A stretch of DNA of 32,793 nt from Candidatus Acidiflorens stordalenmirensis (lineage in GTDB: Bacteria; Acidobacteriota; Terriglobia; Terriglobales; Acidobacteriaceae), in the NCBI GenBank assembly GCA_003139995.1, contig PLIC01000278.1:408-33200 (forward strand), written 5' to 3'. This document shows, in pieces, positions 1 through 32,793 of this stretch (the stretch's first letter is position 1; each line of letters starts with the position of its first letter). Made by a program: the position numbers and the translations under genes. The notes under the pieces are model-generated. The model had not been told where the DNA came from. It worked only from the letters and a program-made list of their open reading frames with translations, and made no database searches.

Positions 1-720
1 GTCGCCGGAGCCGGCGTGCGCGTCGCCAAGCATGGCAATCGCAGCGTGACCTCAAAGTGCGGCTCCGCCGACGTGATGGAAGCGCTCGGAGTGAACATCC
101 ACCTGCCCGCTGCGCGGATTGCGGCCTGCCTCGAAGAAGTAGGGATCGCATTTCTTTTCGCCCCGGCCATGCATTCGGCGATGAAGCACGTCCAGACCGC
201 CCGCCGCGAGCTGCATCTGCGCACGGTCTTCAATCTGCTCGGCCCGCTGACGAATCCGGCGCGCGCCACCTGCCAGGTGGTTGGCGTCTATTCCGCGGAT
301 CTGGTCGAAAAACTTGCCGAAGCGCTCAGCATGTTAGGACTGCACCGCGCATTGGTAGTCCACGGCAGCGATGGCTTGGACGAAATCACGATCACCGCCG
401 CAACGCGCATCGCCGAAGTGCGCGAGGGACAAGTTCACAGCTACGAGGTCACGCCCGAGGAATTTGGCTTGCCGCGCGCCACGTTCGATGAAATCTCCGG
501 CGGAGACGCCGCTCGCAACGCCACGCTGATCCGCGAAGTACTGAAAGGAAACAAATCCGCCCGCCGCGACGTGGTCCTGCTAAACGCCGCCGCCGCCCTA
601 GTCGCCGCCGGACGAGCGGATCATCTGCGCGATGCCGTGCCGCTGGCAGCGAATGCCATAGATTCCGGCGCAGCCCTCACAAAGTTGCAGGCCCTTATCG
701 CTTTCACCGGTGCCCGTTAG
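1..720 (+). CDS. trpD: Anthranilate phosphoribosyltransferase, 5'-truncated by window edge
   Basis: TrpD transfers phosphoribose from PRPP to anthranilate, the second committed step of tryptophan synthesis in the cytosol. The frame is open from base 1, so the start lies outside the window. About 239 residues are visible and the family is usually near 340, so roughly the first 100 are missing. Family hallmarks are seen: the KHGNRSV segment followed by a Ser/Cys-Gly-Ser-Ala-Asp run, the GPLTNPA motif, and the HGSDGLDE motif. The family normally has Ser-Ser-Lys-Ser after KHGNRSV; here it reads Thr-Ser-Lys-Cys. The gene ends with TAG and is followed at once by a strong hairpin, so it may be the last gene of a trp operon lying to the left. 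The identification is firm. Confidence 0.96.
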
Positions 721-724
721 CCAC

Positions 725-753
725 CCAGCGCCGTCGAAAGCTCGACGCGCTGG
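725..753 (+). terminator. Hairpin just after trpD, possible terminator
   Basis: The arms CCAGCG-C-CGTCGA and TCGACGCGCTGG pair over 12 bp with one bulged C and an AAGC loop. The hairpin begins five bases after the trpD stop. No U-tract follows, so intrinsic termination is uncertain; it could instead protect the 3' end of the message. Confidence 0.45.
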
Positions 754-762
754 TGAAGTTCT

Positions 763-776
763 CTAAGTGCACTTAG
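763..776. promoter_or_regulatory. 14-bp perfect palindrome CTAAGTGCACTTAG
   Basis: A perfect 14-bp palindrome lies upstream of the SIMPL-domain gene, just before a possible -35 element. Its position fits an operator, but no regulator can be named from the sequence. Confidence 0.3.
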
Positions 777-781
777 TAAAA

Positions 782-810
782 TTGCCTTTCCTACTTCCTC
801 GCTCTGTAGT
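782..810 (+). promoter_or_regulatory. Possible sigma-70 promoter for the SIMPL gene
   Basis: TTGCCT and TGTAGT are separated by 17 bp, each matching the consensus at four of six positions. They lie upstream of the TTG start at 845. The match is weak and rests on position and spacing. Confidence 0.28.
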
Positions 811-844
811 AATAAGGTCCGTGACGCATTTTTTGGAGGATCCC

Positions 845-1573
845 TTGAAACGCTTCTTGTTCACAATCGCCGTCATCGCCATCACCGGATCACTGTTCGC
901 ACAGAATATTCAAGTGAATCGTCAAAACAAGACGATCGCTGTAACTGCCGAGGAGTCCACGACGGCAGATGCCGAAGTAGCGGTGCTCGAGATCGGATAT
1001 CACAATTATGGACTTACGCAAGACGCTACTTTTCAGGAAAACGTCCGGGCGGCCGAGCGGATTACGAAGGCATTACTGGATGCGAAGGTTCCCAAAGCAA
1101 ACATCGAAACCGAGAAACTGCGACTAGCACGCGTGGAAATTGATGAAAAGTGGACTGCTGACATGAAAAAGGAACGTCAGTTCACGGCAGAGCAATCTTG
1201 GCACGTAACTGTGTCTGCTTCTAAGGCACAGACAGTTGTCGATCTCGCTGTCAATGCTGGGGCAAACGAAGTGGATAACGTGGAATGGGACGTCGCCGAC
1301 CCGATAGCGCTGCAGGCCAAAGCAGGTGGCGCCGCGTTGGCTAAGGCAAGGTCTATCGCCGATCAAATGGCAAAAGGGCTGGGGACGAAACTTGGAGAAC
1401 TGGTCTATGCGAGCAATCGCGCACCCGTGGCGAATACATGGCAAACTGTCGAAGTTGACGCCGAACAAAGGATGGCACCGCCTCCACCACCGCCAGCGCC
1501 GCCGAAGCTGACTTTGTTCCCACAGAAGGTAAAGAGCGACGCCACCGTTTATGCGGTGTTTTCGATTGAGTAG
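845..1573 (+). CDS. Secreted SIMPL-domain (DUF541) protein
   Basis: This is a SIMPL/DUF541-family protein of about 242 residues. The family is periplasmic or surface-associated and its molecular role is poorly defined. I chose the TTG start at 845 because GGAGGA lies four bases upstream and the product then begins with a clean signal peptide: a basic Lys-Arg, a hydrophobic stretch of about 15 residues, and Ser-Leu-Phe-Ala-Gln at the likely cleavage site. An upstream ATG in frame at 767 would bury this signal. The body has the expected alternating beta/alpha pattern, with the segment near residues 115-150 typical of SIMPL repeats. Near the C-terminus is a run of Pro residues (APPPPPPAPP) before a final beta strand. 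It stands alone between trpD and the GIY-YIG element. Family assignment is good; function is unknown. Confidence 0.8.
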   Translation: MKRFLFTIAVIAITGSLFAQNIQVNRQNKTIAVTAEESTTADAEVAVLEIGYHNYGLTQDATFQENVRAAERITKALLDAKVPKANIETEKLRLARVEIDEKWTADMKKERQFTAEQSWHVTVSASKAQTVVDLAVNAGANEVDNVEWDVADPIALQAKAGGAALAKARSIADQMAKGLGTKLGELVYASNRAPVANTWQTVEVDAEQRMAPPPPPPAPPKLTLFPQKVKSDATVYAVFSIE

Positions 1574-1590
1574 AGTGCAATCATGCTTCT

Positions 1591-1622
1591 GTCATCCTGA
1601 GCGATGCGAAGGACCTATGCAT
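1591..1622 (+). repeat. 32-bp repeat family A, copy 1
   Basis: This copy begins GTCATCCTGAGCGATGCGAA and ends with CCTATGCAT. It differs from copies 2 and 3 at a single base (GATGCG for GAAGCG). It contains the stop codon of the leftward GIY-YIG gene. Confidence 0.9.
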
Positions 1623-1945
1623 TTGTCCGGCTGGTAGAGATGCCGGCCGTACCACCCTTCACTCAGATCGATCCACGTAGGATTCACGGAAACAATCAAC
1701 TGGATCTTCTTGATCCGAAGCCAGCCTTTGATGCGTTTCTCGCGGTCAATCGCGTTGCGCACATCGTCAAAGCTCTCGTAATAAACGAGCCGATCAATCT
1801 TATAGCGTTTGCAAAACGCAGACCCATTTCCAAACTTGTGTTCCCAAACGCGCCGATGCAGGTTATTTGTAACTCCGACGTAGAGCGTCTGGGAGCGGTT
1901 GGTCAGAATGTAAACGCAGTAGTGCGGGTGATCGCGGGAATGCAT
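1592..1945 (-). CDS. Single-domain GIY-YIG endonuclease-like protein
   Basis: A 117-residue protein of the compact YhbQ/UPF0213-like GIY-YIG group. The two signature strands appear as VYI near residue 12 and LYVG near residue 22. They are followed by Arg-Arg in LHRRVWEHK and the conserved Glu in the REKRIKGW helix, which normally binds the metal. The family cuts DNA by a one-metal mechanism, but cellular roles of these short members are mostly unproven. The ATG lies in the distal end of a family A repeat, where GGACCT precedes it, so the ribosome site also comes from the repeat. The last seven residues (GPSHRSG) and the stop come from the opposite repeat. This tight embedding suggests gene and repeats move or amplify together. 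The nuclease fold is confident; the mobile role is inference. Confidence 0.85.
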   Translation of the reverse strand: MHSRDHPHYCVYILTNRSQTLYVGVTNNLHRRVWEHKFGNGSAFCKRYKIDRLVYYESFDDVRNAIDREKRIKGWLRIKKIQLIVSVNPTWIDLSEGWYGRHLYQPDKCIGPSHRSG

Positions 1946-1971
1946 AGGTCCTTCGCTTCGCTCAGGATGAC
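1940..1971 (-). repeat. 32-bp repeat family A, copy 2 (inverted)
   Basis: The reverse complement is identical to copy 3 at 2064-2095 and differs from copy 1 at one base. It carries the start codon and start region of the GIY-YIG gene. Confidence 0.9.
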
Positions 1972-2063
1972 AGGATTTAAATTGTGCATTGAGAAGATGC
2001 GGAAGTCAGTGAGAGGCGTACAGCAAAATTGTGACGATTTGTGCTTGGCTATCCAAAGCCCTT

Positions 2064-2095
2064 GTCATCCTGAGCGAAGCGAAGGACCTATGCAT
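2064..2095 (+). repeat. 32-bp repeat family A, copy 3
   Basis: A direct match to the reverse complement of copy 2. Copies 2 and 3 form a second inverted pair around a 92-bp AT-richer spacer with no gene, like a short non-autonomous element. The copy ends 23 bp from the stop of the neighbouring MBL-fold gene. Confidence 0.9.
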
Positions 2096-2118
2096 TTTCC
2101 CGCGTCGAGATCAACGTT

Positions 2119-3552
2119 CTATTTCACCTCTACTTTCTCCATATATTCCGCCACCTGCACATTCCATCCCAACTCTTTCTTCATCAGGTCACGTAGCTGC
2201 GACGAAGCGGCGGGCTCGCCGTGGACTAAGTAAGTGGTGGCCGGTTGGTTCTTGAACGTCCGCAGCCACTCCAACATCTCGGGCGGATCGGCGTGATCGC
2301 TGAACTGTTCGAGGGCCGCGACCTGTGCGCGGATGGGCACGAACTGGCCGAATATTTTCACCTCGGGCGCTCCGTTCTTGATGGTTGCGCCGCGCGTGCC
2401 GGGCGCTTGAAAGCCTATAAAAATTACCAGGTTCTTCGGATCGGGCAGACGCTGCGCCAAGTGATGCAAAATGCGGCCGCCCGTAACCATGCCGCTCGAT
2501 GAAACGATGATCGACGGATAGTGGCTTTCGTTGATCTTCTTCGACTGCTCGGCGGTTAGCGCAAACGTGAAGCCCGGCCACTCGACCGGCGAGCCGTATT
2601 TCTCGATCAAATCGGCGGCCCGCGGCGTGTACTCCTCCGAGTGCTTCAAGAAAATTTCAACCGCTTTGATCGCCATGGGGCTGTCGCAAAAAACGGGCAG
2701 GCGCGGAATCTGCCCCGTCTCCACCAATCTTTTTAGGATGAAAAGAAATTTCTGCGTGCGCTCCACGGCAAACGCGGGAACGATGACGGTGCCGCCGCGC
2801 TGCGCGGTCTCGCGAATCAGGCTGGCGAGTTGCGGAAGAGGATCGGTGTCGGGATGCTGGCGGTTTCCGTAAGTGGACTCCATGACCAGCACGTCGGCGG
2901 TCTCGTTTTCCTGCGGCCCGGAGTGCACCACCTTGCCGGGTGCAATCACGCTGTCACGCACGCGGCCAAGGTCGCCGGTGAAAAGCAGCCGGCGGCTCTG
3001 TCCGTTCGTATGCAGCGTGATTTCCGCCATGCAGGAACCCAGAATGTGCGCGGCAGGTACGAAGCGGAACGCCAGCTCGGGGCTCAGTTCGGTGGTTTCA
3101 CCGACCGCGACCGGCTTGAAGCGCTTCAGGCAATCCTGCGCCTCTTCGAGCGTGTACAACGGCAACGCCGGATCGTGCTTCGACACTTTTCTCTTGTTGT
3201 AGAACGCCGCGTCTTCTTCCTGCAGGTGTCCGGAGTCGGGCAGCACGACTGAGCACAGATCGATGGTCGGCTGCGTGGCGTAGATCGGCCCGCGAAAGCC
3301 TTCTTTCACCAGGCGCGGAATCCAGCCACAGTGATCGAGATGCGCGTGGGTAAGAACAACCGCATCGATTTCACGCGCCGGGACCGGAGTGTCCTGCCAG
3401 TTGCGCTCGCGCCATTCTTTCTGTCCCTGGAAAAGCCCGCAATCGATCAGAACCTGAAATCCCCGCTTGCTGCTTGAGGCGTACGTAGTGTTGATCAGGT
3501 GCTTCGAGCCAGTTACGGTCCCGGCAGCGCCGAGAAATTGAATATAGGGCAA
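2119..3552 (-). CDS. MBL-fold/beta-CASP RNA metallo-hydrolase
   Basis: A 477-residue metallo-beta-lactamase protein of the beta-CASP group, the bacterial relatives of CPSF73/Ysh1 that cut RNA. Motif 2 HAHLDH is at residues 69-74 and supplies zinc ligands. TGDLGR follows in the middle of the first MBL segment. The beta-CASP insert carries ESTYGNR and the SSSGMVTGGR motif, and the C-terminal RMMBL part has QFSDHAD and LVHGEP. The length is typical. The start is TTG at 3552, with AAGGAG six bases upstream, giving the conserved beginning Pro-Tyr-Ile-Gln-Phe-Leu-Gly-Ala. No KH domains are present, unlike archaeal aCPSF1. It lies 129 bp downstream of the M1-like peptidase gene, with a hairpin repeat between them. 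Nuclease activity on RNA is expected from the family; the in vivo substrate is unknown. Confidence 0.9.
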   Translation of the reverse strand: MPYIQFLGAAGTVTGSKHLINTTYASSSKRGFQVLIDCGLFQGQKEWRERNWQDTPVPAREIDAVVLTHAHLDHCGWIPRLVKEGFRGPIYATQPTIDLCSVVLPDSGHLQEEDAAFYNKRKVSKHDPALPLYTLEEAQDCLKRFKPVAVGETTELSPELAFRFVPAAHILGSCMAEITLHTNGQSRRLLFTGDLGRVRDSVIAPGKVVHSGPQENETADVLVMESTYGNRQHPDTDPLPQLASLIRETAQRGGTVIVPAFAVERTQKFLFILKRLVETGQIPRLPVFCDSPMAIKAVEIFLKHSEEYTPRAADLIEKYGSPVEWPGFTFALTAEQSKKINESHYPSIIVSSSGMVTGGRILHHLAQRLPDPKNLVIFIGFQAPGTRGATIKNGAPEVKIFGQFVPIRAQVAALEQFSDHADPPEMLEWLRTFKNQPATTYLVHGEPAASSQLRDLMKKELGWNVQVAEYMEKVEVK

Positions 3553-3586
3553 ACGAACTCCTTATCATGCGAACAAGAAGAATCTA

Positions 3587-3670
3587 CCACGGAAAAATCG
3601 CTGTTCGCTGTTCGCTAAAAGCCAAAGGCCAAGAGCCAACAGCGATAAGCGAACAGCGGCTTCTCCGTGG
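3587..3670. repeat. Nested inverted repeat (family C) between M1 and MBL genes
   Basis: Inner arms CGCTGTTCGCT (3599-3609) and AGCGAACAGCG (3648-3658) match over 11 bp. Outer arms CCACGGA (3587-3593) and TCCGTGG (3664-3670) match over 7 bp. The loop is made of short direct words such as GCCAA. It sits in the leftward intergenic gap and could fold in the transcript. Confidence 0.75.
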
Positions 3671-3681
3671 TGAACTGCGTT

Positions 3682-5412
3682 CTACTGCGCGGAAATCTTG
3701 AACACATTATTCGTCAGATCGATTTCCGGGACACTGCCGTCGTTGACCACGATCTCGCTTGCCGTGCCCGGCAATTCAACTCGCGTTGTGGCCGTGCCTT
3801 TGGCGCGCACCTCAATCCGCTTCGTGATCTCGCCGCCTTCAAAAATTATGGTGAAAGGGACTTCCGCCCCTGCACTGCCAAGGTTCTCCAGCGTCACGGT
3901 AATCATCTGCGCGCCTTTTTCCGTCATCCACGGATGTACCGCCTGCACGTGGAAATCCGGCAGGCCGCGATCCCGATACACCCAATCGTCGAAGAACCAG
4001 CCCAGGTCGCGCTTGGCGGCGGATTCGACTAACTGCTCCACATACTTTGGGTCTTTGATGTTGTCGTCCTCGGCCCGATACTTGTGAATGGCCTGCTTCA
4101 TCGCGTCGTCGCCAACCATGTCGCGTAACATCCACCACACATAGGCGGCTTTGCTCCGATAGTAAGTTTCATCGAACGTACTGGCCAGCGGTTGGCCGAC
4201 GCTTTTCTGCTCAACGTTCTTCGACAACGCGGTTGCTACTTCTTTTTCCGAATCGAGAAACGCCGCCCGGTGCAGGCCAAGAAGGTCGAGCGCTGCCTGG
4301 CGTCCACCTTGTTCCTGACGATACATCGCCTCGGCAAAGTGAGCCAACCCCTCATATACCCAGGGCCTCGACGATGGCAAAGCCGAGTGGACAAGTTCGT
4401 GGACCAGGTTGATCCCCGCGAGTTTCGAATCCTCCGCGGCCATCGACGCCATCAGCAAGGTGCCGCTCTCAAAGGGAGTGGAACGCGGATCGGCAAGATC
4501 GGCTATGGCAATTGGCGCTATCGGCTGGCCAAACCATCCGGTGACGAATTTCATCGCGGGCTCAAGCGCGTTGGAATACGTCGCCGCTCCAGCTTCGTGG
4601 CCCGCCAGACTGAACAATTTCAAAGGCGCCTTGGACTCGTCAACATATTCGGCCATGGCAAACGTCGGAGTGACCGTCCCCAGCGGACTCCAGCCACATT
4701 CCACTCGCAGCCCGCGATCTCGTTCAGATTCAGCGGAGGAACTCTTAGCTTCGGCGCCGCACAGCAATGTCGGAGTCGCGTCTACACTCCCACCCTGCAA
4801 CCTCCTAAGCGCAAGTCTAAATTCACTTCCCGCTTCCCGCACCGTCCATCGGTCGGCAACCTCAAATAAACTGTTCCCTTCGGAGAAATCCGCCGACTCA
4901 GTCGTAATCGGATACCAGGCCACATATCCCGCGCCGCGCACCGCCGTGAATGATGGACCGATCTGATCCCAGCTCGAATGTTTAGCGATCTCCTCCGGCA
5001 CTCCGATTCGAGTCAGCCGCGTCGCATCCAGCGGAATGACGCCCTCGTAGCCGATTTCGAGTTCCACGGAATCTTTCGGCTTGATTTCGGCGGGCAACGT
5101 AACGATTGCTTCCGAGAGCGCGCCGGTGTGGTCGATATCCGAAATGTAGGGTTGCGAAACGTATTGGGCGGGCTTGCCGTTCACTCGAATCGAACGCCAA
5201 TTGAGAGAGGAAGAAATCTGCAGGGCGGCGATCTTTTGCCCGTGCGCCGAGTCGTTGCGCAATGTAATCTTGCCGCGCGCGCCGAGCCTCCGCTGCTCGG
5301 GCTCAAGGCGAACTTCCAAATCATATTTCGCAATGGTGAAGGCCTCGCGCTCCAAGGCCCACGCCGTTGAAGCGAGACCAAAGACGACGCAGAGGAAACA
5401 GAGGAGCTTCAT
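3682..5412 (-). CDS. Secreted M1-like (gluzincin) metallopeptidase
   Basis: A 576-residue protein with an N-terminal signal peptide (residues 1-19, hydrophobic core after Met-Lys, Ala-Trp-Ala before cleavage). An N-terminal beta-sandwich like that of M1 aminopeptidases follows. The zinc site is complete: HELVH at 338-342 and the third ligand Glu361 exactly 18 residues after the motif, within GLAHFAE. The M1 substrate motif GAMEN is not recognisable; the equivalent stretch reads around SGTLLMASM, so exopeptidase specificity is doubtful. A helical region and a C-terminal beta domain follow. Its ATG overlaps the rlmB stop as ATGA, implying translational coupling. It probably acts in the periplasm or outside the cell. 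The gluzincin fold is confident; the substrate is unknown. Confidence 0.85.
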   Translation of the reverse strand: MKLLCFLCVVFGLASTAWALEREAFTIAKYDLEVRLEPEQRRLGARGKITLRNDSAHGQKIAALQISSSLNWRSIRVNGKPAQYVSQPYISDIDHTGALSEAIVTLPAEIKPKDSVELEIGYEGVIPLDATRLTRIGVPEEIAKHSSWDQIGPSFTAVRGAGYVAWYPITTESADFSEGNSLFEVADRWTVREAGSEFRLALRRLQGGSVDATPTLLCGAEAKSSSAESERDRGLRVECGWSPLGTVTPTFAMAEYVDESKAPLKLFSLAGHEAGAATYSNALEPAMKFVTGWFGQPIAPIAIADLADPRSTPFESGTLLMASMAAEDSKLAGINLVHELVHSALPSSRPWVYEGLAHFAEAMYRQEQGGRQAALDLLGLHRAAFLDSEKEVATALSKNVEQKSVGQPLASTFDETYYRSKAAYVWWMLRDMVGDDAMKQAIHKYRAEDDNIKDPKYVEQLVESAAKRDLGWFFDDWVYRDRGLPDFHVQAVHPWMTEKGAQMITVTLENLGSAGAEVPFTIIFEGGEITKRIEVRAKGTATTRVELPGTASEIVVNDGSVPEIDLTNNVFKISAQ

Positions 5413-6155
5413 GATTTCTTGGATGCGCTCAGCCGCCTCTGCCGCACAACTTCATACAGCACCACCCCCGCCGCCACCGATACATTCAGCGACGGCACTT
5501 TTCCCAGCATCGGAACCGACACCAGGAAATCGCAGTGTTTGCGCACCAGATCGTGCAAGCCCTTGCCTTCGGCGCCGAGCACGATGGCGCAATGCATGTT
5601 GTAGTCCACCGCGTCGTAAGTTTGACCGCCGCGCTCGTCCAATCCAACGATCCACAGATCCTTCGCCTTCAATTCCTCGAGGGCGCGCGATATGTTCGTG
5701 ACTTTGGCAACCGGAAGGTGTTCGCTCGCTCCCGCCGAAACCTTCGCCACCGCGCCTGTGACCGCGGCGGAGCGGCGTTCGGGAATCACCACGCCGTCGA
5801 CTCCCGCGGCGTCCGCGGTACGCAGGATCGCTCCCAGATTGTGCGGATCTTCGACTCCATCGAGCACGACGATCAACGAACGCTCGCCGCGCCGCGCCGC
5901 CACAATGTCATCGAGATCGCTATATTGTTTTGCCGAAGTCGCGGCCACCAATCCCTGATGTGCGGCGTTGCCGGCAATTTCGTCAAGTTCCACACGCGTC
6001 AGAACGCGCACCGGAACTCCGATCTTGCGGCACTCGTCAATCACCCGCCTCAGGCGAATATCTTTCCGCTCCTTGGCGACGCCAACCCACTCGAAGTTGC
6101 GCCCGAGCGCCTTGAGCGCTTCCGTAACCGTATTGATTCCGTAAAGAATATTCAC
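5409..6155 (-). CDS. rlmB: 23S rRNA (guanosine-2'-O)-methyltransferase, TrmH/SpoU family
   Basis: A 248-residue SPOUT methyltransferase. In E. coli the family member RlmB methylates G2251 of 23S rRNA from SAM. An N-terminal substrate-binding domain (about 1-75) precedes the knotted catalytic domain. The three SpoU motifs are present: NLGAILR near 106, GAEGKG near 194, and PMLGKVPSLNVS ending near 226. I chose GTG at 6155, which gives the usual beginning (Met)-Asn-Ile-Leu-Tyr-Gly. The longer in-frame reading to 6224 runs through a palindromic repeat and looks artefactual. No strong Shine-Dalgarno is visible. The downstream M1-like gene overlaps by 4 bp. It could instead be a related tRNA or 16S SpoU enzyme, but RlmB is the best fit. 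Confidence 0.88.
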   Translation of the reverse strand: MNILYGINTVTEALKALGRNFEWVGVAKERKDIRLRRVIDECRKIGVPVRVLTRVELDEIAGNAAHQGLVAATSAKQYSDLDDIVAARRGERSLIVVLDGVEDPHNLGAILRTADAAGVDGVVIPERRSAAVTGAVAKVSAGASEHLPVAKVTNISRALEELKAKDLWIVGLDERGGQTYDAVDYNMHCAIVLGAEGKGLHDLVRKHCDFLVSVPMLGKVPSLNVSVAAGVVLYEVVRQRRLSASKKS

Positions 6156-6171
6156 GCCGATTAGTGTACAG

Positions 6172-6224
6172 CGTGGGGACAGGGCTTTGCCCCGTCCAAG
6201 CGGGGCATAGCCCCGCTTCCACAC
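6172..6224. repeat. Double palindrome (family B) upstream of rlmB
   Basis: Two adjacent palindromes: one built on GGGGCAAAGCCC-like arms around GGGCTTTGCCC, and AAGCGGGGC-ATA-GCCCCGCTT (6198-6218) with perfect 9-bp arms. GTGG and CCAC flank the pair. The same two-hairpin plan recurs at 23358-23407. Confidence 0.8.
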
Positions 6225-6270
6225 GATTCCGCTGAAGGCTCGCGACTGGCGGCCTGCCCACCGCCGTAGC

Positions 6271-6276
6271 TATACT
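6271..6276 (+). promoter_or_regulatory. Possible -10 element TATACT for the LytTR gene
   Basis: TATACT matches the -10 consensus at five of six positions and lies 14 bp before the ATG at 6290. No good -35 is seen. Transcription would start near 6283, leaving a very short leader for that ATG. Confidence 0.35.
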
Positions 6277-6289
6277 CATCATTAAGGAT

Positions 6290-7120
6290 ATGGCAATCGC
6301 CGCTGCAAGTACCGGCTTCAGCAGCTCGGCCCGGACCCCTATGCCCCTCTCCGCGGTCATTGTCGACGACGAACAACTCGCGCGCGACGAACTCGCCTAC
6401 CTGCTCAAGAACCTGGACGACGTGAACGTGGTCGCGCAGGGCAAGAACGGCCTGGAAGCGATCAGCCTGATCCGCGAACACAATCCGGACATCGTGTTTC
6501 TCGACGTGCAGATGCCGGGCTTGGACGGTTTCGGCGTCATCAAGAAGCTGCTCGACCGCAAGGTTCCCCTGCCCAAGATTGTCTTCGCGACCGCCTTCGA
6601 TCAATATGCGGTGAAGGCGTTCGAGGTGAACGCGGTGGACTACATCCTGAAGCCATTCGACAAGAAGCGAGTGGCCCAGTCCATCGAGAAAGCGCGGGCA
6701 AAGATTGAAGCGGGCGCCGGATCGGAAGAAAAATTCGAAACGCTGATGCGGATGCTGGAATCGCAGAAGCCGCAAACGGCGAAAATTCTGATCAAGGCGG
6801 CGGGAAGGTTGTTCCTGACCGATTCGAAGGATATCTGCTACGCGACCATCGAAGATGGCGTGATCACGGTGGCCACCAGCGGCCATGCGGGCATGGAAGG
6901 CCACTCCAACTGCCGGACGCTGGAAGAACTTTTCGACAATCTCGATCCAAACTTGTTCTGGCGGGCGCACCGGTCGTTTCTGGTCAACATCAATCACATC
7001 CGCGAAGTTGTGCCCTGGTTCAAGAGCTCTTACCAATTGCGCATGGACGACAAAAAACAGACGGAGATTCCGGTGAGCCGCGCGCAAACCCGCCGCCTGC
7101 GAGAACTGTTCAACCTGTGA
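6290..7120 (+). CDS. LytTR-family response regulator
   Basis: A 276-residue two-domain response regulator of the AlgR/LytR type. The receiver domain spans about 20-138. Acidic residues are in VDDE (25-28), the phosphoacceptor is Asp72 in FLDVQMPG, Thr101 is the switch residue, and Lys121 is in LKPFD. A linker leads to a LytTR DNA-binding domain (about 165-274) with the typical FWRAHRSFLVN and PVSR elements near the end. No histidine kinase is adjacent, so it is an orphan here. The start is uncertain: ATG 6290 has AAGGA only one base away, and ATG 6341, which would begin Met-Pro-Leu-Ser-Ala-Val, lacks a ribosome site. The first 17 residues are not part of the conserved domain. Domain assignment is firm; targets are unknown. 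Confidence 0.92.
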   Translation: MAIAAASTGFSSSARTPMPLSAVIVDDEQLARDELAYLLKNLDDVNVVAQGKNGLEAISLIREHNPDIVFLDVQMPGLDGFGVIKKLLDRKVPLPKIVFATAFDQYAVKAFEVNAVDYILKPFDKKRVAQSIEKARAKIEAGAGSEEKFETLMRMLESQKPQTAKILIKAAGRLFLTDSKDICYATIEDGVITVATSGHAGMEGHSNCRTLEELFDNLDPNLFWRAHRSFLVNINHIREVVPWFKSSYQLRMDDKKQTEIPVSRAQTRRLRELFNL

Positions 7121-7123
7121 AGA

Positions 7124-7242
7124 AATTTGTAATTTTGTAATTTGTAATTGGTAATTTGAACCCGATCCCGTGCCCCTCTCGGTGTCCCCGCCTTGCTCCG
7201 ATTTTCAAATTACCAAATTACCCGATTACCAAATTGCAAAAT
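7124..7242. repeat. AT-rich inverted repeat (family D)
   Basis: The left arm (7124-7160) is built from repeated words such as GTAATTTG. The right arm (7203-7242) has the complementary words CAAATTAC, and the loop is about 42 bp. It fills most of the 213-bp gap between two convergent genes, so it may be a 3'-end structure for both transcripts. Confidence 0.7.
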
Positions 7243-7333
7243 AGTTCTGCGTGGCTCCGTGGTGGGTTGAGTTTGTACCAAGGAAAAAGGGGCGGACGCA
7301 GACGACGCTTCGTCCGCCCGAGGGAGGGATCTT

Positions 7334-8044
7334 TCAGGTGGCAATGGCTTGCAAGGCGATCCGGTTGGGAATCACCAGCGTTGCACCCTCCAGCCGAATC
7401 AAATCTCTCCGTTTCATATCGCTGAATAAGCGGGTCACCGTTTCTCGCGAAGATCCGATCATTTGGGCAATTTCTTCGTGCGTGAATTCCGTGGGCACGC
7501 GGAGTTCCCGGTTGCGCGGTTCGTCCGAGACCCAGGAAAGCAGCAGGCGGGCGAGCTTCTCCGTCGAACTGCGGGCGAGCAGCAACTCGTGCACATCGTC
7601 GAACGAGGTGATGACCTCGCGCGCGAGCATGGCGCCGCATGCGAGCGCGGCGTGGCTGTTGTATTCGATCAGACGCAGGAAGCTGTCGCGTTCGACGAAC
7701 TTGATCTGGCAAAGCTCGATGGTCGTGACCGTAATCGGTGAGGGCCCCCCGCAGACGACCGCGCTCAGCCCCAGCACCTGACGGTCTCCAGCAATTTTCA
7801 GGATGATCGTCTTGCCATCGCGGGCCGTGATCGAAAGCTTGGAGCGGCCGGAGCAAGCGATGTAGACGCCGCGCGGGATTTGACCTTCCGTCAGCAAAGT
7901 GGCATTGGCGGGATACAGGGTCAAGTGCCCCATGGCGCTGAACTCACTCATCGGAGGCTCAGGCAAATTGCAGAAGTCGCAGGTCCACCGCAGGTTGCAG
8001 CTTAGACAGTCGTTCGGAACCGCGAAGCGCCGGGGCACACCCAT
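7334..8044 (-). CDS. Crp/Fnr-family regulator with FNR-like N-terminal cysteine cluster
   Basis: A 236-residue regulator with an effector/cNMP-type beta-barrel (about 36-125), a dimerisation helix, and a winged HTH (about 187-218) whose recognition helix contains SSRETVTRLF. The N-terminus carries Cys13, Cys16, Cys22 and Cys25, spaced CX2CX5CX2C. The first three match the CX2CX5C arrangement that binds [4Fe-4S] in E. coli FNR, so oxygen or redox sensing is possible. Cys64, Cys98, Cys112 and Cys136 are further candidates for a ligand. I chose ATG 8044 because AGGAG lies eight bases upstream; a longer in-frame reading lacks this. The gene is single, with a long region upstream for control. Family is certain; the sensing mode is inference. 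Confidence 0.93.
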   Translation of the reverse strand: MGVPRRFAVPNDCLSCNLRWTCDFCNLPEPPMSEFSAMGHLTLYPANATLLTEGQIPRGVYIACSGRSKLSITARDGKTIILKIAGDRQVLGLSAVVCGGPSPITVTTIELCQIKFVERDSFLRLIEYNSHAALACGAMLAREVITSFDDVHELLLARSSTEKLARLLLSWVSDEPRNRELRVPTEFTHEEIAQMIGSSRETVTRLFSDMKRRDLIRLEGATLVIPNRIALQAIAT

Positions 8045-8232
8045 AACAAACTCCTGCTGGTCGACGAAACTTGGCCGGCGCACTCTTCCGCCGGAAAGCG
8101 GGGATGCGCCACGTGGAAAAACAGTGCACACCAGCCGCCACACCCTTTACTTGGACTAAGTGGCTGTCATTTCACTGCTTAGGATGGTTTGAACGGGTAA
8201 CGCGTGAAAGGAAATGCCGGAGCACTGGCCGG

Positions 8233-8252
8233 GCTGCCGACAATTCGGCAGC
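8233..8252. promoter_or_regulatory. 8-bp-arm hairpin GCTGCCGA/TCGGCAGC
   Basis: A perfect 8-bp inverted repeat around CAAT lies about 190 bp upstream of the Crp/Fnr start. It could be an operator or an RNA hairpin. No T-run follows on either strand. Confidence 0.35.
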
Positions 8253-8391
8253 GTAGTTTCGAATCCAGATACTCCTGGACAAGTTATCCTTAAAGTCTAG
8301 CGATTCCTAAGAGCCTGGTGGAAAAAATCCGGAATTCTCATCCTGCGCAACGGAGACCTGCTGTGGCTCGCGGCAATGAAACGCCTTGATG

Positions 8392-8409
8392 TTTTCTTGC
8401 GCAAGAAAA
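8392..8409. promoter_or_regulatory. 18-bp perfect palindrome TTTTCTTGCGCAAGAAAA
   Basis: A perfect palindrome, rare by chance at this length. It lies just beyond the leftward terminator and about 350 bp upstream of the Crp/Fnr start, a plausible position for a regulator site. Confidence 0.4.
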
Positions 8410-8424
8410 TAAAATCGCGCACTA

Positions 8425-8468
8425 AACAAAAAACCTCCGCGTCGTACTTCCCTGTGACGACGCGGAGG
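8425..8468 (-). terminator. Rho-independent terminator (leftward)
   Basis: Read on the minus strand, a 12-bp perfect GC-rich stem (arms 8457-8468 and 8434-8445, CCTCCGCGTCGT with its complement) and an 11-base loop are followed by TTTTTTGTTT. It would end transcripts of the sigma-54 activator, 222 bp past that gene's stop. Confidence 0.85.
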
Positions 8469-8690
8469 ATTGATTTGGAAGCCGGAGTCTCGGCGCAAGT
8501 GACGCGAGCTACGGACTCTTTGTACCCAGTTGGACGCAAGCACATCGCCGAGGGGGCAGGCCCTGAATCCAATCCAAGTTGGCTTCCAATTCAAAAACGA
8601 GAACGCCGCCAATCCCCTGCTCGCCGCAACCCCCTTGCGAGTCCTGCAGCCGCGGGGAGTGGCTGAATTTGACTGCTCTTCGACAAGCTC

Positions 8691-10742
8691 CTAATGCAGA
8701 TAATGCATGCGTGAGATTCCCAGCCGCTGCATCTTGTACTGCAGGGTGGTGCGCTTGAGTCCAAGCCGGGCCGCCGCGCCTGCCGGTCCCGACAAGGCGC
8801 CCCGCGTCTGACGCAGAATTTCGATGATGTGCTCGCGTTCTTTGTCGCGCAGCGTGCCGCCGGACTCGGACGGCTGCCGTGAGATTTCCTCGCGCAACTC
8901 GCCGAGCGGCGGGCTCAACCGGTTGCCTTCCGAAAGGATCACCGAGCGCTCGATAAAATTCTCCAACTCGCGGATATTTCCCGGCCATCGCCAGTGCATC
9001 ATGGCTTCGATGGCGTCCTCGGGAACGACGTCGATCCGCTTGTGCAGCCGGGCCGCGCATTTTTCGACGAAATGGCGAATCAGCATGGGGATGTCCTCGC
9101 GCCGTTCGTGCAATGCCGGCAGATGCAGGGGAAACACATGCAAGCGGTAGAACAAGTCGTCGCGGAATTCCTTCTCCTCCACGGCGCGAACCAGATCGCG
9201 ATTAGTGGAGGCGATCAGCCGCACGTCCACCCGGATCGTCTTCGTTCCTCCCAGCCGCTCAAACTCCTGGTCCTGCAGAACGCGCAACAACTTGGGCTGC
9301 AATTCCAGGGGAATTTCTCCAATCTCGTCGAGCAGCAAGGTACCTTTATCCGCCAACTCCAGCCGCCCGAGCTTCTGGCTTATCGCTCCCGTGAAGGCTC
9401 CCTTTTCGTGGCCGAACAGCTCGCTTTCCAGCAGTCCCGTGGGAATGGCGGCGCAGTTCACCTTGATGAAGTTGCGGTCCTTGCGCCGGCTCATGCTGTG
9501 AATCACGCGGGCGATGCGTTCTTTGCCGGTCCCGGTTTCGCCGGTGATGAGGACGGTGGAATCGGTGTCGGCGACGATGGTGGCGTAGTCCAGCACACGT
9601 TTCAAGCCTGGGCTGTTGCCGACGATATCGTCGGACCGGTTCGCGCTCCGGATTTCGTGCTCCAAATAGCGCTTTTCCTGGACAAGGCGGTCCTTGAGCT
9701 GCGCGATCTCGCGATAGGCATGCGCATTCTGGAGCGCAGCCGCGATCTGGTTGGCTACTTGCTGCAGGTATTCGACCTCCGACGGGCCGAAAGCATTCTC
9801 GATCATGCTGCTCGGATTCAGCGCTCCCCAGACTCGATTGCCCGCGACCAGGGGCACACTGCAAACCGACCGAACCCCGCCTTCATACATGGCTTTCGCC
9901 AGGGGTTCATTCATGTCCCGCAAATCGCCCGCGTTGAGGAATGCTACGTTTCGTGTCTGGATCGCCCGCGCCGAGACGGATTGCTCAAGTGGAATCGCAC
10001 TTCCGTGGTTGACGAAAGGCTCCCATTCCAGAGCGTCCCCATGCAGGTGCACGTTCTTGGCATCCGCGTCCAGCAGGGTCAGGACGGCCCGGTCGTAGCG
10101 CGCGATGCTCCGAACGCTCGAAAGAATGACCGGCAACAGCTTTTCCAACTCGAGGCAGGAACTCACTTCACGGCCGATCGCGACCAGGCTCTGCTGTTCC
10201 TCAAAGGCGCGGTGGGCTCTGTCCTTCTCCAGCGCAAGCGCTCCCATCAGCGCCACGCGCGAGAGGAATTCGACGTCCTCGCCTTTCAGGACCTCGGGAA
10301 CGTTCTTGCCCAGGCCCAATGCTCCAAAATGGCTTGAAGGCGTGCTCACGGGAAGGACGGTATATGATCGGACGCCGTGATTGAGAAACGCGGGTATGCA
10401 GCCGGGAAAGCGCTGCTCGCGTGCGGTATCGGGAATGGCGAGCGTTTCCTGATGCTTCCATGCCCACCCGCTCGGCGTTTCCTCCACGGGGGAAGGTTCG
10501 AACTCTCCATTCTCCTGGTTCTTTTTCCAATACCGACTCAGCATGCAATTCCGGCGCGGGTCGTGGAGGGAAAGATTCAGCACTTCCCCTCCCGTCAGGG
10601 CCAGCACCGGGGGAGCGAGTTCTTTGAACGCGTCCGGCAAGCTCTTGGCTCTCGCCACCAAGTCGGTAATCTCGAGTAGCAGCCGGTACCGGTCGCGTTC
10701 AGTCGAGGGTTCTTTCTCGAGTGCGACTCCGCTTTCTGACAT
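8691..10742 (-). CDS. GAF-GAF sigma-54-dependent transcriptional activator
   Basis: A 683-residue enhancer-binding protein. Two GAF-type sensor modules (about 15-175 and 185-345) precede a coiled stretch. The AAA+ domain (about 370-600) has Walker A GETGTGKE at 401-408, the sigma-54 contact loop GAFTGA at 448-453, and Walker B LLLDEIGE at 469-476. The C-terminal Fis-type HTH (about 635-679) ends with LGLKRTTLQYKMQRLGI. The build resembles FhlA. It would remodel sigma-54 RNA polymerase in response to a small ligand bound by the GAF domains. The complete GAFTGA argues for true sigma-54 dependence. No convincing -24/-12 promoter is visible nearby, so its targets are likely elsewhere. The Ser2-Glu-Ser N-terminus follows an ATG at 10742 with an AGAGG-like site upstream. 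Confidence 0.95.
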   Translation of the reverse strand: MSESGVALEKEPSTERDRYRLLLEITDLVARAKSLPDAFKELAPPVLALTGGEVLNLSLHDPRRNCMLSRYWKKNQENGEFEPSPVEETPSGWAWKHQETLAIPDTAREQRFPGCIPAFLNHGVRSYTVLPVSTPSSHFGALGLGKNVPEVLKGEDVEFLSRVALMGALALEKDRAHRAFEEQQSLVAIGREVSSCLELEKLLPVILSSVRSIARYDRAVLTLLDADAKNVHLHGDALEWEPFVNHGSAIPLEQSVSARAIQTRNVAFLNAGDLRDMNEPLAKAMYEGGVRSVCSVPLVAGNRVWGALNPSSMIENAFGPSEVEYLQQVANQIAAALQNAHAYREIAQLKDRLVQEKRYLEHEIRSANRSDDIVGNSPGLKRVLDYATIVADTDSTVLITGETGTGKERIARVIHSMSRRKDRNFIKVNCAAIPTGLLESELFGHEKGAFTGAISQKLGRLELADKGTLLLDEIGEIPLELQPKLLRVLQDQEFERLGGTKTIRVDVRLIASTNRDLVRAVEEKEFRDDLFYRLHVFPLHLPALHERREDIPMLIRHFVEKCAARLHKRIDVVPEDAIEAMMHWRWPGNIRELENFIERSVILSEGNRLSPPLGELREEISRQPSESGGTLRDKEREHIIEILRQTRGALSGPAGAAARLGLKRTTLQYKMQRLGISRMHYLH

Positions 10743-11468
10743 CCGAACCTCTTACACCTGCCGAGTGAAATATGCCGGACAGATTGTATTGAGCAGGAAC
10801 TGGGGATCATCGCAGCTTGCCGAGCTGCAGACTACAGTTCAAACATTGCGGTGACCGCAGGTGTCAGTTCCTTTAATTGGAACCAATCTCGTTTTCCCCG
10901 GTCGGGGACCCCCTCAGGTTCTGCGACACCGTTTTCCGGGATTGGTGCCTTCCCGGAACAATTATTGTTACTCCGTCTCCGGGCCACGGACAAGTTGTTT
11001 CCCGATTAAGATGTGGAAAACTCTAAAACAACATTCCCCAAATGGCATGCGGACAGCCGGATCATGACTAGAGGGATTGGATTCGAGCAACTTAAGCACA
11101 TCTGCCAGGCCGGGTTTCTTGAAAAGGGGAGGCTGATATTGTTTTTTGGTGGTGGCAACCTTGTTTCCGGGAGTTTCCATCTGTGTGGGATCACCGAGAT
11201 TTATTTCTACACCATTGACAACGCGGACATGGTAAATGCCTCCTGTTCGACTGGACTGGCGGCGAATTTCTTGTTACGAAATCCGAACAGATGCTTAGGG
11301 GGACCGGTTTGCTTGGCGGGAGCGGCGGTGTCCGTCTGGATCCACTCTGATCGAATTGCCCTGCAACCACGCGGCCTTTTCTGTTCCGGAATCGGAAATC
11401 AAGGTGGAGCTCGTATTCATTGCGCCCTCGAAACCGGTGATAGAATGTCCCTGTGGAGGCCGGCGGTT
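10743..11468. other. 726-bp region between divergent regulators
   Basis: Contains the promoters of the leftward sigma-54 activator and the rightward XRE gene. A plus-strand frame joins the XRE gene from 11013 but lacks protein character before 11469. Small dyads occur, for example GCAGCT/AGCTGC near 10815 and AACAATTATTGTT near 10957. One minus-strand small frame is listed separately. Confidence 0.5.
10968..11180 (-). CDS. Doubtful small protein, possibly a frameshifted gene
   Basis: A 70-residue minus-strand frame beginning METPGNKVATTKKQYQPP, rich in Lys, Gln and Pro. Nothing in it is recognised. The frame remains open upstream of this ATG for about 20 more codons. There, a perfect AGGAGG (11239-11244) sits eight bases before an ATG at 11230, but that ATG is offset by one base from the long frame and stops after seven codons. 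A single indel would create a gene of roughly 87 codons with an ideal ribosome site. This could be a decayed small gene, a leader peptide, or chance. Confidence 0.25.
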   Translation of the reverse strand: METPGNKVATTKKQYQPPLFKKPGLADVLKLLESNPSSHDPAVRMPFGECCFRVFHILIGKQLVRGPETE

Positions 11469-12311
11469 GTGCAACTTAATGGTGGGCAGAAGCTGCGGGC
11501 GCTGAGAGAATCCCTCGGATATCGTATGAGGGACGTGGAACTTGCCAGTAATCAGATCGCGCAGCGATTTGAGAATGAGGAATTCGCAATTCCTCCCAGC
11601 CGCATGTCCGACATCGAAACCAAAGGCATAATCCCGAGTATTTTTCGACTCTATTCGTTTGCAGCGATTTATCGGCGAGAATATCGGGAGTTGCTATCCT
11701 TCTATGGCCTCGAACTTGATGGCATCTCAGCGGACATTGGTTTTGGGCGCCCGCCGAAGTCTCACCTGTCCGAAGCTTTAAGCAACGTCACACAAGTGCG
11801 GATGCCGACGCGGCTCGATCCAGGATTCTCGCTTCAGAAAACGACGGACTTGGGGCGCGCCATCGAGCAATGGGGTATTGTGCCCATGTCTTACCTTGCG
11901 CTGTTTGCAGATGACCGATACACCTATGGGTATATTGGATCGGAAGATTTCACGATGTATCCCATTCTTCCGCCGGGCAGTTTCGTGCAAGTGGACGGAG
12001 CCAAGAGCAAGGTAGGGGATGGAACATGGCGTTCGGAGTACGAGCGTCCGATTTACTTTGTGGAAATGCGCGATGGATATACGTGTTGCTGGTGCTCGAT
12101 TAAGCGCGATTCCATCGTCTTGCAACCTCATCCTCTGTCTCCCGTTCCGGTGCGAGTCCTTAGACACCCGCAGGAGGCCGAGGTTCTGGGGCAGGTTGTC
12201 GGGGTTGCGATGCGCCTCGGGGATTGGCATTATTCCGACTTTCAACCAACGCCGAAAGTGCGCTCAGCACCGACCTCAGATGTGCCAGGGCAGCTGGGGA
12301 AAGGGGCTTAG
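11469..12311 (+). CDS. XRE-family HTH protein with S24-like C-terminal domain
   Basis: A 280-residue protein. The N-terminus (about 7-76) is an XRE-type helix-turn-helix (GQKLRALRESLGYRMRDVE ... RMSDIETKG). The C-terminal part (about 159-250) follows the layout of LexA/CI-type S24 domains: a TMYPILPPG turn, a beta core, a PHPLSP turn, and EVLGQVVGVAMRL at the end. Where S24 peptidases have catalytic Ser-Met there is Thr162-Met163, and the Lys position falls in CCWC (206-209), so self-cleavage is unlikely. I chose GTG 11469 because GGAGG lies nine bases upstream; ATG 11445 has no ribosome site. The last 152 bases overlap a convergent gene. The HTH is confident; the S24 relation is my inference from pattern. 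Confidence 0.8.
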   Translation: MQLNGGQKLRALRESLGYRMRDVELASNQIAQRFENEEFAIPPSRMSDIETKGIIPSIFRLYSFAAIYRREYRELLSFYGLELDGISADIGFGRPPKSHLSEALSNVTQVRMPTRLDPGFSLQKTTDLGRAIEQWGIVPMSYLALFADDRYTYGYIGSEDFTMYPILPPGSFVQVDGAKSKVGDGTWRSEYERPIYFVEMRDGYTCCWCSIKRDSIVLQPHPLSPVPVRVLRHPQEAEVLGQVVGVAMRLGDWHYSDFQPTPKVRSAPTSDVPGQLGKGA

Positions 12312-12615
12312 GTGGACAGTGCGTCAGCGAAGCCAGAAGCTCCCCTTCTGTTAGATGCTCCTTCGCGCATGACGCTAGCATGTCATTGAGCAGCACAGCC
12401 AAAGGTTTCTTCAAGACCTCGGAGAGCAGTACCCGATGCGATGCCCGGATTGCGCATTGTGCGGTATCGTCGCCATACACCCTCGCCAATCCCCAGTGAC
12501 GGTACGTTCCATTGCCGTCATGCAATCTGCCCACGTAGGAAAGTCTGCCCAACAACCCAGGGACGGCGTCTAGAGTATTCGCTGTAAAGTCATCGAGAGC
12601 GGCTTTCAGTCTCAT
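12160..12615 (-). CDS. Hypothetical protein, convergent overlap with XRE gene
   Basis: A 151-residue frame from ATG 12615; a TTG at 12651 would add 12 residues. It is mostly helical, with a conserved-looking N-terminal half (MRLKAALDDF, then HDGNGTYRHWGLARVYG) and a Pro/Arg/Ala-rich tail from residue 125. I recognise no domain. The tail and stop overlap the 3' end of the rightward XRE gene by 152 bp in tail-to-tail orientation. Upstream it diverges from the secreted-peptide gene, with 108 bp between the two ATGs. No strong Shine-Dalgarno is visible. The amino-acid composition of the first 120 residues argues for a real gene, but moderate doubt remains. Confidence 0.6.
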   Translation of the reverse strand: MRLKAALDDFTANTLDAVPGLLGRLSYVGRLHDGNGTYRHWGLARVYGDDTAQCAIRASHRVLLSEVLKKPLAVLLNDMLASCAKEHLTEGELLASLTHCPPKPLSPAALAHLRSVLSALSALVESRNNANPRGASQPRQPAPEPRPPAGV

Positions 12616-12723
12616 CGAATTTACGATTTCCGAAAGGGCTTCGGAACTCAACTAAATGCAGAAAACCCCTCTGCCGCCTGCAATGTATCACGGTGCGAAC
12701 TCTTTCGCAAAGGAGAACGAATC

Positions 12724-12837
12724 ATGACACAACTTATCCTGGCTTTAGTCTTGGCGGCCCAACTTCTGGCACCTGCGGTAACTCCGAGTCCGGCCGACGG
12801 CAATCCCGGGCCCATTGTCCCCACCGGTTCGCACTAG
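12724..12837 (+). CDS. 37-aa secreted or membrane small peptide
   Basis: A small gene with an excellent ribosome site (AAAGGAG, eight bases before the ATG). The product starts MTQLILALVLAAQLLAPAV, a signal-peptide-like segment with a long hydrophobic core. It continues with Thr-Pro-Ser-Pro-Ala and a 13-residue polar tail rich in Gly and Pro (DGNPGPIVPTGSH). Signal peptidase could cut after Ser-Pro-Ala and release the tail; alternatively the whole peptide stays in the membrane. The gene is divergent from the 151-aa gene and 71 bp upstream of a multi-spanning membrane protein in the same direction, so co-transcription is likely. No family is recognised. Confidence 0.6.
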   Translation: MTQLILALVLAAQLLAPAVTPSPADGNPGPIVPTGSH

Positions 12838-12908
12838 CCGAACCAGGAAAAGATCGCGGCGGCCTTCTCAGTTGAAAAGGAGCAATGCTAGGGCTATAGT
12901 GCTCTGGA

Positions 12909-13685
12909 ATGCTCCCCACGAATTGGCACAAGGTGCTGTTGCTTTTCCTGTGGATCACGCCGCATGTGCTTCTCGGGGTACTTGCGGTCGTTCTTTGCAA
13001 GCGCCGCTTATACCGGGAATTTCCGGTCTTTCTCGCCTATGTACTTTACGAGATTGCCGAGTTCATTCTGCTGTTCGCGTTGCATTCCGTCCTGGGCGTG
13101 GGTCTAGAGCAGCATTCGTATGCTTATGCTTATTCCGCCACGCTGTTGTTTAGCATCGCTCTGCGTTTCGGGGTGATTGACGAGGTTTCTAAAGATTTGT
13201 TTCGTGAATCCCAGTTTCTGAAGGTGTCAGCGCGGCGAGCGCTGCAAGGCATAACAGGTTTGCTGCTTGCAATGGGTGTTCTGCTCGCCGTCTACGCGCC
13301 TGGGGACAATAGAGCCAAGTGGATTGCCGGTGTATACGTCGTCAACCGGGGAGCGGCTATGGTTCAATGCGGCTTGCTCCTTGCCTTGTTGCTCTTTTCC
13401 CGCTTCCTGGGCCTGTCCTGGCGCCGCCCCGCATTCGGGATCGCGCTGGGTCTTGGGATCCTGACCAGCGTTGACCTTGCCTTTTCCGCTCTTCGCGCGG
13501 AAGTCACCAGCAGGGCAGGGCAGGAAATTTTGAATTTACTGATAACCGGCGCCTACCTCGTTTGTGTTTCGATCTGGATCGGGTATTTGCGGGCGCCAGA
13601 ACTTGAACCTGCGTCTCTTACGGTTGTTCCCCGTGATGAGGTGGAGACTTGGAACAGGGAGCTTCGACAATTTCTCAGGCATTGA
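12909..13685 (+). CDS. Multi-spanning integral membrane protein, unknown function
   Basis: A 258-residue protein with about six or seven predicted hydrophobic spans, starting near residues 8-28, 38-58, 72-92, 111-131, 150-172, 178-198 and 213-231. The loops are short and the C-terminal tail polar. No catalytic motif is evident. The ATG lacks a strong ribosome site (TCTGGA is closest), which could mean coupling to the upstream small-peptide gene 71 bp away. Its last 37 bases overlap the next gene. The layout recalls membrane proteins common in Acidobacteriota next to XRE regulators, but that is recollection and not tested. Function cannot be assigned. Confidence 0.75.
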   Translation: MLPTNWHKVLLLFLWITPHVLLGVLAVVLCKRRLYREFPVFLAYVLYEIAEFILLFALHSVLGVGLEQHSYAYAYSATLLFSIALRFGVIDEVSKDLFRESQFLKVSARRALQGITGLLLAMGVLLAVYAPGDNRAKWIAGVYVVNRGAAMVQCGLLLALLLFSRFLGLSWRRPAFGIALGLGILTSVDLAFSALRAEVTSRAGQEILNLLITGAYLVCVSIWIGYLRAPELEPASLTVVPRDEVETWNRELRQFLRH

Positions 13686-14224
13686 TCGCCGCTTGGATTC
13701 TTGTCGGCGTTGCGTTCTTCGCGCTGGGGATACTGGTGTATGTTGCCATCCGCAGCCGCACCCGCCGGGTTGATCTAGAAACAGCTGTCCAAGCGTTCCG
13801 GTCTCTCGATATTGAGGCCTTCAGAAACCTGGTCGACTCCGCCGAGGAAGCGTTTCTTCGCAATAATTTATCGCCAAAGAAATTCCGCGAGATTAAGCGA
13901 CAGCGTGCGTGGGCAGCGCTCATCTACGCCCGGGAAGCGGGAAGGGCCGCGACCGCGCTGGCACAGGTTGGTCAAGCCGCGCAACGCAGCTCCGACCCGA
14001 AGATCGCAGCGTCCGGCGCTCAGGTTGCCGAGAATGCTTTTCGGCTTCGATTGCAAACCATCGGGGCTAGCCTCCGCCTGCTGACCGAAATCCTATTGCC
14101 TGACCTGCGAAGCCGGTCGCTCCCGCCCTTAGTGGATCAGTATGAGCGAACGGCAGAAACACTCTTTCGACTCGGCAGATTTTCATCTAGTTTAACCTCT
14201 AACTACTTCCCGTCGGAAAAATGA
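13649..14224 (+). CDS. Membrane-anchored helical protein, unknown function
   Basis: A 191-residue protein with one N-terminal transmembrane helix (about 13-34) followed by a basic stop-transfer (RSRTRR) and a long helical cytosolic region. The TTG at 13649 is supported by GAGG seven bases upstream and begins 37 bp inside the previous gene, so the two are probably coupled and may form a membrane complex. The body (60-180) is Ala/Arg/Glu-rich with heptad-like stretches. No enzyme motif is seen. It ends before a 135-bp gap leading to purS. I do not recognise the family. Confidence 0.7.
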   Translation: MEQGASTISQALIAAWILVGVAFFALGILVYVAIRSRTRRVDLETAVQAFRSLDIEAFRNLVDSAEEAFLRNNLSPKKFREIKRQRAWAALIYAREAGRAATALAQVGQAAQRSSDPKIAASGAQVAENAFRLRLQTIGASLRLLTEILLPDLRSRSLPPLVDQYERTAETLFRLGRFSSSLTSNYFPSEK

Positions 14225-14343
14225 GATGTTTTGGTCAACTACCGTCCCTTAAACAAGCTACGGACTCGATGTCGCAAAAGTGAGTGGTCCGAACGCATAC
14301 CCCCTATAACGAAAACCACGGTCCGGTTCGCTGCCGCCTGACG

Positions 14344-14349
14344 TATAAT
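14344..14349 (+). promoter_or_regulatory. Consensus -10 TATAAT right before purS
   Basis: A perfect TATAAT ends ten bases before the purS ATG, so transcripts starting at the usual distance would have a leader of only about four bases. No clear -35 is present and no Shine-Dalgarno precedes the ATG, which fits leaderless initiation. Confidence 0.5.
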
Positions 14350-14359
14350 CAACGAGTCG

Positions 14360-14605
14360 ATGAAAGCCTACGTCTATGTGTCGTTGAAGAAGAGCGTTCT
14401 GGATCCGCAGGGCAAGACCATCCACGGCGCCCTTACGAAAATCGGCTACAAGGGTCTGCACGATGTGCGGCAAGGAAAGTATTTCGAAATTACTCTCAAC
14501 GGCGGCATCTCAAAGGATGAAGCGCAAGCGGAAGTAGAGCGGATCGCGCGCGAAGTTCTGACGAACCCGGTCATTGAAGAGTTTCGTTGCTCCCTCGAAG
14601 AGTAG
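14360..14605 (+). CDS. purS: Phosphoribosylformylglycinamidine synthase subunit PurS
   Basis: An 81-residue protein of normal PurS length. PurS joins PurQ and small PurL to convert FGAR to FGAM in purine synthesis and helps channel ammonia. The sequence has the family's [18 protein letters not shown] beginning, a [16 protein letters not shown] central strand pair, and a C-terminal NPVIEEF. It is not followed by purQ or purL here; glmS comes next after 85 bp, so its partners must be encoded elsewhere. A TATAAT sits just upstream and there is no ribosome site, suggesting a leaderless message. Identification is firm. Confidence 0.95.
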
Positions 14606-14690
14606 ATCTCCGTTTGTGCTAGATGGGCAACTGTGCCCGAACCATCACCGGTTCCCCCACCGAACCATTCGTCAAGGAGCCAATTCGCCA

Positions 14691-16565
14691 ATGTGCGGCA
14701 TTGTCGGATATGTGGGCAAGAAGCAGGTCGTTCCCGTTATCATTGAGGGCCTCAGAAAGCTGGAGTATCGCGGCTACGACTCCGCGGGAATCGCCGTGGC
14801 CGGAAGCAGCGAAGGCCTGCAGATCCGCCGCGCCGAAGGCAAGCTGCGCAATCTGGAAGAAGCGATCCGCCTCAAACCGCTCGACGGCACCTACGGCATC
14901 GGACACACACGCTGGGCCACGCATGGCCGCCCCACCGAGGAAAACGCCCATCCCCATCGCGACTGCAGCGGCAGAATCGTGGTCGTGCACAACGGCATTG
15001 TCGAGAACTATCTCTCGCTCAAGAAGAAGTTGATCGCCGAAGGCCACAAGTTCTCGACCGAAACCGACACGGAAATCATCGCCCACCTGATCGAGAAGCA
15101 CTACCTGCAAACTGGCAACCGCCCTCATCCATCGCTCGAAGAAGCCGTGCGTGAAGCGGTCAAGGAACTCACCGGCGTGTTCGCGCTGGTGGTGATCGCG
15201 GCCGACGAACCGAACAAGATCGTCGCGGCGCGCAATGGACCGCCCGTTGTCATCGGCCTCGGCAAGGACGAATACTTTGTCGCCTCCGACGTGCCCGCGC
15301 TCCTCGATCACACACGCGATCTTTTCTTTCTGGCCGATGGCGATCTTGCCGTGATCACCGCAGACGGCGTGCGGGTCACCGATTTCGACGGCAATCCGCT
15401 GGAGCGCAAGGCCCAGCGCATCACCTGGGACCCGATCATGGCGGAGAAGGGCGGCTTCAAACACTTCATGCTCAAGGAAATTTATGAGCAGCCGCGCACG
15501 GTCCGCGACACCACGCTCGGCCGCGTCTCGCAAGATACCGGCGCCATTTTCCTCGACGAGATGCAAGTCGGCGAAGCCGAGTTCCGAGCGTTGAAGAAAA
15601 TCAATATCGCCGCCTGCGGCACCAGTTGGCATGCCGGACTGGCCGGCAAGTTCATGATCGAAAACCTGGCCCGCGTTCCGGTCGAAGTCGATTACGCCAG
15701 CGAATGGCGCTATCGCGACCCCATCCTGGGGCCGGACACGATGACGCTGCTGATTTCGCAATCCGGCGAGACCGCCGATACCATCGCCGCCCAGCGTGAA
15801 GCCAAGGCCAAGGGATCGAAGACGCTGGCTATCTGCAACGTGGTCGGCTCTATGATCACGCGCGAAGCCGTGGGAACCATCTACACCCACGCCGGCCCGG
15901 AAATCGGTGTGGCTTCGACCAAGGCTTTCACCGGACAACTTACCGCTCTTTATTTATTCGCCTTGTATCTGGCGCAGGTGCGCGGCGCCATGACACCCGA
16001 ACAGGCCAAGGCCGCCGTGCAAGAGCTCATGCGCATCCCCGGCAAGCTGGAGCAGATTCTCACGCAGGATGAGGCTTGCGACGAACTGGCGAAAACTTAT
16101 ATCCGCGCGCAGGACTTCCTTTTCCTCGGACGCGGCATTCACTATCCCATCGCGCTCGAAGGCGCGCTCAAGCTCAAGGAAATCTCCTACATTCACGCCG
16201 AAGGTTATCCGGCGGGCGAGATGAAGCACGGCCCCAATGCGCTGATTGACGAAAATCTGCCTGTGGTCATCATCGCCACCCGCGACGTGAACAGCCCGCA
16301 GTCGATGGTCCGTTACGAGAAGACGATGTCGAACCTGAAAGAAGTGAAGGCTCGTTCCGGCATAGTCATCGCGCTCGCCACCGAAGGCGACAAAGAAATC
16401 GCCGAGGAGGCGGATCGCGTGCTCTTCGTTCCGCCGGCGCCGGAAGAACTGTCGGTGATTCTGGAAATCGTACCCCTGCAGCTGCTCGCCTATCACATCG
16501 CCGTCCGCCGAGGCTGCGACGTCGATCAGCCGAGAAATCTGGCCAAGTCGGTAACGGTGGAGTAG
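14691..16565 (+). CDS. glmS: Glutamine-fructose-6-phosphate aminotransferase (isomerizing)
   Basis: A 624-residue GlmS, which makes glucosamine-6-phosphate from fructose-6-phosphate and glutamine at the head of the UDP-GlcNAc and peptidoglycan pathway. The ATG at 14691 follows AAGGAG and exposes the catalytic Cys2 (MCGIVGYVG) after Met removal; longer in-frame readings would bury it. The N-terminal glutaminase domain (2-240) shows HTRWATHG and the HNGIVENY motif. Two SIS domains follow (about 300-440 and 470-600), with [17 protein letters not shown] and ASTKAFT. The C-terminus is close to the classic [11 protein letters not shown]. No glmS ribozyme is apparent in the short upstream gap. The full length and all motifs make this firm. 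Confidence 0.98.
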
Positions 16566-16654
16566 GAAGCTATCAGCTCTCCTCGAAAGCCGGCTCAGCA
16601 AGCTATGCGGTGTACAGGAATCGAAGCGTCCGGCAGCTCACGAGAATTATCTAC

Positions 16655-17386
16655 ATGAATGCAATGGCTCAGTTCAAAACTTTCGACGCCCGCGTGCTTC
16701 GCTCCGTCCCGCTCTCCGAGTTTACCAAGCACCTCGAACTCGAAGTGAACGGCGTCCCCCGCTTCGGCTTTGTTCCCGGGCAATGGCTCTCGGTGACGGC
16801 CACCACCCCTGATGGCGAGGAGATGACGCGCGCGTATTCGATCGCGTCGCCGCCGTCCGAGAACGGGCACTTCGCCTTTTGCCTGAATCGTGTGCAGGAT
16901 GGATTCATGTCGAACTATCTCTGCAGCCTTGACGAAGGCGCGAAGGTCGTCTTTCAGGGGCCATTCGGCGATTTTATTCTGCGCCCGCCGCTGCGCGACA
17001 CCGCATTCATCGCGAGTGGAACCGGGATTGCGCCTTTCCGTTCGATGCTGCATTGGCTACTGGCGGAGAGCGACCGGCATCAGGGACGCAAGTTCTGGCT
17101 GCTTTTCGGCGCGCGCCGCGAGCAGGACATTTATTATCGCGAGGAGTTTGAAAATCTCGCTGCCAAACACGCTAACTTTCATTTTCTGCCCACGTTGAGC
17201 CGCGCTGCTCCCGAGTGGAAGGGCCTGCGAGGATACGTGCAGGAACATCTGGTCGAGATCGTTGGCACCCGTACCGATATGCACGCCTACATCTGCGGCC
17301 TCGACAAGATGGTCAAGGCGAATCGAGATTTGCTGAAGAGTCTGGGTTGGGATCGGGCTTCGATCCGCTACGAAAAATACGACTGA
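16655..17386 (+). CDS. Ferredoxin-NAD(P)H reductase-like flavoprotein
   Basis: A 243-residue FNR-superfamily oxidoreductase. The FAD domain (about 1-110) carries RAYSIAS at 59-65, the flavin-contacting motif. The NAD(P) domain (about 113-243) has SGTGIAPFRSM at 121-131 and a CGLDKM loop near 218. The C-terminus ends in YEKYD, which covers the flavin in related proteins. No iron-sulfur domain is fused, so it likely transfers electrons between NAD(P)H and a separate ferredoxin or flavodoxin. ATG 16655 and ATG 16664 are both possible starts; a GTG at 16610 would add unconserved residues. It stands 89 bp after glmS and 39 bp before the aldo/keto reductase, so a redox pair is plausible. Confidence 0.88.
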   Translation: MNAMAQFKTFDARVLRSVPLSEFTKHLELEVNGVPRFGFVPGQWLSVTATTPDGEEMTRAYSIASPPSENGHFAFCLNRVQDGFMSNYLCSLDEGAKVVFQGPFGDFILRPPLRDTAFIASGTGIAPFRSMLHWLLAESDRHQGRKFWLLFGARREQDIYYREEFENLAAKHANFHFLPTLSRAAPEWKGLRGYVQEHLVEIVGTRTDMHAYICGLDKMVKANRDLLKSLGWDRASIRYEKYD

Positions 17387-17425
17387 CCTCGTAGAATGGA
17401 TTTTAATTTATCGAGGAGAACAATC

Positions 17426-18424
17426 GTGTACATCGCAGACGACAAGCGTTACGAGGCCATGCAATATCGCCGCTCGGGACGCAGCGGCCTCAAACTTCCC
17501 GCGGTGTCGCTCGGACTGTGGCAGAACTTCGGCGGCGTGAATAACTTCGAAAACTCTCGCGCCATGCTGCGCCGCGCCTTCGATCTCGGCATAACGCATT
17601 TCGATCTTGCCAACAATTACGGCCCTCCGTATGGATCGGCGGAGGAAACTTTCGGGCAGATCCTGAAGAAAGATTTTCTTCCCTACCGCGACGAATTGAT
17701 CATCTCGACCAAGGCGGGCTGGGACATGTGGCCTGGGCCCTACGGAGATCTTGGCTCGCGCAAATATATGCTGGCCAGCCTCGATCAAAGCCTGAACCGC
17801 ATGGGGCTCGAGTATGTCGACATTTTCTACCATCACCGGCCCGATCCGGAGACGCCGATGGAAGAATCGATGGGCGCGCTCGACACGGCGGTTCGCTCCG
17901 GACGAGCGCTCTACGCGGGCATCTCCGCGTACAACGCCAAGCAGACGGCGGAGGCGCTGAAGATTCTGCGCGACCTCGGAACGCCATGCCTGATTCATCA
18001 GCCGAAGTATTCGATGTTCGTGCGCGATCCCGAGCAGGGATTGCTCGACGTGCTGGAGAAAGAAGGCGTGGGAGCGATCGTCTTCAGCCCGCTGGCGCAG
18101 GGACTGCTGTCGGACCGCTATTTGCTGGGAATTCCCAGCGACTCGCGGGCCGCGCGCGATTTCTTTCTGAAGAAGAAGGATATTGGAGAAGCCACTCTCG
18201 CCAAGGTTCGCGCGCTCAATGAAGTCGCCTTACAGCGAGGACAGACGCTGGCGAAGATGGCGGTGGCGTGGGTGCTGCGCGATCCGCGCGTCACCAGCGC
18301 GCTGGTTGGCACGAGCAAAGTGTCGCAGGTGAACGACAACGTGTCCGCACTGAAGAACCCGAAGTTTTCAGCCGACGAGTTGCGCCAGGTCGACGACATT
18401 CTCGCCGGCAAACACTTGGCGTGA
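17426..18424 (+). CDS. Aldo/keto reductase, YghZ-like
   Basis: A 332-residue aldo/keto reductase (TIM barrel, NADPH-dependent). GTG 17426 is preceded by GAGGAGA at a good distance. The catalytic residues are visible: Asp and Tyr in FDLANNYG, Lys in STKAGWDMW, His in FYHHRPD. The GPPYGSAEE and TKAGWDMWPGPYG segments are typical of the subgroup containing E. coli YghZ/GpR (L-glyceraldehyde-3-phosphate reductase) and potassium-channel beta-subunit relatives. The NADP site lies near SALVGTSK at the C-terminal end. The probable role is detoxifying methylglyoxal or other aldehydes. Substrate is inferred only from subgroup. Confidence 0.92.
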   Translation: MYIADDKRYEAMQYRRSGRSGLKLPAVSLGLWQNFGGVNNFENSRAMLRRAFDLGITHFDLANNYGPPYGSAEETFGQILKKDFLPYRDELIISTKAGWDMWPGPYGDLGSRKYMLASLDQSLNRMGLEYVDIFYHHRPDPETPMEESMGALDTAVRSGRALYAGISAYNAKQTAEALKILRDLGTPCLIHQPKYSMFVRDPEQGLLDVLEKEGVGAIVFSPLAQGLLSDRYLLGIPSDSRAARDFFLKKKDIGEATLAKVRALNEVALQRGQTLAKMAVAWVLRDPRVTSALVGTSKVSQVNDNVSALKNPKFSADELRQVDDILAGKHLA

Positions 18425-18470
18425 AGCGGCAAGGCTAGATTTCACCCATAGGTCCGCCATTCGCTCGCGG

Positions 18471-18487
18471 GGGGCTGGGCCAGCCCC
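18471..18487 (+). terminator. Hairpin GGGGCT/AGCCCC followed by TTCTT
   Basis: A GC-rich inverted repeat with 6-8 bp arms lies 46 bp after the aldo/keto reductase stop and is followed by TTCTTG. It is a moderate candidate for an intrinsic terminator. The same word also occurs inside purA near 19820, where it is simply coding. Confidence 0.4.
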
Positions 18488-18520
18488 TTCTTGCACGCTG
18501 AATCCACGCTGAATTCAGGT

Positions 18521-18550
18521 TTGCTCCTCCACAGGCCGATTCGGTATGCT
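18521..18550 (+). promoter_or_regulatory. Possible purA promoter (TTGCTC-18-TATGCT)
   Basis: TTGCTC and TATGCT are 18 bp apart, with a start expected near 18557, upstream of every candidate purA start codon. Confidence 0.38.
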
Positions 18551-18615
18551 AAGGAGTACACACCAAGTTCCGCCGATTTTCCCAGTTTTCCAGTCTCTCC
18601 AGCGCGGAGCAACCA

Positions 18616-20019
18616 GTGTGTGCGACCATGGGGCGGCCTGAGGGTCGCGCAATATTCCAAGTGGAATTCGCATTGAGGAGGAGTAAAACGACCAGAGGCA
18701 GAACTGCGGTCATTGTCGGAGCCCAGTGGGGCGACGAAGGCAAGGGTAAGATTGTCGACGTACTCACCCAGACCTTTTCGGTCGTGGCTCGCTACGCCGG
18801 CGGCCACAACGCCGGACACACCGTCATCATCAACGGAAAGAAATTCATCCTGCAGCTCGTACCCGGCGGTATTCTGCGGCCCGAGTGCACCAGCGTCATA
18901 GGCAATGGCGTGGTGATCGATCCGTTGGCCTTCCTGAAGGAGGTCGCCTCGCTGCGCGCTGGCGGCGTAAGAGTAGACGGCAACCTTTTTGTCTCGAACC
19001 GCGCACAGGTTATTCTGCCCTACCATCGCATGATGGAACTGGGGTCGGAAAACGCTCCCGGCCGCGTAAAGATCGGAACCACGTCGCGCGGCATCGGCCC
19101 ATCTTACGAAGACAAAATGGGACGCCGCGGATTGCGCATCGCCGACTTGCTCGACACTCAATTGCTGCGCGCGCACATCGAGAACACGTGTCGCGAAAAA
19201 AACATGATCGCGCACGCGCTGTTCAACTCCGAGCCGCTCGATGCCGACAAAATGTTTCGGGAATACGCCGATGCCGCCGAGCAGATCGCTCCCTTTGTCC
19301 GCGACACGGCGCTCCTGCTGAACCGCGCGCTGGCCGAAGGCAAGTCGATCGTTTTTGAAGGCGCGCAAGGCACCATGCTCGACATCGATCACGGCACCTA
19401 TCCGTTCGTAACGTCTTCGAGCGCCACTTCCGGTGGCGCCGCAACCGGAACCGGCGTGCCGCCGACAGCGATTGACACGGTCATCGGAATTACCAAAGCC
19501 TATTGCACACGGGTCGGCAGCGGTCCGTTCCCGAGCGAACTCCTGGACGCGCAAGGCGAAGACCTGCGCCAGCGAGGCAACGAATTCGGCGCCGTCACTG
19601 GACGTCCCCGCCGCACCGGATGGCTCGATTTGCCTCTACTTCGTTACGCTGGCATGATTAACGGTATCTCGTGGTTGGTGATTACTAAGTTGGATGTGCT
19701 CGACCACCTGACGGAGATTCCAGTGTGCGTGGGGTATAAGGTGGACGGCAAGGAAACGGACGAAGTTCCGGCGCAGGCATGTGGCTATGAAAAAATCGAG
19801 TGCATCTATCGCAACATGCCGGGCTGGGCCAGCCCGACGCAGGACATTCGGACGGTCGAAGCCTTGCCCAAGGCCGCCCGCGAATACCTGGCCTTTATCG
19901 AAAAGGAAACTGGAGCGCGGGTGGGAATGATTTCCACGGGCCCAGATCGTGAGCAGACGATCCTGGTCCCCAGCTTCATAAGCGAGTTGGGGCTGGATAG
20001 TCCGGCGGCGCGAGACTGA
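18616..20019 (+). CDS. purA: Adenylosuccinate synthetase
   Basis: PurA couples GTP hydrolysis to joining IMP and aspartate, the first step from IMP to AMP. The GTP P-loop GAQWGDEGKGK, GGHNAGHTV, TSRGIGPSYEDK, GAQGTMLDIDHGTYPFVTSS and ISTGPDRE segments are all present. The start is unclear. Family proteins begin about ten residues before the P-loop. Just there lies a very strong GAGGAGGAG (18675-18683), but the codon four bases later is ACG (18688), not ATG. The annotated GTG 18616 has GGAG six bases upstream and would add an unconserved 24-residue leader; GTG 18661 and TTG 18673 are other in-frame choices. From ACG the length is 443 residues, close to the family norm of about 430. Identity is firm, start is not. 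Confidence 0.96.
   Translation: MCATMGRPEGRAIFQVEFALRRSKTTRGRTAVIVGAQWGDEGKGKIVDVLTQTFSVVARYAGGHNAGHTVIINGKKFILQLVPGGILRPECTSVIGNGVVIDPLAFLKEVASLRAGGVRVDGNLFVSNRAQVILPYHRMMELGSENAPGRVKIGTTSRGIGPSYEDKMGRRGLRIADLLDTQLLRAHIENTCREKNMIAHALFNSEPLDADKMFREYADAAEQIAPFVRDTALLLNRALAEGKSIVFEGAQGTMLDIDHGTYPFVTSSSATSGGAATGTGVPPTAIDTVIGITKAYCTRVGSGPFPSELLDAQGEDLRQRGNEFGAVTGRPRRTGWLDLPLLRYAGMINGISWLVITKLDVLDHLTEIPVCVGYKVDGKETDEVPAQACGYEKIECIYRNMPGWASPTQDIRTVEALPKAAREYLAFIEKETGARVGMISTGPDREQTILVPSFISELGLDSPAARD
18675..18690 (+). promoter_or_regulatory. Strong ribosome site followed by ACG in purA
   Basis: GAGGAGGAG (18675-18683) is four bases from an in-frame ACG (18688-18690) exactly where homologues would start. 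This may be a non-ATG start or an ATG-to-ACG change compensated by upstream starts. Confidence 0.5.
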
Positions 20020-20075
20020 ATCTGCAAGAGAATTTAACGAGCAAGTCTAAACAGAAAAAGAGAACGGAGCGACGA

Positions 20076-20363
20076 ATGGTGGTGTTGGCTGTAACTTGGA
20101 TGGCAAAAGCCGGACGCGAGTCCGAAGTGACCGCGATCTTTGAAAAACTCTCAGCCGAATCGCGTAACGAACCGGGCTGCCTCATGTATCAGGTGCACAA
20201 GCACAAAACCGATCCGCGCCGGTTCTTCATTTACGAACAATACAAGGATGACGCCGCCATCGAGGCTCATCGCACCGCGCCGCATTTTTTGCAGTTCGCG
20301 AAGAAAGACTTGCCCAAGGTCGCCGACCGGATCGAAGGGCACTTGTTCGAGCCATTGGGATAA
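20076..20363 (+). CDS. ABM-domain (antibiotic biosynthesis monooxygenase-like) protein
   Basis: A 95-residue single-domain protein of the dimeric alpha/beta-barrel ABM group, which includes the quinol monooxygenase YgiN. Typical features are the initial strand VLAVTWMAKAG, a helix ending near residue 32, EPGCLMYQVHK, FFIYEQYKDDAAIEAHRTAPHF and a closing strand. A GGAG six bases upstream supports ATG 20076. It starts 56 bp after purA and could be read through from it. The family includes cofactor-free oxygenases and small-molecule binding proteins; the substrate is unknown. Confidence 0.9.
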   Translation: MVVLAVTWMAKAGRESEVTAIFEKLSAESRNEPGCLMYQVHKHKTDPRRFFIYEQYKDDAAIEAHRTAPHFLQFAKKDLPKVADRIEGHLFEPLG

Positions 20364-20394
20364 CTCTTACCGATTGTCATCCCAGCGCTGCGTT

Positions 20395-20420
20395 GTCACC
20401 CTGAGCGCAGCGAAGGATCT
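20395..20420 (+). repeat. Diverged family A repeat fragment
   Basis: GTCACCCTGAGCGCAGCGAA followed by GGATCT matches the first 26 bases of family A at most positions. A second partial word (GTCATCC) lies about 20 bp upstream. It occupies the gap between two convergent genes. Confidence 0.7.
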
Positions 20421-20453
20421 CCTGCGGGTGCGCATCCGCGGGCTGTTTGACCT

Positions 20454-20648
20454 TCACTTCGGTTGCTTGTCCACCATCAACACCCCGCCAGAAGCGTAGT
20501 CCTCCTTGGAAACTTCATGGAACGCGACCATGATTGCTTCGCGGCGCGCGCCGGCCTCTTCCACCATCGTGTCGGTAATGCGCTGCGCAATCTTCCGCTT
20601 CTGATCGACCGTGCGGCCTTCGAGCATAGTGACCTGAACAAGAGGCAT
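20454..20648 (-). CDS. 4-oxalocrotonate tautomerase-family protein
   Basis: A 64-residue tautomerase of the small 4-OT type. Starting at ATG 20648 exposes Pro2, the catalytic base of the family, after Met removal (MPLVQVTMLEGRT). GGAG lies nine bases upstream. A longer reading from 20678 would bury the Pro and is rejected. The beta-alpha-beta layout is complete, with the conserved helix QKRKIAQRITDTMVEEAG and a final YASGGVLMVDKQ that matches the family's hairpin. It is probably a homohexamer. The physiological substrate is unknown. It runs leftward, convergent with the ABM gene and divergent from padR. Confidence 0.92.
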   Translation of the reverse strand: MPLVQVTMLEGRTVDQKRKIAQRITDTMVEEAGARREAIMVAFHEVSKEDYASGGVLMVDKQPK

Positions 20649-20737
20649 CGGAGTCGGCTCCTTACTTCCTAGAGTCATTGCTTCCCGGAATAATATCCGG
20701 CTATTCAGGCTAGCAGGGTCATGTACCTTTGGTCATC

Positions 20738-20777
20738 TTGATCGGCGCAAGTTTCTTGTATATAGACATTCTATATA
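20738..20777 (+). promoter_or_regulatory. padR promoter with overlapping operator-like dyad
   Basis: TTGATC (20738-20743) and TATAGA (20761-20766) are separated by exactly 17 bp. The -10 lies inside a perfect dyad, TATATAG-ACATT-CTATATA (20759-20777). A PadR dimer bound there would block polymerase, so autoregulation is likely. Confidence 0.6.
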
Positions 20778-20795
20778 TAGGGAGGATGATCCCAA

Positions 20796-21134
20796 ATGGC
20801 ATCCGTCAACGCACAAATCAAGCGGGGCAGCGCGGAGCTCGCCGTCCTGACGCTACTCGCCGAACACCCTCTGCACGGCTACGAAATCGCCAAGCAGATC
20901 GAGGCGCAAACGGGAGGCGTGCTGCGCTTCGATATGGCTTCTCTTTACCCCATGCTCCACCGCTTGGAACGAAAAAGCTGGGTCAAAGCGGAATGGCAGA
21001 CCCTGCCCAATGGCCGCCGCCGCCGCTGCTACCGGCTCACGGCTACGGGCCGAAGACAAATTGCGCCGCTGCGCGCAGAATGGCGTGCCTTTTTTCATGC
21101 GCTACAGAGCGTCACGGGGTTTCAGAATGCCTGA
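20796..21134 (+). CDS. PadR-family transcriptional repressor
   Basis: A 112-residue PadR-type winged-helix protein. The family core is clear: ELAVLTLLAEHPLHGYEIAKQIE (helices 1-3), GGVLRFDMASLYPMLHRLERKSWV (recognition helix and wing), and YRLTATGRRQI. GGAGG is nine bases before the ATG. The gene ends in an 8-bp overlap with the downstream membrane-protein gene (ATGCCTGA), so the two are made together. PadR proteins usually repress their own operon and are released by a ligand or stress; the dyad over the promoter fits this. Identification is firm. Confidence 0.95.
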   Translation: MASVNAQIKRGSAELAVLTLLAEHPLHGYEIAKQIEAQTGGVLRFDMASLYPMLHRLERKSWVKAEWQTLPNGRRRRCYRLTATGRRQIAPLRAEWRAFFHALQSVTGFQNA

Positions 21135-21822
21135 CTGGAAGCAGATCGTTCGCAAGAATCTCCGCGTCCTCGGCGTTTGTTCCCCGGAATTCACAGAGGA
21201 ACTGGCCGGCCATCTCGAAGACAGCTATGAAGCTCTTCTGTGCGAGGGCGTGCCGGCAGAGGTAGCCTTTCACCGCACCGTGAGTCAGATCGAAGGCCGT
21301 TGCAGAATTTGGCTCGTACTACGTTTCTTACAGGAGGAGTTTATGACTGGGTTTACGCGCATGAATGGTTTTATCCGCAAAGTAGCTCTGCCCGGACTGC
21401 TGACGACCGCGGCATCCGGTCTTGTCGGTTGGGTGCTCATACGGGCCAACATCTGGCCCAAAATCATCTTAATGCCCAACCGCCAATTCCAGATGTTCCT
21501 GGCATTGTGGCCGTGGTGGTGGGGAATGCTTCCCCTCTGCGGCGCACTCGGAGCACTCCTTTCGCAGCGCAATGGAGGCTCCCGGCTGCAACGCATCGCG
21601 GCGGCCACCGCCCCCGGCGCAGTCATAGGCGCTCTTCTGCTGCTGGAGTTTCCCGTCGCATTCATATTTGACGGGTTAGTGAATCACCGATGGTGGGGCT
21701 CTGCCATGTGGGAAGGGCTTGGACTGCTTCTGCTCCAATTCGCAGTAATACCGGCAGTGCTCTTGCTGCTGGGCGTTGGCGTGGTGGAAAAAGCGAGGAG
21801 AATGCCGTCTCGCGCGATATGA
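21127..21822 (+). CDS. Permease-prefix-domain membrane protein, short form
   Basis: A 231-residue protein. Residues 1-70 resemble the permease prefix domain that precedes acidobacterial ABC-type (MacB-like) permeases: MPDWKQIVRKNLRVLG, then EELAGHLEDSYEALLCEGVPAEVAFHRTVSQI. Instead of a large permease, only four hydrophobic spans follow (about 87-106, 123-146, 160-182, 195-218). An in-frame ATG at residue 73 has AGGAGGAG three bases upstream, so a shorter membrane-only product could also be made. The start overlaps the padR stop by 8 bp. Its role is probably in envelope stress or export control together with PadR, but this is inference. Confidence 0.75.
   Translation: MPDWKQIVRKNLRVLGVCSPEFTEELAGHLEDSYEALLCEGVPAEVAFHRTVSQIEGRCRIWLVLRFLQEEFMTGFTRMNGFIRKVALPGLLTTAASGLVGWVLIRANIWPKIILMPNRQFQMFLALWPWWWGMLPLCGALGALLSQRNGGSRLQRIAAATAPGAVIGALLLLEFPVAFIFDGLVNHRWWGSAMWEGLGLLLLQFAVIPAVLLLLGVGVVEKARRMPSRAI
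21332..21339 (+). promoter_or_regulatory. Internal ribosome site AGGAGGAG
   Basis: It lies three bases before an in-frame ATG at 21343, at the junction between the prefix domain and the membrane part, and could drive a second, shorter product. Confidence 0.4.
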
Positions 21823-21920
21823 AACCGCGTCGCGCGGTTCAGTCCCCAGTTCCCGGCTCCCAGAAAAATCTGCCCTTAGATCAATCTCACTGAGAACTGG
21901 GAACTGAGAACCGGGAACTG
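21823..21920. repeat. Hairpin plus inverted repeat (family F) between convergent genes
   Basis: AACCGCG-TCG-CGCGGTT (21823-21839) begins right after the membrane-protein stop. CAGTTCCCGGCTCCCAG (21847-21863) then pairs with CTGAGAACCGGGAACTG (21904-21920) at 15 of 17 positions. The second arm ends three bases before the ndk stop. The structure could serve both converging transcripts. Confidence 0.7.
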
Positions 21921-21923
21921 TCT

Positions 21924-22349
21924 TTACTGCGCCAATTCGTAACCCGCAAAGAAGAAGCTCAACTCGAAGCGAGCCGTGTCATCCGCATCGGAGCCGTGAA
22001 TCGCGTTGTGCTCGACATCGCTGGCCCACTTCTTACGGATGGTGCCCTCTTCGGCGTTGGCCGGGTTCGTGGAGCCCATCAGCTTGCGCAGATCGGCGAT
22101 GGCGTTTTCCTTTTCCAGCGCCAGCGCCACAATTGGTCCGCTCGACATGAACTTTGTCAGCGAGCTGTAAAACGACCGGCTCGCATGGACGGCGTAGAAC
22201 TGCTCTGCCTGGTGCTGAGAGATTTCCAGCATCTTCATGGCCAGAATGCGGAAGCCATTCTTCTCGAACTGTTCGATGATGTCTCCGATCGCGTTCTTCT
22301 TCACCGCGTCGGGCTTGATGATGGTTAGTGTGCGTTGCAGTGTTTTCAT
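21924..22349 (-). CDS. ndk: Nucleoside diphosphate kinase
   Basis: A 141-residue NDK of normal length, which balances nucleoside triphosphates by a phosphohistidine ping-pong mechanism. The N-terminal [13 protein letters not shown] motif, the active-site segment NAIHGSDA with its catalytic His, and RLMGSTNP-like binding residues (here [17 protein letters not shown]) are present. It is downstream of sucD on the same strand, 77 bp away, with a palindromic repeat between. An association of ndk with succinyl-CoA synthetase makes sense because the latter generates ATP or GTP. Identification is firm. Confidence 0.97.
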
Positions 22350-22365
22350 AAGTCAGTTGTCAGTT

Positions 22366-22430
22366 GTAGAGACGCGGCTTGCCGCGTCTCCCGCTGCGTA
22401 CGAAGGAGACGGGGCAAGCCCCGTCTCTAC
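22366..22430. repeat. Composite palindromic element (family B) between sucD and ndk
   Basis: Two 25-bp palindromes, GTAGAGACGCGGCTTGCCGC... (22366-22390) and GAGACGGGGCAAGCCCCGTC... (22406-22430), are separated by 15 bp and bounded by GTAGAGAC and GTCTCTAC. The sucD stop codon lies in the right half. The left half is identical to the copy in scpA and the right half to the copy in scpB. Confidence 0.88.
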
Positions 22431-23305
22431 ACTCGCACTCCCAGCGCGGCGGCGAGCGTTTCGCCGATGTCAGCTGGCGATTTCGCGACCTTGAGGCCAG
22501 CTTCTTCCATGGCGGCAATCTTCTCGGCCGCAGTGCCCTTGCCGCCGGAGATGATCGCGCCGGCGTGGCCCATGCGGCGTCCGGGAGGAGCTGTTTGTCC
22601 GGCAATGAAGCCCACAACCGGCTTCTTCATGTGCGTCCTGATGAACTCCGCGGCGATCTCCTCCGCGTTGCCACCGATTTCCCCGATCATGACCACGGCT
22701 TCGGTCTGCGGATCGCGGTTGAACAGCTCGAGCGCGTCGACAAAATTCGTGCCGATAATCGGATCCCCGCCAATTCCGAGCGCGGTCGATTGTCCGATCC
22801 CGCGCTGGGTAAGCTGATGCACCGCTTCGTAGGTTAGCGTCCCGGAGCGCGACACGATGCCAACATTTCCTTCCTTGTGGATGTGTCCCGGCATGATGCC
22901 GATCTTGCATTTGCCCGGCGAGATGATGCCCGGGCAGTTCGGCCCGATCAAGCGCGAGCGCCGGTTCTGCAGGAACTCCCAGGCGCGCACCATGTCCAGC
23001 GTCGGAATGCCCTCGGTGATGCAGACGATGAGTTCGATTTCAGCATCGGCCGCTTCCATAATCGCATCCGCCGCGTACGGCGGCGGCACAAAAATGACCG
23101 TGGCATTCGCGCCCGTCTTGTCCGCCGCTTCCTGCACGGTATTGAAAATCGGCCAGCCTTCGTGTGTCGTCCCGCCCTTGCCGGGCGTCACGCCGCCCAC
23201 AATCTGCGTGCCGTAAGCCGCGCAAGCCTTCGCGTGGAAAGTGCCTTCGCGGCCCGTCAGACCTTGCACAACCAATCGAGTTTTCTTATCAGCTAGGATT
23301 GCCAT
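22427..23305 (-). CDS. sucD: Succinyl-CoA synthetase alpha subunit
   Basis: A 292-residue alpha subunit. With SucC it interconverts succinyl-CoA and succinate with nucleotide phosphorylation in the TCA cycle. It has the CoA-binding Rossmann start ([18 protein letters not shown]), the [21 protein letters not shown] core, and the phosphohistidine segment RMGHAGAI near residue 245. The length is standard. The stop codon coincides with the end of a palindromic repeat, so the last residues may have been altered by its insertion. sucC is 110 bp upstream, again separated by a palindromic repeat. Identification is firm. Confidence 0.98.
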
Positions 23306-23357
23306 GATTGCTCACTTTCAAAAAACGCTGTTCGCTGCTCGTCGCTTGCTCTCTCAT

Positions 23358-23407
23358 GTGGCGACGGGGCTTTGCCCCGTCCCGGCGGGGCAGAGCCCCG
23401 CCACCAC
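23358..23407. repeat. Double palindrome (family B) between sucC and sucD
   Basis: ACGGGGC-TTT-GCCCCGT (23364-23380) and GGCGGGGC-AGA-GCCCCGCC (23384-23402) lie side by side, flanked by GTGG and CCAC. The plan is the same as at 6172-6224. In the transcript it would form two strong hairpins between the two subunit genes. Confidence 0.85.
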
Positions 23408-23415
23408 ACAGCCGA

Positions 23416-24594
23416 CTAAGCCGCGCTTCTCGCCGCCGCGACTACCTTATCGGCGGCATCCTTCATGGTCTCAGCGACCGTGAAGTTCAGCCCCGACTCC
23501 ATCAGGATTTTCTTGCCTTCCTGAACATTGGTGCCTTCCAGTCGCAGGACCACCGGCAGTTGGATATTCGTTTTCCTGGCTGCCTCGACCACCCCGGTCG
23601 CCAGCATATCCACGCGCAGGATGCCGCCAAAAATATTGATCAGCACGGCGCGCACGCTCTTGTCGCTCAGCAGAATTTCAAATGCGTGCGCCACCTGGTC
23701 CGCGCTTGCGCTGCCGCCCACATCGAGAAAGTTGGCCGGCATGCCGCCCGCGTATTTGATGATGTCCATGGTGGCCATCGCCAGGCCGGCGCCATTCACC
23801 ATGCAGCCCACGTTGCCGTCGAGCTTGATGTAGTTAAGGTTGTATTTCGATGCCTCCACTTCCAAAGGATCTTCCTCGGTGATGTCCCGCAGTTCGCGGA
23901 TGTCCGCATGACGGAAGAGCGCGTTATCGTCAAAGGTCAACTTGGCATCGAGCGCGAACAACCGGCCGTCCGTGCAACTGATGAAAGGATTGATCTCCAC
24001 CAGCGATGCGTCCGATTCCAGGAACGCGCGATAAAGGCCGGTCAGGAACTGCACGGCGGGATTGATCTGCTGCGGCTTCAGCCCCAAACTGAACGCGATC
24101 TTGCGCGCCTGAAACGGCTCCAGCCCCATGCCCGGATCGATGTACTGTTTCAGGATGGCCTCGGGCCGTTCGGCGGCGACTTGCTCAATATCCATGCCGC
24201 CCGCGGCCGACGCCATGAACACGGGCTTGCCCTCGCCGCGATCGACCAGAATGCCGAGATAAAGTTCCTTCTCGATCGGCAACGTCTCTTCGACCAGCAG
24301 CCGATGCACGATGCGCCCTTCCGGACCCGTCTGATGCGTCACCAGTTTCATGCCCAACATTTTGCCGGCGATCTCGCCCGCCTCTTCCACCGACTTGGCG
24401 ATCTTCACTCCGCCACCCTTGCCGCGCCCGCCGGCGTGGATCTGCGCCTTCACCACCACTCCCGTCGCGCCGGAGCTGAGAAGGAGTTTCGCCTCCGCCT
24501 CGGCTTCTTCGCGCGTCGCCGCCATCGTGCCACTCGGCACGGCGACGCCATACTTCTTCAGAATTGCTTTTGCCTGATACTCATGAATTTTCAT
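23416..24594 (-). CDS. sucC: Succinyl-CoA synthetase beta subunit
   Basis: A 392-residue ATP-grasp subunit that binds the nucleotide and partners SucD. Family landmarks include [20 protein letters not shown] at the start, [55 protein letters not shown], the GGSAS binding loop and FGGILR. The length is normal. It is the first gene of the leftward sucC-sucD-ndk group; upstream are short repeated words (24609-24640) and the divergent mutM gene. Identification is firm. Confidence 0.98.
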
Positions 24595-24608
24595 AATGAT
24601 TCCTAAAC

Positions 24609-24640
24609 CGTCGTTAGTCGTTGGTCGTTAGTCGTTCGCG
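24609..24640. repeat. Short-word repeat (family E), single arm
   Basis: Contains tandem CGTTAGTCGTTGGTCGTTAG-type words, the same as the left arm at 28501. No second arm is seen here. It lies upstream of sucC. Confidence 0.6.
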
Positions 24641-24826
24641 ATTACGAGCTGCGGCAACTGCCTCTAATGGACTCCCGAGAGGACTCTGATTGCGGATTGG
24701 ACTGCGGTCCAGCAAACCTTCGATTCTATAAGACGCAAGCACAATCGGCAAAGCGTGAGGGGCTGAAGAGAGGGTAAAAGAGCTTAAAGAGTCTACCCGG
24801 CTGCGTCGATCTTGTATCCTGAAAGC

Positions 24827-25726
24827 GTGCCCGAACTCCCCGAGGTCGAAACCATTGCGCGAGGCCTCGACACGCGCGTCGCCGGGGACACCGTCGAATC
24901 TGTCTGGATCGGTTCCCGGCGGCAGCCGCTCAAGTCGCCGGCCGGCGTTATCGCTCGGACGCTTGAGGGCAAGCGCATCGCGCGCGTGCACCGCGCGGGC
25001 AAGCACATCGTGTTCGACCTGGAGGGAGAATCGCGGGCATCACGGACGCTGGCATTACAGACGAAGAAAAGCAAACGCGCAGTTCTCGGCCAGACGCGGC
25101 AAGCCGTGTTTCCACATCGGCCCAATGAGGCGGCGCAGTGGATCGTTCATCTCGGCATGACTGGGCGCATGGTTGTGTGCGAACCTGCGGCGGAGATCGC
25201 GAAGCACACGCACCTGATCGCGAAGCTCGCGTCGGGGCGCGAACTGCGGTTTATCGATCCGCGGATGTTTGGCAAGCTCAGCGTTCATGCTGGCGGCTTC
25301 GATCCTGGCGGAGTGGAACCGCTGGAAGTGAGCGAGGAGCGGTTCATCGCGCTTTTTCGCGGGCGCAAGACTCCGATCAAAAGCGCGCTTCTAAATCAGA
25401 AGTTGCTGCGGGGCGTGGGCAACATCTACGCCGACGAATCGTTGTTTCGAGCTGGCATCCGTCCCCGGCGGCGGGCGGCCACCATCACGCGGGAGCAGTT
25501 GGGCAAGCTGCGCCGGGCGGTGCGGGAAGTGCTGCGCGAGGCGATCGCGCTGGGCGGATCTTCGATTTCCGATTACGTGGACGCCGACGGAGAGGAAGGA
25601 TTCTTCCAGCTGCAGCATCGAGTTTATGGCCGCGAGGGGGAACCGTGCCGGGTGTGCGGGACGGCGATCCGGCGCGTTGTGCTGGCCGGCCGCAGCAGTC
25701 GCTACTGTTCAAAGTGCCAAAAATAG
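24827..25726 (+). CDS. mutM: Formamidopyrimidine-DNA glycosylase
   Basis: A 299-residue Fpg/MutM that removes 8-oxoguanine and nicks the DNA. GTG 24827 is chosen because it exposes the catalytic Pro2 in PELPEVET; an upstream start would block it. Glu3, the beta-hairpin Lys59 (RAGKHIV), the Asn/Arg region LLNQKLLRGVGNIYADE and the C-terminal zinc finger (Cys274, Cys277, Cys294, Cys297, with Arg between) are present. Compared with E. coli Fpg there is an extra segment of about 38 residues (66-103) between FDL and QWIVHLGMTG. Its DNA contains a decayed family B palindrome. Identification is firm; the insert's effect is unknown. Confidence 0.96.
   Translation: MPELPEVETIARGLDTRVAGDTVESVWIGSRRQPLKSPAGVIARTLEGKRIARVHRAGKHIVFDLEGESRASRTLALQTKKSKRAVLGQTRQAVFPHRPNEAAQWIVHLGMTGRMVVCEPAAEIAKHTHLIAKLASGRELRFIDPRMFGKLSVHAGGFDPGGVEPLEVSEERFIALFRGRKTPIKSALLNQKLLRGVGNIYADESLFRAGIRPRRRAATITREQLGKLRRAVREVLREAIALGGSSISDYVDADGEEGFFQLQHRVYGREGEPCRVCGTAIRRVVLAGRSSRYCSKCQK
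25091..25115. repeat. Decayed family B palindrome inside mutM
   Basis: CAGACGCGGCAAGCCGTGTT then TCCAC matches the reverse complement of the 29411-29435 copy at 21 of 25 positions. It lies within the extra segment of MutM. Confidence 0.6.
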
Positions 25727-25826
25727 CCATAGTAGAACGATTTAATAGTTGACGGATTGGCATCCGCGCTGTAAAAAAAAGGGTACTGCTACATGTCCCC
25801 TCGAACGGACTATCGAGTCATTCATC

Positions 25827-26858
25827 ATGAATAAATTCTCAATTGGAGTAGATCTCGGCGGCACGAACTTGCGCATCGCGGCCGTGGACGAACAAGGCGG
25901 CCTCATCGAAAAAGTCACACTCGGCACCAGAATTTCCCTGGGGCCCGAATACGTCATTGGCGACATGTGCGAGGCCATCCAGCGCATGTCGGAGAAATAC
26001 AGGAACGGCGCTTCGCTGTTGGGGATCGGCATCGGTGTGCCCGGCATCATCGACGCTCAAACTGGCCTGGTGCGTGAATCGCCCAACCTGCCGGGCTTTG
26101 TCGACTATCCCGCCGGCGCCCTCATTGAGCAGCGGCTGAAGACCGTCGTGATCCTCGAAAACGACGCCAATGTCGCGGCGCTCGGGGAAAAATGGCTGGG
26201 CGCGGCCAAGGATTATTCCGACGTGGCGATACTGACCCTCGGCACCGGCGTGGGCGGTGGAGTGGTTCTGGGCGGCTCGATCTGGCGCGGCACGAACGGC
26301 ATGGCCGGGGAGTTCGGGCATACGACGGTTGAGCCGGACGGGCAACCTTGCGGGTGCGGGAATAGAGGATGCCTAGAGCAATACGCTTCGGCAACGGCGG
26401 TGGTCCGGATGGCGCGGGAAGCGATCGCGAGCAACGGCGCGTCGGCACTGGCGCGCGCTGCGCACTCCGATCCGGAGTTCAGCGCGAAATCGATTTACAA
26501 TCTCGCGATGCAAGGCGATGAAGATGCGCGCCGCATTTTCCGCTACGTGGGCCGTTGTTTGGGCATTGTGCTTTCAACGCTGGTGAATTCCTTGAACCTG
26601 CCGATTTACGTGATTGGCGGCGGAGTTGCGGGCGCGTGGGAAGCTTTTTCGCCCTCGATCTTCGAAGAGTTGCGGCGGCGTTCTCTGGTGTACGCCGCCA
26701 CTGCTCCGCACGATCCTTCGGCCACCCAAGAGGGCGCTTCGGCGCATGTGGTGGCTGGTCCCGGCCACAAGACCATCGTCACCCGCGCGCTGCTCGGCAG
26801 CGACGCCGGATTATTCGGTGCGGCCCGGCTGCCGATGATTGCGAAAGCAAGGCGTTAA
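25827..26858 (+). CDS. ROK-family sugar kinase, probable glucokinase
   Basis: A 343-residue ROK protein. The ATP phosphate loop DLGGTN is at 9-14. Catalytic Asp113 is in ENDANVAALGE, followed by LTLGTGVGGGVVL. The zinc site is GEFGH (161-165) with Cys175, Cys177 and Cys182 in CGCGNRGCLEQYAS. This arrangement is usual for bacterial glucokinases, so glucose phosphorylation is likely, but other hexoses or N-acetyl sugars are possible. ATG 25827 is chosen by homology; the ribosome site is weak (GAG at nine bases). There are about 20 unusual residues near the C-terminus, including ATQEGASAHVV. It is convergent with the pseudouridine synthase gene. Confidence 0.9.
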   Translation: MNKFSIGVDLGGTNLRIAAVDEQGGLIEKVTLGTRISLGPEYVIGDMCEAIQRMSEKYRNGASLLGIGIGVPGIIDAQTGLVRESPNLPGFVDYPAGALIEQRLKTVVILENDANVAALGEKWLGAAKDYSDVAILTLGTGVGGGVVLGGSIWRGTNGMAGEFGHTTVEPDGQPCGCGNRGCLEQYASATAVVRMAREAIASNGASALARAAHSDPEFSAKSIYNLAMQGDEDARRIFRYVGRCLGIVLSTLVNSLNLPIYVIGGGVAGAWEAFSPSIFEELRRRSLVYAATAPHDPSATQEGASAHVVAGPGHKTIVTRALLGSDAGLFGAARLPMIAKARR

Positions 26859-26914
26859 TCGGCGCTTGCGCTTGGACGCGCGTGATGGCTTGGCTGCAGT
26901 CGCTTTCGGCGCGC

Positions 26915-27685
26915 CTAGCTGTGTGGGCGCGCTGGCGGCTTGGCAACCTTCGATCCCAACGCAGCGGTTTTCAACTTGGCCACTTCCAGCAGCGTAAGGT
27001 TGCGCCAATCTCCCGGCGGCACGTCGAGCGCGAGGGGACCGTACTGCACGCGCCGGATCTTCTCCACGTGGTGTCCCACTTCTTCAAACATTTTCCGCAC
27101 CTGGCGATTGCGGCCTTCAATGATGGTCACTTCGAGCCACGGGTTATCGCCCTCGCGGATCAGGCGAATTTTTGCCGGAGCCGTGCGAACGCGGCGACCG
27201 CCTTTTTCGGCGATCGAAACTCCGCGGCGCAGCTTGTCGAGCTTGGCCTCGTCGGGCTGCCCGGCGACCTTCACCACGTAAGTCTTTGCCACGTTGGAAG
27301 CCGCTTTCATCAGCGCGTTGGCCAGCGCGCCGTCGTTCGTCATTAGCAGCAGGCCTTCGCTGGCCCAGTCCAGCCGCCCCACTGGATACACGCGCCCCTT
27401 CACTTTCTGCACCAGGTCCATCACGGTGGGGCGCTTTTTCTCATCGCTGACCGTGGTCACATATCCCTTGGGCTTGTTCAGCACGACGTAGGTGTAACGT
27501 TCGGGCCCCTGGAGCAGTTTGCCGTCCACGCGAATGTGGTCTTGCTCGGGATCAGCTTTGCTGCCGAGCTCGGTGACCACTTGACCATTGACCTGCACGC
27601 GGCCGGAGACGATCATTTCTTCGGCTTTGCGGCGGGATGCCACTCCGGCGGCAGCGATAATTTTTTGCAGACGTTCGGCAGGCAT
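26915..27685 (-). CDS. rluB: RsuA/RluB-family rRNA pseudouridine synthase
   Basis: A 256-residue synthase with an N-terminal S4 RNA-binding domain (about 3-60, MPAERLQKIIAAAGVASRRKAEE) and the RsuA/RluB catalytic domain. The catalytic Asp lies in GRLDWASEGLLLMTNDG, where the more usual residue pair after LD is Tyr-Asp or Tyr-Glu. EGRNRQVRKMFEEVGHHV and the RVQYGPLALD turn are typical. The role is likely isomerising a uridine in 23S rRNA. It starts six bases after scpB, and scpB-rluB adjacency is common in bacteria, supporting RluB rather than RsuA. The final 40 residues are a basic tail. Confidence 0.9.
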   Translation of the reverse strand: MPAERLQKIIAAAGVASRRKAEEMIVSGRVQVNGQVVTELGSKADPEQDHIRVDGKLLQGPERYTYVVLNKPKGYVTTVSDEKKRPTVMDLVQKVKGRVYPVGRLDWASEGLLLMTNDGALANALMKAASNVAKTYVVKVAGQPDEAKLDKLRRGVSIAEKGGRRVRTAPAKIRLIREGDNPWLEVTIIEGRNRQVRKMFEEVGHHVEKIRRVQYGPLALDVPPGDWRNLTLLEVAKLKTAALGSKVAKPPARPHS

Positions 27686-27691
27686 GGATCG

Positions 27692-28492
27692 CTACTCCGG
27701 GTTGACGTCGGCTGGCGTTTCGGTTTCTTCTTCTTCGGGGGCGAGTTCGGGTTCGATCGACTCGGCAATTTCAGCAGCACCTTCTGTTTCTGAGGAACTA
27801 TCCTCAACCGTTAAAGATTCATCCCCGGCGGTTAGCGGCAAACTTAAAGATTCTTCCTCAGGCTTGTCCTTGCTCGGAGACGGGGCAAGCCCCGTCTCTA
27901 CACTTATCGCAGGCAGGTCGCTCTGGAACGACTCCGCCAGCAGTTTCTCGAATTCCTCCATGCTGGGCAGTTCGTTGACGTCCTTGAGCCCGAAGCGCAG
28001 CAGAAACTCTTTGCTGGTTTTGTAGAGGATGGGGCGGCCGATTACGGCTTTTCTGCCCGCGGTCGTGATCAGCTTGCGGTCGAGCAGGGTGGCGATGACT
28101 CCGCCGGAATCGACGCCGCGGATTTCGCTGATCTCGGGCACCGTGACCGGCTGTTTGTAGGCGACGACGGCAAGAGTTTCGAGCGCCGGAAGCGACAGCC
28201 GGAAAGGCGGTTTCAGACTTTTGGCGAAGGCGCGCACCACGTCGTGTTGCTCGGGCTTGGTGGACATGCGGTATCCGCCGGCAACTTGGCGGATTTCGAT
28301 TCCGTGGTTTGCGCCGGAGTAATCCATGATGAGCTCTTCGAGCGTGGCGCGGATGCGCGAATTAATTTCCGCGGCATCGATTCCCGGAGTTTCCGCGAGC
28401 AGCGACTCCTTTACCAGCGAAGAAATCTGGTCGAGCGAAATGGGCGTCTCCGCCGCGTAAATGATGGCTTCGAGTTGAGGTCTAAGATTCAT
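27692..28492 (-). CDS. scpB: Segregation and condensation protein B
   Basis: A 266-residue ScpB, the winged-helix kleisin-associated subunit of the SMC-ScpAB complex that compacts and segregates chromosomes. The core (about 1-175) has LEAIIYAAETPISLDQI, LSLPALETLAVVAYKQPVTVPEISEIRGVDSGGV, and GRPILYKTSKEFLLRFGL. The family usually ends near 180-200 residues; this one continues with about 85 acidic and Ser/Pro/Glu-rich residues to the end. A 25-bp palindromic repeat (27877-27901) lies in that extension, encoding VETGLAPSP. The extension is probably disordered. It is 6 bp upstream of rluB and 103 bp downstream of scpA. Confidence 0.95.
   Translation of the reverse strand: MNLRPQLEAIIYAAETPISLDQISSLVKESLLAETPGIDAAEINSRIRATLEELIMDYSGANHGIEIRQVAGGYRMSTKPEQHDVVRAFAKSLKPPFRLSLPALETLAVVAYKQPVTVPEISEIRGVDSGGVIATLLDRKLITTAGRKAVIGRPILYKTSKEFLLRFGLKDVNELPSMEEFEKLLAESFQSDLPAISVETGLAPSPSKDKPEEESLSLPLTAGDESLTVEDSSSETEGAAEIAESIEPELAPEEEETETPADVNPE
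27877..27901. repeat. Family B palindrome inside scpB
   Basis: A 25-bp copy identical to 22406-22430, beginning GAGACGGGGCAAGCCCCGTC. It is read in frame on the minus strand as part of the ScpB C-terminal extension. Confidence 0.88.
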
Positions 28493-28500
28493 AAGAATCG

Positions 28501-28592
28501 TCGTTGGTCGTTAGTCGTTCGTCGTTGGCTATTCGCCGTTAATCGCGGGTGGCAACCTTTGCTAACGACCAGCGACGAACGACCAACGACCT
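28501..28592. repeat. Short-word inverted repeat (family E) between scpA and scpB
   Basis: The left arm (28501-28527) is built of TCGTTGGTCG and TTAGTCG words. The right arm (28561-28592) is CTAACGACC, GCGACGAACG and ACCAACGACC. The arms pair imperfectly around about 33 bp. It occupies nearly the whole gap between the two condensin genes. Confidence 0.75.
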
Positions 28593-28595
28593 TCT

Positions 28596-29516
28596 TCATC
28601 TCCAATCGTCACGCACCGCGGCTTGCTCGGTCATTACTTGTTCGAAGTGGGAATGCTTGCGTACCAGCACTTCGCCGAAGACGTGGTCCTGCCGTACCTG
28701 GATCGCCTGCAACCGGACCAGTTCGAGCAACGCCAAAAACATGCAGACCAGCGCCGGCCGCGACGGCACATTGCGCAGCATCTGCTTCAGGCGAATCGGG
28801 CGATCTTCGAGCGAGAGCCGGCGGTGCAGGTACTGGATCATCTGGCTGACGGTTACGGTCTCTTCGTCGACTTCGAGGATTGGCCGCGTGCGCGCCCGGT
28901 CCAAGACCTGCTGGAAGGTCTTGACCAGGTCGATGACATCGGCGGCAAGTTCAGGCTCGGCGCCCTCGGCGTCCATGAACTCGCGGATCGCTGGATTGCT
29001 CAGCACCGCGTCTTCAATCTGCTGTTTCTGCAGGAGCATTTGTGCCGCGGATTTGAATTTTTCGTGCTCGAGCAGGCGGTTGACGAGTTCGTTGCGGGGG
29101 TCTTCCTGAGCGTCGGCGGGAGCGAGCGGATCGCGTGGCAACAACATCTTCGACTTGATGTGAATCAGCACGGCGGCCATGTAGATAAACTCGGAGGCAA
29201 CGTTCACGTCGAGTTCGCGTATACGCTCGACATACGCGAGGTACTGCGCCGTGATCCTGGCGATGGGAATATCGTAAATGTTGATGTCCTGCTTGCGGAT
29301 CAGGTCGAGCAGCAGGTCGAGCGGGCCTTCGTAGATTTCGCCGAGCGCAATGGCGAACGGGAAATCGCTGGCATCATCTTTGGCGGACTTGGTCGTGGAT
29401 TTGCTCCCCCGTAGAGACGCGGCTTGCCGCGTCTCCGCTGAAACCACCGGAGCCGCGCCGGGCCCAGAAACCTCGACTGGAGCCGGTTCTGATGTAGGTT
29501 GAGACAAATCCGTCAC
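28596..29516 (-). CDS. scpA: Segregation and condensation protein A
   Basis: A 306-residue kleisin of the SMC complex. The conserved part begins near residue 62 (YEGPLDLLLDLIRKQDINIYDIPIA) and includes VASEFIYMAAVLIHIKSKMLLPRDP, a middle linker, and the C-terminal winged helix near FLALLELVRLQAIQVRQ. An N-terminal extension of about 60 residues is Pro/Ala/Ser-rich and contains a 25-bp palindromic repeat (29411-29435), encoding ETRQAASLR. The start is GTG 29516, which overlaps the trpS stop as GTGA, so translation is coupled; AAGGA lies about nine bases upstream. After Asp-Trp-Arg at the end comes the gap to scpB. Confidence 0.95.
   Translation of the reverse strand: MTDLSQPTSEPAPVEVSGPGAAPVVSAETRQAASLRGSKSTTKSAKDDASDFPFAIALGEIYEGPLDLLLDLIRKQDINIYDIPIARITAQYLAYVERIRELDVNVASEFIYMAAVLIHIKSKMLLPRDPLAPADAQEDPRNELVNRLLEHEKFKSAAQMLLQKQQIEDAVLSNPAIREFMDAEGAEPELAADVIDLVKTFQQVLDRARTRPILEVDEETVTVSQMIQYLHRRLSLEDRPIRLKQMLRNVPSRPALVCMFLALLELVRLQAIQVRQDHVFGEVLVRKHSHFEQVMTEQAAVRDDWR
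29411..29435. repeat. Family B palindrome inside scpA
   Basis: A 25-bp copy identical to 22366-22390, beginning GTAGAGACGCGGCTTGCCGC. It is read through in the disordered N-terminal extension of ScpA. Confidence 0.88.
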
Positions 29517-30571
29517 TTCGTGGAATCCTTCGCCGGCTCATCTTTCGAACTATCGTTCGGACTACAGCCCAGACCCATCGCCTTGCGGACTTCGTCCATC
29601 GTGGCGCCTGCGACATCGCGAGCGCGAGCCGAGCCAGCTTCCAGAATATCCCAGGCGAGGCGCGGATTGTCCTCGTATTTTTTTCGGCGCTCCTGCATGG
29701 GATTGAGGATCTTTACCAGGGCGTCGGCGACCCAGCTCTTGCACTCGATGCAGCCGATTCCGGCCGAGCGGCAGCCTTCGTTTACCTTCGCGATCGTTTC
29801 TTGGCCGCTGAATATTTTGTGCAGGTCGCCCACGGGACACACGTCGGGATTGCCGCGATCGGTGCGCCGAACACGGGCAGGATCGGTGACCATCGTCTTC
29901 AGTTTTTGCCGCACCACGGGCTCGGGGTCGGTAAGCAGCAGCGCATTGCCATAGGATTTCGACATCTTGCGGCCGTCGGTGCCTGGCAGGCGCGGGGCGG
30001 GCGTTAGCAGAGCCTGCGGTTCGCGGAAAATATATTCGCGCTCCCCGGCGTAGAATCCATTGAATCGCCGCGCGATTTCACGCGTCAACTCCACGTGCGC
30101 TACCTGGTCTTCGCCGACGGGGACGAAGTCCGCCTTGTAGATCAAAATATCCGCCGCCTGCAGCACGGGATAACCAAGAAAACCGTAAGTGCCCAGGTCT
30201 TTTTCCTTGATGTTTTCCCTCTGCTCTTTGTACGTGGGGACGCGCTCCAGCCAGCCGAGGGGAGTGATCATCGAAAGCAGCAAGTGCAATTCCGCATGCG
30301 CCGGCACATGGGATTGGAGGAACATCACGCACTTCGCGGGATCAAGCCCGGCCGCGAGCCAATCCAGCAGCACCTCGACCGAGTTTTCTTTCAGACGGGA
30401 CGTTTCCGCGTAGTCGGTGGTCAGCGCGTGCCAGTCGGCGATAAAGAAAAAGCAGTCGTACTCGTCCTGCATGCGGACCCAGTTTTCGAGCGCGCCAACG
30501 TAGTTTCCCAGGTGGAGCTTGCCGGTCGAGCGCATTCCGCTCAGCACGCGTTTCTTGGAAGGATTTGCCAT
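29513..30571 (-). CDS. trpS: Tryptophanyl-tRNA synthetase with Fe-S-type cysteine motif
   Basis: A 352-residue class I synthetase that charges tRNA-Trp. The HIGH-equivalent is TGKLHLGN (16-23), KMSKS is at 202-206, and the GEDQ motif is near 152. Beyond KMSKS, Cys245, Cys267, Cys274 and Cys277 form CX21CX6CX2C. This is nearly identical in spacing to the [4Fe-4S]-binding CX22CX6CX2C recalled for Thermotoga maritima TrpRS. So this enzyme may bind a cluster near the anticodon domain. The start follows immediately (zero gap) after the site-2 protease stop, and the 3' end overlaps scpA. Enzyme identity is firm. Confidence 0.97.
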   Translation of the reverse strand: MANPSKKRVLSGMRSTGKLHLGNYVGALENWVRMQDEYDCFFFIADWHALTTDYAETSRLKENSVEVLLDWLAAGLDPAKCVMFLQSHVPAHAELHLLLSMITPLGWLERVPTYKEQRENIKEKDLGTYGFLGYPVLQAADILIYKADFVPVGEDQVAHVELTREIARRFNGFYAGEREYIFREPQALLTPAPRLPGTDGRKMSKSYGNALLLTDPEPVVRQKLKTMVTDPARVRRTDRGNPDVCPVGDLHKIFSGQETIAKVNEGCRSAGIGCIECKSWVADALVKILNPMQERRKKYEDNPRLAWDILEAGSARARDVAGATMDEVRKAMGLGCSPNDSSKDEPAKDSTK

Positions 30572-31255
30572 TCAGAATTTCACCAGCATCCAGAAGTAGA
30601 AGTCAACAAACGGGCGGATCAAGCTGCTGAGCAGTCCTCCGCCCAGATACACCAGCGCCAGCAGCGCGAAGATGCCGGTGCGGTCGTACACCACGAGCAC
30701 TGGCTCCGGCAAAAAATGCCGCAGCACGTGGCTGCCATCGAGCGGCGGGACGGGGATCAAGTTGAAGACCGCCAGAACGATATTGATGATCATGAGTTCG
30801 AACAGCAGCATGACGACTGGCGTCAGCGCGGAATCGGAACCGGCGCCGTCTCCACCCGCCAGCAATCCCATGACAACAGCGTGGCCGGAGGCCGATGAAA
30901 GCGAGATGCCGCCAAGCAGCAGAAGCGCCCCAGTGGCGACGATGAAGTTGCTGACTGGCCCCGCCACTGAGGTCAGAATGTCGTCCATCATGGGATGGCG
31001 AAAATTCCGTGGGTCGACCGGCGTAGGCTTCGCCCAGCCAAGCAACGGTATGTGGCTGAAGGCCGCGACCAGCGGCAGTATGATTGTGCCCACCAGATCA
31101 ATGTGGCGAATCGGATTCAGCGATACCCGTCCCAACATGCGAGCCGTGGGATCGCCGCAGCGTGACGCGGTCCAGGCATGGGCGGACTCGTGCACGCTGA
31201 TCGCGAACAGGAACGCGATCATCTGATAAAGGATTTCAACGATTCTCGGCGTCAT
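30572..31255 (-). CDS. Site-2 protease-family (M50) membrane metalloprotease
   Basis: A 227-residue intramembrane zinc protease. HESAH at 22-26 in the first membrane helix is the HEXXH zinc motif, GRVSLNPIRHID follows, and the third ligand Asp is in PVPPLDGS in a later helix. About five or six hydrophobic spans are seen, with no PDZ domain, so it belongs to the short group of S2P-like proteins found beside trpS-scpAB in many bacteria. It may cleave a membrane-bound regulator; the substrate is unknown. It is directly upstream of trpS with no intergenic base, and 114 bp downstream of the CpaE-like gene. Confidence 0.92.
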   Translation of the reverse strand: MTPRIVEILYQMIAFLFAISVHESAHAWTASRCGDPTARMLGRVSLNPIRHIDLVGTIILPLVAAFSHIPLLGWAKPTPVDPRNFRHPMMDDILTSVAGPVSNFIVATGALLLLGGISLSSASGHAVVMGLLAGGDGAGSDSALTPVVMLLFELMIINIVLAVFNLIPVPPLDGSHVLRHFLPEPVLVVYDRTGIFALLALVYLGGGLLSSLIRPFVDFYFWMLVKF

Positions 31256-31369
31256 TGGTGAACATTGATCTGGTGAACCCTGATTCTAGCAAAGCCCGGA
31301 AACTGCCGAGGCAACAGGCCCGGATTGCGAAAGCAAAACCAGGAGTTGCGGGGATTGAAACGATGGGAT

Positions 31370-32629
31370 CTATTGTCCGGCGCGCATCGGCGAGACGAGC
31401 AGGTGGCCACCGGCTCGTTTCTTGCTGTCGCCCTTGTCGTGCTGGTAGAGCAGCGAGAGGGCGCCTTCGGCGGACGCGGTCGCGCCGGCGAGTTCCGCGG
31501 CCAGACCCTGATAGGAGCGGCCGATTTCGTGATTCCCCTGCGCGGCTACCGGACTGCCCTTGTCAATCGCGGGTCCCATGACCTGGAAGTTGTTGGGCAC
31601 TTTCCAGAGCACCTTACAGTTGGTGGCTTTCTCCACATCCTCGTCGGTGAAGCCGGGAATCTTTTTGTAACGGTTGAGCACGATCCGCAGGCGATCGGGG
31701 CCCGCTCCTGCCTGCAGGAAGGAGCGAATCCGGCCAGCGCTCCAGAGGGAAACGACGTCGGTCTGCGCGACCAGCAGGACGGCGTTCGAAAGGTCGCAGA
31801 TCATTTGCATCGTGGCATCCATCCGGCCCGAGCCATCGAGCACGACGAAGTGATACTGGCTTACCAACAGGTCGAAGAGGCGAGCCAGTTCCGACGCGGT
31901 CGGCACTGCGTTGTGCGGTTGTTGAGCCCCGGCCAGCAGATGAAGGCCATTGCGATAGGGGGTCATCAGGCCATCGAGCAGCGAACCGTCCATGCGATGC
32001 AGGTTCTGTAACGCATCGATCAGTGTGAATTGAGGCCGCAGATTCAGTTGCAGGGCAGCGTGGCCGATGGGAGCGAAATCCACCAGCACCACACGTCCGT
32101 GAGTCTCCTGTAACGCGACCGCGGTATTCACCGCGGTGGTGGTGGCGCCGGCTCCGCCCTTGGCGTTCAGAAAAGTGAAGACGCGGGCCTTGCTGGAACT
32201 GCGCTGTGCGCGGCTCAACGTGGCCGAGAAGCGAGTGAAGGCTTCGATCAAGGCTTCGCGGCTGGCGCCATGATCCAGAAACTCGCGCGCGCCGGCGCGC
32301 ATGGCGGAAACAATGTTCGTGGGCTGGTTCATTTCGCCCACGGCAAAAATTGTCACTTCAGGAATGCTGGCGTGGATCAGCTCGATGGTGCGGATGGCTC
32401 GCTGCGGATTCTGAGGATCGATACTCACCAGGGCGACTTCGGCGCGCTGATCCTGCAATTGGCGCAAGATGGCATCGCTCGGCCCCGCAGGGAACCCGAC
32501 GTGGCTCAATACCGTGCGGGCCAGGTTGGTGCTCTCGACCCGGCTATGCAGTACGACGGATTGTTCGCGATCCTCGGTGAGGAGGGCGACGGCGATCCCG
32601 GGCATGACTTGCTTCTCAGTGTTCATCAT
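31370..32629 (-). CDS. CpaE/TadZ-like MinD-family ATPase
   Basis: A 419-residue protein with a receiver-like N-terminal domain (about 10-135, the phosphoacceptor site not clearly conserved) and a MinD/ParA-type ATPase domain (about 148-380). The Walker A is KGGAGATT (157-164): it keeps the first signature Lys but has Ala in place of the usual GK Lys, as is usual for CpaE/TadZ. Walker A' and B segments follow as VVLVDFAP and HFVVLDGSG. The family localises type IVc (Tad/Flp) pilus machinery at the cell pole. No other tad genes are in the window, though they could lie beyond its right end, upstream on the same strand. ATG 32629 is chosen as the first Met near the conserved part; ATG 32605 is also possible. 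Confidence 0.85.
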   Translation of the reverse strand: MMNTEKQVMPGIAVALLTEDREQSVVLHSRVESTNLARTVLSHVGFPAGPSDAILRQLQDQRAEVALVSIDPQNPQRAIRTIELIHASIPEVTIFAVGEMNQPTNIVSAMRAGAREFLDHGASREALIEAFTRFSATLSRAQRSSSKARVFTFLNAKGGAGATTTAVNTAVALQETHGRVVLVDFAPIGHAALQLNLRPQFTLIDALQNLHRMDGSLLDGLMTPYRNGLHLLAGAQQPHNAVPTASELARLFDLLVSQYHFVVLDGSGRMDATMQMICDLSNAVLLVAQTDVVSLWSAGRIRSFLQAGAGPDRLRIVLNRYKKIPGFTDEDVEKATNCKVLWKVPNNFQVMGPAIDKGSPVAAQGNHEIGRSYQGLAAELAGATASAEGALSLLYQHDKGDSKKRAGGHLLVSPMRAGQ

Positions 32630-32719
32630 TATGCTACGAACTTCCAGCTTCGGGGCCAAATGACCTTCGTAATCGAATTGGACCACAGACGAGGCGGCAG
32701 GTCGTCGGCGGGTCCTCAA

Positions 32720-32793
32720 TCAGAGCAAAAATCCCGCCAGACTGCTAGTTTACTTAATTGTAAGGCAAAGGCCAGTCTTGTCCAATACAAGAT
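32720..32793. other. Right edge, no gene recognised
   Basis: Seventy-four bases upstream of the CpaE-like reading frame, with no readable feature. It may contain the promoter or the end of an upstream gene cut by the window. Confidence 0.3.

What the first reader, a model, noticed from the sequence alone, without database searches (positions are those of the whole stretch)
1591..1971. GIY-YIG nuclease gene enclosed, start codon to stop codon, by inverted copies of a genome repeat
The sequence shows 32-bp inverted repeats (31 of 32 bases) at both ends of a 381-bp unit, with the start codon in one and the stop codon in the other. Short interspersed repeats and their transposase are known as REP/RAYT pairs, but those use HUH (Y1) enzymes. 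A minimal GIY-YIG nuclease in that role would be a different, possibly undescribed, way of mobilising or amplifying repeats. Mobility is inference.
Basis: partly seen in the sequence, partly recalled or inferred. Interest (0 to 1): 0.78.

Follow-up and report, generated by a model that had tools for sequence, protein, structure and literature searches.

The report
GIY-YIG nuclease paired with REP repeats
A tiny DNA-cutting enzyme gene sits between mirror-image copies of a short scattered DNA repeat, the same pairing recurs in many bacterial phyla, and it may be the missing enzyme for a widespread repeat family that was reported to have none.

Summary
The 117-aa GIY-YIG nuclease gene (window 1592-1945, minus) lies between inverted repeats starting TGTCAT. 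Homologues elsewhere share the arrangement: 102 of 129 usable loci against 3 of 295 shifted control windows. The repeats fit the "CGTC-tagged REP" superfamily, reported in 2013 to "apparently lack a dedicated transposase" (PMC3733652). In Alphaproteobacteria GIY-YIG genes are often flanked by classic CGTC REPs, which occur in 24 of 44 GIY+ against 8 of 70 GIY- genomes. The repeats form tags-outward inverted doublets like REPINs (44 outward, 0 inward, listed places of four genomes). Hairpin stems show compensatory changes. In this genus a ~505-bp unit (window 1589-2094) lies at two unrelated sites in different species, its homology stopping at REP ends; at one site, species differ by just the unit beside a REP. 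Y1 transposase genes lack these arms (0 of 30 tested on both sides). The nuclease is under purifying selection (dN/dS 0.04-0.11). I propose a REP/RAYT-like system run by an unrelated nuclease. That the enzyme itself cuts and spreads REPs is inferred.

The parts
1590..1623 (+). REP copy 1 (tag TGTC outward, tail CCTATGCA inward); holds the stop codon of the nuclease gene
1592..1945 (-). GIY-YIG nuclease gene, 117 aa (P0001); keeps the columns invariant in the family alignment (Y12, L21, Y22, G24, R32, H36, E69, N88)
   Evidence: PF01541 E 6e-14; alignment A1; dN/dS 0.07-0.11 against three site-B orthologues
1939..1972 (-). REP copy 2, inverted; holds the start codon of the nuclease gene
1973..2062 (.). 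about 90 bp upstream of the nuclease that travels with it (homologous at site A and site B; a degraded match, window 1981-2089 at 72%, at site B of genome G017, which lacks the nuclease there)
2063..2096 (+). REP copy 3; in G004, G017, G011 and G020 a lone REP stands at this site without nuclease, and homology to the window on the right side begins here (2059-2063)
1589..2094 (.). REP-bounded unit [REP+ | nuclease(-) | REP- | 90 bp | REP+] found at two unrelated sites in the genus; 84.4% identity over 508 columns to L015 1469-1973; in L015 no block other than single REP matches was found outside it in the 1300-2400 query

Best explanation
It is a REP-associated GIY-YIG nuclease: the enzyme half of a two-part repeat system whose other half is the CGTC/TGTC-tagged REP superfamily. 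The nuclease gene lies where the spacer of a tags-outward REP doublet would be; the dispersed doublets are the non-autonomous partners. Proposed working: REPs fold back into hairpins (or doublets into cruciforms) when single-stranded; the nuclease, whose nearest solved folds are a UPF0213 protein and, more weakly, the structure-selective nuclease Slx1, recognises the tag and the base of the hairpin and cuts there; repair of the cut copies a REP doublet, or the REP-nuclease-REP unit, into or beside another REP (cut-and-repair, homing-like, rather than transposase strand transfer). Shown: the pairing, its orientation, hairpin covariation in one repeat type, arm matching within loci, correlation of gene and repeats, purifying selection, and presence of a REP-bounded unit at different sites in different species, at one of them beside a REP. 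Inferred: cleavage of REPs by this enzyme, and that cleavage drives their spread.
For: Flanks: relatives, 40 of 50 loci with outward motifs on both sides (up+ 52 in the first 300 bp against 4 in the next 1200; down- 45 against 6; opposite strand 14 and 13 near); 80 named loci: both sides 40 of 67 with full flanks against 0 of 135 control windows, at least one side 60 of 67, arm score >=15 in 43 of 79 against 1 of 56; Alphaproteobacteria: score >=15 in 23 of 57 against 1 of 68 shifted and 11 of 300 permuted; strict CGTC REPs upstream 20 in 250 bp against 3 in the next 750. Correlation: alpha CGTC REPs in 24 of 44 GIY+ against 8 of 70 GIY- genomes, p 1e-6; genus, median 91 repeats in 17 GIY+ against 31 in 7 GIY-, p 8e-4. 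Arm matching: of 38 loci with strong arms in multi-nuclease genomes, 32 match themselves better than any paralogue (all 88 loci: 43). Hairpin: 13 of 19 pairs with changes on both sides, covariation score 0.538 against 0.152 shuffled. Doublets: 44 tags-outward, 0 tags-inward. Site change with REP borders. dN/dS 0.04-0.11. Fold: 1zg2 E 3e-4, Slx1 6seh E 0.013.
Against: No biochemical evidence. Some genomes without a detected gene keep many repeats; the type-1 tail CGAAGGACCTATGCA is found in 14 of 17 genus genomes without the type-1 nuclease. 23 of 129 loci have a one-sided motif only and 4 none. Nuclease and arm similarity correlate only weakly over 69 loci (Mantel r 0.16, p 0.013; pairs below 60% identity p 0.051). 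A single type-1 arm is not a stable hairpin on its own (z 0). Inward-facing motifs near the gene are also enriched, about half as much as outward ones in the named set. The lone REP at site A could also be what recombination between direct REPs leaves after loss of the unit, so the direction of the change is not settled, and ordinary recombination between REPs could have moved the unit. At the amidase-tyrS site the pattern reads mainly as inheritance and loss. Correlations are not corrected for phylogeny, genome size or completeness; in large alpha genomes the correlation is weak (11 of 33 against 3 of 29, p 0.037), and one search scored at most 39 candidates a genome, so some GIY- genomes may have been missed.
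Confidence: 0.6

Rival explanations
1. Homing-type selfish gene: the nuclease cuts REPs only to spread its own REP-bounded unit, using REPs as abundant landing sites and homology arms; the REPs themselves are multiplied by something else.
For: Unit present exactly beside a REP at site A, with a direct REP duplication; weak match to a homing endonuclease family in PHROGs, E 8e-5; repeats persist without the gene.
Against: Repeats are more numerous where the gene is present; the one other candidate tested, Y1, has no such arms (0 of 30 on both sides); doublet orientation equals the gene's arm orientation.
Confidence: 0.2
2. Host-domesticated REP-processing nuclease: it trims or resolves REP hairpins for genome maintenance or mRNA processing, and does not spread repeats.
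For: Strong purifying selection, conservation of the gene at fixed sites, some shared across genera, Slx1-like fold.
Against: Patchy presence (27 of 61 genomes, host included) and sites without the gene in relatives; site change; 11 matches in one alpha genome.
Confidence: 0.12
3. RAYT-type (Y1/HUH) or another transposase moves these repeats and the GIY-YIG gene is a passenger.
For: Y1 transposase genes are present in 50 of 61 genomes.
Against: 0 of 30 Y1 loci tested (27 with full flanks; the best match of each of 30 genomes, not all matches) have outward TGTCAT motifs on both sides, 1 of 30 on one side (first run with 26 loci); 14 Y1-bearing genomes of the order and class have 0 repeats, and G005, G009, G022 have repeats without a Y1 hit. 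Transposase families other than Y1 were not tested.
Confidence: 0.05
4. Coincidence or insertion hot spot: small genes and repeats merely collect in the same intergenic regions.
For: Repeats are common in these genomes.
Against: Position-specific and strand-biased enrichment against other stretches of the same contigs, arm matching within loci, recurrence over many phyla.
Confidence: 0.03

Closest known systems
REP/RAYT pairs (REPtrons; TnpA-REP)
   Same: Small enzyme gene between two REPs in inverted orientation, matching arms, correlation of enzyme and repeats, few distinct copies per genome (Nunvar 2010, abstract, PMC2817692; Bertels 2011, passages, PMC3116915).
   Different: Enzyme is GIY-YIG, not HUH/Y1; repeats carry TGTC/CGTC, not GTAG; no covalent tyrosine chemistry is expected of a GIY-YIG enzyme (general knowledge).
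CGTC-tagged REPs (alpha-proteobacterial REPs; the paper includes Neisseria dRS3 and Rickettsia RPE-4/RPE-6)
   Same: CGTC or TGTC tag, stem starting AT, tags-outward (HH) dimers (PMC3733652); strict alpha arms mostly carry the CCA tail.
   Different: The paper reports no dedicated enzyme and does not mention GIY (0 occurrences). Acidobacterial members have other tails and longer or imperfect stems.
REPINs
   Same: Tags-outward inverted doublets with narrow spacing (59-66 bp in G008, 69-83 in G086, 43-58 in G083).
   Different: Described for GTAG REPs and RAYTs (PMC3116915 passages).
UPF0213 / single-domain GIY-YIG proteins; Slx1
   Same: Sequence (1zg2 E 2e-10) and fold (Foldseek 1zg2 E 3e-4, 6seh E 0.013).
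   Different: I know of no repeat association described for UPF0213 (recalled; one paper search for GIY-YIG with UPF0213 gave 0).
GIY-YIG homing endonucleases
   Same: Catalytic domain (PF01541); weak PHROGs match to a homing endonuclease.
   Different: Free-standing gene between REPs; no second domain was found in the 117 aa; no intron or intein setting was seen.

Membership tests
GIY-YIG superfamily | PF01541 domain over the curated cut-off, catalytic-type residues conserved | tested here: met
   52.5 bits against 22.6; Y12, L21, Y22, G24, R32, E69 invariant in 24 of 24 aligned homologues; which residues are catalytic is recalled
RAYT / TnpA-REP | HUH/Y1 transposase domain (PF01797) | tested here: not met
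   Only PF01541 at E <= 0.001
[quoted passage not shown]
   102 of 129 against 3 of 295 control windows; criterion is arm score >=15 or motif on both sides
RAYT / TnpA-REP | GTAG tag on the REPs | tested here: not met
   Tags are TGTC/CGTC
RAYT / TnpA-REP | Enzyme presence correlates with REP abundance | tested here: met
   Alpha p 1e-6, genus p 8e-4, not corrected for phylogeny
CGTC-tagged REP superfamily | CGTC or TGTC tag, stem beginning AT | tested here: met
   Arms; variants such as TGTCAC also occur
CGTC-tagged REP superfamily | Stem of 8-9 bp, loop of 4-5, tail CCA | tested here: inconclusive
   Stems of 8 or more with CCA-type tails on both sides in 7 of 55 alpha loci (control 0 of 98; 12 of the 14 arms shown end in CCA); not met by the window's type-1 repeat (tail CCTATGCA, short imperfect stem)
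CGTC-tagged REP superfamily | HH (tags outside) dimers predominate | tested here: met
   44 tags-outward, 0 tags-inward, 1 direct, among the listed places of 4 genomes (definition of HH)
REPIN | Inverted REP doublet folding into one hairpin | tested here: met
   Two doublets folded, L066 z -11.2 and L067 z -9.2
Insertion sequence | Several near-identical copies, target duplications | tested here: inconclusive
   Two small GIY genes in the host, 54% alike, not near-identical copies; target duplications not systematically tested, site A shows a duplicated REP
Homing endonuclease | Cuts the empty allele | not testable with these tools
   Needs biochemistry

The most novel reading that the evidence does not exclude
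A separate class of repeat-dispersal system: a minimal GIY-YIG nuclease is the long-missing dedicated enzyme of the CGTC/TGTC REP superfamily across bacteria, cutting REP hairpins and spreading REP doublets (and now and then its own gene) by break-and-repair copying instead of HUH transposition, in many phyla including Acidobacteriota, Alphaproteobacteria, Chloroflexota, Verrucomicrobiota, Planctomycetota, Bacteroidota and Patescibacteria.
Probability: 0.5. Interest if true: 0.93.

Novelty: new variant of a known kind. Interest (0 to 1): 0.85.

Why it matters
REPs are among the commonest bacterial repeats (general knowledge). The CGTC superfamily was left in print without an enzyme ("apparently lack a dedicated transposase", PMC3733652). 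A concrete candidate, with matching arms, doublets and sites with and without the unit, makes that question testable. If the nuclease drives the spread, two unrelated enzyme folds (HUH and GIY-YIG) have converged on the same genomic arrangement.

Tried and rejected
A loose REP detector (7-bp stem, loop up to 60) gave weak enrichment (alpha both sides 17 of 55 against 10 of 98; named 15 of 73 against 6 of 137) because its background is high; a strict detector and the arm score replaced it, and both results are told. Counting the type-1 tail in the genus separates genomes with and without the type-1 nuclease only poorly (3-17 copies in 7 genomes with it; 0-14 in 17 without). The correlation of nuclease and arm similarity over 69 loci is weak. 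Y1 transposases were considered as the movers and rejected on flanks. Chance clustering was rejected. A paper search for the repeat's letters found nothing (0 papers); searches joining GIY-YIG with REP, RAYT, palindromic repeats or elements, inverted repeats, MITE or UPF0213 gave no paper that, by its listing, links the two in bacteria, nor did searches on REPIN/RAYT/nuclease and on CGTC repeats; only open-licence PMC papers are held, no preprints, so this is no proof of novelty. One item (L231) was cut off the intended arm and is not used. PADLOC gave no match for P0001, NCBIfam none for the two host proteins.

Rows dropped or not taken: for, 129 of 187 loci were kept (58 dropped for a stop in the matched stretch, a match under 80 aa or a flank under 150 bases). 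One search covers 50 loci; a few short partial matches were not fetched. The 57 alpha loci are the best matches and 20 picked ones, not every match. Y1: one search used 26 of 30 loci with one assumed match place; one search repeats it with true places, 30 loci, 27 with full flanks, same result. One search uses only the places that searches listed, for four genomes listed at length. Searches scored only part of their first-look candidates in most genomes; site statements rest on the DNA read.

Full report
WHAT IS THERE. The window lies in an acidobacterial draft genome (G000, 5.49 Mb, 313 contigs). Its genus includes genomes whose contigs correspond to named Acidobacteriaceae MAGs: G002:C9 and PLHW01000026.1 have the same length and place, as have G012:C142 and PKXQ01000107.1. 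A third copy follows at 2063-2096. Neighbours are a SIMPL gene (PF04402) on the left and a Beta-Casp/RMMBL metallo-hydrolase on the right; further left a PF00591 gene that I call trpD-like (the name is recalled). The repeat core TGTCAYCCYGAGCG occurs 93 times in the genome, the backward control 0. The host has two small GIY-YIG genes, and the second (C159, L010/L041) is also bracketed by inverted repeats with the same tag but a different hairpin and tail.

THE PAIRING IS GENERAL. P0001 finds homologues in 27 of 61 genomes, the host included. In 50 loci from them the motif stands outward-facing on both sides in 40, and is concentrated within 300 bp, 3 to 4 times as often outward as inward. By group, the loci with arms over all listed are: Acidobacteria 16 of 20, Verrucomicrobia 6 of 7, Chloroflexi 6 of 12, Planctomycetes 4 of 4, Patescibacteria 4 of 4, Deltaproteobacteria 4 of 4, Bacteroidetes 3 of 3, Alphaproteobacteria 3 of 4, Firmicutes 6 of 11, Ignavibacteria 1 of 2; 1 of 1 each for Gemmatimonadetes, Nitrospina, Omnitrophota, Zixibacteria and an unassigned bacterium; 0 of 1 each for Betaproteobacteria, Cloacimonadota, Cyanobacteria and Hebobacteria (motif on one side in these four). 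Group names are my reading of record titles. Over 129 usable loci of the three sets (relatives, named, alpha): 102 with arms, 23 with a one-sided motif, 4 with none; shifted windows 3 of 295. Orthologous loci are included, so these are not 129 independent events.

THE REPEATS ARE CGTC-TYPE REPs. Di Nocera 2013 (PMC3733652; abstract, sections 6, 14 and 16, and search passages read) sorts REPs into GTAG and CGTC super-families. CGTC elements have tag CGTC or TGTC, stems starting AT, mostly tags-outward (HH) dimers, and 'apparently lack a dedicated transposase'; GIY does not occur in that text. I tested Alphaproteobacteria, where the paper finds most of them: 44 of 114 sampled genomes have the nuclease. 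Of 57 loci (49 from that sample, 8 from four genomes first reached by named loci, one of them the centre of the sample), 23 have strong arms against 1 of 68 shifted windows; strict CGTC hairpins, such as CGTCATCCCCGCGAATGCGGGGATCCA (L241) or CGTCACCCCGGACTTGTTCCGGGGTCC (L235), stand upstream and outward 20 times in the first 250 bp against 3 in the next 750, downstream and outward 16 against 8, on both sides in 7 of 55 loci against 0 of 98 windows. In G086 the gene at 1556809-1557087 sits between REPs at 1556767 (+) and 1557094 (-). A CGTC pattern is found in 24 of 44 GIY+ and 8 of 70 GIY- genomes (p 1e-6; 462 against 57 copies, 38 of the 57 in one genome); with 3 or more copies it holds in small genomes (6 of 11 against 1 of 41) and weakly in large ones (11 of 33 against 3 of 29, p 0.037).

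REPEAT ANATOMY. In the second type (14 distinct arms) the stem is rebuilt with compensatory changes: 98.5% of cells paired, 13 of 19 pairs changed on both sides, covariation 0.538 against 0.152 shuffled and at most 0.086 slid, while tag, hairpin base and tail are nearly invariant. This is what a protein that reads a hairpin by its base would leave. Of 36 stretches with dispersed copies in the host, 14 hold a close tags-outward doublet by the strict motif, and in the listed places of four genomes all 44 close inverted doublets face tags outward with narrow spacing, the same orientation as the arms round the nuclease. Two doublets fold with z -9.2 and -11.2; a single type-1 arm does not fold better than shuffles.

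ENZYME AND REPEATS BELONG TOGETHER. In genomes with several nucleases the two arms of one gene fit each other better than arms of its paralogues (88 loci, median 13.25 against 11.1, Wilcoxon p 2e-7; self exceeds every cross-match in 43 of 88 loci and in 32 of the 38 with strong arms). In the genus, genomes with a nuclease have median 91 core repeats, those without 31 (17 and 7 genomes, p 8e-4; family 26 and 11, medians 76.5 and 23, p 0.007). In the other family of the order, 14 of 14 genomes lack both. Exceptions: G017 54 copies, G006 41, G056 32 without a detected gene. Over 69 loci, nuclease and arm similarity correlate weakly (r 0.16, p 0.013). Nuclease genes are under purifying selection (9 pairs, dN/dS 0.04-0.11). 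Y1 transposases, the known REP movers, are common (50 of 61), but 0 of 30 tested loci have outward arms of this type on both sides.

MOVEMENT. Type-1 units occupy two sites. Site A (trpD-like to Beta-Casp gene): in G018 the trpD-like homology ends 19 bases before the unit, and the unit runs into the Beta-Casp side; in G017 the trpD-like homology ends 20 bases before a lone REP that continues into the Beta-Casp side, without nuclease; G020, G004 and G011 have the same lone REP. So G018 and G017 differ here by the REP-bounded unit beside a REP. The window's own genome has in addition the SIMPL gene between trpD-like gene and unit. G003, G002 and G006 have neither unit nor a recognisable REP between the two genes, and G010 has an 83-bp SIMPL to Beta-Casp junction without REP. 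Site B (after a DUF2203 gene): the unit is present in G015, G009, G020 and G012; absent in G000, G018 and others, with a degraded remnant of the 90-bp stretch in G017. The block common to A and B is window 1589-2094 = L015 1469-1973, 84.4% over 508 columns, ending at REP borders. A gain beside a REP and a loss by recombination between the two direct REPs would look alike at site A. The amidase-tyrS site shows one old insertion kept or absent, with a lone downstream REP in G010 and G021. Some sites are shared across genera. So the genes are mostly inherited, often lost, sometimes moved, much like the single, distinct copies reported for RAYTs (passages of PMC3116915).

HOW IT MAY WORK. AlphaFold gives a confident single GIY-YIG domain (mean pLDDT 85.5). 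The nearest solved folds are UPF0213 1zg2 (E 3e-4) and, with weaker E (0.013) but probability 1.00, Slx1 of an entry on branched DNA. General knowledge: GIY-YIG enzymes cut DNA by hydrolysis and do not join strands. I therefore favour cut-and-repair copying at REP hairpins over transposition proper. This step is inferred.

STATUS. It works like a REP/RAYT pair but is not a RAYT (HUH test not met). It is best described as a GIY-YIG counterpart serving the CGTC/TGTC REPs. I found no paper linking the two (listings only; plus find-passages in PMC12306157 and PMC5082802, both 0 for GIY), in a library without preprints and most subscription journals.

Noticed in passing
L030 1492-2652, L033 1501-2628, L043 1495-2655, L046 617-1777: At one conserved site the GIY-YIG frame runs on without a stop into an enoyl-CoA hydratase-like sequence, giving a 376-387 aa frame; both domains were confirmed in L033 only. 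The linker looks REP-encoded.
   Followed up: partly
e.g. L021, L031, L044: C-termini of several nucleases look encoded by the downstream REP itself (recurring endings such as ...RLLRSG or ...ARDDN).
   Followed up: no
window 6173-6224, 22366-22433, 23358-23409, 27876-27904, 29411-29436: Other palindromic repeats in the window (GACGGGGC..GCCCCGTC types), unlike the TGTCAT family.
   Followed up: no
window 24610-24644, 28500-28534, 28561-28590: Repeats built of GTCGTTNGTCGTT-like units, partly in inverted order.
   Followed up: no
G179 (alphaproteobacterium), 11 matches; G026 (same family as host), 8 match rows, several broken or split: Genomes with many GIY-YIG copies, some decayed: possible bursts.
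   Followed up: partly
L065-L068: Some dispersed doublets of the host are wrapped in a further outer inverted repeat (left CCGCAAGTTCGCGGTATAAAT in L067, right TTTATGTCGCGAATTTACGGGA in L068), suggesting a longer composite element.
   Followed up: no
L024, L212, L156, L169: Some nucleases have two REPs in each arm, nested or in opposite orientation.
   Followed up: no
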